A stretch of 64,000 bases of DNA, from assembly GCA_000632805.1 (NCBI GenBank), contig CP007444.1, forward strand, positions 4,142,772-4,206,771. Reading direction: 5' to 3'. The first letter of the stretch is position 1, and each line of letters opens with the position of its first letter. Both the position numbers and the translations under genes were made by a program. This stretch comes from Dyella jiangningensis. GTDB taxonomy: Bacteria; Pseudomonadota; Gammaproteobacteria; Xanthomonadales; Rhodanobacteraceae. Under the pieces are notes generated by a model. The model searched no databases and was not told the DNA's origin. It saw nothing but the letters and a program-made list of their open reading frames with translations. This document shows positions 1 to 64,000 of this stretch, piece by piece.

Positions 1-1146
1 GGCAAGGCCGCGAAGGAATTCGAGGACACCGAGAAGTTGATCGCGGCGACCGAGAAGCTCTATGGCCCGTACGCCTGGGGGCGCTACGACTTGCTGGTGC
101 TGCCGCCATCGTTCCCGTTCGGCGGCATGGAAAACCCGAACATGACCTTCGCCACGCCGACGCTGCTGGTGGGCGACAAGAGCCTGGTGTCGGTGATTTC
201 GCATGAGCTGGCGCACTCGTGGTCGGGCAACCTGGTGACCAGCGCCGCATGGCGCGACATCTGGCTCAACGAGGGCTTCACCACCTACGTGCAGGGCCGC
301 ATCACCGAAGCGGTGTATGGCAAGGCGCTGGCCGACGAGGAAGCGTTGATCTCGGCACGTTCGCTGCAGAAGCACATCAACGAGATGCCGGCCAACTCGC
401 AGAAACTCGCACCGGAGCCGCGCGGCACCGGCGCCGATGATGCGCTGTCCGACGTGGCGTACGACAAGGGCTCCTGGTTCCTTCGCACGCTGGAGCAGCG
501 CTTCGGCCGCGAAACCTTCGACGCCTATCTCAAGGGCTACTTCGCGCACTTCGCGTTCCAGAGCATCGACACCGAGCAGATGCTGGACTACCTGAAGGCG
601 AATCTCTTCGACAAGAACCCGGGCAAGATGAGCTGGGATGAAGTGAAGCAGTGGGTGTACCAGCCGGGCATCCCGAAGGATGCGCCGCTGCCGGATTCGC
701 CGCGCTTCAACGCGATCGACAAGGAGCGCGCCTCGTTCCTCGCCGGTTCGCTCTCTGCAGACAAGCTCGACGCCAAGGGCTGGAACACGCAGGAGTGGAT
801 GTACTTCCTCGACGGCCTGCCGGACGTGACGCCGCTCGACAAGATCAAGCAGATCGACACCGCGTGGCACCTCACCGGCACGCCCAATGCCGAGATCGGC
901 ATGCGCTGGTACAGCCACGCCATCGCTGCCGGCGACAAGGACGTGTGGAACGCCGCCGCCGAGCACATGACGCGCATTGGCCGCCTGTACCTCACCATGC
1001 CGCTGTACAAGGCCTTCGCGAAGACGTCGGACGGCCTCACTTATGCCGAGCAGGTGTATGCCAAGGCCAAGAGCGGCTATCACCCGATGACGCAGCAGGC
1101 GGTGGAGTCGGTGTTCGCCAAGGCGAAGAAGAACGCCGGCAAGTAA
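1..1146 (+). CDS. M1 family metallopeptidase, leukotriene A4 hydrolase-like (5' partial)
   Basis: Zinc aminopeptidase that removes N-terminal residues from peptides. The open frame runs from base 1 to a TAA at 1144-1146, so the N-terminal beta domain lies outside the window. The substrate-binding motif GGMENP is at about bases 121-138. The zinc motif HELAH is at 202-216 and the third ligand, in NEGF, lies about 19 residues later, as in M1 enzymes. The wording around it (PSFPFGGMENP, TPTLLVGDKSL) resembles the LTA4H/cold-active aminopeptidase branch more than PepN. The roughly 230 residues after the catalytic domain match the helical C-terminal domain of that branch. The family is clear; physiological substrates are unknown. 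Confidence 0.93.
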   Translation, partial: GKAAKEFEDTEKLIAATEKLYGPYAWGRYDLLVLPPSFPFGGMENPNMTFATPTLLVGDKSLVSVISHELAHSWSGNLVTSAAWRDIWLNEGFTTYVQGRITEAVYGKALADEEALISARSLQKHINEMPANSQKLAPEPRGTGADDALSDVAYDKGSWFLRTLEQRFGRETFDAYLKGYFAHFAFQSIDTEQMLDYLKANLFDKNPGKMSWDEVKQWVYQPGIPKDAPLPDSPRFNAIDKERASFLAGSLSADKLDAKGWNTQEWMYFLDGLPDVTPLDKIKQIDTAWHLTGTPNAEIGMRWYSHAIAAGDKDVWNAAAEHMTRIGRLYLTMPLYKAFAKTSDGLTYAEQVYAKAKSGYHPMTQQAVESVFAKAKKNAGK

Positions 1147-1153
1147 GCGCCAC

Positions 1154-1181
1154 GCGCGCCTCCTTGCAAAAGGAGGCGCGC
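1154..1181 (+). terminator. Hairpin after the M1 peptidase gene
   Basis: A perfect 12-bp stem (1154-1165 with 1170-1181) closes a GCAA tetraloop eight bases after the peptidase stop codon. GCAA belongs to the very stable GNRA class. No clear T-run follows, so it may be a weak terminator or a 3'-end stabiliser. Confidence 0.65.
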
Positions 1182-1221
1182 GCCGCCATCGACGGTTGCG
1201 ACCTTTACACACGAGCTCTCC

Positions 1222-2223
1222 ATGAAGCCGACTTCCTCCCCGTCCAAGACCGCCGCCGCACGACCGCTTTGGCAACGGCTGCTGATCCGCCGACTCAAGT
1301 TCCTCGCCTACGTCGCGCTGGTGCTGGTGGTGGGGCTGGGCGGTTCCTATCTGTTCGCGCCGCAGTGGCTGATGAGCGCCGACATCAAGCGCCAGATGAT
1401 GGCCGCGCACGTCGAGAAGCATTCGGTGCAGGTCGGCGACACTAAGTGGGTGTACTTCGAAGGCGGCCAGGGCCCCACGCTCGTCCTGCTGCATGGCTTT
1501 GCCGCCAGCAAGGAAGTGTGGCTCAAGCAGATGGAACTGCTCACGCCGCATTTCCACGTGATCGCGCCTGACCTTCCGGGCTGGGGTGAGTCGACCCGCG
1601 TCGACGGCGCCAGCTACAACATCGATGCGCAGGTGGCGAGGCTGCAGGGCTTTGTCGACACGCTGGGCATGCAGAAGGTGGTGTTGATCGGCCACTCGAT
1701 GGGCGGTGCGATTGCGGGCGTCTATGCGGCCGAACACCCTGATCATGTGGCCGAACTTGCCCTACTCGATTCGTTCGGCCTCAAAGCCAACGAAAATGAC
1801 TTCGCACGTCTCGCTCTCGCTGGCAAGAATCCGTTCGTGTTCGACAACCGCGAAGAATTCGCCAAGGCGACCGCATGGGCCTTCGCCAAGCCGCTTAACA
1901 TCCCCGGCCGCTTCGAGGACGTGCTGATCAAGCGCAATCAGGCCAGCCGCGCGTTCATCGACCGTACCTTCAACGAGCTGCGCGAACCGTCGCAGTACCT
2001 GTCAGTGCAGAACCGCCTCGACCGACTCGGCATGCCGGTGCTGGGCCTGTGGTGCCATGACGACAAGATCACCGACATCTCGGCCCTGGACAGCCTGCGC
2101 AACGGCCTGAAGTCGGCCCAGGCGATCAGCACCAGTACGCTGAACGGCTGCAACCACATGCCGATCCTCGAAAAGCCGGAAGAAACCGCGCGCATCCTCA
2201 CCGGTTTCGTCATCTCCCACTGA
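1222..2223 (+). CDS. Membrane-anchored alpha/beta hydrolase
   Basis: Predicted serine hydrolase of 333 residues. A basic N-terminus is followed by one hydrophobic segment (about residues 26-46), so the enzyme is probably anchored in the inner membrane. The alpha/beta hydrolase fold follows: the oxyanion motif LLHGF near residue 89, DLPGWGES near 117-124, the nucleophile elbow GHSMGG with Ser159, an acidic residue in the CHDDK segment near 273, and the catalytic His in NGCNHMP near 313. The triad is complete. Substrate (ester, lipid or lactone) cannot be told from sequence. It lies 75 bp after the peptidase gene on the same strand and is probably transcribed separately because of the hairpin between them. 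The ATG at 1222 is the only start preceding the membrane segment. Confidence 0.9.
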   Translation: MKPTSSPSKTAAARPLWQRLLIRRLKFLAYVALVLVVGLGGSYLFAPQWLMSADIKRQMMAAHVEKHSVQVGDTKWVYFEGGQGPTLVLLHGFAASKEVWLKQMELLTPHFHVIAPDLPGWGESTRVDGASYNIDAQVARLQGFVDTLGMQKVVLIGHSMGGAIAGVYAAEHPDHVAELALLDSFGLKANENDFARLALAGKNPFVFDNREEFAKATAWAFAKPLNIPGRFEDVLIKRNQASRAFIDRTFNELREPSQYLSVQNRLDRLGMPVLGLWCHDDKITDISALDSLRNGLKSAQAISTSTLNGCNHMPILEKPEETARILTGFVISH

Positions 2224-2890
2224 CAATGTGCGTCCCGTTCTGACGGCCGCCACTTCGGTCGTCAGACCGCGTTTGTCCCGTTCGTCGCCTGATGCAGGTT
2301 TGCCGAGCGGAAATCCGGGATGCGCCCATGCGTTGGCTGCTTGGCGGTGGGCGAGAGCTCGGAGCGAGGTGTGCAAGGCCAGCTGGAATCGCGTGGCCAT
2401 GCCAGACCGTGGAAATGTCCGGTGCACTGTTCAAAGGCCACGATCCGTGTGGCACGTTGCTCGCGGATCGTGGCTGGTCGGTGAGCGATCTCACCTACGG
2501 GCCCGGGAAGCGCGCTGCACGTTCCCGATGATTACGTGCGTCTTCGGTGATCCAGATCACACGCGCCACAACCCGTTCCAGGAGATCGATGAACGGCGAA
2601 GTGCTGCGGGGTGATCGGGAGTCGCCCGAAACTGAATGCGGTCGGCCTTTCCACGCATGTCGCCGAAACGCAGGTGCAGCTGAGCGCACGCCTGCCTTAC
2701 TGAGCAAATGACCGCTTGCCGGAAGCAAACCACGCCGATCCTCAGTCCTTGAAACGCAGGTTCACCGACGTGGTCGGCAGTCCATAAGGGCCGGCACCGG
2801 TAGTTGGTTTTTTTTCAATGCCCAGGCTGGATGTCGCTCGCCCCACTTTCAGACGAGCACGAACGTCCACTGCTCAAACACGACGAATCT
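2224..2890. other. Gene-poor 0.67-kb stretch between convergent genes
   Basis: No convincing full-length gene. An imperfect hairpin (about 2239-2249 with 2256-2266) just after the hydrolase stop may terminate it. A perfect 11-bp inverted repeat sits at 2437-2447 and 2464-2474 with a 16-base loop. A T8 run is near 2808-2815. On the minus strand, 2742-2870 encodes about 43 residues that read like a real protein C-terminus ending in VNLRFKD and a stop, but it is cut off by an in-frame stop upstream. Other open frames here overlap on both strands with no family resemblance. Confidence 0.5.
2742..2870 (-). pseudogene. Possible gene remnant (C-terminal fragment)
   Basis: Minus-strand frame ending in TGA at 2742-2744. 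It reads as a plausible protein end (segments KVGRATSSLGIEKK and LPTTSVNLRFKD) with uneven, non-shadow composition. An in-frame stop occurs just upstream, only a GTG near 2870 could start it, and no ribosome binding site is evident. I do not recognise the family. It could be the degraded end of a larger exported protein or a chance frame; confidence is low. Confidence 0.2.
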
Positions 2891-3661
2891 TCAATCGGCG
2901 ACGTCGGCGATCAGCCGGTCCAGCTCTGTCTTCAGCCATGCGCCGTTCAAGCGCAGCCAGTCGCGCTGTTCGCGCCAGTCGGGGAAGAGATTTTCCACCT
3001 GCGCCCAGAAGCGCGGCGCATGGCTGCGCACCTTGAGGTGACACAACTCGTGCGCCAGCACGTACTTCAGCGCATTGGGCGGCGCGAGTGCGAGGGCGAG
3101 ATCGAGGTTGATGCGATCACGGGTATCGAGGCTGCCCCACAGGCTCTTCATCGGGCGCACGCGCAAGGCAGTAGGCGCGAGTCCGAGCATGGGAACGTAG
3201 GTGGCGAGCCAACGCGAGACATCGCGACGGATCTGCCCTTCGAAGTACGAAGCCAGCAGGCCGCGCGCGACAGGCAGCGCGCGTGTATGCGGCCGCGGGA
3301 TCACCAAGGTAAGTGCACTGTCGCCCGCATCCACGCGCGGATACGGGCCGTCGGCCCAATCGAGCTGCACGGTTTCGCCACGAAAGGGAAATTCGGTGGG
3401 CACTCCCACGCGCAGCGGCGGCAACGGCTTGACGATGAGGTGCAACTCATCGAGCTTGCGCTCCAGCCAGTCGGCGTGATGGCGAAGAAAGGCGCTGACC
3501 TGCGCCGGGTGCGTGCCGTGCGGATACGACACGCGTGCGCCCTTGGGTGTCACGGTAAGCCGCAGGCGACGTGCGCGCGGATGCGCGGCCTTGAGCACGC
3601 GGATGGTACTTCCGCTTGCGGTGGCCAGTTCCAGCCAATCGCCTTCGAGATGCTGCGTCAT
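2891..3661 (-). CDS. YgjP-like (DUF45) metal-dependent hydrolase
   Basis: Protein of 256 residues from the YgjP/SprT-like zinc metallopeptidase group. The diagnostic motif HELCHL lies near residue 205 in the context VLAHELCHLKVRSH, followed by a tryptophan-rich tail (FPDWREQRDWLR) typical of the family. The N-terminal half is the usual beta-rich region with conserved LRLTVTPKG. Soluble, with no signal peptide. Members are thought to act on proteins or metals in the cytoplasm, but no substrate is established. It stands alone, convergent with the hydrolase upstream in the window and 179 bp from rdgC on the same strand. Confidence 0.88.
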   Translation of the reverse strand: MTQHLEGDWLELATASGSTIRVLKAAHPRARRLRLTVTPKGARVSYPHGTHPAQVSAFLRHHADWLERKLDELHLIVKPLPPLRVGVPTEFPFRGETVQLDWADGPYPRVDAGDSALTLVIPRPHTRALPVARGLLASYFEGQIRRDVSRWLATYVPMLGLAPTALRVRPMKSLWGSLDTRDRINLDLALALAPPNALKYVLAHELCHLKVRSHAPRFWAQVENLFPDWREQRDWLRLNGAWLKTELDRLIADVAD

Positions 3662-3802
3662 ATCCCCGCCTTACTGCAAAGAGCCTGCGGGTAATCTCAC
3701 AGGCTCGGTTGGCGTCCAGGCCGACAAGTGTCCCTCACCAAATGTGGGGGGAGCATGCAGGCTTCGCAAGACGAGTCGGTGACTGTTCGGCGGGCGACCG
3801 TC

Positions 3803-3826
3803 CCTTTCCCGTCTCAGCGGGAAAGG
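3803..3826 (-). terminator. Terminator-like hairpin after rdgC
   Basis: A 9-bp perfect stem (3803-3811 with 3818-3826) with a six-base loop lies 14 bases past the rdgC stop on the minus strand. The A-rich arm gives only a short U-stretch in the transcript, so strength is uncertain. Confidence 0.55.
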
Positions 3827-3840
3827 TACTGGGGAAGGGC

Positions 3841-4758
3841 TCACCCCTCGGCGGGCCGGGGGAGCCCGAACCACTCTTCCAGCTTGCCCAGCAGGCGCTC
3901 CAGCTCCAGCGTCAGCAGGGCAAAGGTCGCGTCCGCCTCGGCGGCGGCGTCCGGGTGGCTGTCGCCCAGTTCGTCGGTGACCACGTCGAGGAACTTCAGC
4001 TTGCGGACGATCAGATCCTCGCCCAGCACGAAGCTCATGCGCTCATCGAAGGTGAGACCCAGCTGGAACACCTGCTTGCCGTTGCGCAGGTGCTCCTTCA
4101 CCTCTTCGCTGTCCAGGTCCTGGCGGCGGCACTTGGCGATGGCGCCGGTGGCGCTGGCGGGGTCGCGCAGCTCCACCTCGTCGCCCAGGGCCAGGCCGGC
4201 CGGCAGGTTGCCGGTGGCCAGCCAGTCGGTCATCAGCACGCGGGGGCCTTCCTCCGGCGCCAGGGGCACCGCCGGGAAGCTGCCGAGGGCTTCACGAACC
4301 TGGGTCAGGGCGTTTTCGGCTGACTTGCGGCTGGAGGTATCCAGCACCAGCCAGCCCAGCTTCTTGTCCACGTAGGCGCGCATGCGCGAGCTGCGGATGA
4401 AGGCGCGCGGTACCAGCTCGTTGAGCACGTCTTCCTTGAGGCGCTTGCGCTCGCGACCGCCGACCTTGCGGCCTTCTTCTTCGGCGATCTTCTGCACACG
4501 GCGCGCAAGTTCGTCGTTTACCACGGAACCCGGCAGGAGCTTGTCCTCGCTGCCCACGGTGACCATGGTGCAGGCATTGACGGCATGGGTGAGCGGCGCC
4601 TCGTCGCCACGACCCACCGGCGGCACGAAACCCTTGGTACCCATCTCCATGGGGCCACATGGACGCAGGCGATGGTCGCCCAACGCTTCATCCAGGCGGT
4701 TCAGGTCTTCGGCAACGGCGGGGGAAAAACGGAACAGCGTGAGATTGCGAAAAAACAT
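3841..4758 (-). CDS. rdgC: Recombination-associated protein RdgC
   Basis: DNA-binding protein of 305 residues that forms a ring-shaped dimer on double-stranded DNA and restrains RecA-promoted strand exchange. The start MFFRNLTLFRF matches the family N-terminus, and length agrees with E. coli RdgC (303), so ATG at 4758 is preferred over the longer open frame to 4851. Recognisable family segments are MGTKGFVPP near 43, a charged helix with KIAEEEGRKVGGRERKRLKEDV near 91-112, SSRKSAENAL, and QLGLTFDERMSFVL near 245. Acts in the nucleoid. It stands alone downstream of the aminotransferase gene with a hairpin in between. Assignment is firm. Confidence 0.96.
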   Translation of the reverse strand: MFFRNLTLFRFSPAVAEDLNRLDEALGDHRLRPCGPMEMGTKGFVPPVGRGDEAPLTHAVNACTMVTVGSEDKLLPGSVVNDELARRVQKIAEEEGRKVGGRERKRLKEDVLNELVPRAFIRSSRMRAYVDKKLGWLVLDTSSRKSAENALTQVREALGSFPAVPLAPEEGPRVLMTDWLATGNLPAGLALGDEVELRDPASATGAIAKCRRQDLDSEEVKEHLRNGKQVFQLGLTFDERMSFVLGEDLIVRKLKFLDVVTDELGDSHPDAAAEADATFALLTLELERLLGKLEEWFGLPRPAEG

Positions 4759-4813
4759 TCGGTATCCGGATGGTTGTGCTTCGTCGTCGCCCCGTGGCGA
4801 GCCGGGAACCCAG

Positions 4814-4844
4814 GGCGGGAAGCATCGAATGATGCGCTCCCGCC
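4814..4844 (-). terminator. Hairpin between aminotransferase gene and rdgC
   Basis: Nearly perfect stem with one bulge, GGCGGGA at 4814-4820 pairing with the mirror block at 4838-4844 and an inner GCATC/GATGC pair closing GAAT. It lies about 70 bases after the aminotransferase stop on the minus strand. No T-run, so termination is only probable. Confidence 0.5.
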
Positions 4845-4911
4845 TTCTCACCCCGTGAGGCGATGGATCCAGGCCAGGGCCGGAATGGCGATGGTTCGGT
4901 GTGGGGTCTGA

Positions 4912-6111
4912 TCAGCGACTGACGGCGGCGACGGCGTTCACCACGGTGTCGAGGTTGGCGCGATTGAGCGCCGCCACGCAAATGCGGCCGGTGCCGACCG
5001 CGTAGATGGCGTACTCCTCGCGCAGCCGGTCCACCTGGACCTTGCTCAGGCCCGAGTAGGAGAACATGCCCGCCTGCTCCTGGATGAAGGCGAACTGCGG
5101 CGCACCCGCCGCGGCCAGCTTCTCCACCATGCCGGCGCGCATCGCGTGAATGCGTTCGCGCATCTCCGCCAGCTCCTGCTCCCACATCGCCTTCAGCTCG
5201 GTGCTGTTGAGCACGCCCGAGACCAGCGCGCCGCCGTGCGTAGACGGGCTGGAGTAGTTGGAGCGGATGGTGCGCTTCACCAGCGACAACACGCGGGCGG
5301 CTTCGTCGCGATCCTTGCCCACCACGGACAGCGCGCCCACGCGCTCGCCGTACAGCGAGAACGACTTGGAGTACGAGTTGGCGACCACGAACGCGTCGAT
5401 GCCAGAGGCCGCGAAAAGGCGCACGGCCGTGGCGTCGGTGTCGATGCCCTCGTCGAAGCCCTGATAGGCCATGTCGATGAAGGGCAGCAGCTTGCGCTCC
5501 TTCACCAGGTCCACCACCTGCTGCCACTGCTCGGCGTTGAGGTCCACGCCGGTCGGGTTGTGGCAGCACGCGTGCAGCAGCACGACGGTGCCCGGCTCCA
5601 GCTTGCCGAGGTCGGCGAGCATGCCCGGGAAATCCAGGCCGTGGATGGCGGCATCGTAATAGGCATAGGTCAGCACGTCGAAGCCGGCTGAGCCGAACAC
5701 CACGCGATGGTTTTCCCAGCTCGGGTTGCTGATGGCGATCTTCGCGGCGGGCAGCACCTGCTTGAGCAGGTCGGCACCGATGCGCAGCGCGCCGCTGCCG
5801 CCGATGGTCTGCGCCGTAGCCACACGGCCCGCGGCCAGCAGCGGCGAATCCTCGCCGAACACCAGCTTCTGGGTGGCCACGTTGTAGGTGGCCAGGCCGT
5901 CGATCGGCAGGTAGCCGCGCGGTTTCGCTTCAAGGGCCAGCGCCTGCTCCACTTCGCGCACGGCGCGCAACAGGGGAATGCGGCCTTGTTCGTCGTAATA
6001 GATGCCCACGCCCAGGTTGACCTTGCCCGGGCGGGGATCGGCCACATAGGCCTCGGAAAGTCCCAGGATCGGATCGCCAGGAACCATTTCAACAGCTGCA
6101 AAGTGCGACAC
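4912..6111 (-). CDS. Class I aromatic/aspartate aminotransferase
   Basis: PLP enzyme of 399 residues that moves the amino group between aromatic or dicarboxylic amino acids and 2-oxo acids, serving tyrosine, phenylalanine or aspartate synthesis. The conserved N-terminus PGDPILGLSEAY and LGVGIYYDEQGRIPLL identify the TyrB/AspC group. The PLP lysine is in NSYSKSFSLYGERVG near residue 250, and the substrate-binding arginine is in GRICVAALN near the end. I choose the GTG at 6111 because family members begin a few residues before the PGDPILGL segment; the open frame to 6375 runs inside ttcA and has no family similarity. It follows ttcA by 26 bp, so the two are probably co-transcribed. TyrB-like is more likely than AspC, but specificity is not provable here. 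Confidence 0.93.
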   Translation of the reverse strand: MSHFAAVEMVPGDPILGLSEAYVADPRPGKVNLGVGIYYDEQGRIPLLRAVREVEQALALEAKPRGYLPIDGLATYNVATQKLVFGEDSPLLAAGRVATAQTIGGSGALRIGADLLKQVLPAAKIAISNPSWENHRVVFGSAGFDVLTYAYYDAAIHGLDFPGMLADLGKLEPGTVVLLHACCHNPTGVDLNAEQWQQVVDLVKERKLLPFIDMAYQGFDEGIDTDATAVRLFAASGIDAFVVANSYSKSFSLYGERVGALSVVGKDRDEAARVLSLVKRTIRSNYSSPSTHGGALVSGVLNSTELKAMWEQELAEMRERIHAMRAGMVEKLAAAGAPQFAFIQEQAGMFSYSGLSKVQVDRLREEYAIYAVGTGRICVAALNRANLDTVVNAVAAVSR

Positions 6112-6137
6112 GGCGTTACTCGACTGGTAGGTGGGGG

Positions 6138-7004
6138 TCACGGCTCTTCCGGCGATCCGGCGAGCCACTGATGCGCTTCGGCGCGGGCGACACCTTCGCG
6201 CGCGCCCAGCGCGGCGAAGTCGAACAGGTTGCGGTCGGCGAGCTGGGACGGCGATACGTTGCCCAGCGCGCGGAAGATGTTCTCGGCACGGCCGGGCTGG
6301 GCCTTCTCCCAGTCCTCCATCATGCGCTTGACCGCCTTGCGCTGCAGGTTTTCCTGCGAGCCGCAGAGATTGCACGGGATGATCGGGAACGCGCGCTCCT
6401 CGGCGTATTCCGCGATATCCGCTTCCTTGCAGTACGCCAGCGGGCGGATCACCACATGGCGGCCATCGTCCGAGCGCAGCTTCGGCGGCATCGCCTTGAG
6501 CTGCGCCTGATAGAACAGGTTGAGGAAGAACGTGCCCAGGATGTCATCGCGATGATGCCCCAGCGCGATCTTGGTGATGCCGTTGGCCGCCGCCCAGTGG
6601 TACAGCGCGCCGCGCCGCAGGCGCGAGCACAGGCTGCACATGGTCTTGCCTTCCGGAATCACCCGGGTCACCGTGCTGTAGGTGTCCTGCTCGATGATGT
6701 GGAACGGCACGCCGCGCGCAGTGAGGTAGTCCGGCAGCACATGCTCGGGAAAGCCCGGCTGCTTCTGGTCCAGGTTCACCGCGATCAGCTCGAAGCGCAC
6801 CGGCGCCCTGGCCTGCAGCGAAAGCAGGATATCCAGCAGCGTGTACGAATCCTTGCCGCCGGACAGGCACACCATCACCTTGTCGCCGTCTTCGATCATG
6901 TTGAAGTCGGCGACGGCCTGGCCCACCTGGTGACGCAGGCGCTTGGCCAGCTTGGCGGCCTCGTAGTGCTGCTTGCGGATGGCGTCGGGCTGGGCGGCGG
7001 ACAT
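6138..7004 (-). CDS. ttcA: tRNA 2-thiocytidine biosynthesis protein TtcA
   Basis: ATP-dependent iron-sulfur enzyme that thiolates C32 of certain tRNAs. The 288-residue protein carries the PP-loop [11 protein letters not shown] near residues 49-59 for tRNA adenylation. The cluster cysteines are in [10 protein letters not shown] near 121-130 and in [12 protein letters not shown] near 212-223; all three needed cysteines are present. The conserved GHHRDD lies near 148. Cytoplasmic. It is the first gene of a likely two-gene unit with the aminotransferase and is divergent from the small DUF465 gene. The ATG at 7004 fits the family N-terminus ([19 protein letters not shown]). Confidence 0.97.
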
Positions 7005-7105
7005 GACGGTATCGGGCGGAACGGCTCCCCATTGTAGCGGCCTGGGCGCCTCGGGTCCGGCAGGAGTAGACTTCCAGGCTGTCTTTCCAGCACGCGCCCG
7101 CCGTC

Positions 7106-7312
7106 ATGCAGGTCCAGGACCAAGCCGAAATCGCCCACCTGCTGGCCGAGTTGCGCGTCGAGCACCGCGATCTCGACGTCGCCATCGAGCATCTCGCCTC
7201 GTCGATGAGCCGCGACGAGTTGCAGATCACCCGCCTGAAAAAGCGCAAGCTGCTGCTGAAGGACCACATCGCCAAGCTGGAAAGCCGGCTGATCCCGGAT
7301 CTGGACGCCTGA
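7106..7312 (+). CDS. YdcH family (DUF465) small protein
   Basis: A 68-residue, highly charged helical protein. The C-terminal pattern ITRLKKRKLLLKDHIAKLESRL is the hallmark of the DUF465/YdcH family, which folds as an alpha-helical hairpin or short coiled coil. Function is not established; members are small cytoplasmic proteins common in proteobacteria. Divergent from ttcA with 101 bp between, so it should have its own promoter. Confidence 0.88.
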   Translation: MQVQDQAEIAHLLAELRVEHRDLDVAIEHLASSMSRDELQITRLKKRKLLLKDHIAKLESRLIPDLDA

Positions 7313-7635
7313 CGCCGCGCCGACACGCCGGTGGCGACCCGTAACGGTCACCCGGTGCCGGACGAGCGATGCAATGCCTCCCGCGACAGGATTGCGCGAA
7401 AAGGTCAGAAAGGGGTGACGCGGTTCGCCGAATCCTGGGGTGTCATGCCTTCCTGGCAGGTATCCGACGCATTCCCTAACAACCGCGACACGAGCGAGAG
7501 TTTAGGTGGGCGTTCCCTGTCATCCCATCAGAGAAGTCTGAGAAGCTCGGCTGTTGTCCGGGCGCCGGACACGCGCCACTGTCGCCCAGCCGACGCGGCT
7601 GCTTAAATCACCGTTCCCCGAACGCCGGAGCCACC
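7313..7635 (+). other. 0.32-kb gap without a recognisable gene
   Basis: Frames exist across this stretch but resemble no family and have no ribosome binding site. Composition is less GC-rich around 7470-7545 (CTAACAACC and GTTTAGG stretches), where the promoter of the acetyltransferase gene could lie. I see no strong hairpin, tRNA or riboswitch. Confidence 0.4.
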
Positions 7636-8232
7636 ATGCCCACGCTCACCCCGCTTCGCCTGGAAGACGACCACGTCGTGCTCGAGCCGCTCGAAGCGGC
7701 GCACGCACCGGCACTGGAAGCCGCGGCAGCCGATGGCGAGCTCTGGAATTTGTGGTTCACCAGCGCGCCGGCGCCGGGTGAGGCGGCGGACTACATCGCC
7801 AAGGCGCTGAAGGGCCAGGCCACCGGTGCCATGCTGCCCTTTGCGGTGCGCGAGAAAACCAGCGGCGACATCGTCGGCACCACGCGCTACTACGACTTCG
7901 TACCTGACCTGCCGCGCGTGGCGATCGGCTACACCTGGTACGCGAAGCGTTGGCAGAAGAGTCATCTCAATACGGCCTGCAAGCGCCTGCTGTTCAAGCA
8001 CGCCTTCGAAACGCTGGGCTGCGTGGCGGTGGAACTGCACACCGACCACCGCAACCTCGACTCGCAACGCGCCATCGAACGCCTCGGCGCCCAGCGCGAA
8101 GGGGTGCTGCGGAACCACAAGCGTCGCCCCGACGGCGGCTTGCGCCACACCGTGTGCTACAGCGTGATCGACAGCGAATGGCCGGACGTGGCGCGCTGGC
8201 TCGCAATGCGGCTGGAGCGGCTCGCCGGATAA
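7636..8232 (+). CDS. GNAT family N-acetyltransferase (RimJ/RimL-like)
   Basis: Acetyl-CoA-dependent N-acetyltransferase of 198 residues. The opening LTPLRLEDDHVVLEPLEAAHAPAL is typical of the RimJ/RimL branch. The cofactor-binding strand-turn is around RVAIGYTWYAKRWQKSHLNTACKRLL (about 94-120), and the closing motif HTDHRNLDSQRAIERLGAQREGVLRNH (138-165) is strongly conserved in this group. Possible acceptors are a ribosomal or other protein N-terminus or a small amine; sequence does not decide. Cytoplasmic. It precedes the YdcF-like gene by 92 bp on the same strand. Confidence 0.9.
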   Translation: MPTLTPLRLEDDHVVLEPLEAAHAPALEAAAADGELWNLWFTSAPAPGEAADYIAKALKGQATGAMLPFAVREKTSGDIVGTTRYYDFVPDLPRVAIGYTWYAKRWQKSHLNTACKRLLFKHAFETLGCVAVELHTDHRNLDSQRAIERLGAQREGVLRNHKRRPDGGLRHTVCYSVIDSEWPDVARWLAMRLERLAG

Positions 8233-8324
8233 GCCGCACCGCCCTTGGCCGGCCATTTTCCTGTCAGGAAGGGCGCCTGGAGCGGATGCAACCTTGGGGA
8301 TCGATCCAGCCCCAGGAATTGTGT

Positions 8325-8918
8325 ATGGCCCGCATCCCATGGCCGAGGCATGCATGGCGCCTGACGGGCGCCGTAATGTCGATATGGACGGTCGCCGCGT
8401 TCGCCCTCGCACTCGACGGCCTGTATACCCGTCCGACAAAAGCCGACCTGGCGCTTGTCATGGGCAACACCGTCACGCGTGCCAATCGGCCGACGCCGCG
8501 ACTGGAAGCACGCCTGGCCACCGCCCTGGCGCTCTACGCGCGTGGCGGATGCCAAGTCATCATGGTCAGCGGGGGTATCGACGAACACGATTTTCGCAAC
8601 GAAGCCGTCGGCATGAAGCAGTGGCTCGTTGAGCACGGCGTGCCGCCGGAAGCGATCGTGGAAGATTCGAAAGGGACCAATACGCGCACCTCGGCACGAC
8701 ATGCGCGCCAGTGGCTGCGAGCCCATCACATGCATAGCGCGGTGGTCATTTCCCAGTACTTCCATCTTCCTCGCGCGAGACTTGCCTTGCGGCAGGAGGG
8801 CGTCATCGATGCCGGTGGCGACTACCCCCGCCGTTGGTTCGCGCGTGACCTCTATTCTAGCCTTCGCGAAGTGCCCGGCTATCTGGCCTATGGGATGACG
8901 CTGGACGAGTGGCGCTAG
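8325..8918 (+). CDS. YdcF/ElyC family protein (DUF218 domain)
   Basis: Protein of 197 residues with one N-terminal hydrophobic segment (about 12-30) followed by a DUF218 domain: ALVMGNTV near 44, VIMVSGGIDEHDF, EAVGMKQWLVEHGVP, EDSKGTNTRTSARHARQWL, and VVISQYFHLPRARLAL. The family is membrane-anchored with its domain probably facing the periplasm, and members such as SanA and ElyC affect envelope integrity. The ATG at 8325 has a good AGGAA site six bases upstream; the longer open frame starting inside the acetyltransferase gene is rejected. A second DUF218 gene lies at 36.4 kb. Confidence 0.88.
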   Translation: MARIPWPRHAWRLTGAVMSIWTVAAFALALDGLYTRPTKADLALVMGNTVTRANRPTPRLEARLATALALYARGGCQVIMVSGGIDEHDFRNEAVGMKQWLVEHGVPPEAIVEDSKGTNTRTSARHARQWLRAHHMHSAVVISQYFHLPRARLALRQEGVIDAGGDYPRRWFARDLYSSLREVPGYLAYGMTLDEWR

Positions 8919-8935
8919 CACCACTGCCCAAGGGG

Positions 8936-10330
8936 CTACAGCAGGCGGCCGATGAGGCGATCCAGCCGCACGCGCCGCAACCGCTTCAGCAGCTTGCGTA
9001 CTTCAGGCGGATAGCTGCGTGCTCCCTGCAGGTCACGATAGTGCTCCAGGCGTGTCGCATGCCGGCGCAGCGCCAGCCATTCCGTTTCGTGCTGTGAACG
9101 CAATCGCATGGAGGGGTCGCGCAGCAGCAGGCCGTTTTCCAGGTCAAGCGCCCAGGCACGAGGATTGAGGTTGTTGCCGGTAAGCACGGCCCATTCCTCG
9201 TCCACGAACAGCCCCTTGAGGTGATAACTGTTGCCTCCGTCGCGCCACAACCACAGGTTGAGCTGGCCACTGTCGATAGCGCCCTGGTGCCGGCGCGCGA
9301 ACTGCCGCAGGTTGCTTTCATAGAGATACGGCAGCAGGCCGATGCGACTGAACGGCTGGTCGGGCGGAATGTAGAAATCGTTGGCGGTCTTGTCGCCTAC
9401 CATGATGTCGAGGCGACAACCACGGCGCAGCAGCTGGCCGATCGCTGCGCGCACGGGACGCGGCAGGTTGAAATACGGCGTCAGCAGGATCACGCGCTCA
9501 CGCGCTTCGCGCAGCAACGCCAGCAAGGTGTCGTTGAGCGGGTTCTCCCCTCGTCCGAAGCCCGCCAGCGGAATCACCGTGACATCGCCCTCGCCCGGCG
9601 TCTCGCCAGCACCCTCATAACGCGCCTGCTGCAGCGACTGGCGCAAGCGCCGGATGGGCTCCTGCATGTCGCGCGGACGCGGCAATGGCAGGCGGTCAAA
9701 CCGTGGTACGGCATCGCTTTCGCGGAACTGGCGGGCGACGAAGTCGACCATGCAGTCGGCCAGCGCGCGATGGCGGATCAGGTGGTAGCGATCGAGCCGG
9801 TAGCGTTCGTGCTTGGCAAGGTAGACATCGTTGAGGCTGGCACCGCTGTACAGCACGGCATCGTCGATGACGAAGCCCTTCAGATGCAGCACGCCGAATA
9901 GTTCGCGCGTCTGCACCGGCACGCCACGCACGATGACGCCTTCGCCAAGGCGCTGCGCGTACTCGCGATACATCGCCGCATTGCCTTCGCTGGCGCCCTT
10001 GCCGATCAGCCCGCGGCGCGCGCGATGCCAGTCGACGTAGACCTCGATGCTCAACGACGGTCGTGCCGCACGCGCGGCATACAACGCATCGAGCACTTCA
10101 CGACCGGCATCGTCGTCCTGCAGATACAACACCACCAGCACGATGCGACGCTCTGCCTGCGCGATCAGCGCGAGCAGGGTCTCGCGGAACGCCGCCGGCC
10201 CGCTCAGCGTGGTGATGTCCGCCGGTGGCACCGCAAAAGCAGGGCGGCCGGACAGATCCAGGCCGCGACGGCGCCGCAGGGACAACAATCGGCGGGCGAG
10301 GCCGCGAGGCGAAGGCAGGGATCGATTCAT
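8936..10330 (-). CDS. pssA: CDP-diacylglycerol-serine O-phosphatidyltransferase (PLD type)
   Basis: Makes phosphatidylserine, the precursor of phosphatidylethanolamine, from CDP-diacylglycerol and serine at the inner membrane surface. The 464-residue protein (E. coli PssA 451) belongs to the phospholipase D superfamily with two HKD motifs: HLKGFVIDD near residues 148-156 and YHLKGLFVDEE near 352-362. The latter is followed by LTGNNLNPRAWALDLENGLL, a strong signature of PssA rather than cardiolipin synthase. Basic N- and C-termini (RRLLSLRRRR, KLLKRLRRVRLDRLIGRLL) fit membrane association. It is convergent with the YdcF-like gene. Confidence 0.94.
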   Translation of the reverse strand: MNRSLPSPRGLARRLLSLRRRRGLDLSGRPAFAVPPADITTLSGPAAFRETLLALIAQAERRIVLVVLYLQDDDAGREVLDALYAARAARPSLSIEVYVDWHRARRGLIGKGASEGNAAMYREYAQRLGEGVIVRGVPVQTRELFGVLHLKGFVIDDAVLYSGASLNDVYLAKHERYRLDRYHLIRHRALADCMVDFVARQFRESDAVPRFDRLPLPRPRDMQEPIRRLRQSLQQARYEGAGETPGEGDVTVIPLAGFGRGENPLNDTLLALLREARERVILLTPYFNLPRPVRAAIGQLLRRGCRLDIMVGDKTANDFYIPPDQPFSRIGLLPYLYESNLRQFARRHQGAIDSGQLNLWLWRDGGNSYHLKGLFVDEEWAVLTGNNLNPRAWALDLENGLLLRDPSMRLRSQHETEWLALRRHATRLEHYRDLQGARSYPPEVRKLLKRLRRVRLDRLIGRLL

Positions 10331-10443
10331 GGGGCTTCATGTTAATCAACCCCGCGCCCCGGGTGGAGCGCACGGTGTACGCACCCTTCTATGTTCGGCG
10401 TGACGGCACCGTCGTTTTCGCGAAATGCCGCGTGAAGTAGCCT

Positions 10444-11466
10444 TCAGCGATCATCCCTGTCGAGTGCAGGGCGCGGCGTCACGTCGATACTGGCCGTCAT
10501 GCCGGCCGCCAGCACGACATCCTTGGGCACGCTGGCTTCGTCGATCGCGATGCGCACCGGCACGCGTTGCGCCAGCCGCACCCAGTTGAAGGTCGGATTC
10601 ACATCGGCGAGCAGATCCTTACCGGTCGGGTTGTCGCGATCGGTGATGCCACGCGCGACGCCGATGATGCGACCCTTGAGGCGCGTGCCGCCGCTCATCA
10701 GGCGGATATCCACCGGATCGCCCACGCGCAGGTGCGGCAGCTTGGTTTCTTCGAAATAGCCATAGATGTAGTAGCTGTGGCGATCGATCAGGGCGAGGCG
10801 CGGCGTGCCGGTGGCGGCGTAGTCGCCCACGCGCACGTCCAGATTGGTGACATAACCGTCGACGGGCGCACGCACTTCGGTGCGTTCCAGGTCGAGCTTG
10901 GCGCGATCCACCGCGACCTGGGCCTGCACGACGGCAGCCTCCGCCTGCTCGCGGGACGCATTGGCCTGGTGACCGCTGGCCTGCGCCTGTTCCCAGATGG
11001 CGCGTGCGGTCAGTGCGGCAGACTTGGCGTCAGTGCGCTCTTCTTTCGGCACCACGTCGGCCAGATCCTGGCGGCGTTGTGCCTGCTCCTGGCGCATGTC
11101 GTACTCGGCCTTGCGCGCCGCGGCGCTGGCGAGCACGGCGTCGATGTTCGCACCGGCGGCGCGTGCCGCCGCCTTGGCGGCATTGAGGTTGGCCTCCGTC
11201 TGCTGCAAGGCGATCTGGAAGCGCTGCGGGTCGATCTCGAAGAGCACGTCGCCCTTCTTCACCTCGGCGTTATCGATCACCGGCACGCGCGTCACGAGAC
11301 CGGAAACATCAGGCGCGATGCGCACCACCTCAGCGCGCACGCGACCGTCGCGCGTCCACGGCGAATACATGTAATGCCGCCACAGGACGTGACAGAGCAC
11401 GAGCGCCACGATCACGACGACCGCAGTGATGGCGAAGCGAAGCAGGGCTTGGGGCTGGAGTTTCAT
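10444..11466 (-). CDS. HlyD family periplasmic adaptor of an aromatic efflux pump
   Basis: Membrane fusion protein of 340 residues. One N-terminal membrane helix (about 10-30) leads into the lipoyl-like half motif VRIAPDVSGLVTRVPVIDNAEVKKGDVLFEID, an Ala/Gln-rich coiled-coil hairpin (about 90-185), the second half motif (VRAPVDGYVTNLDVRVGDYAATG), and a beta-barrel domain. This is the AaeA/EmrA layout. It links the inner-membrane FUSC subunit to an outer-membrane factor. It lies nine bases after the DUF1656 gene and is the last gene of the MarR-FUSC-DUF1656-HlyD unit, which resembles E. coli aaeXAB, a pump for p-hydroxybenzoate. Confidence 0.92.
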   Translation of the reverse strand: MKLQPQALLRFAITAVVVIVALVLCHVLWRHYMYSPWTRDGRVRAEVVRIAPDVSGLVTRVPVIDNAEVKKGDVLFEIDPQRFQIALQQTEANLNAAKAAARAAGANIDAVLASAAARKAEYDMRQEQAQRRQDLADVVPKEERTDAKSAALTARAIWEQAQASGHQANASREQAEAAVVQAQVAVDRAKLDLERTEVRAPVDGYVTNLDVRVGDYAATGTPRLALIDRHSYYIYGYFEETKLPHLRVGDPVDIRLMSGGTRLKGRIIGVARGITDRDNPTGKDLLADVNPTFNWVRLAQRVPVRIAIDEASVPKDVVLAAGMTASIDVTPRPALDRDDR

Positions 11467-11475
11467 AGTGTGGGC

Positions 11476-11676
11476 TTAGGGATACAGCAGCAGGCCGGCC
11501 GCGCCAAAGAGTACGAAGAACACGGCGACGCGGAACAGGGAGGGATGCCAGACGTAGCGGTACAGGCCGTAGCGGCCGACGATGGTGTCGATCAACCAGA
11601 GCACCAGCAGGCAGCCCGCGTAGACCAGCAGGATGCCGGGCACGAACGCATCGGCGAGTGCTATTTCACGCGGCAT
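11476..11676 (-). CDS. DUF1656 (AaeX-like) small membrane protein
   Basis: A 66-residue protein with two membrane helices (about 8-30 and 42-64) and the conserved start MPREIALADAFVPGILL. DUF1656 proteins sit between the FUSC and HlyD genes of aromatic-acid efflux operons; their exact role in the pump is unknown. I start at the ATG at 11676, whose product matches the family; it overlaps the end of the FUSC gene by 11 bases, so translation is probably coupled. Confidence 0.87.
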   Translation of the reverse strand: MPREIALADAFVPGILLVYAGCLLVLWLIDTIVGRYGLYRYVWHPSLFRVAVFFVLFGAAGLLLYP

Positions 11677-13807
11677 GGGTGTTCTCCGGGGACTTGACGA
11701 TATACGGCGCCAGCGCGGACTCATCGTCGCGCAGCGCGATGCGCAGCTGCAGCAGGTGGGCCAATGCCGGTTGGCAGCTTGCACGCGCCTGCGGCAGCGT
11801 CTGCGACGTCAGCGTGATGGCGTGGCCAGTGGCCGCATAGGCAGCCTGCCATCGGTCCCTGGCGGGCGCATCGTAGAGGTGGGCCACGCTGTCCACGACG
11901 CGCTGCATGCTGTCGACTACCGGCGGCGGCAGATCCTCATGGGCCATGTCCTGACGAAGTTCGATGATCGCCCGGCCGCAGTCGTGAACGGCAAGCGCCC
12001 AGCTCAGCAGGCTGCGCGACTCCTCGCTGCCTTGCTTGGTGAACTGCACGATCTGATGGTAGAGGTCGCGGTTGACGCTCTCGAATGCATACAGGATGCC
12101 TTGCAGCGGCGCCGTCGCGGCGAACACCACCTGCCGGCGCAGCTGCACAAGCTGGCGGCGGCGCAACCAGGCGGTGCCGATCACGGTGGGAATGATCATG
12201 AAGGCCACGCCACTCATCATCAGGCCGAACAATGACGCGATGGCGTCGTTGAAGAAGCTCTCCGGCGCGTACACCATCGGGTTCTTCACCGCGAGGATGT
12301 AGACGTAACCCAGCGTGTATCCCGCGCCGATGCCGGGCAGCGTGGCGTTGCGCGTCGTGAGATACGGCCCTATCGCAAGGAGCGGCCCGGTCACCAGTAT
12401 GAACATCAGGAAGCCGTCGCTGCCCGGCATGATCCAGAACACCACGAAGTACGCGGCCGTCATGCCCGCCGCATAACCGATCCACGTATTGGCGGTGGCA
12501 GCCAGCGGCGATGGCGAAGTCGCCAGCAGTCCGCTGAAGATGGTCGCCAGCAGCATTGCACTGGGACCGAAAGGCCAACCCGTGGCGATCCAGAACACGC
12601 TCAGCGTGATCATGGTGAGGAAGGTGCGTATCACGGCGATGAGCGGCGCGGCATAGTCGTTGGCGCGCTTGAAGTCCACACGTTCCACGGTGCCGCCCAG
12701 CGCGCCCTGGGTTTCGCGCAGACTGGCCTCCAGCGAGGTGAAATCGCGTAGCTCGCTCACGAAACGGCGCAGCATCATGGTGCCGCTGTCGAACTCCATC
12801 AGTAGCTCGGGATCCTGCCGCAGGTCCTCTCGCAACTGCGCCGCCAGCGGGGCCAGCTTCCCTTCGCAGGCTTCCAGGCGCGTCGCGAGCAGGCGCGGCA
12901 TGGATTGCTCGGCCGGCGGCGGCGACAACGCTTCGCCTACCGGCGCGTAGAGCTTGATCAACGCGCCAGCGGTGCGCGGATGGTTATTGCGCTGCAGGCG
13001 ATTGATCAAATGATGCAGCGACTGGAAGCTCGTGGCCGCCGCCATGTAGCGCAGGTTGAGCAGCTGCATGCGGCTGCTGCGGGCGCGTGCCTCGGGATCC
13101 TCGAAGATAACCGACGAACGCAGGTCTTCGAGCTGCACGGCAGCGCGCACGAAGCGCAGGTGCACCTTTTCCATCTCCGCACGCGGGATGGCCCCGCCCA
13201 GACTGCCGCGCGCGAAGTCGATGAAGTGCTGGTAGTGCTCGCGCGCGCTGCGACGAAGCAGCTGGCGCAGACGCTCGGGCAGCACTACGTCGCTGACCAG
13301 GCCCGCCACCACGATGCCGAGCATCACCTCGCTCACGCGCATCATGGCGGAGTCGAACACGCGGTACGGATTGTTGATGGCCGGCAACGCCACGATGGCC
13401 GCCGTGTATCCGGCCAGCACGAAGCCGTAGGACATGAAGTTGCGATAGAGCACTGCGCCCCCCGCGCAGATGCCCACCCACAAGGCGAGCGCCGTCAGAA
13501 ACAGCTCGCGCTGCTGCGGGAAGGCTGACATCAGCAGCAGGCCCACCAGGCTGCCGGTACAGGTGCCGATGGCGCGGTAGAAGCTTTTCGCCAGCACCAT
13601 GCCGCTGTGCGGATGCATCACGATCGACACGGTGATCATCGTGGTCGACGGCTGCTCGAGCTGGAACAACATGGAAAACCATGCGGCGAGATAGAACGCC
13701 AGCAGGCACTTGACCACGAAGATCCACGCCTGGCGCTCTTCCATGACGAACTCGCGCAGCCATGACGGGTTGCGCCTGGACGGGATGTCGATAGGTGTGG
13801 CCGACAT
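11666..13807 (-). CDS. FUSC family (AaeB-like) inner membrane transporter
   Basis: Fusaric acid resistance type transporter of 713 residues. It has an N-terminal membrane block (about 28-180, with ITVSIVMHPHSGMVLAKSFYRAIGT), a long cytoplasmic helical region (about 190-380), a second membrane block (about 390-530), and a cytoplasmic C-terminal tail. This two-block architecture is that of AaeB and other FUSC proteins, which export aromatic acids by proton antiport together with an HlyD adaptor. Two bases separate it from the marR-type gene upstream, so it is co-transcribed with its likely regulator. The exact substrate is unknown; hydroxybenzoates are a reasonable guess because XanB2 makes them in this organism. 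Confidence 0.92.
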   Translation of the reverse strand: MSATPIDIPSRRNPSWLREFVMEERQAWIFVVKCLLAFYLAAWFSMLFQLEQPSTTMITVSIVMHPHSGMVLAKSFYRAIGTCTGSLVGLLLMSAFPQQRELFLTALALWVGICAGGAVLYRNFMSYGFVLAGYTAAIVALPAINNPYRVFDSAMMRVSEVMLGIVVAGLVSDVVLPERLRQLLRRSAREHYQHFIDFARGSLGGAIPRAEMEKVHLRFVRAAVQLEDLRSSVIFEDPEARARSSRMQLLNLRYMAAATSFQSLHHLINRLQRNNHPRTAGALIKLYAPVGEALSPPPAEQSMPRLLATRLEACEGKLAPLAAQLREDLRQDPELLMEFDSGTMMLRRFVSELRDFTSLEASLRETQGALGGTVERVDFKRANDYAAPLIAVIRTFLTMITLSVFWIATGWPFGPSAMLLATIFSGLLATSPSPLAATANTWIGYAAGMTAAYFVVFWIMPGSDGFLMFILVTGPLLAIGPYLTTRNATLPGIGAGYTLGYVYILAVKNPMVYAPESFFNDAIASLFGLMMSGVAFMIIPTVIGTAWLRRRQLVQLRRQVVFAATAPLQGILYAFESVNRDLYHQIVQFTKQGSEESRSLLSWALAVHDCGRAIIELRQDMAHEDLPPPVVDSMQRVVDSVAHLYDAPARDRWQAAYAATGHAITLTSQTLPQARASCQPALAHLLQLRIALRDDESALAPYIVKSPENTHAA

Positions 13808-13809
13808 GG

Positions 13810-14304
13810 TCAGGTTCGCTCAAGCTGCGCGAGGAACTTCTTCAGCAGGCGCTCGAGCTGCGCCATTTCGCGCGGCTGCATGTCACCGACCTGGCGCTCG
13901 AGCAGCGCGCACACGCCAGGCAGGAAGCCTTCGATCATCGCCACGCCATCCGGCGTCAGCGACAAGGCGACCTTGCGGCGATCCTCGTCGCTGGCGTTGC
14001 GCGCGATCAACCCCTTCTCGCACAGCTCGTTGGTAAGTCGCGTGATATTGGCCAGCTTTTCTCCTGCCGCGTCCGCCAGCTCGGTGGCATGCAGGGTGTA
14101 GCCCTCGGTGCCGTACAGCATCATCAGCAGGTTGTATTCCGGATGATTGATGCCGTAGGGCCGCAACATGGCATTGGCGTCGTCATGCACGCGCTTGTAG
14201 ATGTGCTTGATGAGGCGCACTAGCACGGCCGGATCCCGCGGAAACGCAGGATGCCGCTGACGCGTGATGGCCAGTCTCTGTTCGGTAGGGAGGAAGCTGT
14301 TCAT
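13810..14304 (-). CDS. MarR family transcriptional regulator
   Basis: DNA-binding repressor of 164 residues. The winged helix runs from about 50 to 125: NHPEYNLLMMLYGTEGYTLHATELADAAGEKLANITRLTNELCEKGLIARNASDEDRRKVALSLT in pieces shows the helix-turn-helix (ELADAAGEKLANITRLTNEL) and the DxRxK wing (DEDRRKV). Terminal helices form the dimer interface. As first gene of the efflux operon it probably represses its own promoter and is released by an aromatic ligand. AT-rich palindromes directly upstream (14319-14354) are the likely operator. I use the ATG at 14304, since the longer frame crosses the promoter. Confidence 0.92.
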   Translation of the reverse strand: MNSFLPTEQRLAITRQRHPAFPRDPAVLVRLIKHIYKRVHDDANAMLRPYGINHPEYNLLMMLYGTEGYTLHATELADAAGEKLANITRLTNELCEKGLIARNASDEDRRKVALSLTPDGVAMIEGFLPGVCALLERQVGDMQPREMAQLERLLKKFLAQLERT

Positions 14305-14318
14305 GGCGCGCGGCCCAA

Positions 14319-14354
14319 ATAGTACATATATGTAATATATACATGTGTATTTTA
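14319..14354 (-). promoter_or_regulatory. Operator/promoter of the MarR-FUSC operon
   Basis: A sharply AT-rich island in GC-rich DNA. It holds the perfect 12-bp palindrome TACATATATGTA (14323-14334) and the near-palindrome ATACATGTGTAT (14339-14350), 16 bp apart centre to centre. A candidate -10 (TATATT on the minus strand) is at 14334-14339. Position just before the marR-type ATG fits autorepression. Confidence 0.7.
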
Positions 14355-14399
14355 GGCTCGCGCGGCGAGGACGCGCAAGAGCGTCACCCTGCAGACGTG

Positions 14400-14424
14400 A
14401 AAAAGGCGCCACGAGGGCGCCTTT
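14400..14424 (-). terminator. Intrinsic terminator after the DUF4156 lipoprotein gene
   Basis: Stem AAAGGCGCC/GGCGCCTTT (14402-14410 with 14416-14424) with loop ACGAG. The run of A on the plus strand at 14400-14404 gives a U-tract to minus-strand transcripts. Confidence 0.75.
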
Positions 14425-14442
14425 CATGGGGTGCAGCGTGAA

Positions 14443-14528
14443 CCTGTGGGAGCGCACCCTGTGCGCGACCGCAGAGTTTGCCGTTACCGCTCCGTAGGTT
14501 TGTCGCGCACAGGGTGCGCTCCCACAGG
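14443..14528. repeat. Palindromic intergenic repeat, copy 1
   Basis: Two perfect 27-bp inverted arms (14443-14469 and 14502-14528) around a 32-base centre. The arm core is GTGGGAGCGCACCCTGTG followed by CGCGAC. This is the best preserved of five copies in the window (others near 18968, 24004, 26914 and 36265), all between genes. REP/REPIN-like elements of this look are mobilised in trans by RAYT transposases; none is seen here. Confidence 0.9.
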
Positions 14529-14543
14529 AGGTTCCGGCTTAGC

Positions 14544-14972
14544 TCAGTTGTTGCCCTTGATCGGATACGTCTCGAAACCACCCGGCGTCGCCTGGTTGGG
14601 CTGCTGCTGGTTGGGGTTGGCCGGGTTCGCCTGGCGATTGGCCGGCGCCAGCTGGGCGTTGCCGCACTGGTAGGCACCCCACGGCTGCGAGCCGTCGGTC
14701 GGTTCGCTCAGTGGCTTGATGGTATCGGCGTGCATCTTCGCCGCTTCGTTGCGCGCCATGACTTCCAGTTCGTCACGCACCTTGATGTCGTTGCGATTGA
14801 CCGGACCGACATGGTCCATCACCGACACGGTGACCTTGCCCAGGTCACGGCACGACGACATATCGCCGGTCCAGGCCGTGCGAACGCCCTTGCCGGCATC
14901 GTCCAGCGTGATGCCGTAGGTGCAGGCGCCGAGCAACGCGATGGGAACGAGCAACAACAGGGTCTTGCGCAT
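14544..14972 (-). CDS. DUF4156-type outer-membrane lipoprotein
   Basis: Protein of 142 residues with a lipoprotein signal: MRKTLLLLVPIALLGAC, so lipidation at Cys17. The mature part has a conserved-looking core (CRDLGKVTVSVMDHVG, RNEAAKMHADTI, YQCGN) as in the DUF4156 group of small envelope lipoproteins, where a V-x-V strand and two cysteines recur. The C-terminal 35 residues are a low-complexity Asn/Gln/Pro/Ala tail (PANPNQQQPNQATPGG). Function unknown. Monocistronic, with a terminator about 120 bases downstream beyond a palindromic repeat. Confidence 0.78.
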   Translation of the reverse strand: MRKTLLLLVPIALLGACTYGITLDDAGKGVRTAWTGDMSSCRDLGKVTVSVMDHVGPVNRNDIKVRDELEVMARNEAAKMHADTIKPLSEPTDGSQPWGAYQCGNAQLAPANRQANPANPNQQQPNQATPGGFETYPIKGNN

Positions 14973-15000
14973 GGATGACTCCGCGACTTGAAAAGTAGAA

Positions 15001-15023
15001 GGCCGGGCGCTATCCGCCCGGCC
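15001..15023 (-). terminator. Intrinsic terminator after the M16 peptidase gene
   Basis: Perfect 9-bp GC stem GGCCGGGCG/CGCCCGGCC (15001-15009 with 15015-15023), five-base loop. In the minus-strand transcript it is followed by a T-rich stretch (TTCTACTTTT). Confidence 0.75.
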
Positions 15024-15071
15024 TCCATCCTAACCCGGGGACGTGAACAGGTCCCCCTATGACATCAACGA

Positions 15072-17945
15072 TTACTTGGACGGCACCGGCTTGCCGTCGC
15101 CATCGATCACCTCGATCTCGCCCAGCTTGAGCGCACGCACCGGCTGCTCGATCTTCTTGAGATCGCCCACGATCACCCAGGTCAGCGCGGACGGCTTGAT
15201 GATTTCCTTCAAGGCCTGCTCCGCGTCGGTCTGGCGGATGGCCTCAGTGCGGGCCTTGAGCGTCTGCACGTAATCATCCGGACGACCGTACTGCACGATC
15301 TCGGTCATCGCGCCCAGCACTTCCGAACTGGTTTCGAAGCTGCCCGGCAGGCCGCGCACGTTGGAGTCCTTGATCTTGTCGACTTCCTGCTCGGTCAGCG
15401 GACGCGCGCCCACCACTTCGGTGGCTTCCTTGAACACCTCGTTCGCGGACTCGGCGGTCTTGTCCGTCTGCACTGGCGCGTACATCAGGAACGGACGCTG
15501 GCCGATCGCATCGCGCATGAAGCTGAAGGCGCCGTAGGCCCAGCGCTTGTCCTCTCGCAGGTTCATATTGAGGCGCGAGGTGAAGCTGCCACCGAACGCG
15601 CCGTTGGCCACGTCGATCGCCAGTTCGTTCGGCGCCTTGCTCGAGGGCGCGAGCAGACCGGCGAGAATCAGCGACTGCGGTGCATCCGGCTTGTCGATCA
15701 GGAACACGCGCGGCTTGGGCTGCGTCGCCACGGTGCCGATGTTCTTCTTCGGCAGCGCGCTGGACGGTGCCTTCCAGTCACCGAAGGCGGCTTCGAGTTG
15801 CGGAATGATCTGCTGCAGCGTGGTGTCGCCGGCGACAAGGATCTTCACGTTATCCGGGCGCAGCCAGTCACGCTGGAACGCCGTGAGGTCCGATGCCTGC
15901 ATCGACTTGATCGCCTCCTCGGTGCCCGAACCGGTGAACGGGATGCCGTAGGCGTGGTTGGCGCCGTACAGCAGCGGCGGCAAGGTGCGCAGCGCCAGCG
16001 CCGTGGGCTGCGTCTTCTCCTGCGCGATGCCGGCCAGCCACTGGCCGCGCACGCGTTCGATGTCTTCGCTCTTGAAGGCAGGGTTGCGCACGATGTCGGC
16101 GAACAGCGCCAGCGACGGCTGCAACTGGTCGTTCAACGCATTGAGCGCCGCCGAGCACGAGTCGAGGCCGCAACCGATGCGCGTGATCGCGCCGAGGCGC
16201 TGCTTGCGCTTGGCCACTTCCACCGAGTCCAGATCCTTGGTGCTCTCGTTCATCAGCGTGGTGGTGAAGCTGGCAGTTCCGAGCTTGCGACCCTGGTCGG
16301 CGGCATAGCCCGCGTTGAACAGCAACTGCACGTGCGTCACCGGCACGGTATGACGCTGTGCCAGCACGACTTCGATGCCGTTCTTCAGTTTGCCGCGCTC
16401 CAGCGCCGGGAAGCTCAAGTCAGGGAAGGTCGCCACCTTGGGCACGCCCTGGCTGCGGTCGAGCTGGTTCTTGGCCACGCTGAAGTCCTGCTTGGCGGGC
16501 ATCTTCGGCGCCGGCTTCCCATCGACCGGACCGAGCGCGACCACCTTGGCGTCTTCCTGCTCGCCGTTGAAGTCGTCGCCGGCCGGCAGCACGGTGAGCA
16601 GGTAGTCGCCATGGCTCAACCACTTGTCGGACGCGGCCTTGACGCTGGCCTGCGTGGCGGCATCGGCGCGCTGCAGGTCCTTCTTGTAGGCGCCCGGATC
16701 ACCGCGATAGACCTGGCCTTCGGCCAGGATCACCGCCTTGCCGCCGAAGCCGCCGACCTTTTCCAGGCCGCGCACGAAGCCGGCGCGGTTGCCGATCTTG
16801 GCGCGCTCCAGCTCGTCGGCATTGGGGCCGTCGGCGAGGAATTTCTTCAGCTCGTCGTTGATCGCCGCTTCGACCTTGGCCGGGTCCACGCCGTCCTTCA
16901 CGTCGGCCTGGATCTGGAACTGGCTGGCCAGCGCAAACGGCGAAATGCTCGCCGACACGTCGTCGACCAGCTTGTCCTGGTAGACGAGGCGCTGGTACAG
17001 GCGCGAGGTCTTGCCGCCGCCAAGCACGGTGGAGGCAAGGTCGAGCTGGATCGCATCGTCCGTGCCCAGCTGCGGCACCACCCAAGTACGATAGATGCGC
17101 GGCTGCGCCACGTGGTCGTGCTGCACGCCACGGGTGGACTTGGTGAGCGGCGTGATCCACGCCTGCTGGCGCGGCACCGGCGGGCCGGCGGGGATGTCGC
17201 CGAAGTACTTCTCGGCCTTGGCCTTGGCTTCCGCGACGGTGATGTCGCCAGCCAGCACCAGCGTGGTGTTGGCGGCGCCGTAATAATCGTGGAACCACTG
17301 CTTCACGTCCGCCAGCGAGGCGGCGTTGAGGTCCGCCATCGAGCCAATGGTGTCGTGCTGGTAGGGATGGTTGCCCGGGTAGGTGTTGGACAGGATGTTC
17401 TGGTCCACGCGGCCGTACGGGCGGTTCTCGCCCTGGCGCTTCTCGTTCTGCACCACACCGCGCTGGGTGTCGAGTTCCTTCTGGCCGATGGCGCCCAGCA
17501 GGTGACCCATGCGATCCGATTCCATCCATAGCGCCATGTCGAGTGCGGTAGTCGGCACCGTCTCGAAATAGTTGGTGCGATCAAACCAGGTGGTGCCGTT
17601 CATGTCGGTGGCGCCTGCCAGCTCGAACGGCTGGAAGTAGGTGCCCTTGTGGTTCTCCGAGCCGGAGAACATCAGGTGTTCGAACAGGTGGGCGAAGCCG
17701 GTCTTGCCCTTGGGTTCGTCGGCCGAGCCGACGTGGTACCAGATGCTCACCGCCACCACCGGCGCCTTGTGGTCCTCGTGGACCACCACGGTCAGGCCGT
17801 TGGGCAGGGTGAAACGGGTGTAGGCGATGTCGGGGACGGCGGTAGCGGCGGATTCCACCGCGGCTTGGGGTGCAGCGATCGCCGGCCAACCGGCCGAGAC
17901 ACTGAGCAATCCTGCGACGAGCAGGGCGAGGGGCTTTCTTGCCAT
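15072..17945 (-). CDS. M16 family (pitrilysin-type) zinc metallopeptidase, two-domain
   Basis: Large exported protease of 957 residues. A signal peptide (RKPLALLVAGLLSVSAGWPAIAA) is followed by a first M16 unit with the inverted zinc motif HLFEH near residue 86 and a downstream EKRQGE that supplies the third ligand. The second half, from about 500 (LKNGIEVVLAQRHTVPVTHVQLL), has the same fold but lacks the zinc motif, as in paired M16 proteins where one half is inactive. Cells use such enzymes to degrade peptides in the periplasm. I start at the ATG at 17945, seven bases after AGGAG. Divergent from the small peptide gene across a repeat-rich 288-bp region. Confidence 0.94.
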   Translation of the reverse strand: MARKPLALLVAGLLSVSAGWPAIAAPQAAVESAATAVPDIAYTRFTLPNGLTVVVHEDHKAPVVAVSIWYHVGSADEPKGKTGFAHLFEHLMFSGSENHKGTYFQPFELAGATDMNGTTWFDRTNYFETVPTTALDMALWMESDRMGHLLGAIGQKELDTQRGVVQNEKRQGENRPYGRVDQNILSNTYPGNHPYQHDTIGSMADLNAASLADVKQWFHDYYGAANTTLVLAGDITVAEAKAKAEKYFGDIPAGPPVPRQQAWITPLTKSTRGVQHDHVAQPRIYRTWVVPQLGTDDAIQLDLASTVLGGGKTSRLYQRLVYQDKLVDDVSASISPFALASQFQIQADVKDGVDPAKVEAAINDELKKFLADGPNADELERAKIGNRAGFVRGLEKVGGFGGKAVILAEGQVYRGDPGAYKKDLQRADAATQASVKAASDKWLSHGDYLLTVLPAGDDFNGEQEDAKVVALGPVDGKPAPKMPAKQDFSVAKNQLDRSQGVPKVATFPDLSFPALERGKLKNGIEVVLAQRHTVPVTHVQLLFNAGYAADQGRKLGTASFTTTLMNESTKDLDSVEVAKRKQRLGAITRIGCGLDSCSAALNALNDQLQPSLALFADIVRNPAFKSEDIERVRGQWLAGIAQEKTQPTALALRTLPPLLYGANHAYGIPFTGSGTEEAIKSMQASDLTAFQRDWLRPDNVKILVAGDTTLQQIIPQLEAAFGDWKAPSSALPKKNIGTVATQPKPRVFLIDKPDAPQSLILAGLLAPSSKAPNELAIDVANGAFGGSFTSRLNMNLREDKRWAYGAFSFMRDAIGQRPFLMYAPVQTDKTAESANEVFKEATEVVGARPLTEQEVDKIKDSNVRGLPGSFETSSEVLGAMTEIVQYGRPDDYVQTLKARTEAIRQTDAEQALKEIIKPSALTWVIVGDLKKIEQPVRALKLGEIEVIDGDGKPVPSK

Positions 17946-18233
17946 CACGACACTCCTGATTGTTTTTGCTTATGAACAAAGGAGGCTAGCCACGCCTCCG
18001 GGGCTTTGGCAAATGACCAATGGCAGGGGTTTTAGTGCCCGGACCGCTGTCCGGACGACTGTCCGTCCGGCTGTCCGGCCGCGCCCGGTCGCTGTCCGCG
18101 GACAGCCATCGTGCACGGAAGGCTTTGTGCAATTTCCAACAAACACAGTCACTTGAAGGTGAATAGAGGGTTGGCACGGCGCTTGCCATATCTACCGTGC
18201 AGGACTTACCCACTTTTCATCGGAGACATGATC
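17946..18233. other. Intergenic region with divergent promoters and repeat array
   Basis: This 288-bp gap separates the M16 peptidase gene from the small peptide gene. Its middle (18039-18105) is filled by CTGTCCG repeats described separately. The flanks are plainer; 18112-18160 is less GC-rich (GCAATTTCCAACAAACACAG) and may hold the promoter for the plus-strand gene. Confidence 0.5.
18047..18105. repeat. CTGTCCG array with terminal palindrome
   Basis: CTGTCCG begins at 18047, 18059 and 18071, exactly 12 bp apart, and again at 18092 where it forms the perfect 14-bp palindrome CTGTCCGCGGACAG (18092-18105). A further inverted pair, CCGGAC/GTCCGG, is at 18039-18044 and 18049-18054. Regular phasing in a divergent promoter region suggests a multi-site protein-binding region, but a degenerate tandem repeat without function is possible. 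Confidence 0.75.
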
Positions 18234-18437
18234 ATGAAATTCGAAGCCTTGATGCTGCGCGGCCTGTTCGTTGCCTGCCTGCTGGTTTGTGGACTCGTGC
18301 TGGGTGCCATGGTGAACGCCTCGCCGGACGCCATCCGTCTCGCCGCTGCCGGCAGCGCCGGCCAGCTGATCGCCGCCCCGGTCGCCTGCGCGCTCCCGCC
18401 CGATGGCGTAGTCTGCCCGCGCGCCAACAACGGCTGA
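18234..18437 (+). CDS. Small exported or membrane peptide, unknown
   Basis: A 67-residue open frame. ATG at 18234 lies seven bases after GGAGA; an ATG six bases earlier is too close to that site. The product has a strong hydrophobic N-terminal segment ([23 protein letters not shown]), which reads as a signal peptide or single membrane anchor, then a short Ala-rich tail with two cysteines ([18 protein letters not shown]). No family recognised. It sits between the repeat array and trmL. The coding case rests on the ribosome site and the signal-like sequence only. Confidence 0.6.
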
Positions 18438-18489
18438 GCAAGGACGCTCACCGTTTGGCGGGTCGCGAGGGAGACCCGATAATGGCTGG

Positions 18490-18954
18490 ATGCTGCATGT
18501 CATACTTTTCCGACCAGAAATACCGCCGAACACCGGCAATGCGATCAGGTTGTGCGCCAACACCGGCGCCACGCTGCACCTGATCCGGCCCCTCGGGTTC
18601 GAGCTGGACGATGCCCGTCTGCGCCGCGCAGGCCTGGACTACCACGAATACGCGCAGCTGGCCGTGCACGACGACCTCGCCAGCTGCCTCGAAGGCATCG
18701 GCCAGCCACGTGTGTTCGCCTTCTCCACCCGAGGTCGCGTCGCCCATGTCGATGCCCGCTTCACCGAAGGTGATGCCCTGCTGTTCGGCTGCGAAACCGC
18801 CGGCCTGCCCGGCGACGTGCTCGACGCGATTCCCGAGGCGCAACGCCTGCGCCTGCCGATGCGGCCCAACAGCCGCAGCCTGAATCTCTCCAACACCGTC
18901 GCCGTGGCGGTGTACGAAGCGTGGCGGCAGCTAGGTTTCACCGGCGCCGCCTGA
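18490..18954 (+). CDS. trmL: tRNA (cytidine/uridine-34 2'-O)-methyltransferase TrmL
   Basis: SPOUT-class methyltransferase of 154 residues (E. coli TrmL 157) that methylates the wobble ribose of tRNA-Leu. The family signature runs through it: [21 protein letters not shown] at 6-26 (in two parts), [31 protein letters not shown] near 97-106 (knot motif II), and [23 protein letters not shown] (motif III). S-adenosylmethionine binds in the C-terminal trefoil knot. Cytoplasmic, dimeric. Probably monocistronic, with a palindromic repeat following. Confidence 0.96.
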
Positions 18955-18967
18955 GCCAATAACGGCC

Positions 18968-19051
18968 TTGTGGGAGCGCACCCTGTGCGCGACGGGGCGC
19001 CCGATTGCCCTGCTCCGGTTGGCTGTCGCTCACAGGGTGCGCTCCCACAGG
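18968..19051. repeat. Palindromic intergenic repeat, copy 2
   Basis: Perfect 19-bp inverted arms TGTGGGAGCGCACCCTGTG (18969-18987) and its complement (19031-19049), about 43-base centre, between trmL and ubiJ. Same family as copy 1. Confidence 0.88.
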
Positions 19052-19111
19052 AAAGGCGGGCGGCTGACAGTCATTGCGAGGCCAATCACCCTCACCCGCT
19101 ACAATCCCGGG

Positions 19112-19762
19112 ATGACCTCCTCTCCTAGCTCCCTGCTGCCCCGCCCGCTGCGCGTCCTCGCCGGCCGCGCGCTGGAAACCGCGCTCAACCACACGCTTTC
19201 ACTCGACCCCGAAACGGCTGCGCGACTGTCCGCACTGGACGGCCGCAGCGTGCAGCTGCATCTGCGCGGCCCAGAACTCGCGTTGTCGGTGACCGTGGAA
19301 GGCGATCGGTTGAAGGTCGGGCCGGCCAAGGACGACAGCCACCTGCGCGTCGCCGCCACGCCGGGCAGCCTGCTCGGCATGCTTATGAAGCGCGACGATG
19401 AAGGTGTGGCGCCGGGCAAGGTGGAGATCGCCGGCGATGCCGACCTCGCGCGTCGCCTCGAAAAGCTCGCCAGCAAGTTCGCCCCCGATTTCGAAGAGGC
19501 GTTCGCGCGCACCTTCGGCGATGTGCTGGGCGTGCCGCTCGCCAAGGCCGTGCGCAACGGTCTCGCGCATGCGAAGGAAACGGCAAGCCACCTCACCACC
19601 GACACCGCCGACTGGCTGCGCGACGAGATCCGCGTTGCCGCCGCACCGGGCGAAGTGGAAGGTTTCCTCGATGGCGTGGACGAACTGCGTGAACGCAGCG
19701 AGCGCCTGGAAGCCCGCCTCGCACGCCTCGAACAGCGACTGAAGAAGGGACCCACCGCGTGA
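19112..19762 (+). CDS. ubiJ: Ubiquinone biosynthesis accessory factor UbiJ
   Basis: Lipid-binding SCP2-domain protein of 216 residues that holds hydrophobic ubiquinone intermediates and organises the soluble Ubi complex. The SCP2 fold is seen around [24 protein letters not shown] and [15 protein letters not shown] (about 45-92), then [16 protein letters not shown]. The C-terminal part is a long charged coiled coil ([24 protein letters not shown]), as in UbiJ proteins. Coordinates begin at the ATG at 19112; the longer frame runs into the upstream repeat. The stop overlaps the ubiB start by four bases, the usual ubiJ-ubiB arrangement. Its coiled-coil partner UbiK is encoded 12 kb away. Confidence 0.93.
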
Positions 19763-21408
19763 CGATGCCTTTGAAGGTCGTACCGCGCGTGATGCGCGTC
19801 GCTTCCGTGCTGCTTGCCTACCGACTGGATGAACTGGTCGACGCCGCTCATCTGTTCCGTCCGCTCAAGCTCGTCCGTCCGCTGGTGGCGAAGCCGCGCG
19901 TGAACGTGGACGGCCTGTCGCGCGGCGCACGCCTGCGCCTGGCGCTCACCGAGCTCGGTCCGATCTTCGTGAAGGCCGGCCAGGTGCTGTCCACGCGCCG
20001 CGACCTGGTGCCGGCCGACATCGCCGACGAACTCGCGCAGCTGCAGGATCAGGTGCCGCCGTTCCCCGGCGCCGAGGCGCGCGCCATCATCGAGCAGGAA
20101 TTGAAGGCGCCGATCACCACGCTGTACGCCGCCTTCGACGAAACACCGCTCGCTTCCGCTTCCATCGCCCAGGTGCACGCGGCGACGCTGCACGACGGCA
20201 GCGCCGTGGTGGTGAAGGTGCTGCGTCCGGGCATCGACAAGCAGATCGAGCGCGATGTGAAGCTGCTGCGGTCGCTGGGCGAACTGGCCCAGCGCTGGCA
20301 TCCCAACGCCGACAAGATCCGCCCGCTCGACGTGGTCGCCGAAGTCGAGAAGATGCTGGAAAACGAGCTGGATCTGCAGCGCGAAGGCGCCAGCGCCAGC
20401 CTGCTGCGGCGCAATTTCGAGAGCGGCGTGGACATGTATGTGCCGGCCGTGCACTGGGATCTCACCGCCGCTCGCGTGCTGACGCTGGAACGTGTCTACG
20501 GGGTGAGCTGCGACGACATCGCCGCGCTGGATGCCGCGGGCGTGGATCGCAAGGCGCTTGCGGTGAAAGGCGTGCGCCTGTTCTACGAACAGGTGTTCCG
20601 CGACAACTTCTTCCACGCCGACGCGCACCCCGGCAACATCTGGGTGGACACCGCGCGCCCGGGCGAGGCGCGCTTCATCGCGCTGGATTTCGGCATCATG
20701 GGCTCGCTGCCGGAAGAAGATCAGTACTGGCTGGCGCAGAACTTCATCGCGCTGTTCGAGCGCGACTATGCGCGCATTGCGCAACTGCATGTCGACGCCG
20801 GCTGGATGCCTTCCACCGTGCGCCTGGACGAACTGACCGCTGCCGTGCGCACCGTGTGCGAGCCCTATTTCACCCGCCCGTTGTCGCAGATCTCGCTGGC
20901 GGAACTGGTGGTCAAGCTGTTCCAGACGGCGCGGCGTTACGAGCTCACGCTACAGCCGCAGCTGATCCTGCTGCAGAAGACCCTGCTCAACATCGAGGGC
21001 GTGGGCCGCATGCTCGATCCGCAGATCGACATTTGGGCCGTGGCGCACCCGGTGCTCAAGCGTATCCTGCGCGAGCGCTACAGCCCGCTCCGCACGCTGC
21101 GCGAAGTGCGCCGACGACTGCCCGAATGGTTCCACGCCGCGCCGCAGTTTCCTGAGCTGATGCGCGACGCGCTGCGCCAGGCCGCCAAGGGTGAACGGCA
21201 GCACGTGGCCGATCCGAATGAGTCGGCGCAGCGACATGAGGAGGCACTGCGTACGCGCCGTTCGCTGGCTTTCGGTCTGCTGGGCGCCAGCTTGCTGGTC
21301 GGCAGCGCGGTGTTGTGGACGCAAGCCTCCGAGCACGGCATGTGGCACGCGGCAGCCGCCGGCGTGGCAGGTTTGCTCGCCTTCGTCGCCGGTTGGCCGC
21401 GCCGCTGA
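19759..21408 (+). CDS. ubiB: Ubiquinone biosynthesis ATPase/kinase-like protein UbiB
   Basis: ABC1/ADCK-type atypical kinase of 549 residues (E. coli 546), needed for coenzyme Q synthesis and thought to act as an ATPase that helps extract lipid precursors from the membrane. Diagnostic elements are the KxGQ motif [16 protein letters not shown] near residues 70-86, the Ala-rich loop [11 protein letters not shown], the catalytic/metal motifs HADAHPGNI near 290 and LDFGIMGSL near 310, and two C-terminal membrane helices (about 500-520 and 527-545). Starts at GTG 19759 overlapping ubiJ, or at ATG 19765. Confidence 0.96.
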
Positions 21409-21486
21409 TCTTCTCCCGCCGTCTTCCTGCATTCACAGCGAAGGCGACACTCAAGGCGAGCAGCTAGCGCGCTCCGTGATCCAGAT

Positions 21487-22185
21487 ATGCTCGACATCCT
21501 TTACCAAGACGACGCCCTCATCGCGGTCAACAAGCCCGCCGGCCTCGCCGTGCATCGCTCCAAGATGGTCGGCAACGCCGAGGAATTCCTGATCGACGTG
21601 CTGCGCGAACAGGTAGGCGGCATCACCTATCTCGCCCATCGCCTCGACCGCGCCACCAGCGGCGTGCTTCTGGTGGCGCGATCGTCGGAGATCGCCGCTG
21701 CGCTCGGCGAGCAGTTCATGGGGCGCGACGTACACAAGCAATATCTCGCCGTCGTACGCGGCTGGCCGGAACCTGAAACCGCGGAGATCGACTATCCCCT
21801 GCCCGGCTCCCGCGAAACCGGTCCGCGTCGCGAGGCCCGCACCTCGTATCAACGACTTGCCACGGTGGAAGTGCCCATCGCGCTGGGCCGCTATCCGCAG
21901 CAGCGTTATGCCTTCGTCCTGGCCGAACCGCGTACCGGCCGCTTCCGCCAGATCCGCAAGCACATGGCACACATCCACCATCCGATCATCGGTGACTGCC
22001 AGCACGGACGCGGCGACCACAACCGCCTGTACAAGCAGTACTTCAGCTGCCACCGCATGCTGCTGCATGCGTGGCGGCTGAGCTTCGCCCATCCGGTGAC
22101 GGGCGCACCCATGTGTATCGAGGCACCGCTGGACACCGCCTATAACGCTCTGCTCCAACGCTTCGGCTGGTCGCTGCCCGCGTAA
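21487..22185 (+). CDS. truC: tRNA pseudouridine(65) synthase TruC-type
   Basis: RluA-family pseudouridine synthase of 232 residues. The catalytic aspartate is in HRLDRATSGVLLVA near residue 55. The start LDILYQDDALIAVNKPAGLAVHRS and the later segments RTGRFRQIRKHMAHIHHPIIGD and CHRMLLHAWRLSF match TruC, which modifies U65 of some tRNAs; there is no S4 domain, also as in TruC. Cytoplasmic. Seventy-eight bp after ubiB, same strand. The RluA-type group is certain; TruC specificity rests on length and lack of S4. Confidence 0.9.
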   Translation: MLDILYQDDALIAVNKPAGLAVHRSKMVGNAEEFLIDVLREQVGGITYLAHRLDRATSGVLLVARSSEIAAALGEQFMGRDVHKQYLAVVRGWPEPETAEIDYPLPGSRETGPRREARTSYQRLATVEVPIALGRYPQQRYAFVLAEPRTGRFRQIRKHMAHIHHPIIGDCQHGRGDHNRLYKQYFSCHRMLLHAWRLSFAHPVTGAPMCIEAPLDTAYNALLQRFGWSLPA

Positions 22186-22237
22186 TGCGGCGCCGCGCCA
22201 TGGCGGCATGTCACGCGGGCCCGCTAAACTTCGCATC

Positions 22238-22660
22238 ATGCTTACCGTCAGCCGTTCCATCGTCCTGCCCGAGACCGAGCTGACCGAGCGCTTCCTGCGT
22301 GCCGACGGTCCCGGTGGCCAGCACGTCAATCGCACCGAAAGCGCCGTCGAGCTGCGCTTCGACGTGGCGCATTCGCCGTCGCTGCCCGACCCCGTGCGTG
22401 AGCGCCTGCTCGCGCGGCGCGATCGACGCCTTACCGACGACGGCGTGCTGGTCATCCAGGCACGCCGCTTTCGCGACCAGGGCCGCAACCGCGAGGATGC
22501 GCGCGAGCGATTGGTCGAGATCATTCGCAGCGCATTGATCGTTCCCAAGGCGCGCATCGCCACCAAACCCACTCGGGGCTCGCAAGAGCGCCGCCTCGCC
22601 GGCAAGCAGCAGCGAGGCAAGATCAAGCAAACGCGTTCGCGTGACTGGAGTCGTGAATGA
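22238..22660 (+). CDS. arfB: Alternative ribosome-rescue peptidyl-tRNA hydrolase ArfB
   Basis: Codon-independent release factor of 140 residues that frees peptides from ribosomes stalled on broken mRNA. The GGQ catalytic motif is in ADGPGGQHVNRTESAVELRF near residues 22-41, and the basic C-terminal tail (GSQERRLAGKQQRGKIKQTRSRDW) enters the empty mRNA channel. Both are complete. ATG at 22238 gives the family length. The stop overlaps the next gene by four bases (ATGA), so they are translationally coupled. Confidence 0.95.
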   Translation: MLTVSRSIVLPETELTERFLRADGPGGQHVNRTESAVELRFDVAHSPSLPDPVRERLLARRDRRLTDDGVLVIQARRFRDQGRNREDARERLVEIIRSALIVPKARIATKPTRGSQERRLAGKQQRGKIKQTRSRDWSRE

Positions 22661-23247
22661 GCACGCCGTTGCTCCCCCCTACCCCGCCCGAAGCCCCCAG
22701 GCTCAACAGTCGCTTCTGGCCGTGGCTGGCGCGTTGTCTGCTGCGCCTGTCGGGTTGGCGGCTGCTCGGCGAACTGCCCAACGTGCCGAAGCTGATCATC
22801 ATCGGCGCGCCGCATTCCTCGTATTGGGATGGCGTGTGGGGCCTGCTGATCAAGATCGGCCTGGGTGCGGACATCAACATCATGATCAAGCGCGAGGTGC
22901 TGGACGGCCCGCTTGGCATCATCCTGCGCCCCATCGGCATGATTCCCATCAACCGCAGCGCCGCACTCAACGTGGTGGGCCAGATGGTGAAGCGTTTTGC
23001 CGACAAGGACCGCATGTGGCTGGGCATCACGCCCGAAGGCACGCGCAAGAAGGTCAAGCACTGGAAGTCCGGCTTCCTGCGCATCGCGCTCGAAGCGGAC
23101 GTGCCGATCCAGACGGTGTTCCTCGACTATCCCACCAAGACTTTCACGCTGGGACCGGTCGTGCGCGCCACCGAGGACCACGACGCCGACATGGCGAAGA
23201 TCCGCGCGCTGTTCACGCCGTATCGCGGCAAGCATCGCAACGCTTGA
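22657..23247 (+). CDS. 1-acyl-glycerol-3-phosphate acyltransferase-like protein
   Basis: PlsC-type acyltransferase of 196 residues. Catalytic HX4D block is GAPHSSYWD near residue 52-58, and the acceptor-binding EGTR block is ITPEGTRKK near 126-134. A hydrophobic stretch precedes the active site, fitting a membrane-surface enzyme. This short version (no long N-terminal helices) is often annotated as a lysophospholipid acyltransferase family protein; the acceptor is not certain. Coupled to arfB by a four-base overlap. Confidence 0.88.
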   Translation: MSTPLLPPTPPEAPRLNSRFWPWLARCLLRLSGWRLLGELPNVPKLIIIGAPHSSYWDGVWGLLIKIGLGADINIMIKREVLDGPLGIILRPIGMIPINRSAALNVVGQMVKRFADKDRMWLGITPEGTRKKVKHWKSGFLRIALEADVPIQTVFLDYPTKTFTLGPVVRATEDHDADMAKIRALFTPYRGKHRNA

Positions 23248-23350
23248 TCGGCGCGGTCATCCATGACCACAAGGATCAAGAAGCAGCCTTCCATGGCTGC
23301 ACTCGTCAACGGATGCATCTATCCATGACTGCATTTCCCGGAGCTCCTCG

Positions 23351-23986
23351 GTGACCTCGCTAGGCATCCAGCATTTCAGCGCATTCCTGCTCGCCTGTAT
23401 CGCCCTGAACCTGACGCCAGGGCTGGACACCTTCTACATCCTCACCCGCAGTGGCCGCGAAGGCCGTGCGGTGGGCGTAGCGTCGGCGCTCGGCATCAAC
23501 GCGGGATGCATCGTGCATACGCTGGCCGCGGTGCTGGGCATCTCGGCAATCCTGATGACCTCGGCGCTCGCCTTCAGCGTGCTGAAATACCTCGGCGCGG
23601 CCTACCTGGTGTGGATCGGACTGCGCATGCTGATCGCCCGCGAAGGCACACGCCAACCGACGGTAACGCGCGGCGAGGGCCTCGGTGCCGCTTTTCGCCA
23701 GGGCATGCTCACCAACGTGCTCAATCCCAAGGTGGCGCTGTTCTTCCTTGCCTTCCTGCCGCAGTTCGTGTCGATGCAGGCTGCCCATCCACAGTTCGGA
23801 CTGCTGGTGCTCGGCCTGAGCTTCATCGGAACCGGCACGGCGTGGTCGATGGTGCTTGCGTTGCTGGGCGGACACATCCACCACTTGCTCACCACGCGCC
23901 CGCGTTTCGGCCAGTGGATGGACCGCGTGTGCGGCATGGTGCTGCTGGGTTTCGGCGTGAAGCTGGCGCTACAACGGCAAGGCTGA
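23351..23986 (+). CDS. LysE/RhtB family amino acid exporter
   Basis: Inner membrane exporter of 211 residues with about six hydrophobic segments. The family start FLLACIALNLTPGLDTFYILTRSGREGR is clear (NLTPG is the LysE signature), followed by GINAGCIVHTLAAVLGISAIL, YLGAAYLVWIGLRML and FRQGMLTNVLNPKVALFFLAFLPQF. Likely substrates are homoserine, threonine or similar. GTG at 23351 follows a GGAG site. A palindromic repeat lies downstream, then the convergent LysR gene. Confidence 0.92.
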   Translation: MTSLGIQHFSAFLLACIALNLTPGLDTFYILTRSGREGRAVGVASALGINAGCIVHTLAAVLGISAILMTSALAFSVLKYLGAAYLVWIGLRMLIAREGTRQPTVTRGEGLGAAFRQGMLTNVLNPKVALFFLAFLPQFVSMQAAHPQFGLLVLGLSFIGTGTAWSMVLALLGGHIHHLLTTRPRFGQWMDRVCGMVLLGFGVKLALQRQG

Positions 23987-24003
23987 ATCACACTGACACC
24001 TAC

Positions 24004-24118
24004 TGTAGGAGCGCACCCCGTGCGCGACCGCAGCGTATGGTCGTGACTCATTTCCCGGTTTTCGCGACGCAGGTGCCGAGGTTGTCCGTGCCTATCGCGC
24101 ACCAGGTGCGCTCCTACA
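24004..24118. repeat. Palindromic intergenic repeat, copy 3
   Basis: Arms TGTAGGAGCGCACC (24004-24017) and its exact complement (24105-24118) with a longer centre (about 87 bases) that holds partly paired inner arms GTGCGCGA and TCGCGCAC. Lies between convergent genes. Confidence 0.82.
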
Positions 24119-24134
24119 AATAGGATCGCCACGA

Positions 24135-25175
24135 TCAGCGCTCGGAATGGCCCGAATCGTCGTAATCGCGATGCGTCAGCAGCCCCGGGCGCACCAGGTC
24201 GACGAATGCCCTCGCCTCCGCGCTGAGAAATTTGCCCTTGCGCATCACCACGCCGTAGCTGCGCTGCGGAAAATACTGCTTCATGTTTCGGACGGCCAAA
24301 CGCGACCGATCCGCGTCGGTGATGCAGATACCGGTGACGATGGAGATGCCCAAACCCATTGCGACGTATTCCTTGATCACGTCCCAACCACCGACTTCGA
24401 TCGCCACGCGATACGGCACCTGCCGCTGCTGGAACACCAGGTCGACCAGCCGGTAGGTGGACAGGCGCTGCGGCGGCAGGATCAAGCCGTACGGCGATAG
24501 ATCCTGCAACGTCAGATCGGCCTTGGATGCCAGCGGATGATCCAGCGGCGTGATCAGCATCGGGTCGTAGTGATACACCGGCGCCCAGGCGATGTCGTTG
24601 GGCACGTCGAGCATGGAGCCCACGGCGAAGTCCGCCTCGTCGGCGCGCAACAGCGCCAGCCCATCCTTGCCGGTGACGTTGGCGAGCTGTAGCTGCACCT
24701 CGGGGAACTGTTCGCGATATCGCCGCACCAGGTCAGGCAGCAGGTACTGGATGGTCGAGGTGCCCGCTGCCACGGTAAGCCGGCCACCCTGCAGGCCCTT
24801 CACCTTGGCCTGGAAGTCGCGATCGAGGTTTTCCCAGCCTTCGACCAGCGGGCGCGCCAGCTCGTAGAGCGCCTCGCCGGCGTCGGTGAGGTTGATGCGC
24901 CGGCGCCGGCGCTCGAGCAGGCTCACGCCCAGCTCCCGCTCCAGCGCCTGCAGCTGGAGGCTCACCGTGGGCTGAGACAGGTACAACGCCTCAGCGGCAC
25001 GCGTCAGCGTGCCCAATTTGACCGTGTAGACGAAGGCTCGCATCTGCTTCTGGCGGTTGCCTTTGTAGTAGTAGCGACCGGCCTCTTCCGTCTCTCGACC
25101 ACGCCCCTTCTTCCGCTTTGAAGGGCTGACGCGACCTTTTTTCGGCTTGTTCAGCCGTTTTTCTGTCTCGGACAC
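24135..25175 (-). CDS. LysR family regulator with basic N-terminal extension
   Basis: LysR-type regulator of 346 residues. The helix-turn-helix is TRAAEALYLSQPTVSLQLQALERELGVSLLERRRRRINLT (about 59-98, in parts), then a ligand-binding domain from about 125 (GGRLTVAAGTSTIQYLLPDLVRRYREQFPEV) to the end. It is preceded by about 40 Lys/Arg-rich residues (NKPKKGRVSPSKRKKGRGRE), unusual for the family. Start is uncertain: GTG at 25175 opens the frame, and the conserved part begins near GNRQKQMRAFVYTVK. Divergent from aceB, so it probably controls the glyoxylate shunt; the ligand is unknown. Confidence 0.88.
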   Translation of the reverse strand: MSETEKRLNKPKKGRVSPSKRKKGRGRETEEAGRYYYKGNRQKQMRAFVYTVKLGTLTRAAEALYLSQPTVSLQLQALERELGVSLLERRRRRINLTDAGEALYELARPLVEGWENLDRDFQAKVKGLQGGRLTVAAGTSTIQYLLPDLVRRYREQFPEVQLQLANVTGKDGLALLRADEADFAVGSMLDVPNDIAWAPVYHYDPMLITPLDHPLASKADLTLQDLSPYGLILPPQRLSTYRLVDLVFQQRQVPYRVAIEVGGWDVIKEYVAMGLGISIVTGICITDADRSRLAVRNMKQYFPQRSYGVVMRKGKFLSAEARAFVDLVRPGLLTHRDYDDSGHSER

Positions 25176-25234
25176 AGCTTATGACTCAGTTATTTACGAC
25201 ATGTATTAGGAAACACAATATCAAAAATTGAAAC

Positions 25235-25255
25235 ATTTGCTTTGTCAAAGCAAAT
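25235..25255. promoter_or_regulatory. Palindromic operator between LysR gene and aceB
   Basis: Perfect inverted repeat ATTTGCTTTG (25235-25244) with its complement (25246-25255) around a single base, in an AT-rich 124-bp divergent promoter region. It lies 45 bp before the aceB start codon. A TTGTCA within it (25242-25247) could act as a -35 for aceB with a weak -10 near 25266. Probably bound by the LysR protein or a carbon-source regulator. Confidence 0.65.
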
Positions 25256-25299
25256 CTCCGTGACCTAGTGTCATCCCATCGTCATCACGGAGACCGGTC

Positions 25300-26898
25300 A
25301 TGGCTGTCCCCAAGGAACGCGTTACCCCGCTGCCGGCCCAGGTCGAGGGATCGATCGGCCCCGGGCACAGTGCCATCCTCACCCCCGAAGCCCTCGCCTT
25401 CCTGGCCCAACTGCACCGACAGTTCGACGGCTGCCGCCGGGTGCTGCTGGCGGCTCGGTACGCCCGCCAGGTCCGTTTCGACGCCGGCGAGCTCCCCGAT
25501 TTCCGGCCCGACACAGCGGCCATTCGCGAGGGCGACTGGACCGTCGCGCCCATTCCGGCGGCGCTTCGCGACCGCCGCGTGGAAATCACCGGTCCGGTCG
25601 AGCGCAAGATGATCATCAACGCGCTGAACTCGGGCGCGAAGGTGTTCATGGCCGACTTCGAGGATTCCTCGGCGCCCAGCTTCGCCAACCAGATCGACGG
25701 CCAGATCAACCTGCGCGACGCCGTGGACGGTTCGATCGAATACACCTCGCCCGAAGGCAAGCACTACCGCGTCAACGACAACCCGGCCGTGCTCATCATG
25801 CGTCCCCGCGGCTGGCATCTGCCGGAGCGCCACATCACCGTCGACGGCGAGCCGATGTCCGGCGCTTTGGTGGACTTCGGCCTGTTCGCCTTCCACAACG
25901 CCCACAAGCTCAACGCGCGCGATCTCGGCCCGTACTTCTACCTGCCCAAGCTGCAGGCGATGGAAGAAGCCGCGTTGTGGGACGAGGTGATGGCCGCGAC
26001 CGAAGCCGCGCTCGAGCTGCCGCCGGAATCCATGAAGGTCACGGTGTTGATCGAAACCCTGCCGGCCGTGTTCCAGATGCACGAGATCCTGCACGCGTTG
26101 CGTGGCCGCATCGTCGGCCTCAACTGCGGCCGCTGGGATTACATCTTTTCCTACCTCAAGACTTTCCGCGCGCACCGCGACCGCCTGCTGCCGGACCGCG
26201 GCCAGGTGCAGATGACGGTGCCGTTCCTGAAGGCCTATTCGGAGCTGTTGATCCAGACCTGCCATCGCCGCGGCGCCTTCGCCATGGGCGGCATGGCAGC
26301 TCAGATTCCGATCAAGGGCAACGACGAAGCGAACGAAGCCGCATTGGCCAAGGTGCGCGCCGACAAACTCCGCGAGGCGCAGGCCGGCCACGACGGCACG
26401 TGGGTCGCACATCCGGCGCTCGTGCCGGTCGCAAGGGAAATCTTCGACAAGTACATGCCCTCACCGAACCAGCTCAACGTGGTGCGTGCCGACGTCGACG
26501 TGCAGCGCGACCAGCTGATCGCGCCGTGCAGCGGCACCATCACCCGCGCCGGCTTCGACAACAACGTGGAAGTGGCGCTGCGCTATACCGCGTCGTGGCT
26601 GGACGGGCAGGGCTGTGTGCCGATCCATCACCTGATGGAAGACGCCGCCACCGCCGAAATCGCGCGCGCTCAGTTGTGGCAGTGGCTGCATCTGGGGCCG
26701 CTGGAATTTACCGACCATGCGCCGATCGACTTCGCGCTGTTCGATCACTCGCTGACCAAGCACACGCATCGCCTGATCGAAGAGAAGGGCCCTTACGCGC
26801 ACCGCGCCGAACAGGCCGCCGCCTTGCTCAGCCAACTCACGCACGCCGACGAACTCGGCGATTTCCTCACCCTCGCGGCCTACGAACAGCTCACCTGA
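25300..26898 (+). CDS. aceB: Malate synthase A
   Basis: Condenses glyoxylate with acetyl-CoA to malate in the glyoxylate shunt. The 532-residue protein carries the family signature [16 protein letters not shown] near residues 267-282 and segments typical of the A form: [44 protein letters not shown]. The 532-residue length fits isoform A and not the 720-residue G form. ATG at 25300 has GGAG upstream. Followed after 133 bp (holding a palindromic repeat) by aceA, so the two may form one unit. Confidence 0.97.
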
Positions 26899-26913
26899 TC
26901 GCAAGCCAGTTTC

Positions 26914-26997
26914 TTGTGGGAGCGCACCCTGTGCGCGACAGCCCCACCAAGCGAAGCACCTCAGCGCAGCAGTTGCGCACAAGGTGCGCTCCCACAA
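26914..26997. repeat. Palindromic intergenic repeat, copy 4
   Basis: Arms TTGTGGGAGCGCACC (26914-26928) and complement (26983-26997) with inner partial pairing, between aceB and aceA. In the transcript it would fold into a strong hairpin and could set aceB:aceA ratios. Confidence 0.85.
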
Positions 26998-27031
26998 CGC
27001 AACGCATCCGCACACGCAACGGAGTCACGTC

Positions 27032-28336
27032 ATGAAGAACACGCTTCCCACCGCCGAACAGATCGCGCTCGACTGGAAAAACAACACTCGCTGGAGCGGC
27101 ATCCAGCGCAACTACAGCGCCGATGACGTGGCTCGCCTGCGCGGCACGGTGCACGTGGAACACACGCTGGCCCGGCGGGGCGCCGAACGGTTGTGGAAGT
27201 CGCTGCACAAGGAAGATTTCGTCAACGCACTCGGTGCGCTCACCGGCAACCAGGCCATGCAGCAGGTGAAGGCCGGTCTGCAGGCGATTTATCTCAGCGG
27301 CTGGCAGGTCGCCGCCGATGCAAATCTTGCCGGCGAAATGTATCCCGACCAGTCGCTGTACCCGGCCAATTCGGTGCCGCAGGTGGTGAAGCGCATCAAC
27401 AACACGCTGCTGCGCGCCGATCAGTTGCATCACGCCGAAGGCGCCGACGAGATCGACTGGATGGTGCCGATCGTGGCCGACGCGGAAGCCGGCTTCGGCG
27501 GTGTGCTCAATGCGTTTGAACTGATGAAGGCAATGATCGAAGCGGGCGCTGCCGGCGTGCATTTCGAGGATCAGCTCGCCTCGGTGAAGAAGTGCGGCCA
27601 CATGGGTGGCAAGGTGTTGGTGCCGACGCGCGAAGCGGTCGACAAGCTCAACGCCGCGCGCCTCGCCGCCGACGTGCTCGGCGTGCCAACGCTCATCGTC
27701 GCCCGCACCGATGCGGATGCTGCCGATCTGCTCACCTCTGACATCGACGACAACGACAAGCCGTTCATCACCGGCGAACGCACGGTGGAAGGCTTCTTCC
27801 GCGTTCGTCCCGGCATCGACCAGGCCATCAGTCGCGGGCTGGCCTATGCACCGTACGCCGATCTCGTGTGGTGCGAGACCAGCAAGCCCAACCTCGAGGA
27901 AGCGCGCAAGTTCGCCGAAGCGATTCACGCGAAGTACCCCGGGAAATTGCTGGCTTACAACTGTTCGCCCAGCTTCAACTGGAAGAAGAACCTCGACGAC
28001 GCGACCATCGCCACCTTCCAGAAGGAACTGGGTGCGATGGGCTACAAGTTCCAGTTCATCACCCTGGCCGGCTTCCACAGCCTCAACTACGGCATGTTCG
28101 ACCTCGCCTACGGGTATGCTCGCCGCCAGATGAGCGCGTTCGTGGAGCTGCAGGAGAAGGAGTTCGCCGCCGCCGAACGAGGCTTCACCGCGGTGAAGCA
28201 CCAGCGCGAGGTCGGCACGGGCTACTTCGACGCCGTCACCCAGGCGATCCAGCAAGGCCAGTCGTCCACCACCGCGCTCAAAGGCTCCACCGAGGAGGCG
28301 CAGTTCCACGCCTCCCGTCACGCCAGTGCGGCGTGA
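27032..28336 (+). CDS. aceA: Isocitrate lyase
   Basis: Cleaves isocitrate to glyoxylate and succinate, the first glyoxylate-shunt step, needed for growth on acetate or fatty acids. The 434-residue protein has the catalytic signature KKCGHMGGK near residues 188-196 (active-site Cys), preceded by [10 protein letters not shown] and [10 protein letters not shown], and followed by NCSPSFNW and the [13 protein letters not shown] segment. ATG at 27032 has GGAG ten bases upstream. Homologous to E. coli AceA (434). Followed by a strong hairpin. Confidence 0.97.
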
Positions 28337-28404
28337 TGCGGTAATTCCCGTCGCGTGAGCCGGCATGGACGCTGGCGCGTGCGCGGGGAGCGCGGCCCTG
28401 TCCT

Positions 28405-28435
28405 GCGCTCCCTGCGCGCGCCGCGCAGGGAGCGC
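28405..28435. terminator. Strong hairpin between aceA and the antiporter gene
   Basis: Perfect 14-bp GC-rich stem (28405-28418 with 28422-28435) with a three-base loop between convergent genes. No T-run on either side; it could end transcription from both or protect 3' ends. Confidence 0.65.
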
Positions 28436-28438
28436 GCC

Positions 28439-30238
28439 TCAGTTGGCAGGCCGCAGCGGCTGTGGCGGCACCAGCGCAGTCACCAGCCAACCCGGCCGCG
28501 GCTCCAGTTCGCGCTTGACCGAAGCGATCCGCAACGCGCCTTTTTCCTCGACACCGAACAGCAGCACCGTCGTTGAACCGTACTGCTCGATGAAATGCGG
28601 CCAGTCGAACGTCGCCGTCAGCCGCGTCGACTTGATGGTCCAGCCTTCGGCCAGGCGCTCCTCGAATCGCTCATGCGTCATCGACGCGTCGAACAAAGCG
28701 GGCGCCAGCAGATGGCCACCCAGTTGTGTTCGCTCATGTTCCTGATGCGTGTCCTCGTTGAGCAATCGATACACGCGACCGCGACCGAACTCCCGCCGGT
28801 AATACACGCAGGCGAGCGCGTTACGTTCGCGATTGGCCGACATCGCCAGCAGACGTCCGATGCCCGACAGATCGAGATGGCGCTCCGCATACGTCGTCGC
28901 GGGATGGCCGTAGAACGTATGGAGACCTTCCATCCGCGCGAGGCGGATGCCCTGCCATTGCTCATCGGCCACCACCACGCGAAAGCCTGCATCCACCAGC
29001 GCCCGCGCTACCTGACGTGCCGCGTTGTCGGCGCCATAGATCAGCACGCCGGTAGGATCGGGCTCGGCGACTTTCAACCAACGCGCCAGGGGTCGCGCCG
29101 TCGCGCTCTGGAGCAGCACCGTGCCGATGATCAAAAGGAACACCAGCGGCACCAAGGTCTCCGCCCCCGGCAGGCCGAGCTCGTCCAGTCGCAACGCAAA
29201 CACCGCAGACACGGCCGCCGCCACGATGCCGCGCGGCGCCACCCATCCAATCAATGCACGCTCGCGCCAGCTCAACGGACTGCCGACCGTGGCAATGGCG
29301 ACGGTTACCGGACGCACGATCAGCTGCGCCACCACAAAGATCGCCACGCCGGACCACAGCACATGGCCCGGCAACGGCCAGGTCAGTCGGGCAGCGAGAA
29401 GAATGAAGAGGCTCGAGACCAGCAGGGTGGTGAGGTTTTCCTTGAAGTCGAGAATGTCGTCGATATGCACGCCGCGCATGTTGCCCAGCGCGATACCCAT
29501 CACCGTCACCGTCAACAGTCCCGATTCGTGCGTGACCGCGTTGGACAGCGAAAACGCCAGCAGCACGGCGACCAGCGCCCCGTAGTTCTGCAGGTAATCG
29601 GGAATCAACTGGCGGCGCAGGAAGAACGCCAGCAGCCACGCTGCGAGCAGGCCGACCACCGTGCCGCTTGCCAGCACGGCCAGGAATACGCTGATGGTGC
29701 GGCCCTGGTGATGCGAGGCAATCGCTTCGAACACCAACACGGCGAATAGCGCACCGAGCGGATCGATCACGATGCCTTCCCAACGCAACGTATTGGCGAT
29801 GCGCGTGTTGGGGCGCACGGTGCGCAACATGGGCGCGATCACGGTGGGACCGGTCACGCAGGTCAACGCGCCGAACAGCAGGGCGACCTCCCAGCTAAGG
29901 CCCGCGAGATAGCGAGCCGCGATCGCCAACAGGAACACGGCGATCACCGCGCCATAGGTCACCAGGCCACGTACTACGCTGCCGATATCGCGCAGCTCGC
30001 TGAAACGCAGGGTGAGGCTGCCCTCGAACAGGATCAGCGAGACTGCCAGTGACACGATGGGAAACAGCAACGGACCCAGTAGTCGATCGGGCTGCAATGC
30101 GCCGATCACCGGGCCCATCAGGAGGCCGGCCAGCAGCAGGAACAGAATCGCCGGCAGGCGAACTCGCCAGGCCAGCCATTGGGCGAGAAAGCCGATACCG
30201 AGCATGCTCACCAGCAACAGTCCCAGATCAGCCGCCAT
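28439..30238 (-). CDS. CPA1-type cation:proton antiporter with TrkA-N domain
   Basis: Inner membrane Na+/H+ or K+/H+ antiporter of 599 residues. About 12 membrane segments span residues 5-390 (ILFLLLAGLLMGPVIGAL, ILFEGSLTLRF, TCVTGPTVIAPMLR, and IVIDPLGALFAVLVFE with the transport aspartate). After about 405 comes a Rossmann TrkA-N domain beginning GVLIYGADNAARQVARAL, a nucleotide-binding regulatory module. This is the NhaP2-like layout with a cytosolic gating domain. It is convergent with aceA and follows comM on the same strand after 289 bp. Ion specificity cannot be read from sequence. Confidence 0.93.
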   Translation of the reverse strand: MAADLGLLLVSMLGIGFLAQWLAWRVRLPAILFLLLAGLLMGPVIGALQPDRLLGPLLFPIVSLAVSLILFEGSLTLRFSELRDIGSVVRGLVTYGAVIAVFLLAIAARYLAGLSWEVALLFGALTCVTGPTVIAPMLRTVRPNTRIANTLRWEGIVIDPLGALFAVLVFEAIASHHQGRTISVFLAVLASGTVVGLLAAWLLAFFLRRQLIPDYLQNYGALVAVLLAFSLSNAVTHESGLLTVTVMGIALGNMRGVHIDDILDFKENLTTLLVSSLFILLAARLTWPLPGHVLWSGVAIFVVAQLIVRPVTVAIATVGSPLSWRERALIGWVAPRGIVAAAVSAVFALRLDELGLPGAETLVPLVFLLIIGTVLLQSATARPLARWLKVAEPDPTGVLIYGADNAARQVARALVDAGFRVVVADEQWQGIRLARMEGLHTFYGHPATTYAERHLDLSGIGRLLAMSANRERNALACVYYRREFGRGRVYRLLNEDTHQEHERTQLGGHLLAPALFDASMTHERFEERLAEGWTIKSTRLTATFDWPHFIEQYGSTTVLLFGVEEKGALRIASVKRELEPRPGWLVTALVPPQPLRPAN

Positions 30239-30527
30239 GCACGGTCCCTCGGCACCAGACGCGATTATCGGAGCACGCCAGCTGGGTGGCGTCCACCGTC
30301 ATGTTGCTGCTGCGGAGGAATTCGAGGGAGGGCCAAACCCCGGTATCGGACGGGGGAGGGGGAGGGAGTACCGATACCGGGGTGGCAGGCTGAGTTCAAT
30401 AAAGAACTAGCGGGTACAGATAATACGCCCCGGCCTCGGCAAGTCAATACCCGTCAGTTCAAAAATTCCCCGACATCCCATAAGAACGCACCCAGTACGC
30501 CATCAACCTCGCGCCCCGGCTGGCACC
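30239..30527. other. Leader region of the antiporter gene with G-rich hairpin
   Basis: A 289-bp gap between comM and the antiporter gene. It holds the unusual hairpin at 30338-30382. The stretch 30395-30495 is less GC-rich (TTCAATAAAGAACTAG, ACAGATAATACG, AAAAATTCCCC) and is the likely place for the antiporter promoter on the minus strand. Confidence 0.5.
30338..30382. promoter_or_regulatory. Hairpin with G-run loop upstream of the antiporter gene
   Basis: Perfect 12-bp stem CCCCGGTATCGG/CCGATACCGGGG (30338-30349 with 30371-30382) encloses a 21-base loop containing three G-runs, GGGGGAGGGGGAGGG, which together with stem Gs could form a G-quadruplex on the plus strand. On the minus strand, the sense strand of the antiporter leader, the loop is a pyrimidine run. 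May be a regulatory element or terminator; function unknown. Confidence 0.6.
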
Positions 30528-32027
30528 TCAAAACCGGCGATAGGTGAGCGCTTCGGCCAAGTGCGAGCGGTCCAGCAGCGCCGCGCCACCATCCAGATCG
30601 GCGATCGTCCGCGCGACCCGCAGGGTCCGGTGGTAGGCACGAGCCGACAGCCCCAGGCGCTCCAGCGCGGCATCGAACCAACGCCGCTCCGCCGGCCCAA
30701 GGGCGCAGTCGCGCTCCAGCTCACGCGTACTGATCTCGGCGTTCGGCCGGCCGGCACGCATCAGCGCATGCTGCCGCGCCTTGATCACCCGCGCGCGCAC
30801 GGTCGCCGAATCCTCGTCGTTCGCGCCGCGCGGCGCGCCCAGCTCACCCAGCGGCACCCTCGGCACCTCGACACCGAGATCGATGCGATCCAGCAGCGGC
30901 CCGGAAATACGCGCCCGGTAGCGCTGCACCTGGTCGGGCGTGCAGTTGCACGAATGGCGCGGGTCGCCGGCATAACCGCAGGGACACGGATTCATCGCCG
31001 CGACCAGCTGGAACTGGGCAGGAAAGGTGGATTGCCGCGCGGCGCGCGACACTACGATATGGCCCGACTCCATCGGTTCGCGCAGCACATCGAGCACGTG
31101 CCGGCCAAACTCCGGCAGTTCATCGAGAAACAGTACGCCATTGTGGGCCAGCGAGATCTCACCGGGCCGAGGCAACGCGCCGCCGCCCACCAGCGCCACA
31201 GCCGAGGCGGTGTGGTGGGGTGCGCGGAACGGTCGTCGTCGCCAGTACTGGGGATCGACGGCCTGGCCTGCGACCGAAAGCACGGCGCAGGTTTCCAGGG
31301 CCTCCGACTCGGTCATCGGCGGAAGAATGCCCGGCAGGCGCTCCGCCAGCATGGTCTTGCCGGTTCCCGGCGGGCCGCTCAGCAAGAGGTGATGTCCGCC
31401 GGTGGCGGCGATTTCCAGGGCACGACGCGCCTGCAGCTGGCCACGCACGTCGGCGAGATCGGGACCTACGCCATCACTGCCGGGTGGCGGTGGATCGGTA
31501 GGCAGACCCAGGTCCTGCGCGCCGCGCAGCCAGCCGCACACTTCGGCCAGCGTATCGGCGACCAGCACATCGGCATCGGAAACCAGGGCAGCTTCTGCCG
31601 CGTTGGCGCGAGGTACCACCACCCGACGGCCACGTGCCCGCGCCCGCAACAGCGCGGGCAGAACACCGGATACGCCGCGCAGCGCGCCGGACAGCGCCAG
31701 CTCGCCGAGGAATTCGCAATCGTCGAGCTTTTCCCTCGGCACCTGACCGCCGGCAGCCAGGATGCCGAGCGCGATCGCCAGATCGAAGCGGCCGCCGTCC
31801 TTGGGCAGCTCCGCTGGCGCCAGGTTCACGGTGACCCGGCGGTTGGGATATTCGAACGACGTGTTCTGGATGGCGACGCGCACGCGGTCGCGCGCCTCGC
31901 GCACGGCCGCTTCAGGTAAGCCAACGATATTTGTGCCCGGCAGGCCGCCGGACAGATGTACCTCGACCATCACCTGGGGCGCAGCCACACCTTCCTGGGC
32001 ACGGCTGAGCGTGACGGCAAGACTCAT
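30528..32027 (-). CDS. comM: ComM/YifB Mg-chelatase-like AAA+ helicase
   Basis: Protein of 499 residues. The N-terminal ChlI/Lon-like domain (VMVEVHLSGGLPGTNIVGLPEAAVREARDRV) is followed by the AAA+ core with Walker A GPPGTGKTMLAERLPGILPP near 218-237 and the Walker B region NGVLFLDELPEF near 290. Next come four cysteines in NPCPCGYAGDPRHSCNC and the C-terminal helical domain. ComM hexamers drive branch migration during natural transformation. Placed after ubiK on the same strand, with a hairpin between them; the neighbourhood glnB/ubiK/comM is common in xanthomonads. Confidence 0.96.
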   Translation of the reverse strand: MSLAVTLSRAQEGVAAPQVMVEVHLSGGLPGTNIVGLPEAAVREARDRVRVAIQNTSFEYPNRRVTVNLAPAELPKDGGRFDLAIALGILAAGGQVPREKLDDCEFLGELALSGALRGVSGVLPALLRARARGRRVVVPRANAAEAALVSDADVLVADTLAEVCGWLRGAQDLGLPTDPPPPGSDGVGPDLADVRGQLQARRALEIAATGGHHLLLSGPPGTGKTMLAERLPGILPPMTESEALETCAVLSVAGQAVDPQYWRRRPFRAPHHTASAVALVGGGALPRPGEISLAHNGVLFLDELPEFGRHVLDVLREPMESGHIVVSRAARQSTFPAQFQLVAAMNPCPCGYAGDPRHSCNCTPDQVQRYRARISGPLLDRIDLGVEVPRVPLGELGAPRGANDEDSATVRARVIKARQHALMRAGRPNAEISTRELERDCALGPAERRWFDAALERLGLSARAYHRTLRVARTIADLDGGAALLDRSHLAEALTYRRF

Positions 32028-32099
32028 ACGGAGCGGATGTCGGAGTGGCTGCCAAGCTGAAACACGGAGCGACTCCCTCGCGCAGCCAGCGGTGAAAAT

Positions 32100-32148
32100 A
32101 GCCGCCCCCGACCGTTCTCGGGGTGAGGGTGACAGATCGGGGGCGGCT
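32100..32148 (-). terminator. Hairpin between ubiK and comM
   Basis: Perfect 12-bp stem AGCCGCCCCCGA/TCGGGGGCGGCT (32100-32111 with 32137-32148), 25-base loop, just past the ubiK stop on the minus strand. Likely ends or attenuates transcription into comM. Confidence 0.6.
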
Positions 32149-32176
32149 CCCGGGACGTGGGCCGCGCTACGCCCCG

Positions 32177-32425
32177 TCAGGTGGCAGCACTGGCCTCGAG
32201 TTCTGCGATTCGCTTTTCCAGAGCCTCGACCTTGGCGCGCGTACGCGCCAAAAGCTGCGTCTGGACTTCAAACTCCTCGCGGGTGACTAGGTCGAGGCGG
32301 CGCAATCCCTGCGCCAGGACATCGCCGAAGTTGGTGCGCAGATCCTGGTGCGCCTGGGCCAATCCTGTTGGAACCAACGAAACTAGACGCTGGGCAAGTT
32401 GATCGATGTCCTGCCTATCCATCAT
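32177..32425 (-). CDS. ubiK: Ubiquinone biosynthesis accessory factor UbiK
   Basis: Small membrane-fusogenic coiled-coil protein of 82 residues (BMFP/YqiC family). Start MMDRQDIDQLAQRLVSLVP and the central NFGDVLAQGLRRLDLVTREEFEVQTQLLARTRAKVEALEKRIAELE are typical: an amphipathic N-terminal helix and a long C-terminal coiled coil. UbiK pairs with UbiJ through these coils to support aerobic coenzyme Q synthesis. I start at ATG 32425, which has GAGGTG upstream, rather than the GTG at 32434. Divergent from the P-II gene. Confidence 0.92.
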   Translation of the reverse strand: MMDRQDIDQLAQRLVSLVPTGLAQAHQDLRTNFGDVLAQGLRRLDLVTREEFEVQTQLLARTRAKVEALEKRIAELEASAAT

Positions 32426-32474
32426 GGATAGCACCTCGAACTTGTCGGAACTAAGTGTAGATTCATGTCTTTAA

Positions 32475-32954
<480 letters not shown>

Positions 32955-32960
32955 ATCGGC

Positions 32961-33482
32961 TTACGCCACAGCCTGCGCGCGCTCGAAGCGGCGGTGATGC
33001 ACCAGCAGGCCGGTGAAGTAGCAAAGGTAATAGCCAATGATGAGGCCGAAGATGGCCAGCGTCAGGGGGCTGTTGCCGAAGGCGGGCGCCGAGTGTGCCA
33101 TGGCCGGATCCTGCAGCTGCGGCATGACCACGATGAAGCGCCAGGCCAGGCGCCCCACCAGCAGTACGGTGAGGATGCCGCCGATCCAGGCGTTCGGGAG
33201 ATAGAGGTCGTGGCCGCCGGCGTCGCGTTCAAAGCGCGTAAGCCGAAGGCCGATCGTGCCCAGTGCGGCGCCGAGCAGTGCGCCGCCGAACAGGCCCTCC
33301 AGCAAGCGCGGATTGTGCAGGCCACCCAGCGCGATCAGGCCGCCAATCAGGCTGAGAAACGCGATGCGCGCGATCATTCGCTTGCGCCGAACCGGCTGCC
33401 GCCCGAAGCTGCCGCGGACGCGGCGCCAGATGCCGAAGGCCATCAGCGGAATCATCAGCGCATAGATCATGTTCGGGGTCAT
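32961..33482 (-). CDS. Four-helix membrane protein, CcdC/DUF1453-like
   Basis: Protein of 173 residues with about four to five hydrophobic segments (3-18, 38-55, 62-80, 97-115, 137-160). It has conserved-looking features of the CcdC/DUF1453 group: a short cytoplasmic basic loop (RRVRGSFGRQPVRRKRM) and a membrane segment with LGTIGLRLTRFERDAGGHDLYLPNAWIG. Function unknown. Convergent with the P-II gene, six bases apart, with no terminator seen between them. Confidence 0.65.
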   Translation of the reverse strand: MTPNMIYALMIPLMAFGIWRRVRGSFGRQPVRRKRMIARIAFLSLIGGLIALGGLHNPRLLEGLFGGALLGAALGTIGLRLTRFERDAGGHDLYLPNAWIGGILTVLLVGRLAWRFIVVMPQLQDPAMAHSAPAFGNSPLTLAIFGLIIGYYLCYFTGLLVHHRRFERAQAVA

Positions 33483-33553
33483 GCCGGTATCTCGCGTTGG
33501 AATGACGGGAGCTTACCGATGGGCCCCTGCGCCGGCGACTGACGCGGCGCAGC

Positions 33554-33583
33554 CATCGCGGATGACGCCTGTCACCCGCGATG
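33554..33583 (-). terminator. Hairpin after gpmA
   Basis: Stem CATCGCGG/CCGCGATG (33554-33561 with 33576-33583) some 14 bases past the gpmA stop on the minus strand; no strong T-run. Confidence 0.5.
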
Positions 33584-33596
33584 CCTTCTTGACTGT

Positions 33597-34340
33597 TTAC
33601 TTGGCCTTGCCCTGGTTGGCCACCGCGGCCATCTTCGCGGCGATCGCGTCGGCATCGCCCAGGTAATAGTGGCGGATCGGCTTCAGCTCGGCGTCGAACT
33701 CGTACACCAGCGGCACGCCGTTGGGGATGTTGAGCTCGACGATGGCCTCTTCGGACATGTTGTCCAGGTACTTCACCAGCGCGCGCAGCGAGTTGCCGTG
33801 CGCTGCCACGACCACACGCTGACCCGAGCGGACCGCCGGCGCCAGCACGTCATGCCAATAGGGAAGCACTCGTTCCACCGTGTCCTTCAGGCACTCGGTG
33901 TCGGGAATCATCGAGGGATCGAGATTCGCATAACGCGGGTCGTGCACCGATTCGTTGCTGGCGCGATCAAGCGGCGGCGGCGGGATGTCGTAGCTGCGAC
34001 GCCAGACCTTGACCTGATCCTCGCCATACTTGGCAGCCGTTTCGGCCTTGTTGAGGCCGGTGAGACCGCCGTAGTGACGTTCGTTGAGGCGCCAGTCGGT
34101 GACGACGGGCAGCCACATCTGGTCCATCGCATCCAGCACGCCCCACAGGGTGCGCACGGCGCGCTTCAGCACGGAGGTATGCGCGATATCGAAGGCGTAG
34201 CCTTCGGCCTTCAGCAGGCGACCCGCCTCAACGGCTTCGGCCATACCCTGTTCGGTGAGGTCCACGTCGGCCCAACCGCTGAAACGGTTGTCGAGGTTCC
34301 ATTGGGACTGGCCGTGACGGATGAGTACGAGCTTGTACAT
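33597..34340 (-). CDS. gpmA: 2,3-bisphosphoglycerate-dependent phosphoglycerate mutase
   Basis: Glycolytic enzyme of 247 residues (E. coli GpmA 250) interconverting 3- and 2-phosphoglycerate. The phosphohistidine is in [10 protein letters not shown] near residue 9, the second histidine in [17 protein letters not shown] near 180, and the substrate segments [10 protein letters not shown] and [16 protein letters not shown] are intact. Cytoplasmic. ATG at 34340 gives the family length; the open frame upstream is not conserved. Monocistronic. Confidence 0.97.
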
Positions 34341-34482
34341 GGCGGGAATTCGCGGCGAGAAACCTGGCATGGTGAGGCCGTGCCCCGAACTCGTCAAATC
34401 GGCCGCCCCTGTCGAAGGTCATGCTAAACCCCCGGCGGTGCAGGTGCATCCTAATGAGGGTCAATACCTCATGGAGTTCGTC

Positions 34483-35142
34483 ATGCATCGCCATCTGCTA
34501 GCCCTCGCCCTTGCCCTCGCGCTGCCCCTGGTCGCGCAGGCAGCCGACAACGATATCGACAAGATCAATGGCGCCGCTCGCGTCGAAGCCGGCCAGCATG
34601 CGGGCAACGTGAGCACGGTGAATGGCTCGGTACATGTCGGCGACAACGCCGTCATCCAGAAGGCCAGCACCGTGAACGGCTCGGTGGAGCTGGGCGATCA
34701 CGTGCAGGCAACCGCGGCGGACACCGTCAATGGCGCCATCACCGTAGGCGCATCCAGCCGCGTGAGCGGTGCGGTGACCACGACCAACGGCGGCATCCAC
34801 CTCCAGAAGGGCGCCGACGTGACCGGCAAGGCCGGTACCGTCAACGGTGGCATCAATCTCGATGCGGCGCACGTCGGCGGCGGCATCTCCACCGTCAGCG
34901 GCGACATCACGGTCGGCGCCAATTCGCGCGTGGAAGGCGGCATCCTGGTCGACCGACCCGGGATGTTCCACTTCAGCAGCAACAGCCGCCTGCCTCACGT
35001 GATGATCGGACCGCACGCCGTGGTGCAGGGCACGCTGGAGTTCCGCCGCGAGGTGGTGCTGCAGGTGAGCGACACGGCGCAGATCGGCCCGGTGAAGGGC
35101 GCGACGCCGGTGAAATTCAGCGGCGACATGCCGACGAACTAA
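34483..35142 (+). CDS. Exported tandem-repeat (beta-helix-like) protein
   Basis: Protein of 219 residues. A signal peptide (LLALALALALPLVAQAA) is followed by six imperfect repeats of about 17-20 residues, each with a core like TVNGSVxVG or TVNGxIxxG (STVNGSVHVGDNAV, STVNGSVELGDHV, DTVNGAITVGASSRV, TTTNGGIHLQKGADV, GTVNGGINLDAAHV, STVSGDITVGANSRV), then a non-repeated end. Such short turns rich in Gly, Asn and Val predict a beta-solenoid, as in bactofilin or polymer-forming proteins. Function unknown; probably periplasmic. ATG at 34483 has GGAG seven bases upstream, better than the ATG at 34471. Confidence 0.82.
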   Translation: MHRHLLALALALALPLVAQAADNDIDKINGAARVEAGQHAGNVSTVNGSVHVGDNAVIQKASTVNGSVELGDHVQATAADTVNGAITVGASSRVSGAVTTTNGGIHLQKGADVTGKAGTVNGGINLDAAHVGGGISTVSGDITVGANSRVEGGILVDRPGMFHFSSNSRLPHVMIGPHAVVQGTLEFRREVVLQVSDTAQIGPVKGATPVKFSGDMPTN

Positions 35143-35160
35143 GCGGCACCACGGGTTCGA

Positions 35161-35231
35161 CTTCCCAGCGAAGACTGGCGTCCTGCGGCTTCATCCCCCA
35201 GGGCCGCCGGATTCCGGTCTTGGCTGGGAAG
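35161..35231. terminator. Long inverted repeat between convergent genes
   Basis: CTTCCCAGCGAAGAC (35161-35175) pairs with 35217-35231 with one mismatch across a 41-base centre, between the repeat-protein gene and hemF. Probably a bidirectional terminator or a small mobile palindrome. Confidence 0.5.
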
Positions 35232-35251
35232 GCGAGCCGCGCGACCCGTCG

Positions 35252-36187
<936 letters not shown>

Positions 36188-36264
36188 TTAGCAAGCATGG
36201 AAGGCAGGCCTCTGCGGCGAGGGGTCGCGTGTGGGCCTCGTGCAGCGGACGGCGGATGTTTTCT

Positions 36265-36345
36265 TTGCGAGAGCACGCGTGTACGCGACAGCCCGGGGAG
36301 AAATTCATGACGTGCCGCGGTCGCGCACTGGGTGCACTCCTGCAA
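36265..36345. repeat. Palindromic intergenic repeat, copy 5 (degenerate)
   Basis: Decayed member of the same family: the right arm GTCGCGCACTGGGTGCACTCC (partly conserved) at 36320-36345 and a more diverged left arm at 36265-36290, between hemF and the DUF218 gene. Confidence 0.6.
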
Positions 36346-36363
36346 CGAGCGCAGCCGCAGGAT

Positions 36364-37158
36364 TCAGCTTACGCGTCTGGCCATGCGCTGGTGGCCGATC
36401 AGCCGCGCCCAGCGCACGCCGATGTCGATCCACATCAGGTAGCCCGACTCGGTGAGCAGGCGGACCAGGTAGCGGCGGCTGAGTTCGAACGCCGGCTCAG
36501 CGGCGACGACGACGCTGTCGAATCCCAGGCGCCGCGCCAGCAGCTGGCAGCGCGCCAGGTGGTAGCGGCTGCTCACCAGCGCCACCGGCGGCAACACCTG
36601 CATCACCGGGCCGTCTTCCTGCAGCAGGCTGCGCGCGTGCCGCAGGTTCTCCAGCGAATCGATGGATGCCTGTTCAAGCTGCAGGACGATGCCGGGCGGC
36701 AGTTCGCGATCGGCCAGCCAGGCCCTGCCCGCAGCGGCCTCGCTGACGCTACCGCCACTGCGGCCACCGAGTAGCAGCACGTGGTCGGTCATGTCAGCGC
36801 GCATCAACGCCAGCGCCCGTCCGAGGCGCAGCTGGTAGTCCGTTTCGGGTTGGTCGCGCACCAGCCGGCGGCCGAACACGAGCACCGTCATCGGCCGTGA
36901 CAGGGTCAGCGGGCTGCGCGCCGCCACGTGCCACACGTGCAACAGATACCCGACCCAGACCAGACCCAGGCTCAACACCAGCGCCACCAGCACGACCGCA
37001 GCCGCATGCAACACATCGCCATCGCTCAGATAGCGCCAGGGGCCACGCTTGAGTGGAGCAACAGAGGACAAGACGGGCAGGGCAGGTGAGGGCTGGTAGA
37101 TAGGGCAGGTAGATAGGGCAGTGTGCGCAGCGGGCTCTTCCTGCGCAATCGGTTCCAT
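36364..37158 (-). CDS. DUF218 (YdcF/ElyC-type) membrane protein beside the pigment cluster
   Basis: Protein of 264 residues with a proline-rich N-terminal tail, one membrane helix (about 52-75, AAAVVLVALVLSLGLVWVGYLL) and a DUF218 domain: MTVLVFGRRLVRDQPETDYQLRLGRALAL, VLLLGGRSGGSVSEAAAGRAWL, SIDSLENLRHARSLL, VSSRYHLARCQLLARRLGF. ElyC/SanA-like proteins of this type affect envelope assembly. It is divergent from the ketosynthase gene with only 75 bp between, so promoter sharing is likely, and a role in handling the membrane pigment is possible but unproven. ATG at 37158; a TTG two codons earlier is less likely. Confidence 0.85.
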   Translation of the reverse strand: MEPIAQEEPAAHTALSTCPIYQPSPALPVLSSVAPLKRGPWRYLSDGDVLHAAAVVLVALVLSLGLVWVGYLLHVWHVAARSPLTLSRPMTVLVFGRRLVRDQPETDYQLRLGRALALMRADMTDHVLLLGGRSGGSVSEAAAGRAWLADRELPPGIVLQLEQASIDSLENLRHARSLLQEDGPVMQVLPPVALVSSRYHLARCQLLARRLGFDSVVVAAEPAFELSRRYLVRLLTESGYLMWIDIGVRWARLIGHQRMARRVS

Positions 37159-37233
37159 GGGCAAGATGAACGCCGCTTCGACCGTTCCCGCGGCGGGCTA
37201 GGCAATGCGCCGGGTGCTGGTTACGCTGGCGTG

Positions 37234-38433
37234 ATGCCAGTACCGATCCAACCCCTGGCCGTCAGCGCCTACACGGCTACTTCGGCGCTGGGCCACGGCT
37301 TAGAGAACCACCTTGTCGCCCTGTCCGCCACGCGCGGCGGCCTGCGCCCCAACGATTTCAGCAGCGCGCCCCTGGCGTGCTGGATCGGCCGTGTCGAAGG
37401 CGTCGAAGACGCCGCCCTGCCCGCCGCACATGCCGTATGGGAATGCCGCAACAACCGCCTGGCCTGGCTCGGCCTGAGGCAGGATGGCTTCCTGGAGCGG
37501 GCCCTGGACGTCCGCCAACGCTACGGCGCGGCGCGTGTCGCGCTGGTGCTCGGCACGTCCACCGCCAGCATCGGAGCCACCGAAGAGGCCTATCGGCGTC
37601 TCGACGACGAGGGCCGGATGCCGCCGGACCTGCGCCGCCCGCTGATCCACGCGCCCCACTCCCTCGCCGGTTTCGTCGCCGAAGCGCTGGGCCTGGAAGG
37701 CCCCTGCATCACCGTGTCCACCGCCTGCTCATCCAGTGCGAAGGTATTCGCCCATGCCGAGCGCCTGATCCGGCTTGGCCTGGCGGACGCGGCGGTGGTC
37801 GGCGGCGTGGACACCCTGTGCGACAGCGTGCTGTTCGGCTTCAACGCGCTGGAGCTGGTATCGCCCGAACCGTGCCGTCCGTTCGATCAGGCTCGCCGCG
37901 GCATCTCCATCGGCGAGGCCGCCGGCTTCGCGTTGCTGGAACGCACGGGCATGGCGCCTCAAGCGCCCCGGCTGCTCGGCTATGGCGAATCGAGCGACGC
38001 CCACCACATGTCGACGCCGCACCCGGAGGGCCTGGGCGCCGAGCTGGCGCTGCGCGATGCATTGGCGCGCGCCAACCTGCACGCAGACCAGGTCGATTAC
38101 ATCAACCTGCACGGCACGGCCAGCCTCAAGAACGATGAGGTGGAAGCGGCGCTGGTCACCCGCGCGTTTCCGACCACGACGCGAGCAAGCTCCACCAAGG
38201 GTTTCACCGGCCATACGCTCGGCGCGGCCGGCATTCTCGAAGCAGCGGTCGCACTGCAGGCGATCAAGCACGCAGTGGTGCCAGCTAACCTGGGCTGCAC
38301 CGCGCCCGATGCTGCATGCGGTCCTCAGTTCGCCTGGGAAATGGAGCAACGCAGCGTTGACGTGGCCGTCAGCAACTCGTTCGGCTTCGGCGGCAACAAT
38401 GCCTGCCTGGTCTTTGGACGAGCACCTGCATGA
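37234..38433 (+). CDS. Aryl polyene beta-ketoacyl-ACP synthase (KS)
   Basis: Chain-elongating ketosynthase of 399 residues, FabB/FabF type. The Cys-His-His triad is complete: Cys in TVSTACSSSAK near 167, His in NLHGTASLKNDEVEA near 292, and His in KGFTGHTLGAAG near 327. The C-terminal SNSFGFGGNNACLVFG glycine loop is also present. Together with the downstream chain-length factor it should extend an aryl starter with malonyl units (ApeO:ApeC-type pair). Start: ATG 37234, with a GTG one codon earlier. The stop overlaps the next gene by four bases. Confidence 0.92.
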   Translation: MPVPIQPLAVSAYTATSALGHGLENHLVALSATRGGLRPNDFSSAPLACWIGRVEGVEDAALPAAHAVWECRNNRLAWLGLRQDGFLERALDVRQRYGAARVALVLGTSTASIGATEEAYRRLDDEGRMPPDLRRPLIHAPHSLAGFVAEALGLEGPCITVSTACSSSAKVFAHAERLIRLGLADAAVVGGVDTLCDSVLFGFNALELVSPEPCRPFDQARRGISIGEAAGFALLERTGMAPQAPRLLGYGESSDAHHMSTPHPEGLGAELALRDALARANLHADQVDYINLHGTASLKNDEVEAALVTRAFPTTTRASSTKGFTGHTLGAAGILEAAVALQAIKHAVVPANLGCTAPDAACGPQFAWEMEQRSVDVAVSNSFGFGGNNACLVFGRAPA

Positions 38434-39227
38434 GCGCGCTACAGGTATACGTTGAGGGCATCGGCCTGTGGTCGGCGACGCTGGCGGACTTTGCCTCGCT
38501 GAAGGCCCAGGAGCGCGGCGAAACCGTCGTCCCTCCTCCCTCCAGGCCAGCCGCCACCACGCTGCCCGCCAACGAACGCCGACGCGCGCCGGAAAGCGTA
38601 CTGCTCGCCGTCGAAGTAGCCGGTCAGGCCGTGGCAATGAGCGGCCTTGCCGCCGCAGAGCTGCCATGCGTCTTCAGTTCGGCCTACGGCGATCAGCTGA
38701 TTTCCGATTACATGTGCACGACCCTGGCACACGCGCCAACCGAACTGTCGCCCACGCGTTTCCATAACTCGGTACACAACGCGCCCGCCGGCTACTGGAC
38801 GATCGCCACCGGTTGCCACGCGCCCTCGAGCGCGATCACCGCCGGCCACGCCAGTTTCGGTGCAGGCCTGCTCGAAGCGGCCACGCTGTGCGCCACCGAG
38901 CACCAGCCCGTGCTGCTGGTCTGCAGCGATATCGCTGGCCATGGACCGCTGGGCGAGATGAGTGGCACGCATACCTCGTTCGGCTGCGCGCTGGTGCTGT
39001 CGCCGCGGCAGGACGAACGCAGTCTTGCGCGGCTGGACCTCATGCTCGAGCCGCATGCGGGTTCCATGCTGCACCCCGCGCCGCGTACCGGTGCGTGGCA
39101 GGAAGCCAACCCGATGGCCTCGGCGGCGTGGCCGCTGATGCAGAATCTGGCTCGTGGCGACGGTGAGTGCACGGTAGCCGCCGCCGAAACGTTAGCCTTG
39201 CGCATTGTCATGGAGACCGCTGCTTGA
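38430..39227 (+). CDS. Beta-ketoacyl synthase-like chain-length factor
   Basis: A 265-residue partner of the ketosynthase. It matches the chain-length-factor group (Ketoacyl-synt_2; ApeC-like): YVEGIGLWSATL at the start, CVFSSAYGDQLISDYMCTTLA near 83, SPTRFHNSVHNAPAGYWTIATG near 110, and HASFGAGLLEA. The active-site Cys of true KS enzymes is absent in the expected place, so it should not condense by itself. It pairs with the upstream KS to set polyene length. ATG overlaps the KS stop. Confidence 0.88.
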   Translation: MSALQVYVEGIGLWSATLADFASLKAQERGETVVPPPSRPAATTLPANERRRAPESVLLAVEVAGQAVAMSGLAAAELPCVFSSAYGDQLISDYMCTTLAHAPTELSPTRFHNSVHNAPAGYWTIATGCHAPSSAITAGHASFGAGLLEAATLCATEHQPVLLVCSDIAGHGPLGEMSGTHTSFGCALVLSPRQDERSLARLDLMLEPHAGSMLHPAPRTGAWQEANPMASAAWPLMQNLARGDGECTVAAAETLALRIVMETAA

Positions 39228-39985
39228 ACACATCCGATGTCCGCTGGTGCGTGCTGATCCCCTGCCTCAACGAGGAGGCGGCGATTGGCGGCGTCGTGCA
39301 ATCGGTATTGGATCTGGGCGCGCCGGTCATCGTGGTCGATGACGGTTCCGACGATCGCACGCCCGACATCGTCGGTGCCCTGCCGGTAACGCTGCTGCGC
39401 CACGCGCAGCGCCGCGGCAAGGGAGAGGCTTTGCGCACGGGTTTTCGCGAGGCCCTGCGCCAGGGCTACGGCGCCGTGCTCACCATGGATGGCGACGGGC
39501 AACACCTTGCCAGCGACATCCCGCGCATCGTGGCGGCGGCGAAGCGGTATCCGAATCACATCGTGATCGGCGCGCGCCTGCTCGACCGCGAACAGCAACC
39601 CAAGGGCCGGCGTCGCGCCAACGCAGTGGCCGACTGGGGCATCTCGTGGGCCTGCGCCCAGCCCGTCGCCGATACGCAGAGCGGCCAGCGCTGGTATCCG
39701 CGCGCCGCGCTCGACCTGGTCGACCTGCCCGCGGAGAACTTCGTGTTCGAGGCGGCCATCCTCATTGCCGCCACGCGCGAGCGCGGACTGGACGTCGTAT
39801 CAGTACCGATCGCGTCGCGCTACCAGGGCGAGTTCCGCATCAGCCACTTCAGCCCGGTGCGCGACGTCACGCGCATCACCCTCTATACGGTCGGCCAGGT
39901 CTTTCGCCACGGCGATGTCATGGCGAGTTATCGCCGTTCGCGCGCTTCGCGGCCGATTGTGTTCGACGCCGCAGTGACAGGTTAA
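39224..39985 (+). CDS. Glycosyltransferase family 2
   Basis: Cytoplasmic or membrane-associated glycosyltransferase of 253 residues with the GT2 core: WCVLIPCLNEEAAIGGVVQSVL, VIVVDDGSDDRTPDIV, and the DxD-like TMDGDGQH near residue 88. ENFVFEAAILIAATRERG resembles the acceptor side of DPM1-type enzymes. In many aryl polyene clusters a glycosyltransferase-acyltransferase (ApeJ-type) attaches the polyene to a glycolipid anchor; here the GT is separate and the acyltransferase lies at 44-45 kb. Start is TTG at 39224 overlapping the previous stop (TTGA), the only start that avoids the upstream gene. Confidence 0.88.
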   Translation: MNTSDVRWCVLIPCLNEEAAIGGVVQSVLDLGAPVIVVDDGSDDRTPDIVGALPVTLLRHAQRRGKGEALRTGFREALRQGYGAVLTMDGDGQHLASDIPRIVAAAKRYPNHIVIGARLLDREQQPKGRRRANAVADWGISWACAQPVADTQSGQRWYPRAALDLVDLPAENFVFEAAILIAATRERGLDVVSVPIASRYQGEFRISHFSPVRDVTRITLYTVGQVFRHGDVMASYRRSRASRPIVFDAAVTG

Positions 39986-40010
39986 TCCGCGCGACACTTC
40001 GGCGGCTAGG

Positions 40011-40748
40011 CTACGCCATGCCGCCGTTGACGCCGATGACCTGACCGTTGATGTACCCGGCCGCATTTGAACACAGGAAGGCCACCAGCGCCGCCACTTC
40101 CTCGGGCTTGCCCGCGCGCTGCGCGGGAACGATCTCACGGATGCGTTCGGGTGGAAAATCCTCGCCGATCATGCGCCCTTCGATCACGCCGGGCGCGACC
40201 ACGTTGGCCGTGATGCCACGCGACGCCATTTCGCGCGCAAGCGAACGCGTAGCACCGTGCAGGGCCGACTTCGCCGCCGCGTAATTCGCCTGCCCGCGAT
40301 TGCCCAGCTGCGCGGCCACCGAGCTGACCGACACGATGCGACCAAAACGAGCGCGCGCCATGGGCAACAGCAGCGGCTGGGTGACGTGGAAGAAGCCATG
40401 CAGCGAGACGTCGATCACTCGTCGCCATGCGTCTTCCGAGAGACCTGCCAGCGGACCGTCGGCGTGCACGCCCGCGTTGTTGACCACGGCGTGGATGGTG
40501 CCATCGGCCAGCAAGGACTCGATCGCCTGGCGCGTGGCGTCGGCATCGGTGACGTCGAAGGCAACGGACTGCGCACTGCCACCCGCGTCGCGGATGGCAG
40601 CCGCGACGTCATCGGCACGTCCAAGTGATGCGTTCGCGTGCACGACCACGTGATAACCGCCTTGCGCCAGCGCCTGGCAGATGGCGCCGCCAAGATCGCC
40701 GCTGCCGCCCGTGACCAGGGCACGTCGTGAAGCATGGGCGTGCGACAT
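40011..40748 (-). CDS. 3-oxoacyl-ACP reductase (KR) of the polyene cluster
   Basis: Short-chain dehydrogenase of 245 residues, FabG/ApeQ-like, that reduces the beta-keto group after each elongation. NADPH-binding GGSGDLGGAI (14-23), NNAG near 91, catalytic Ser-Tyr-Lys in VSSVAAQLGNRGQANYAAAKSAL (about 139-161), and the C-terminal GQVIGVNGGMA are all present. It is the last gene of the minus-strand pigment operon. The plus-strand GT gene ends 25 bp away, so the two transcription units converge here. Confidence 0.93.
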   Translation of the reverse strand: MSHAHASRRALVTGGSGDLGGAICQALAQGGYHVVVHANASLGRADDVAAAIRDAGGSAQSVAFDVTDADATRQAIESLLADGTIHAVVNNAGVHADGPLAGLSEDAWRRVIDVSLHGFFHVTQPLLLPMARARFGRIVSVSSVAAQLGNRGQANYAAAKSALHGATRSLAREMASRGITANVVAPGVIEGRMIGEDFPPERIREIVPAQRAGKPEEVAALVAFLCSNAAGYINGQVIGVNGGMA

Positions 40749-40762
40749 GAATGACCTCGCTC

Positions 40763-41197
40763 TCAGGAACCGGAATGGATGACCGCCGCGCGACCGGATG
40801 CCAGCAGACGACCACGCTGCTCCACGCGAAACGCATACTGCGCCCCGGCGTCATCGGCGTACAGGCATTCGGCATGGACGTCCAGATGGCCGCCGGCGGC
40901 ATCGACATATTCCACCGCCAGCATCACGTCGCGAAGACTCACGAGCCGGCCTGGCCGCGCCTCGGTCACACCGCGCTCGCGCGCCCGCAATGCACCGTGC
41001 ACCGCCATGGCCTGCGCGCCGTATTCGGCCAGGTGCACCGCGTGCAAACCGTATTCGCCGCGCAACGGGTGATTGGCGTCCGCATGGCTCTCGCTGATCG
41101 CGTGGATGCTGACATCGTCCCATGCAAGCACGGCGTCGAGCAGGCACATGGTGCCCTGATGAGGAATGAGGTGCGCCCAGTCAGTCTTGGCGAGCAT
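40763..41197 (-). CDS. Hot-dog 3-hydroxyacyl-ACP dehydratase (ApeP-type)
   Basis: A 144-residue hot-dog protein. The start WAHLIPHQGTMCLLDAVLAWDD and the helix HLAEYGAQAMAVHGAL match the ApeP-type dehydratases of aryl polyene clusters, which form a heterodimer with the ApeI-type protein and remove water to give the conjugated double bond. The usual FabZ pattern with His on a HFPG turn is missing here and is instead found in the ApeI-type partner. It overlaps the exporter gene by 17 bases. Confidence 0.85.
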   Translation of the reverse strand: MLAKTDWAHLIPHQGTMCLLDAVLAWDDVSIHAISESHADANHPLRGEYGLHAVHLAEYGAQAMAVHGALRARERGVTEARPGRLVSLRDVMLAVEYVDAAGGHLDVHAECLYADDAGAQYAFRVEQRGRLLASGRAAVIHSGS

Positions 41198-43499
41198 GCG
41201 GAGCCATCAGGATCGAGAGACAGAAATGGAACGCCACGCCCAGGCTTACCGTGAGACCAATGGCGCGCAAGACCGGGATGGAGCTCCACGCCAGCAGGCC
41301 GAACACGAGTAGCGCAGACGCCACGCACACCAGCGTGGCGTGGAGCGTGCGCCGCTGTTCGGCGGCATCGCCGGTGTCGCGCTCAAAGAACAGCGCATAG
41401 TGCAGGCCCAGGCCGGCCGCGAGTATCAGCGCCACCAGATGGAACAGCGAGATTTCCACCCCTGCCGCACGCTCGACCGCCAGCACCAGGAATGTCGCCA
41501 GTGTCATCGGCGCCAGCACGTGCCATGCGCGACGCAGACTGCGCAGTGCCAAGGTGATCGCCACCACCAGCAGCAGCGTCGCTGCGAACAGCGCATGGAG
41601 GATGCGCGTTCGGTAGGAGACCACCATCGATTCGGCGGTCTCCTTGAGATCGAGCAGGCGCACTGCGCCGTGACCGTACTGAGCAAGCGTCTGCAGCGCA
41701 GCAACGTCGTGCACGCCGCTGAGCGTGCCCAGGCCGATCCAATGATCGCCGCGCGACATCAGCATCGCGGCGACGCGCTGGCCGAGCGGCGAAGCGGCAA
41801 AGTGCTCCTCGGTGAGCAACGGCAACGCGCGTGCCTTCTGCACGTCGTCCACGAACGGCGCGAACAGTCCCGCCTGGAACGGCATGCCTTGCCCGGCCGC
41901 GGCCAAGGCGCGCTCGAGCGTCGCACGATCCGGCAACCGCTGCTGGCGGGCACGCTGCAGGGCCTCGCTGGGCAGGTAGCGCGAAGGAAGCTCGATTGCA
42001 TCGACGGCGTGCCTGGCGACCAAGGCGTCCGCGGCGGGCTGCAGACGTTCGGACAAGGCGAGCACGCCTTGTTCGTCGCGCGCCTCCAGCACCAATAGAT
42101 AGCGCACGTCCGGCGCGCCCAACGCTTCGCGCAGGCGAGCGTCCTCACGCAGGAGGTCCCGCGGCAAGGGCGTCAGCGCCGAGAGGTCGTTCTGCCAGAA
42201 CGAACCACGCGCGAATACCAGCATCAGGATAGTGGCAGCGGCCACCAGCAAGGGAATCCAGCGCGGCCGCGGCAGGGCATCCGCCCAGCGTCGCGCGCGC
42301 ACCAGCCAGCCCATGTCCGCCACATCATGCACGCGCTCAGGCAGCAGATGCGGCAGCAGATAACGCGTGCTGAATCCCGCGACCAGCAGGCCGGTGATGG
42401 TAAACACCGCCAACTGCTTGAGACCGTTCACGCCGGATGCGTAGAAGGCCACGTAGGCAATGCAGGCCGATGCGATGGCGGTGAGCAGCAAAGGCCACAG
42501 GTCGCGCACGCTTTGGAGCGCGTTTTCACCGGCGCGCCGGTGACTGAGCACGCGAATCGGGTATTCCTGCGCGACACCAAGCAAGGTGAAACCGAAGGCG
42601 AGCGTAATGCCATGCACCTGCGGAAACAGCACGACCAGGGCCGCGATACCGGCGAGCGCCGCGCTGGCGATCGGCAGGGCCGACAACAGCAGCGAGCCGA
42701 CGCTGCGATAGGCCAGCAGCAACAACACGATGAAACCCACGGTGGAAATGCGGCCGATCCACTCGGCCTGCCCGCGCGTCTGCGCGTTGGCGATCACGCT
42801 GAAGTAACCCGGACCGCTGACCTGCAATGAAGCGCCGTCGTGCCCCGGCAGATGCTCGAATGCCTCGCGAATGCCGCTGATCGCCGTCGCCTGTGCATCG
42901 GGGTCGAAGCCCGCGGCATGCGTCTGCACGAGGAGCAACGCTTCGTTCTTCGGGGAGAACCACACGCCCTCGCGCACCTCGGGCGACTTCGGCGGCGTCC
43001 AGCGCTCGGCCAGCTTCAGCACTTCCAGCGTCGGGTCGCGTGGCAACAAGCCTTTCAGCAGGCCTGCAGCCGGGGAGGACAGATCCTCCAGCCGTTGTTC
43101 GAGTTCATCGCGAAGAAACGCTGCGTCCATCGCCTGCGCATCGAGCGTGGGCGACAACAGGTAGCGATACGGCAGCAACGACTCGTCGAGCGAGCCGATA
43201 TCGAAGCTGCCGTTGAGCACCTGGCTGTAGCGCGCATCTTTCCGCAACGACACGGCCAGTTGCTGGCTCAATGTCGCCAGCTGTTCGTCGGGCTTGCCGG
43301 CGATGGCGAGCAGCAGCAGGCGCGAACCGGGGCCTTCGCCTACCTGTTCCATCAACAGGCGCTGGTCCGGCGTGGTCGGCGCGGGCATGAAACTGCGCAG
43401 GTCGGTACTGACGCGCAGGCGTTGCGCGACAACCACGCCCAAAGCGGCAAGCGCCATGACCCACACCGCCAGCAGGATCCACCGACCGCGTGGCCGCAT
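41181..43499 (-). CDS. MMPL/RND family exporter of the polyene cluster
   Basis: Inner membrane exporter of 772 residues. It follows the RND/MMPL plan: one helix (about 8-26), a large periplasmic domain, five helices (about 230-400), another helix (about 418-436), a second periplasmic domain, and five helices (about 630-765). GLGLHYALFFERD and GVAQEYPIRVLSHRRAG are typical amphipathic loop signatures of this COG4258-type group (ApeM-like). It should pass the polyene lipid across the inner membrane to the LolA-like carrier. ATG at 43499; a longer GTG/ATG start at 43517 overlaps the LolA gene. Confidence 0.9.
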   Translation of the reverse strand: MRPRGRWILLAVWVMALAALGVVVAQRLRVSTDLRSFMPAPTTPDQRLLMEQVGEGPGSRLLLLAIAGKPDEQLATLSQQLAVSLRKDARYSQVLNGSFDIGSLDESLLPYRYLLSPTLDAQAMDAAFLRDELEQRLEDLSSPAAGLLKGLLPRDPTLEVLKLAERWTPPKSPEVREGVWFSPKNEALLLVQTHAAGFDPDAQATAISGIREAFEHLPGHDGASLQVSGPGYFSVIANAQTRGQAEWIGRISTVGFIVLLLLAYRSVGSLLLSALPIASAALAGIAALVVLFPQVHGITLAFGFTLLGVAQEYPIRVLSHRRAGENALQSVRDLWPLLLTAIASACIAYVAFYASGVNGLKQLAVFTITGLLVAGFSTRYLLPHLLPERVHDVADMGWLVRARRWADALPRPRWIPLLVAAATILMLVFARGSFWQNDLSALTPLPRDLLREDARLREALGAPDVRYLLVLEARDEQGVLALSERLQPAADALVARHAVDAIELPSRYLPSEALQRARQQRLPDRATLERALAAAGQGMPFQAGLFAPFVDDVQKARALPLLTEEHFAASPLGQRVAAMLMSRGDHWIGLGTLSGVHDVAALQTLAQYGHGAVRLLDLKETAESMVVSYRTRILHALFAATLLLVVAITLALRSLRRAWHVLAPMTLATFLVLAVERAAGVEISLFHLVALILAAGLGLHYALFFERDTGDAAEQRRTLHATLVCVASALLVFGLLAWSSIPVLRAIGLTVSLGVAFHFCLSILMAPHARQD

Positions 43500-43501
43500 G
43501 C

Positions 43502-44149
43502 CTAGCTGCCCCGGCAAAGCGCGGCGAGCGCGTCGCGGGTGGGCGTCGCCGGCATCTTCGCGGCAAGGTTGCCCAGCAGATCGACCGCGAGGTCACCATC
43601 GGCCTCCTGCATGCGCATGCAACGCGGCTCGTTGCCGGCGCCGTCGATCTCGATGCGGCTGACCGTGCGCACGAGCTTGGGATCGCGCGGCGTGAGCGTG
43701 AGCGTCCAACGCCGCGCATCGTCGCCGCTGTACTGGATGGCGAAGGCCTGCTCCAGGCGCGTGGCGTCACCGCCGAGCATGGCGACGAAGCTGTCGAGCA
43801 GGATCTGCAGCTGCGGTGCGCGCTTTAGCGAGAAACGGCGCGGGTCACGTCCCTCGCGCTCCTGGCTCACTTCACCGTCGGCGATCGTCGAAACCTCGCG
43901 ATTGGGATGCTCCACGCGTCGCTCGAGGCGGTCTCCGCCCAGCCACGCCAATTCGCCGGATACGACCAAGGGCTGGTCCAGCATCTTCATGAAGCGCGCT
44001 TCGGCAAACGGCGTGCGCGCGGGTGCAGGACGGCCCAACGAGGCCACCAGTGCGCGCGCAGTTGCGGCTTCCTCAGGCGCCGACGCGTTCGCGCACAGCG
44101 ACAGCGTCAGGCCGCACAGCAGTAGCCACGTCTTGCTGCCAGAAATCAT
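43502..44149 (-). CDS. LolA-like periplasmic carrier of the polyene cluster
   Basis: Exported protein of 215 residues with a signal peptide (SKTWLLLCGLTLSLCANA). The mature part is a LolA-type half-barrel: FAEARFMKMLDQPLVVSGELAWLGGDRLERRVEHPNREVSTIADGEV (in parts) and LDSFVAMLGGDATRLEQAF. In aryl polyene clusters this ApeL-like protein is thought to shuttle the polyene lipid to the outer membrane. Its first 77 bases overlap the end of the acyltransferase gene in another frame, while two bases separate it from the exporter gene. Confidence 0.85.
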   Translation of the reverse strand: MISGSKTWLLLCGLTLSLCANASAPEEAATARALVASLGRPAPARTPFAEARFMKMLDQPLVVSGELAWLGGDRLERRVEHPNREVSTIADGEVSQEREGRDPRRFSLKRAPQLQILLDSFVAMLGGDATRLEQAFAIQYSGDDARRWTLTLTPRDPKLVRTVSRIEIDGAGNEPRCMRMQEADGDLAVDLLGNLAAKMPATPTRDALAALCRGS

Positions 44150-45026
44150 AGAAGTTGAACCAGTTGTAGGGAGCTACGTGCACGTAGTGTTCCACGCGGC
44201 CAGCGTAGCGGGCTATCCAGGCGTCCAGCGCATTGGCGCGATCCTGGCGCGGGATGTCCACCCGATCGGCGAAGTGTTCGAAGATCAGGCGGTAACGATT
44301 GCCGCCTTCGTACAGGCCAAAGCACAACATCACCGGCACGCGCAGCGAGTGGGCGACCAGCCACGGCCCGATGGGGAACGGTGCCGGCTCGCCGAGGAAG
44401 GGCGTGCGGCGCAGCACTTCATGCTCGCGTCCGCGATCGGCCAGCAACGCCACCATCGCGCCCTTGTCGCAGGCCTCGGCCATGGCGAGCGTGATCGAGG
44501 CACCGCCGAGCGACGCGTCGATCACGTTGGCGCCGATGTCCGGCGCGAGCGCCTCCAGCAGCTCCGTCATGTCCGGCGTCTTCTGCTTGTCCAGCACCAC
44601 GCGCAGCGGAATGTCGGGACGGCGCAGGCTGAGCGCGCGAAGCGCCTCGAAGCTGCCCTGGTGCGAACCCATCAGCAGCAGACCGCGACCTTTCGCCAAG
44701 GTGGACTCGAGTTCGTCCAGGCCTTCCACCGCGATATCGAAACCCTTCTCGCCGCGCGCGAGCAGGAAGATGCGATCGAGCGTGATGGCGGCGAAGGCAT
44801 GAAGGTGCTTCATCACCTGCCACGCGCTCACCGGCTTGCCCAGCACGCGTTCGAGAAAGCTGCGCGACGCTTCGCGCTCGGGCCGGCGACGGCAGTAGAA
44901 ATACAGCGTGATCGGATAGAGGACCAGGCGAGCGAGCGGCCGTCCTCCATGCAGCGCCACCGTGCGGATCAACCACAGGGCGAAGCGTCCGCCGCCCTCG
45001 GGGCGGCTCTGCCAGTGTTCGCTCAT
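44073..45026 (-). CDS. Lauroyl-type lysophospholipid acyltransferase of the polyene cluster
   Basis: Membrane acyltransferase of 317 residues in the LpxL/HtrB-like group. HX4D-type active site is in GLLLMGSHQGSFEALRAL near residue 120. LVLDKQKTPDMTELLEALAPDIGANVI and RTPFLGEPAPFPIGPWLVAHSL follow, and the AYNWFNF-type end (APYNWFNFYDFWQQD) is characteristic of aryl polyene cluster members. It probably acylates the polyene or its glycolipid anchor. I use the ATG at 45026 with a four-base overlap to the ApeI-type gene; the C-terminal 25 codons run into the LolA gene. Confidence 0.88.
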   Translation of the reverse strand: MSEHWQSRPEGGGRFALWLIRTVALHGGRPLARLVLYPITLYFYCRRRPEREASRSFLERVLGKPVSAWQVMKHLHAFAAITLDRIFLLARGEKGFDIAVEGLDELESTLAKGRGLLLMGSHQGSFEALRALSLRRPDIPLRVVLDKQKTPDMTELLEALAPDIGANVIDASLGGASITLAMAEACDKGAMVALLADRGREHEVLRRTPFLGEPAPFPIGPWLVAHSLRVPVMLCFGLYEGGNRYRLIFEHFADRVDIPRQDRANALDAWIARYAGRVEHYVHVAPYNWFNFYDFWQQDVATAVRPDAVAVRERVGA

Positions 45027-45322
45027 GCCGCGCCCTCGACGGTGCCGCGCGCGAGCAGTTCCGCGTCGCGCCGGATCTCGAAGCGCACGCGGCCGTTGAT
45101 GTCCGTCAGCGTGAGCTGTGCGTGCTGCTGTGGCAGCAGCGGGGCCATGAACTTGGCATCCTGCACGCGCGCCAGACGCTCGCCGCGCCAAGCCTGCAAG
45201 GCCAGCGCGACCTGTTCCAGCAGCATGACGCCGGGCACCAGAGGCGAGCCCGGAAAATGCCCGGGCAGGCTCGGATGATCGGCCGGCACCAGAAATTCGC
45301 GATGAAACGCGGCGTGGCTCAT
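45023..45322 (-). CDS. FabA/FabZ-like dehydratase (ApeI-type)
   Basis: Short hot-dog dehydratase of 99 residues. HPSLPGHFPGSPLVPGVMLLEQVALALQAW (about 17-45) is the FabZ-type motif with the catalytic His in HFPG, and the KFMAPLLPQQHAQLTLTD segment is typical of ApeI. It would pair with the ApeP-type protein to make an active dehydratase. ATG at 45322 overlaps the membrane-protein gene, and the stop overlaps the acyltransferase start by four bases. Confidence 0.88.
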   Translation of the reverse strand: MSHAAFHREFLVPADHPSLPGHFPGSPLVPGVMLLEQVALALQAWRGERLARVQDAKFMAPLLPQQHAQLTLTDINGRVRFEIRRDAELLARGTVEGAA

Positions 45323-46071
45323 GGCGATGCCGGATCCTGGCCACGCACCAGTTGCGGCCAGCGCGCCGCGACGCCGAGAGCCAGCTCGTGCAGGCGCGGA
45401 TGGGTGAGATGGCGCAGATGCCAACGGCGATAGACGTGTTCGAGCAGGAAGGCGGCCGCGATCACCGCATAGCCGCCGACATGCACATAGGTCTGCGCCC
45501 ATTCGGCCGGTATCCGCCATGGCGAGGCGATGCCCAGCGAGGCCAACAGTCCGCCCGGCTCGGCGCAGAGCAACAGGACGGCGAGTAGGGTGGCTTGAGT
45601 CGTCGCCAACAATGTCCAGAACCAGGTCAGCTGGCGCGCATACCGCATCAGGCCGGGCATCTGTAGGCGCTCGGGCCCTTCCACCGCCTCGATGAACCGC
45701 GCGATCAACGGCGTCGAACCGATGCGGAGGCTGCGCCCGAACACCGAGGCGACCAGCACGTTGATGGCGATGGGCACGCACGCCAGCAGCATCCCCACGT
45801 AGCCGCGCATCCACAGCCAACCCATCGCGCAGGACGTCAGCGTCCAGACCACCCACGCGCCGAGGCGGCGCGCCGCCAGGGCCGGCGCCATCAGCAAGGT
45901 GAGCAGAAGCGCGCACGCGGCGAGCGAAAAGCCCTGTCGGTGCGTGAGCACGCCAGCCATCGCCAGCACCGGGTAGCCAAGCATCAGCGGCAGCCAGCGC
46001 CGCGACGAGGACTTCGATGGAATGGCGGGAGCCGGGGACATGCGTGATGGGGCCTGTTCGCTGGACGTCAT
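45319..46071 (-). CDS. Membrane protein of the polyene cluster (ApeG-like)
   Basis: Integral membrane protein of 250 residues with six to seven hydrophobic segments (about 30-42, 48-68, 72-90, 93-112, 150-172, 195-215). It resembles the COG4648 group found only in aryl polyene clusters (WLPLMLGYPVLAMAG, RIGSTPLIARFIEAVEGPERLQMPGLMRYARQLTWFW). Function is not established. Overlaps the ApeI-type gene by four bases and lies 50 bp after the ACP gene. Confidence 0.85.
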   Translation of the reverse strand: MTSSEQAPSRMSPAPAIPSKSSSRRWLPLMLGYPVLAMAGVLTHRQGFSLAACALLLTLLMAPALAARRLGAWVVWTLTSCAMGWLWMRGYVGMLLACVPIAINVLVASVFGRSLRIGSTPLIARFIEAVEGPERLQMPGLMRYARQLTWFWTLLATTQATLLAVLLLCAEPGGLLASLGIASPWRIPAEWAQTYVHVGGYAVIAAAFLLEHVYRRWHLRHLTHPRLHELALGVAARWPQLVRGQDPASP

Positions 46072-46121
46072 GGCGACGGCACCAGTGTGCCGCGCGACGA
46101 TGACATCATGCCCGACGGCGG

Positions 46122-46391
46122 TTAAACGGCGCGGTGCCGTTCGACATGCTCGGAAAGCATGCGCAGGCTGGAAAAGATCTGGCGGTTTTCCGGATTGTCC
46201 GAGCGCAACTGGAAGCCGTAGCGCTTGGACACGGCCAGCGCGATCTCCAGCGCGTCGATGGAATCGAGGCCCAGATCGCCGCCGAACAGGGGGGCATCAG
46301 GGTCGATCTGCTCGGCTGACACGGTCTCCAGGTTGAGGCTTTCCACGATCAATGTGGCCAGTTCGTGTTGTGCGGTGCTCTGCTCGACCAT
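46122..46391 (-). CDS. Acyl carrier protein of the polyene cluster
   Basis: A 89-residue acyl carrier protein. The phosphopantetheine serine is in GLDSIDALEIA near residue 43, in the standard DSL-like context (DSI), and the acidic helix-II face is intact. It is the first gene of the minus-strand operon. Typical clusters have two carrier proteins (ApeE, ApeF); I see only this one. Divergent from the xanB2-type gene with a short shared promoter region. Confidence 0.92.
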   Translation of the reverse strand: MVEQSTAQHELATLIVESLNLETVSAEQIDPDAPLFGGDLGLDSIDALEIALAVSKRYGFQLRSDNPENRQIFSSLRMLSEHVERHRAV

Positions 46392-46482
46392 GCCCGATTC
46401 CGTACCCTTTCAAGCGCCTCTCCCCCGGAGGCGGCGACCGGCGAGTGTAACATAGCGACCCCGATTGCCCGGCTTGTTTCCC
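46392..46482. promoter_or_regulatory. Divergent promoter region between ACP and xanB2-type genes
   Basis: A 91-bp gap. The stretch TGTAACATAG (46446-46455) in GC-rich surroundings offers -10-like hexamers in both directions (TAACAT plus, TATGTT minus). A small hairpin CGCCTC/GAGGCG lies near 46417-46435. Both pigment units could be controlled here together. Confidence 0.5.
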
Positions 46483-47469
46483 ATGGTTCAGGGTTGTGAA
46501 AACGTCAAGCCTGCGCTGCGCCGCGCGCCGCAGGTGTCCTATCGCCACGACAAACCCGAGGCCGTGCTGGGCGAGCCCGGCACGCTGGCGGTGTTCGGGT
46601 TTGGCACCGGCGCCGCCCGCAGCGAGGATCCGCGCTGGCTGGGCGTGGATCTGGAAGGCATCGACGCTCCGGTGCCGGTCGAGATCTGGCAGGTGGCCGG
46701 CACGGTCAGTCAGGGGCGCGAGGGAGACGTCCAATGGTCGGCTGGCGATGGCTGGCTGTTCGCGGCGATCACGCTGGACGAGAACAACCATGGCGGCCCC
46801 CGCGATACCGCGCACGAGGCGTACGGGCAGCTGTGCCGCTTCGTAGCCGGGCGCCGCGAGCGGCACGTGCAACGCATCTGGAACTACCTGAGCGACATCA
46901 ACGAGGGCGAAGGTGACGCCGAGCGCTACAAGCTGTTCTGCGATGGACGCGCCACCGGCATGGGCTCGTTCTTCGCCGAAGGCTTTCCGGCGGCCACGGC
47001 CATCGGGCACCACGCGAGCGCACCGCGCCTGCAGATCTACCTGCTCGCCTGCGACGAGGCGGGCCTGCGTGTTGAAAACCCCCGCCAGGTCAGCGCCTGG
47101 CGCTACCCGCGCCAATACGGCCGCACGCCACCCAGCTTTGCCCGCGCCATGATGCTGCCGGCCGGCGACGCGCTGGCGATCTCGGGTACGGCCGCCGTGG
47201 TCGGACATGCCTCTGCGCATGAGGACGATCTCCTGGCCCAGCTGGGCGAGACGCTGACCAACCTGGAAACACTGCTGCACAGCGCCGGCATGACGGCGGG
47301 CTTCGATACGCAATCGCCGCTCAAGGCCTATGTTCGCCAGCCTACCGATGCGCCGGTCGTGCGCGATTTCCTGCAGCAGCGCCTGCCCGGCGTGCCGGTC
47401 TTGCTGTTGCACGGCGACATCTGTCGCCAGGAACTACTGGTGGAAATCGACGGCTGGCGCTACGCCTGA
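46483..47469 (+). CDS. xanB2: XanB2-like bifunctional chorismatase (hydroxybenzoate synthase)
   Basis: Protein of 328 residues in the FkbO/Hyg5/XanB2 chorismatase family. These enzymes turn chorismate into 3-hydroxybenzoate (pigment starter) and, in XanB2, also 4-hydroxybenzoate (ubiquinone precursor). Recognisable segments are VFGFGTGAARSEDPRWLGVDLEG, AYGQLCRFVAGRRERHVQRIWNYLSDINEGEGDAERYKLFCDGR (in parts), and the RidA-like C-terminal half with LAISGTAAVVGHASAHEDDLLAQ. ATG at 46483 chosen; TTG at 46465 opens the frame but is unlikely. It sits divergent from the ACP gene, in line with a pigment role. Confidence 0.9.
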   Translation: MVQGCENVKPALRRAPQVSYRHDKPEAVLGEPGTLAVFGFGTGAARSEDPRWLGVDLEGIDAPVPVEIWQVAGTVSQGREGDVQWSAGDGWLFAAITLDENNHGGPRDTAHEAYGQLCRFVAGRRERHVQRIWNYLSDINEGEGDAERYKLFCDGRATGMGSFFAEGFPAATAIGHHASAPRLQIYLLACDEAGLRVENPRQVSAWRYPRQYGRTPPSFARAMMLPAGDALAISGTAAVVGHASAHEDDLLAQLGETLTNLETLLHSAGMTAGFDTQSPLKAYVRQPTDAPVVRDFLQQRLPGVPVLLLHGDICRQELLVEIDGWRYA

Positions 47470-47472
47470 CGC

Positions 47473-48267
47473 TCAGCCCGGCCAACCGTTCGGCGAATGG
47501 CAGGCGGGAAACGCCTGCCTGAAATGCCCGAGCAGATAATCGGCCGCCGCCGATTTGCTCGTCGGCAAGGCGGCGTAGACATCCGCCACGGCCAAGTCGC
47601 CCTTACCACTGTCCAGAGCCGAGATCGGCACGCTGCTCAGCACGGCCGCGTGCACGGTGAGCCTGCCGGAGCGGTAACGGAACAGCGCCGTGCATTCGTC
47701 GGGGCGCGACTGCCAGCTCATCACCGGATTGGTCTGGCCAAGGTTGGATTCGGGCGCCCCGGTGAGGACGGCAAGGTGCTCGCTCGCCCCCGGCAGCAAG
47801 CCGGCGGCCTCCTCAAGCATGCAGCCCAGGCAGGCGGGAATCACCGTGTAGGTGATCCAGCCTGCCGAGCCACCATCGGGCGACGCGTAGGTGTAGACGG
47901 TGCCGCCGTCCATGCCGATTTGCGCTCGCTGCAGGCGCCAGCCCGCCGGCACCGGCATCCAGCCGATCACCGCGCCGTAGAACCACTGCAAGGGCGATTT
48001 GCCGGCGGCCGGCGCATCGCTCGGAACAGGCGGCAACGCCGCGGGGTCGACGCGCACCCAATCGGCTCCGCCGGCATGCACGTCGACCAACGTGACGGTT
48101 GCTCCGGCGACGGTGGCAGTGCGCAGTGCGTAGTCGGCATCCGGCGCCGAACGCAGGTCGGGCGTGGAACGAAGTTCACGAACGCCGGTGGCCGCATGCA
48201 ATGCCGACAGGCACAGCAACCACAGCATGACGATGACGGTCAGCTTGAATGTCCCAAGACGACGCAC
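47473..48267 (-). CDS. Exported protein of unknown function
   Basis: A 264-residue protein with a signal peptide (KLTVIVMLWLLCLSALHA). The mature part has a mixed alpha/beta look with a TVYTYASPDGGSAGWITYTVIPACLGCMLEEAAGLLPG segment containing a CxxC pair, plus later cysteines in RPDECTAL and FPACHSP. These could bind metal or form disulfides. I do not recognise the family. The GTG at 48267 is preferred over the longer frame because AGGGGAGAGG lies just upstream. It is convergent with the xanB2-type gene (three bases apart) and follows glmU by 82 bp on the same strand. Confidence 0.72.
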   Translation of the reverse strand: MRRLGTFKLTVIVMLWLLCLSALHAATGVRELRSTPDLRSAPDADYALRTATVAGATVTLVDVHAGGADWVRVDPAALPPVPSDAPAAGKSPLQWFYGAVIGWMPVPAGWRLQRAQIGMDGGTVYTYASPDGGSAGWITYTVIPACLGCMLEEAAGLLPGASEHLAVLTGAPESNLGQTNPVMSWQSRPDECTALFRYRSGRLTVHAAVLSSVPISALDSGKGDLAVADVYAALPTSKSAAADYLLGHFRQAFPACHSPNGWPG

Positions 48268-48349
48268 GGCCCTCTCCCCTTGGCGGACGCGGCGCGAGTT
48301 ATACGTCGCGGTGGGCCGCAGTGGCATCAGACCATTCGGACTATGCCGG

Positions 48350-49723
48350 TCATTTCTGCTTCACCGGCCGATGCCAGCCATGGAGCGTGGTCTGTCGCGC
48401 GCGCGCAATCGTCAGCTCGCCCGGCGGTGCATCCTTGCCGATGACGGAGCCGGCGCCGACAGTGGCCTGCGCGCCAATCGTGACCGGCGCCACCAGCGCG
48501 CTGTTGGAGCCGATGAAGGCCCCGTCGCCAATGGTCGTCAGGTGCTTGTTGGCGCCGTCGTAGTTGCAGGTGATGGTGCCTGCGCCGATGTTCACGCCGC
48601 TGCCGATCACCGTGTCGCCGAGATAGCTCAGGTGGTTGGCCTTGCTGCCTTCGCCGATCTGCGCCTTCTTGGTCTCGACGAAGTTGCCGATATGCACGCC
48701 CGACGCCAGCTCCGTACCCGGACGCAGGCGCGCGAACGGGCCGATGATGCACGGCCCATGCGTCACCACGCCTTCCAGGTCGCAATGCGCCAGCACCACG
48801 GTGCCGACGGCGAGGTTCACATCTTTGAGGCGGGTGAAGGGCCCGATGCGTACGTCGTCGCCCAGCACGACGTCGCCCTCGAAGATGACATTGGCGTCGA
48901 TCTCCACATCCATGCCCGCACGCACCGTGCCGCGCACGTCGATGCGCGCGGGGTCGACGATGCGCACGCCCTCGAGCGCGAGCGCCTTGGCGGCACGCTC
49001 ACGGTACTGGGCCTCCAGCTCGGCCAGCTGCCAGGGATTGTTGGCGCCGGCGGCCTCGAATTCGTCCGCGCATTCCACGCAACTGGCGGCGCGATTCTCG
49101 CCGGCGGCCATTGCGAAGATGTCGGTGAGGTAATACTCGCCCTGCACATTGTTGCGATCCAGTTTGGACGTCCAACGCTTGAGCGCGGCCGCTTCGGCCG
49201 CCACGATGCCGGTATTGATCAGGTTGTTCGCGCGCTGTGCGTCGTCGGCGTCCTTTTCTTCCACCACGGCCCGCACGTGGCCATTGCCATCGCGCAGCAC
49301 GCGGCCATAGCCGGACGGATCGGCCACGCGCGTCGCCAGCAGGCTCACCGTGCCCTCGCCACGCACCAGTTGCTCCAGCGTCTGCGGGCGCGTCAGCGGC
49401 ACGTCGCCATAGAGCACCAGCACGGTGGCCTCGTCGGGTACGTCCAGCAAGGCTTCGCGCACCGCATGGCCGGTACCCAGGCGTTGCGACTGCAGCACCC
49501 AGCGCAAGTCGGTGTCATGTTCGAACGCGGCGCGCACCTGGTCGCCGCAATGACCGTAGACCAGATGGATCACCGTGGGCTTCAGCGCACGCGCTGCTTC
49601 CAGCACGTGGGCGAGAAGCGGACGACCAGCCAGCGGCATCAATACCTTCGCCTTCTTCGACTTCATGCGCTTGCCTTCGCCGGCGGCGAGGACGATCACG
49701 TGCAGCGGAGCGTTCTTGATCAT
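48350..49723 (-). CDS. glmU: Bifunctional GlcNAc-1-P uridyltransferase / GlcN-1-P acetyltransferase
   Basis: Makes UDP-N-acetylglucosamine for peptidoglycan and LPS. The 457-residue protein has the pyrophosphorylase domain ([25 protein letters not shown] near 12-36, [10 protein letters not shown] near 103, and GEYYLTDI) and the left-handed beta-helix acetyltransferase domain from about 230 ([24 protein letters not shown] near 355-378, catalytic His in NHLSY). Both active sites are complete. Sits downstream of the ATP synthase operon, the usual linkage in many proteobacteria. Confidence 0.97.
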
Positions 49724-49808
49724 GGGCGGGTCCGTCGTAGGTGGCGAGGGAGCATAACAGCCGCTAACCGGACGGCTTCAGTCGTCCGTATGGCATAAGC
49801 GGGGCGAG

Positions 49809-50330
49809 TCATGGCGACATCGCACGCGCCTCGACCACGGGCGCATCGCCGTTCATCGCGAAACGAAATAGATAACCTACTTCGAACGGCTGGGCGTGAT
49901 CGCCGACTGAATGCGCGTCGCCGTTGGCGTCGGCCGCCCATTGCCGCGTCCGCCAAGGCACGAAGGTCCAGCGCATGGCAGCCTCTCGCACGGCGTCGAT
50001 GAACTGGCGGTGAGACGGATCGGCCTGCGCTTCGCCCATCACGTGCACTTCGCCCACCTTGCCTTGTGCGTCTACCACGAGCCTCGCCTCGATTTCCTGT
50101 GGCGGCTTATGCAGCGCCCGCAACGCCGGCGGGTAGACCGGCAGGGGTTGCTCCAGCGGTGTCGCGCCAGTGGACGTCTGCCCCAGTGCGAGCGGAACGT
50201 GGCGCATCGCCTGAGCGGATGACGACTCCGCTTTCACCTGTGGCACCGTAGCACTGGCGCAGCACGCAAGCACAAAGGTGGCCGCAGCCACGCACGCCGC
50301 ACGGCACAGATGGCGAAAGCGCAGTCCCAT
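49809..50330 (-). CDS. TonB-C-like lipoprotein
   Basis: Protein of 173 residues. N-terminal signal HLCRAACVAAATFVLAC gives a lipoprotein cleavage site near Cys22-23. The rest resembles a TonB C-terminal (energy transducer) domain: LPVYPPALRALHKPPQEIEARLVVDAQGKVGEVHVMGEAQ, then a tryptophan-rich strand MRWTFVPWRTRQW. Without a membrane-spanning proline-rich linker it may be a periplasmic or outer-membrane TonB-like accessory. ATG at 50330; the long frame to 50696 overlaps atpC and is rejected. Confidence 0.75.
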   Translation of the reverse strand: MGLRFRHLCRAACVAAATFVLACCASATVPQVKAESSSAQAMRHVPLALGQTSTGATPLEQPLPVYPPALRALHKPPQEIEARLVVDAQGKVGEVHVMGEAQADPSHRQFIDAVREAAMRWTFVPWRTRQWAADANGDAHSVGDHAQPFEVGYLFRFAMNGDAPVVEARAMSP

Positions 50331-50381
50331 GGAAGGCACGGCTCGGCTCACTCTCAGGTCGCCGACCAGATTAAACAAAAA

Positions 50382-50400
50382 CGCCGGCACGAGGCCGGCG
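50382..50400 (-). terminator. Terminator of the ATP synthase operon
   Basis: Stem CGCCGGC/GCCGGCG (50382-50388 with 50394-50400), loop ACGAG, with an A-run on the plus strand (50371-50381) that reads as TTTTTGTTT after the hairpin on the minus strand. A classic intrinsic terminator 24 bases after atpC. Confidence 0.9.
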
Positions 50401-50424
50401 TCTCCATGCCACGTTGCCGTGGAC

Positions 50425-50850
50425 TCAGTGCTTGAGCGTCTTGCGCAGGCGCTCGAGCGCCTGCAGCTGGGTGATCGCTTCGGCGAGCTTGGCCTGCGCT
50501 TCGGCGATTTCCACCGCGTCGGTGCGGTTGGCCAGCGCCTCTTCGGCTTCCTGCTTGGCGCGCTGAGCAGCGACCTCATCCAGGTCGGAAGCGCGCGCGG
50601 CGGTATCGGCCAGCACGGTGACAACCTGCGGCTGCACTTCCAGGATGCCGCCCGACACCCAGAACTGCTGACGCTCGCCATTGCCCAGCACCACATCGAC
50701 GTGGCCGGCCTTCAGGCGGGTGATCAGCGGCGCATGGCGGGGCGCGATGCCCAGTTCGCCCATTTCGCCGGTGGCGACCACGAGCTGCGCGTCGCCCGAG
50801 AAGATCTCGGCTTCGGCGCTGACGATGTCGACACGAAGGGTATGACTCAT
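50425..50850 (-). CDS. atpC: ATP synthase epsilon subunit
   Basis: Central-stalk subunit of F1, 141 residues. Beta-sandwich N-terminus ([49 protein letters not shown]) with the [12 protein letters not shown] motif, and a C-terminal helical pair ([31 protein letters not shown]) that can inhibit ATP hydrolysis. Last gene of the operon, followed by the terminator. Confidence 0.96.
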
Positions 50851-50944
50851 GACGGTATTCCGGTGCGTTCGGTGAAAAGCAGACGATGCTGTGTGATGCC
50901 GGTGAAGCGCGACGGCCGCGCTTCACCATGATGCCTCACACCGA

Positions 50945-52417
<1,473 letters not shown>

Positions 52418-52437
52418 TTAGTTTGGTTACGGCGAGA

Positions 52438-53358
52438 TCAAACCGCCGCTGCGCCGCCGACGATTTCCGAGATTTCCTGGGTGATCGCGGCCTGACGTGC
52501 CTTGTTGTAGATCAGCGTCAGTTCGCCGATCACCTTGCTTGCGTTGTCCGACGCGCTCTTCATCGCGACCATGCGCGCGGCATGCTCGCTGGCGAGATTC
52601 TCCAGCACGCCCTGGTACACCACGGACTCGATGTAGCGGCCGAGCACGTGCTCGAGCACGGTGGCCGGATCGGGTTCGTAGATGTAATCCCAGTCGTGCT
52701 TTTGCTCGAGCTTGAGGCCGGCCACCGGATAATCCGGCGAACCCGTCTGGCCCTCGACCACTTCACCGGCCGCCACGGGCAGCGGAAGCAGCGCGTGGAC
52801 CGCCGGCTTCTGCGTCATCGTGTTGATGAACTCGTTGTGCGCGAGGAACACGCGGTCGAGCTTGCCGCCCATGTAGGAGTCCAGCGCGATCTTCATCACG
52901 CCGATCAGGGCTTCCAGCTTGGGACGCTCGCCGAGGTTGCTGGCGGTGGCGACCAGGTTGATGCCCTTGAGACGACGGAAGAACTGGATAGCCTTCTGGC
53001 CCACCGCCACCACATCGACCTGCACGCCCTTGTCCTGCCACTCGCGGATGGCCGGGAGCAGGCGACGGAACAGGTTGGCGTTGAGGCCGCCGCACAGGCC
53101 GCGGTCGGTGCTGATCACGATGTAGCCCACGCGGGCCACGCCCTCGCGTTCCACCAGGAACGGATGGTTGAAATCCGTGCTGGCCTGGGCGATGTGCGAG
53201 ATCACCTTGCGCATCGCGCGCGCATAGGGACGCGAGGCCTTCATCAGATCCTGCGCCTTGCGGATCTTCGAGGCCGAGACCATCTCGAGCGCGCGCGTCA
53301 CCTTGCGCATGTTCTGCGTGCTCTTGATCTTGGTTTTGATTTCGCGTCCGCTTGCCAC
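52438..53358 (-). CDS. atpG: ATP synthase gamma subunit
   Basis: Rotating central shaft of F1, 306 residues, about 20 longer than the E. coli protein. N-terminal coiled coil ([36 protein letters not shown]) and the C-terminal coiled coil ending [12 protein letters not shown] are intact. [11 protein letters not shown] near 84-94 is the family signature. The extra length is in a middle loop ([12 protein letters not shown] region), a feature seen in Xanthomonadales. A hairpin precedes it in the operon. Confidence 0.96.
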
Positions 53359-53411
53359 GTTTGCCTCAACCTTGTGGGTTATTGCGATCCCGGTGGTTAG
53401 ACCGGAGTGCG

Positions 53412-53435
53412 GTACGGCCGTCTGGACGGCCGTAC
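53412..53435 (-). other. Intercistronic hairpin between atpA and atpG
   Basis: Perfect 11-bp stem GTACGGCCGTC/GACGGCCGTAC (53412-53422 with 53425-53435) around TG, in the 91-bp gap. It lies 15 bases past the atpA stop in the transcript and may protect the upstream message or tune translation of atpG. Confidence 0.65.
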
Positions 53436-53449
53436 GCCCTAGTTACTGC

Positions 53450-55000
<1,551 letters not shown>

Positions 55001-55054
55001 GGGTCGATATCCTGAATTTTTGAGTCTTTTTTGAAGAGTCCAGCCAGGAATTGG

Positions 55055-55147
55055 CCGGTTTTTGCTCTTCGCGAAATGGACTTCGCTTAAATCTTTGAGT
55101 TGTCCGGCCACGGATGACCGGTTTGCTCTTTCGCGAATGGACTTCGC
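55055..55147 (-). repeat. Direct repeat in the atpH-atpA gap
   Basis: Two 30-32 bp copies: the first (55055-55086) and the second (55118-55147) share CCGGTTT, GCTCTT, TCGCGAA and ATGGACTTCGC with small indels. It fills most of an intergenic gap that is normally short in atp operons. Could be a local duplication with a translational or stability role. Confidence 0.7.
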
Positions 55148-55154
55148 GTGAAAA

Positions 55155-55688
55155 CTAGTGCGTCAGCGCGCTGGTCAAGCGCGACAGGCGCCCGCGGGCG
55201 GAGCCGTCGATCACTTCGCTGCCGGTATCGATCACCACGCCGCCAAGCAGCGAGGCATCGACACTGGTTTCCAGCTCGATCTCGCGCTTGAAGCGACGCT
55301 TGAGCGACGCCTTGAGCTGCTCGGCCTGCGCGGCATCCAGCGCGAACGCACTGGTTACCTTCACCAGCAGCTGCGACTCGGACTCGCGCTTGTACTCTTC
55401 GTACAGGTCGGCGATTTCCGGCAGCAGCGCCATGCGACGATGCTCGGCCAGCTCGCCCAGGAAGCGGGCGAACGGCGCATCGGCAGCCATGCCCTGCGGC
55501 AGGTGCAATGCCACGAGCTGCTCGGGCTGCACGCGCGGATCGTTGCCGAGGCTGGCAACGCGCGCGTCCTTCGCCACTTCGGCGGCGAACGCCAGCGCCT
55601 GCGACCATGCGCCAAGCGAGCCGGCCCCATGGGCCAGCTCGAAGGCTGCACGTGCGTACGGGCGGGCGAGGGTGATTGCCTGGGCCAT
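55155..55688 (-). CDS. atpH: ATP synthase delta subunit
   Basis: Peripheral-stalk F1 subunit of 177 residues joining F1 to the b dimer. N-terminal helical domain ([14 protein letters not shown]) and the C-terminal signature [36 protein letters not shown] are typical. Three bases after atpF. Confidence 0.96.
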
Positions 55689-55691
55689 GGC

Positions 55692-56162
55692 TTAGATCTC
55701 GGCGACGAGCTGGTCGAGCATGGCCTTGTGGGCCGACGCGTCGATCTCGCGCTGCACGATCTTCTCCGCACCCTGGACGGCCAGACGGCCGACCCAGCCA
55801 CGCAGTTCTTCGCGCGCACGCTGCTGCATGCTGACGATTTCTTCCGCGGCGTTGGCCTTCAGGCGGTTGGCCTCGGTGATGGCCTCGGCACGGGCCTTGT
55901 CCACGATCTGGTTGGCCTGCTGCTGGGCGCGCTCAACGATCTCGTTGGCCTGCTGACGGGCCAGCTTGATCTCGTTGGCGACCTTGGCGTCGGCATCCTT
56001 CAGTTCGGCGCGCGCCTTTTCGGCGGCGGCCAGACCATCGGCAACCTTCTTCTGGCGCTCTTCAATCGCATGATTGAGCTGCGGCCAGATGAACTTGGTG
56101 GTGAACCAGACCAGGATGGTGAAAGAGACCATCTGGCCCAGGAAAGTCAGATTGATATCCAT
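55692..56162 (-). CDS. atpF: ATP synthase b subunit
   Basis: Stator subunit of 156 residues. One N-terminal membrane helix ([25 protein letters not shown]) followed by a long Ala/Glu/Arg-rich helix that dimerises ([28 protein letters not shown] and on). Matches E. coli b (156). Preceded by a strong hairpin between it and atpE. Confidence 0.97.
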
Positions 56163-56203
56163 GAGCTTTCCAATTAACTCCGGTAACGCGTTAAACCGCC
56201 GAT

Positions 56204-56229
56204 CGCCGCAGCGCGATCACGCTGCGGCG
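56204..56229 (-). other. Intercistronic hairpin between atpE and atpF
   Basis: Perfect 10-bp stem CGCCGCAGCG/CGCTGCGGCG (56204-56213 with 56220-56229), loop CGATCA, 15 bases after atpE in the transcript. A stable 3' hairpin here would raise the abundance of atpE, whose product is needed in about ten copies. Confidence 0.65.
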
Positions 56230-56244
56230 ACACTTCTCCGCCGA

Positions 56245-56565
<321 letters not shown>

Positions 56566-56608
56566 TTAAGGCGAAGCGGATTAAAGCGAAACCGGATGGA
56601 ACAAGAAC

Positions 56609-57445
<837 letters not shown>

Positions 57446-57811
57446 TTAGCCCTTGAATCTGAACGCCAGCAAATTTATTGCGTAAGCAGCCACCAGCCCC
57501 GTGATGGCAGCTAGTGGCGGTAATTTCCATTGACCCAGGATCGCGATCAGCCCTCCGAAGATCACGATCCACTTCAGGACCATGCCTGACATCACGCGCC
57601 ACATCGTCATGCCGCCACCACCCAACCCGGCGAAGGTACGCCACGCCAGAAGCGCGGTACCCAGCGCCACGACAGTGGCGCCCGCAGCGGCCGCCAATGC
57701 CTCGCGGCGCCCCTGCAGCAGGAAGGTGAGACCCACGGCCGCCGCCACGGCCAGCTGCAGCAAGATAATGCGCAGCGCCAGGCGTCGACCGGAAGCAAGA
57801 CTATTGAGCAC
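57446..57811 (-). CDS. atpI: ATP synthase subunit I
   Basis: Small membrane protein of 121 residues with four helices (about 15-32, 38-58, 70-90, 95-115). AtpI proteins are encoded first in atp operons and help assemble the c-ring or import Mg2+. GTG at 57811 is used. First gene of the operon, preceded by a promoter. Confidence 0.9.
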   Translation of the reverse strand: MLNSLASGRRLALRIILLQLAVAAAVGLTFLLQGRREALAAAAGATVVALGTALLAWRTFAGLGGGGMTMWRVMSGMVLKWIVIFGGLIAILGQWKLPPLAAITGLVAAYAINLLAFRFKG

Positions 57812-57880
57812 GTGACGCTCCCGCGCGGTTTCGCCCTAGGCGGCACCGAACCATCTGCGGGCCACGGTCCAATCTGAAAA

Positions 57881-57910
57881 AGTATATCAGCGGGGCATTT
57901 ACAGCGACAA
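57881..57910 (-). promoter_or_regulatory. Promoter of the atp operon
   Basis: On the minus strand, -35 TTGTCG (57905-57910) and -10 TATACT (57881-57886) are 18 bp apart, 70 bp before the atpI start. Both are close to the sigma-70 consensus. Confidence 0.65.
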
Positions 57911-57960
57911 GCCGCGCTTGATGCGACAACTTGTCCAAGCGCTCAGTCGTTCACAAATCC

Positions 57961-57978
57961 TTCGCGAGATTTCGCGAA
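57961..57978. other. Short inverted repeat upstream of atp promoter
   Basis: TTCGCGA (57961-57967) and TCGCGAA (57972-57978) around four bases. Could be an operator for the atp operon or part of the phasin 3' region. Confidence 0.35.
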
Positions 57979-57993
57979 TCAGGCAAAGAAAAA

Positions 57994-58015
57994 GGGCCGG
58001 ACTGTCGTCCGGCCC
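57994..58015 (-). terminator. Terminator of the phasin gene
   Basis: Stem GGGCCGGAC/GTCCGGCCC (57994-58002 with 58007-58015) with loop TGTC and an A-run (57986-57993) that gives TTTTTCTTT on the minus strand. Intrinsic terminator, 46 bases after the phasin stop. Confidence 0.9.
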
Positions 58016-58060
58016 CGCGACGCAACTGGGGGGAAGAGGCGTTGCGCCGGTAAAGCGGTA

Positions 58061-58447
58061 TTACTTGGCGGCAGCCGCGGCCTTCTTGACCGGCGCGACG
58101 ACGGCGTCGTTCGCGGCCTGCTGCTGCTCCTGCGCCAGCGCGCTAAGCGACTCGGCGGTCTTCTGGGTCACGGCGATGATTTCCTGCGTGACGGCGACGG
58201 CGCGCTCGGCGTTCTCGCGGCTGGCGGCGGTGGCCTTTTCCCACAGGGAGCGCAGGCCATCGATGTCGCGGGTTTCGAAAGCATCGCTGATGAAGCTGGA
58301 AGCGGCTTCAGCCTGCTTTTCGAGCGCCTTGATCTGCAGCTCGGCGACCTTTTCCAGACCCTTGAGCGCCACCGACTGTGCCTTGAAGGCGCTGTCAGCC
58401 AGCTGCTTGGCGTAGGCAAAAACCTGGGTGTTGAGTTGCTGCGTCAT
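58061..58447 (-). CDS. Phasin family protein
   Basis: A 128-residue all-helical protein (TQVFAYAKQLADSAFKAQSVALKGLEKVAELQIKALEKQ) with the Phasin_2 pattern and an Ala/Lys-rich tail (APVKKAAAAAK). Phasins coat polyhydroxyalkanoate granules, though members also occur in cells without visible PHA. The ATG at 58447 follows GAGGGA. No PHA synthase gene is in the window. A TGC-rich palindrome precedes it. Confidence 0.88.
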   Translation of the reverse strand: MTQQLNTQVFAYAKQLADSAFKAQSVALKGLEKVAELQIKALEKQAEAASSFISDAFETRDIDGLRSLWEKATAASRENAERAVAVTQEIIAVTQKTAESLSALAQEQQQAANDAVVAPVKKAAAAAK

Positions 58448-58501
58448 GACTTGGTCCCTCGAAGGGAATGGGGGTAGTGGCAGGAAGACTACCAAGTCAT
58501 T

Positions 58502-58514
58502 TTGTGCGGTGCAA
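58502..58514 (-). promoter_or_regulatory. Candidate regulator site before the phasin gene
   Basis: Imperfect palindrome TTGTGCGGTGCAA (58502-58514) next to an AT-rich stretch (AATATATTTTT). Phasin promoters in PHA bacteria are repressed by PhaR at TGC-rich repeats; here this is only a resemblance. Confidence 0.35.
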
Positions 58515-58600
58515 TATATTTTTCCTGAACAGACCGCCGTGTCACAAAAATTTCAATTGAAACTGTCGATTACGTCAGCACGAAGAAATTTTGCGATGCG

Positions 58601-58963
58601 TCAAAAACTGTCACGGCTACAACTGGCACCGGACGTGCAGGTCTCATGCACCACGACCTTATCCAGGCCCGGCAGGGCCGGCTCCAGGCGACGGAAGATC
58701 CAGCGCGACAGCATTTCGCTGGTCGGGTTCTCCAGGCCTTCGATGTCGTTGAGGTAGTGATGATCCAGCTGGTCGTACAGCGGCGCGAAGGCGGCCTTGA
58801 CGTCGGCAAAGTCCATGACCCAGCCCATCGCCGGATCGGGCTCGCCGGCCACGTGGATTTCGACCTTGAAGGAATGACCGTGCAGGCGCGCGCACTTGTG
58901 GCCCGGCGGCACGTTGGGCAGGCGGTGCGCCGCTTCGATATGGAAGACTTTGAAGATATGCAT
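58601..58963 (-). CDS. queD: 6-carboxytetrahydropterin synthase
   Basis: Queuosine pathway enzyme of 120 residues that converts dihydroneopterin triphosphate to 6-carboxytetrahydropterin. Zinc-binding histidines are in [11 protein letters not shown] near 7-17 and [16 protein letters not shown] near 23-38; the catalytic end VHETCTSG has the family TCTSG motif. Complete and cytoplasmic. Followed by a phasin gene on the same strand after 153 bp. Confidence 0.95.
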
Positions 58964-59136
58964 GGCGCCATTCTACCGCTTGCCGCCAGGTCGGTTCCCC
59001 GCAGACGCCAGGCATGGCCTTCCAGGTCGGCCACTTGCCGCGTTCCCGCAGCCCATCCGGTGTCGATGCCGCGGCAGGAATGGCGAGCCGCCTCCGCCCG
59101 CCCAACCATCGCGCGGGCCGTGCGGCCTGGCCGATA

Positions 59137-59391
59137 TCAGGGCATGTACTGCCCAATGATCATCGCGTTGAGCTGCCGACCCTTCCAGAACATGTGATGG
59201 ATCCGCTCGCTCAACTTCTCCAGCGACTTGGAACTGATGTCGCCGAAGCTGAGCATCACCGCCGGCCGCGAGCCGTCGCCGGGCACATGCTCGATGTCGT
59301 CCCATGCGGGAAAACCGTACTTGGTGAGGAACTCGCCCAGCTCCTCGTCCGAGGTCCCCGGTTCGATGTTGCCGATCAATAGACGCAACAT
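59137..59391 (-). CDS. Small RRM-domain RNA-binding protein
   Basis: An 84-residue single RRM: RNP2-like LLIGNIEP at the start, and helix SDEELGEFLTKYGF, with RNP1 region RPAVMLSFGD near 43-52. Small bacterial RRM proteins of this kind bind RNA but have no settled role. ATG at 59391; the longer open frame is the wrong reading of the ppk2 gene upstream. Confidence 0.85.
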   Translation of the reverse strand: MLRLLIGNIEPGTSDEELGEFLTKYGFPAWDDIEHVPGDGSRPAVMLSFGDISSKSLEKLSERIHHMFWKGRQLNAMIIGQYMP

Positions 59392-59441
59392 GGTGGCTTC
59401 TCCAGCCGGCATCCACGCCGGCGCGGCGATCGCGATGGTCG

Positions 59442-60284
59442 TCAGTACTTCTGCGGGATGTAGCGGAACGGATAGTCGGGATCGCGATAGCCGCCGCGTT
59501 TCTGCCGCTTGGGCAGCTCGACCTTGGGCCGTTCGACTTCTTCGTACGGAATGCGGCTGAGCAGGTCGGCGATGATGTTGAGGCGCGCGCGTCGCTTGTC
59601 GTTGGAATTCACCACGAGCCACGGTGCGAACTGCGTGTCGGTGGCCTTGAACATGTCGTCGCGGGCGCGCGAATAGTCGTACCAGCGGCTGTACGACTTC
59701 AGGTCCATCGGCGAAAGCTTCCACACCTTGCGTCCGTCGTGGATGCGGCCCTTCAGCCGGCGCGTCTGTTCGTCCTCGCTCACTTCCAGCCAGTACTTCA
59801 GCAGGATGATGCCGGACTGCACGATGCCGCGCTCCACCAGCGGCGTCACGCGCAGGAAACTCTCGACCTGCTCTTCGCTGCAGAAACCCATCACGCGTTC
59901 GACGCCCGCACGGTTGTACCAGCTGCGATCGAAGATCACGATCTCGCCGGCCGCCGGCAGATGCGGCAGATAGCGCTGCACGTACATCTGGCTCTTCTCG
60001 CGCTCGGTGGGCGCCGGCAACGCGATCACGCGGAACACCCGCGGACTCACGCGCTCGGTAATCGCCTTGATGGCGCCGCCCTTGCCCGCGCCATCGCGGC
60101 CTTCGAAGACGATGCATATCTTCGCGCCCGTCTCCTGCGCCCACAGCTGCAGCTTGACCAGTTCGACGTGGAGCTTGGCCAGTTCGCCGGCGTACTCCTT
60201 GCCCTTCAGCCGAACGCTTTCAGCCGGCGCAACCGGCACCGCCTGCTCCGGCTCCTTCTTGCCCTTTGCCTTTGCCTTTGCCAT
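59442..60284 (-). CDS. ppk2: Polyphosphate kinase 2 (class I)
   Basis: Nucleoside-diphosphate kinase of 280 residues using polyphosphate as donor. Walker A is FEGRDGAGKGGAIKAI near 59-74 and Walker B is FDRSWYNRAGVERVM near 118-132. DYSRARDDMFKATDT and KRRARLNIIADLLSRIPYEE identify the PPK2 family, and a lid module follows. The N-terminus is Lys/Ala-rich (MAKAKAKGKK). One domain, so class I-like; direction (ATP or ADP formation) is not certain. Confidence 0.94.
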   Translation of the reverse strand: MAKAKAKGKKEPEQAVPVAPAESVRLKGKEYAGELAKLHVELVKLQLWAQETGAKICIVFEGRDGAGKGGAIKAITERVSPRVFRVIALPAPTEREKSQMYVQRYLPHLPAAGEIVIFDRSWYNRAGVERVMGFCSEEQVESFLRVTPLVERGIVQSGIILLKYWLEVSEDEQTRRLKGRIHDGRKVWKLSPMDLKSYSRWYDYSRARDDMFKATDTQFAPWLVVNSNDKRRARLNIIADLLSRIPYEEVERPKVELPKRQKRGGYRDPDYPFRYIPQKY

Positions 60285-60493
60285 GGCATGGCACCTCCCG
60301 CAGTTGAGAGATCACGCAACGACCCGGTCGACCCACCCGGCGAAGACCACGCACGACGGCACCGCCCTGCGAGGCAGCGCCTGCCGGCCCACGGCCGGCT
60401 TTCCGTCCCCAAGGAGGTCAGCGTGACAGCAGGCTGATCAAGCCTTCGTCAAGCGATCGCAGCCATGCGGCACCCGGACCCTCGCGACGTCGG
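60285..60493. other. Gap upstream of ppk2
   Basis: The 209-bp gap between ppk2 and the epimerase gene holds no clear gene. It contains a short inverted repeat CCGGCCCACGGCCGG near 60384-60400 that could act as terminator of the epimerase unit. Confidence 0.35.
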
Positions 60494-61333
60494 CTAGATC
60501 CATTCGATGCGGAACCAGGCCGAGAGCGTCGCGCCCCGCGCCAATGGCGTGGCCAATCCGAGATTGAACGCATCCGGCGGCCCGGTTTGCGGTTCGACGC
60601 AGGTAGCGTGCGAGGTTTCGTCGTAGACGACCCAGTGGCTGCAGTTGGACGTCAGCCGGATGCGCTGCCCGCCGCGATGAAGGATCACCGGCCGATCGTT
60701 GATGAAGCAGTCGTCCCAGGGTGATGGCGGCGGCTCGACCAGCGGCAGATGGGCGATGCCGTCCGCGTCACGCGGATAGCAGCGGCTGGGTTCGAATTCC
60801 AGGCGATCGGGCTTGCGGAACCACGGGTGCCAACCGATCACCGCCGGCATATCGGACGCATCGGCGGTGAGCGTCAGCTCCATGCGCAGCTCTCGCTCGC
60901 CAACTTCGATGCGTTGGCGCGCCTGGCCGCCGAAGGGCCAGCGTTCGTCACGTGGCAGCTCGAACGTCAGCTCCGCGCGATCGGGCGAATGCGCGTCGAC
61001 CTGCCACGGCAGGGCAAAGCCCACGCCATGGATGGCATGACCGCCAAGATTGGCAGGCAGCGTCCAAGCCTGACCGTGCCACGGAAAGCGGCCACCGCGC
61101 ACCCGCCCGGCCCACGGCAGCATGGGATAGCTGCCCCAGGCGATCATGGCCTGGGTCTGCTCGTCGTGATCCACCAGCCAGTCGAGGCCGCCGTATCGAA
61201 TCTGGGCCACGCGACCGCCGGCAGCTGGTGCGAGCACCACTTCCAGCGCGCCATTGGCGAGACCAAGCAAAGGACCGGGAGCCATCGGCGTCAAGGCCTC
61301 GTCATGCGCCGGCACGTTCGATTCACTCGCCAT
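60494..61333 (-). CDS. Aldose 1-epimerase family protein
   Basis: Mutarotase-like protein of 279 residues that interconverts alpha- and beta-sugars. Family points: LPWAGRVRGGRFPWHGQAWTLPAN (substrate-site Arg), GGHAIHGVGF with catalytic His, IGWHPWFRK with the second His, and the catalytic Glu in CVEPQTGPPDAFN. Overlaps the GH43 gene by 11 bases, so it serves the same sugar path. Last gene of the unit. Confidence 0.9.
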   Translation of the reverse strand: MASESNVPAHDEALTPMAPGPLLGLANGALEVVLAPAAGGRVAQIRYGGLDWLVDHDEQTQAMIAWGSYPMLPWAGRVRGGRFPWHGQAWTLPANLGGHAIHGVGFALPWQVDAHSPDRAELTFELPRDERWPFGGQARQRIEVGERELRMELTLTADASDMPAVIGWHPWFRKPDRLEFEPSRCYPRDADGIAHLPLVEPPPSPWDDCFINDRPVILHRGGQRIRLTSNCSHWVVYDETSHATCVEPQTGPPDAFNLGLATPLARGATLSAWFRIEWI

Positions 61334-62339
61334 AGGGATGCAGGCAGACGATATCGCCGTCGGAGTCGTAGGTCAGCTCCACCATCTTGATCGAACGCAG
61401 GTGGGTGACGCCGCCGGAGAGCAAGGCGTCGTGATAGAACAGGTACCAGCGATCGCCCACGGCACAAATGGAATGGTGCGTGGTCCAGCCGACGACGGGG
61501 GTGAGAATCCTGCCTCGATAGGTGAACGGACCATAGGGGTTGTCGCTGGTCGCGTAGCAGAGGAAATGCGTATCGCCGGTCGAGTACGACAGGTAGTACT
61601 TGCCGCGATACACATGCATCCACGGCCCTTCGAAATAGCGTCGATCGTGATCGCCGGCGAGCAATGGCCGGCCGTGTTCGTCGATGATGCTCAACTCGCG
61701 CGGCGCCTCGGCGAACGACAGCATGTCCGGCGCGAGTTTCGCCACACGCGGGCCCAGCGCGGGCTCGTGCGCGGCGGGTTCTTCATGTGCGCTGTCGTAG
61801 ACGTTGTCGCGATACTTCTGCAGCTGTCCGCCCCAGATGCCGCCGAAGTACATATAGAAGGCACCGTCGCAGTCTTCGAACACGGCGGGGTCGATGGAGT
61901 AGCTGCCGGCGATCGCCTCGGGCTCGGGCGTGAATGGCCCTTCCGGGCAATCCGAGACGGCCACGCCGATCTGGAACAGGCCATTGCTGCGCTTGGCGGG
62001 AAAGTACAGGTAGCAGCGCCCATCTTTGCGGGCCGCATCGGGCGCCCACATCTGGCGCTCGGCCCACGGCACGTCCTTCACGTGCAGGGCCACACCGCAA
62101 TCGACGGCCTCGCTCTGGGGCGACTCCATGCGGAAGACGTGGTAGTCCTCCATGCAGAAGTGATCGCCGTTGTCGTTGAACGGCACGCCGCCTTCGATGT
62201 CGTGCGAGGGGTAGATGTAGATCCTGCCGTCGAAGACGTGCGCGGAAGGATCCGCCGTGTAGATATGCGTCACCAGTGGCTGCGAAATGGCGCGTGCCGC
62301 GAGTACGGCAAGATCAGAGGAGGGCGTGTCGTCCGACAT
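61323..62339 (-). CDS. Glycoside hydrolase family 43
   Basis: Beta-xylosidase or arabinosidase type enzyme of 338 residues with five-bladed propeller features. The general base Asp is in THIYTADPSAHVF near residue 30, the pKa Asp in SYSIDPAVFEDCDGAFYMYFGG near 150, and the catalytic acid Glu in RRYFEGPWMHVYRGKYYLSYS near 237-257. No signal peptide is seen, so it may act inside the cell on imported oligosaccharides. ATG at 62339; the longer frame overlaps the transporter gene. Confidence 0.92.
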   Translation of the reverse strand: MSDDTPSSDLAVLAARAISQPLVTHIYTADPSAHVFDGRIYIYPSHDIEGGVPFNDNGDHFCMEDYHVFRMESPQSEAVDCGVALHVKDVPWAERQMWAPDAARKDGRCYLYFPAKRSNGLFQIGVAVSDCPEGPFTPEPEAIAGSYSIDPAVFEDCDGAFYMYFGGIWGGQLQKYRDNVYDSAHEEPAAHEPALGPRVAKLAPDMLSFAEAPRELSIIDEHGRPLLAGDHDRRYFEGPWMHVYRGKYYLSYSTGDTHFLCYATSDNPYGPFTYRGRILTPVVGWTTHHSICAVGDRWYLFYHDALLSGGVTHLRSIKMVELTYDSDGDIVCLHPYGE

Positions 62340-62370
62340 GGTGGATCCTGTGGCTGTGCTCGATCTGCGC

Positions 62371-63855
62371 TCAGGCGGCGTGGCCGGCGGCGAGGCGGCG
62401 TGCACCGAGTTCCTGCTCGATGCGCAGCTCCATCGACTTGTTGATGCGATAGAAGAACAGCAACCCTACCGCAAGCAGGAACGGCAGCGAGCAGATCAGG
62501 CTGACGGTGAGGCGGATGCCATTGACCACGCCCGGCGATTGCGAGGCCGCTTCGGCCACGTAACCGTAATGCGCCAGGATGCCGGCGACCAGCGCACCAC
62601 CCACGCTCAGACCCACCTTCAAGCCGCATAACATGGCCGAGAAGATGATGGCGGTGGCGCGTCGGCTGTTCTTCCACTCCGAATAGTCGGCGACGTCGGC
62701 GATCATCGCCCACAGCAGCGGGATGGTGATGCCGTAGAAGAAGCCGTGCAGGATGTAGGAGCCCACCACCAGGCCGATCGAGTCGGGCGTATATGCGTAG
62801 AACGCCAACAGGAACAACGTGGACGCCAGCAGCGCACCGCCGAATACGTCGCGCTTGCCGAAGCGGTCGGCGAGCCGCTTGGAGAAGCCGATGCCGACGA
62901 TCATGAAGATGATGCCCAGCGCGTTGAACAGGCTGAAGGCGGACGTGGGCGCATCCTTCGGCCAGCGGAATTCGGTCAACCCCACATGGGTGAGTCCGCT
63001 GTTGAGCGCCGCGATGAATCCATTGAAGCCCACGCGATCGAGGAAGGCCGAGAGCTGCGCCTCGTCGAGGTAGTACTTGAAGTAGTAGATGTACATGCCG
63101 CCCTTCAACGCGAGGTTGATGAACAGCAGCACCGTCACCGCCAGCATGATCTGCCAGGGACGGTTGCGCAGCAGGTCGGCGAGGTCGTCCCGCACGCTCG
63201 ATGCCTGCGCATTCACCGGCACGATGCGCTCGCGCGTGGTGAAGAAGGTGACGAGGAAGAACACCGTGCCCACGATGGCGAAGATTGTCATCGTGTTGTG
63301 GAAGCCGCGTGCCTTGTCGCCATCGCCCAGAATCAGCACCAGCGGCAGCAGAAGCACCTGGATGATGAACTGCGCGATCATCACCGCCACGAAGCGATAC
63401 GACGAAAGACTATTGCGCTCGGCCATGCTGCCCGTAAGCACGCCGCTCAATGCCGAATAGGGCAGATTGTTGGCGACATAGATGAAGACCAGCGCCGTGT
63501 ATGTAGCCATGGCATACACGACCTTGCCTTCTTCGCCCAGCGACGGTGTGCTGAAGGCGAGCAGGGACAATGCGCCGAACGGAATGGCCGTCCACAACAC
63601 CCAGGGACGGAACTTGCCCCAGCGCGTGCGCGTGCGATCGGCCACCAGGCCCATGATCGGCGTGAACACGAAGGCGCCGAGCATGCCGACCACGAAGATG
63701 AGCGTAGCCGCCGTGCCCGCGGGAATGCGGAACACGTCGGTGTAGAAAAAGGCGAGGAAGGTCACCAGCGTCTGGAAGATCAGGTTCGCCGCCAGATCAC
63801 CGAGGCTGTAGCCGATCTTCTCGATGACCGGCAGGGTCTGCGAAGTGTTGTTCAT
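62371..63855 (-). CDS. GPH-family sugar:cation symporter (MFS)
   Basis: Major facilitator of 494 residues with twelve membrane helices, of the glycoside-pentoside-hexuronide group (XynT/XylP-like). EKIGYSLGDLAANLIFQTL at the start, MGLVADRTRTRWGKFRPWVLWTAIPFG after helix 2, and FGKRDVFGG in the middle loop match the family. It likely imports xylo- or arabino-oligosaccharides for the GH43 enzyme. 31 bp upstream of GH43 on the same strand. Confidence 0.93.
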   Translation of the reverse strand: MNNTSQTLPVIEKIGYSLGDLAANLIFQTLVTFLAFFYTDVFRIPAGTAATLIFVVGMLGAFVFTPIMGLVADRTRTRWGKFRPWVLWTAIPFGALSLLAFSTPSLGEEGKVVYAMATYTALVFIYVANNLPYSALSGVLTGSMAERNSLSSYRFVAVMIAQFIIQVLLLPLVLILGDGDKARGFHNTMTIFAIVGTVFFLVTFFTTRERIVPVNAQASSVRDDLADLLRNRPWQIMLAVTVLLFINLALKGGMYIYYFKYYLDEAQLSAFLDRVGFNGFIAALNSGLTHVGLTEFRWPKDAPTSAFSLFNALGIIFMIVGIGFSKRLADRFGKRDVFGGALLASTLFLLAFYAYTPDSIGLVVGSYILHGFFYGITIPLLWAMIADVADYSEWKNSRRATAIIFSAMLCGLKVGLSVGGALVAGILAHYGYVAEAASQSPGVVNGIRLTVSLICSLPFLLAVGLLFFYRINKSMELRIEQELGARRLAAGHAA

Positions 63856-63924
63856 GCGTACCGTTCGAGCCGCTGCAGCTGGACCAACGTGACGCGCCGC
63901 CCGAAGGCACGCCCGTCACACGTC

Positions 63925-63956
63925 GCGGCCCGGCCGGTGATGGCCGGCCGGGCCGC
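63925..63956 (-). terminator. Hairpin after the gene at the window end
   Basis: Perfect 13-bp stem GCGGCCCGGCCGG/CCGGCCGGGCCGC (63925-63937 with 63944-63956) with a six-base loop, 21 bases past the partial gene's stop on the minus strand. No T-run. Confidence 0.65.
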
Positions 63957-63977
63957 GGATTGCACATGCGAAACCGA

Positions 63978-64000
63978 TCAGAACGTTCCGCGCACGCCCA
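63978..64000 (-). CDS. Partial gene, possible TonB-dependent receptor C-terminus
   Basis: A minus-strand frame ending in TGA at 63978-63980 reads GVRGTF-stop. An aromatic last residue after a basic strand is typical of TonB-dependent outer membrane receptors, and such a receptor commonly precedes GH43 and a GPH transporter. Only six codons are visible, so the call is weak. Confidence 0.35.

Follow-up and report, generated by a model that had tools for sequence, protein, structure and literature searches.

A probable xanthomonadin-type aryl polyene locus in a Dyella-like genome and a candidate starter ligase encoded outside it

The pigment locus of Lysobacter enzymogenes OH11 has been dissected by mutation. 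Mutants in the ketosynthase (KS), acyl carrier protein (ACP), ketoreductase (KR), and chain-length-factor-like (CLF) genes are reported to lose pigment, a LolA-like mutant keeps it, and a XanB2-type mutant makes about 90% less, with pigment restored by 3-hydroxybenzoate (3-HBA); the white mutants are described as more sensitive to light and peroxide, and absorption of the pigment is given as 430 and 453 nm (PMC3691225). The ArcT ligase of Azoarcus has been described as active on 3-HBA, and XanB2 of Xanthomonas is stated in the same source to supply 4-hydroxybenzoate (4-HBA) for ubiquinone as well (PMC3949708). Among genomes related to the one described here, a xanthomonadin cluster has been suggested in silico for Luteibacter flocculans (PMC9965599), and antiSMASH results are given for a xanthomonadin I-like arylpolyene cluster in Luteibacter mycovicinus (PMC11165876) and for an arylpolyene cluster in Dyella terrae (PMC9169046).

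We analyzed a 64-kb stretch of DNA (the window) that is part of a single-contig 5.4 Mb record. Twelve genes lie in it between hemF and a DUF218 protein gene on one side and the gene preceding glmU on the other (Table 1). A preliminary description of this DNA had listed eleven biosynthesis and export genes plus a XanB2-like synthase, and all twelve proved to be open frames of the kinds named. Domain matches support eleven of these kinds; the remaining gene, called a membrane protein, has three hydrophobic stretches and gave no match in Pfam or NCBIfam, nor any in a PDB profile search up to E 1. The two converging units that had been proposed, on the plus strand from 37234 to 39985 and on the minus strand from 46391 to 40011, hold as drawn, with 25 bases between their stops. 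The gene boundaries stood overall, with two corrections: the acyltransferase and the second dehydratase are best read in the shorter frames of Table 1, and the longer alternatives appear to be artifactual extensions. The range originally given for the locus began at the DUF218 gene, which had been left unnamed; this gene is matched in 32 of 49 related loci and is an unproven candidate for membership in the pathway. The 3' end of the CLF frame lies within the glycosyltransferase frame, whose true start may therefore be later. The N-terminus of the LolA-like carrier, judged by eye, resembles a signal peptide. Neither promoter-like signals (0, versus a shuffle mean of 1.0) nor terminator-like signals (3, versus 6.1) were in excess.

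Table 1. Genes of the locus and its hemF-side flank, with window coordinates and the matches on which each assignment rests
Feature	Coordinates	Strand	Match or remark
hemF	35252-36157		Flank of the locus
DUF218 protein gene	36364-37164	-	PF02698, E 2e-16; flanking, divergent from KS gene
Ketosynthase (KS)	37234-38433	+	NF006618, 500 bits (cut-off 407); 6qsp_A, E 2e-67
Chain-length-factor-like partner (CLF), N-terminal KS half only	38430-39227	+	PF13723, E 3e-24; 6qsp_B, E 4e-9
GT2 glycosyltransferase, polyprenyl-phosphate sugar transferase-like	39167-39985	+	PF00535, E 6e-24
FabG-like ketoreductase (KR)	40011-40748	-	NF004200, 322 bits (cut-off 273)
ApeP-like dehydratase	40763-41197	-	PF22817, E 2e-5, 24.4 bits, just below gathering score 27
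MMPL/RND exporter	41181-43517	-	PF03176, E 3e-10
LolA-like periplasmic carrier	43502-44149	-	PF19574, E 3e-38
Lipid A-type acyltransferase	44073-45026	-	PF03279, E 1e-9, scored on a longer frame, within the portion retained here
FabA/ApeI-like dehydratase, 99 aa	45023-45322	-	PF07977, E 1.5e-5, 25.1 bits (cut-off 23)
Membrane protein, no family assigned	45319-46071	-	Three hydrophobic stretches by hydropathy
Acyl carrier protein (ACP)	46122-46391	-	PF00550, E 4e-9; NF006617, 133 bits (cut-off 70); Ser44 in LGLDSIDA
XanB2-type chorismatase	46465-47469	+	PF21168, E 6e-33; 5ag3, E 1e-37; divergent from ACP gene

The locus combines a KS with an adjacent CLF-like N-terminal half, a XanB2-type chorismatase inside the cluster, a KR, two dehydratases, and a dedicated ACP, together with an acyltransferase, a GT2 glycosyltransferase, an MMPL exporter, and a LolA carrier. 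We consider it a xanthomonadin-type aryl polyene cluster with a probability of about 93%, the product, reactions, lipid anchor, and role being predicted by analogy with relatives. This agrees with the aryl polyene, xanthomonadin-like assignment made in the preliminary description, in that the gene types and order are those of the L. enzymogenes locus, the types are those of the Azoarcus arc and Xanthomonas sets, and the KS and CLF are nearest to chains A and B of 6qsp. The proposed pathway would begin with XanB2, which would convert chorismate into 3-HBA and probably also into 4-HBA for ubiquinone. A ligase of the AMP-forming kind, whose gene would lie outside the window, would load 3-HBA onto the cluster ACP, the KS and its CLF-like partner would extend this starter with malonyl units, and the KR and the two dehydratases would leave a double bond after each round. 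The glycosyltransferase and acyltransferase may then join the polyene to a lipid that MMPL and LolA would carry to the outer membrane, where it would act as a shield against light and oxidants. The pigment, its outer-membrane location, and its protective role are all extrapolated from the described systems. The XanB2-type protein scores 183 bits against TIGR04444 (named FkbO/Hyg5), below the cut-off of 325. No UbiC match was found in the genome, with an E. coli control positive, so XanB2 may also be the supplier of 4-HBA for ubiquinone here. The dehydratase matches are weak, the ApeP-like frame giving none in an NCBIfam search, and this weighs against the xanthomonadin-type reading.

The solved pair closest to the KS and CLF by sequence, 6qsp, is one that we take to be the aryl polyene pair ApeO:ApeC. 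KS residues Cys165, His293, and His327, presumably the catalytic ones, are invariant among 56 aligned sequences, as is the ACP serine among 48. Both the resemblance to 6qsp and the ApeP/ApeI-like dehydratases, along with the shared enzyme classes, would also suit a cluster of the E. coli Ape type, which builds its aryl polyene on a different starter and encodes a thioesterase and a ligase of its own. However, the E. coli set, as described in PMC8253772, comprises a methyltransferase, two ACPs, three KS genes, a thioesterase, a LolB-like protein, and a ligase, whereas the twelve genes here include one ACP, one KS with its CLF, and XanB2, with no methyltransferase, thioesterase, or ligase match. 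A separate group of weak ligase and weak CLF matches lying close together in the genomes sampled below may represent E. coli-type clusters. We therefore regard an Ape-type identity as very improbable. Slightly less remote, and still quite unlikely, is that the product is a flexirubin or an arcuflavin-like hybrid of dialkylresorcinol and polyene instead of a plain xanthomonadin-type lipid. Glycosyltransferase, LolA, acyltransferase, and exporter genes of such clusters are described as occurring in flexirubin clusters too (PMC3949708), and the flexirubin models do register the KR (240 bits on FlxB) and LolA (20.6 bits on LolA2). Those scores fall below the respective cut-offs of 340 and 125, so these models do not assign the locus to flexirubins; a gene of DarA/DarB type is absent among the twelve; and the starter enzyme is of XanB2 type, although this type is also present in Azoarcus. 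A xanthomonadin-type cluster remains our preferred reading.

Our search placed the nearest CLF relatives in Dyella sp. EPa41 (90%) and Dyella amyloliquefaciens (86%), with further Dyella, Rhodanobacter, and Frateuria sequences ranking next, and on this basis we provisionally place the genome among Dyella-like Rhodanobacteraceae. The same locus recurs across these three genera. Of the 49 related loci surveyed, 31 extend all the way from the KS gene to glmU or its preceding gene; the remaining 18 end early at contig or flank ends. All twelve genes are matched, which is not proof of intact genes, in 21 of the 31 spanned loci; the grouping is thus not a matter of chance, and the locus that had been described stands as a real gene unit. 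Some cluster gene is missing in the other 10, and 8 of the 31 have lost both the KR and the membrane protein; species without these two genes include Dyella marensis and D. halodurans. Six loci lack just these two (L008, L010, L034, L038, L041, and L047), L035 lacks KR, MMPL, LolA, and the membrane protein, and L044 lacks those four and XanB2; KR alone is missing from L007 and L050. In the genome carrying L003, the KR match covers 113 residues and contains an internal stop. Genome-wide searches of 14 chosen genomes returned no membrane-protein match in 10 and no KR match above 47% identity in 12; the residual KR matches, at or below 47%, are taken to be housekeeping FabG.

The cluster does not contain a 3-HBA:ACP ligase of the XanA2/ArcT type, and no PF00501 match occurs anywhere in the 64-kb window. 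We do not hold such a gene as defining, given that the L. enzymogenes locus lists none. The Xanthomonas ligase XanA2 sits in the xan/pig cluster. Without a starter ligase, the cluster is not a complete pathway by itself. Ten PF00501 matches occur in the genome. Nine of them, six in frames 632 to 959 aa long and three in frames 2205 to 2434 aa long, were passed over on grounds of length and full-length profile match. The tenth, a frame of 473 aa at G000:C1:4252978-4254396, starts 72 kb from the start of the CLF gene and matches the Pfam AMP-binding domain over residues 158 to 328, with a C-terminal domain match below cut-off. It lies beside dprA, topA, and Sua5 genes on the same strand. Its Lys463 and TSGSTG loop, which we assume to be catalytic, are invariant in 11 of 11 aligned sequences.

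We examined the co-occurrence of this ligase with the CLF across an even sample of 121 genomes of the order, among them the window's own, counting as strong a ligase relative with E<1e-60 (next score 1e-28) and a CLF relative with E<1e-25 (next best 5e-19). Because the first-pass scan scored at most 13 candidates per genome, relatives may be missed, and the counts are lower bounds. Strong ligase relatives occur in at least 40 genomes and strong CLF relatives in at least 38, and all 38 of the latter have the ligase. It stands without a strong CLF relative in G060, which has a weak CLF match only, and in the fragmentary G055. Fisher's test gives p 2e-29, a value overstated by the relatedness of the species. 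Distances (start to start) differ by family. In family f1, taken to be the window's family Rhodanobacteraceae, 15 of 16 genomes have the ligase at least 27 kb from the CLF or on a separate contig; in the remaining one (G110) the distance is 12 kb. For families f2, f8, f10, and f11 it is 5.8 to 28 kb away in 16 of 17 genomes and on another contig in one (f8); f4 has it at 11 kb in one genome and 631 kb in the other, and f3 on another contig in 3 of 3. We read seven loci outside f1 (in f2, f4, f8, f10, and f11), picked for closeness of ligase and CLF. The ligase lies between cluster genes, adjoining the ACP, in L052, L055, and L057, and beyond XanB2 at the cluster edge, up to about 4 kb from XanB2, in L051, L053, L056, and L058. 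By comparison, all four f1 neighborhoods read (the window's own, L054, L059, and the orphan L060) place it after dprA, topA, and Sua5. The ligase is present in all 11 genomes behind the named loci, with an internal stop in one match. The simplest reading of these sequence comparisons is that the topA-side gene is the best candidate for the 3-HBA:ACP ligase, encoded outside the cluster in the window's family. It may serve another use, given that its f1 neighbors are not pathway genes and that G060 has the ligase with a weak CLF match only.

The CLF adds a further comparison. In the CLF-like ORF16 of Lysobacter, Q166 is described as common to all homologues, and Q166A abolishes pigment (PMC3691225). 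We placed this residue by spacing: the interval of 46 from S120 to Q166 fits that from S107 to column 153 of the window CLF, with column 145 as an alternative. The window CLF has Leu and Ala at these columns and thus Gln at neither, which weighs against the xanthomonadin-type reading, the OH11 column being placed by spacing only. An alignment of 79 rows (the window, 77 loci, and the 6qsp_B stretch), of which 78 are distinct because L061 is identical to L018, has Gln at column 153 in 41 of the 78, at 145 in 6, and at neither in 35; in 6qsp_B itself these columns hold Leu (153) and Gln (145). If either candidate column is right, the aligned sequences indicate that the glutamine is not universal in the CLF family. 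We tentatively propose, as a possible and still rather doubtful history, that in f1 the ligase became fixed in the dprA-topA-Sua5 row, so that the start of pigment synthesis is operated together with housekeeping genes, and that some members also dropped the cluster KR and membrane protein and borrow FabG. If this were true, the pathway could dispense with two parts that Lysobacter requires, the CLF glutamine and the KR of the cluster.

As a pigment locus this is an ordinary xanthomonadin-type cluster, in a group where software has already named such clusters (Luteibacter, Dyella terrae), and it adds one more Dyella-like genome with such genes. Its main value is a testable proposal for how this branch initiates its polyene with no ligase in the cluster, a point not taken up in the account of the Lysobacter locus compared here (PMC3691225). 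Both the ligase encoded away from the cluster and the gene losses in related loci are modest additions that can be tested.

Compared with the described systems, the locus shares a XanB2 chorismatase and type II enzymes with the Xanthomonas xan/pig clusters (PMC3949708, PMC3691225). Two Xanthomonas species are reported to have a halogenase gene in their clusters (PMC3691225), whereas the sole PF04820 match here is far off, at G000:C1:1581278-1582672. With the arc genes of Azoarcus sp. BH72, which are associated with arcuflavin, it has in common a XanB2-type enzyme (ArcB), a KS/CLF-like pair, a KR, dehydratases, a glycosyltransferase, an acyltransferase, LolA, an exporter, and an ACP; Azoarcus differs in having the ligase ArcT within one of its two arc loci, together with a halogenase and a dar locus (PMC3949708). 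The L. enzymogenes OH11 locus, as described in PMC3691225, resembles the present one in listing no ligase or halogenase; its ORF10 first matched acyl-CoA synthetases and was assigned to lipoprotein carriers. Lysobacter has ORF1 to ORF4 (a regulator, exporters, and an outer membrane protein) and ORF14 in addition (PMC3691225). From ORF5 to ORF17, compared by description, that locus runs through XanB2-type, ACP, hypothetical protein, dehydratase, acyltransferase, LolA, exporter, dehydratase, KR, glycosyltransferase-type ORF15, CLF-like, and KS genes, in an order that matches the locus described here (PMC3691225).

The cluster's FabG-like ketoreductase and its unknown membrane protein were jointly lost from eight related loci in the genera Dyella, Rhodanobacter and Frateuria (L008, L010, L034, L038, L041, L047, L035 and L044). 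MMPL and LolA were also missing from L035 and L044, and L044 lacked XanB2 as well. This joint loss suggests either that a FabG is able to replace the cluster ketoreductase or that the pigment has been lost in these species. A whole-genome search of D. amyloliquefaciens (L003) recovered a copy of the cluster ketoreductase that may be broken or contain a sequencing error, given that the match spanned only residues 1 to 113 and included one internal stop.

Coordinates of features in related loci and in the Dyella jiangningensis genome (G000)
Feature	Location	Strand	Remark
186-aa frame standing where the ketoreductase would be	L007:11638-12198	-	non-SDR by eye
Ketoreductase match, L003	G122:C12:19765-20103		
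Ligase locus L060	G060:C1:2679000-2694000		
AMP-binding locus	G000:C1:2376457-2388761		

The candidate starter-loading ligase was retained beside Sua5/topA/dprA in L060, from a genome of the window's family in which the chain-length-factor-like partner gave only a weak match, and is an orphan there. The AMP-binding locus of G000 is probably a nonribosomal peptide synthetase locus, with three AMP-binding matches in frames of 2205 to 2434 aa.

We also observed that the start of the G000 contig is repeated at its end, involving the first and last ~345 kb of the record. Two match pairs were both offset by 5,052,004, and the two stretches compared were identical (3001/3001 and 4988/4988 bases). The record is probably a circular assembly left untrimmed, which would explain the contamination figure of 8.39 for this genome; on this reading, the true genome size is probably ~5.05 Mb.
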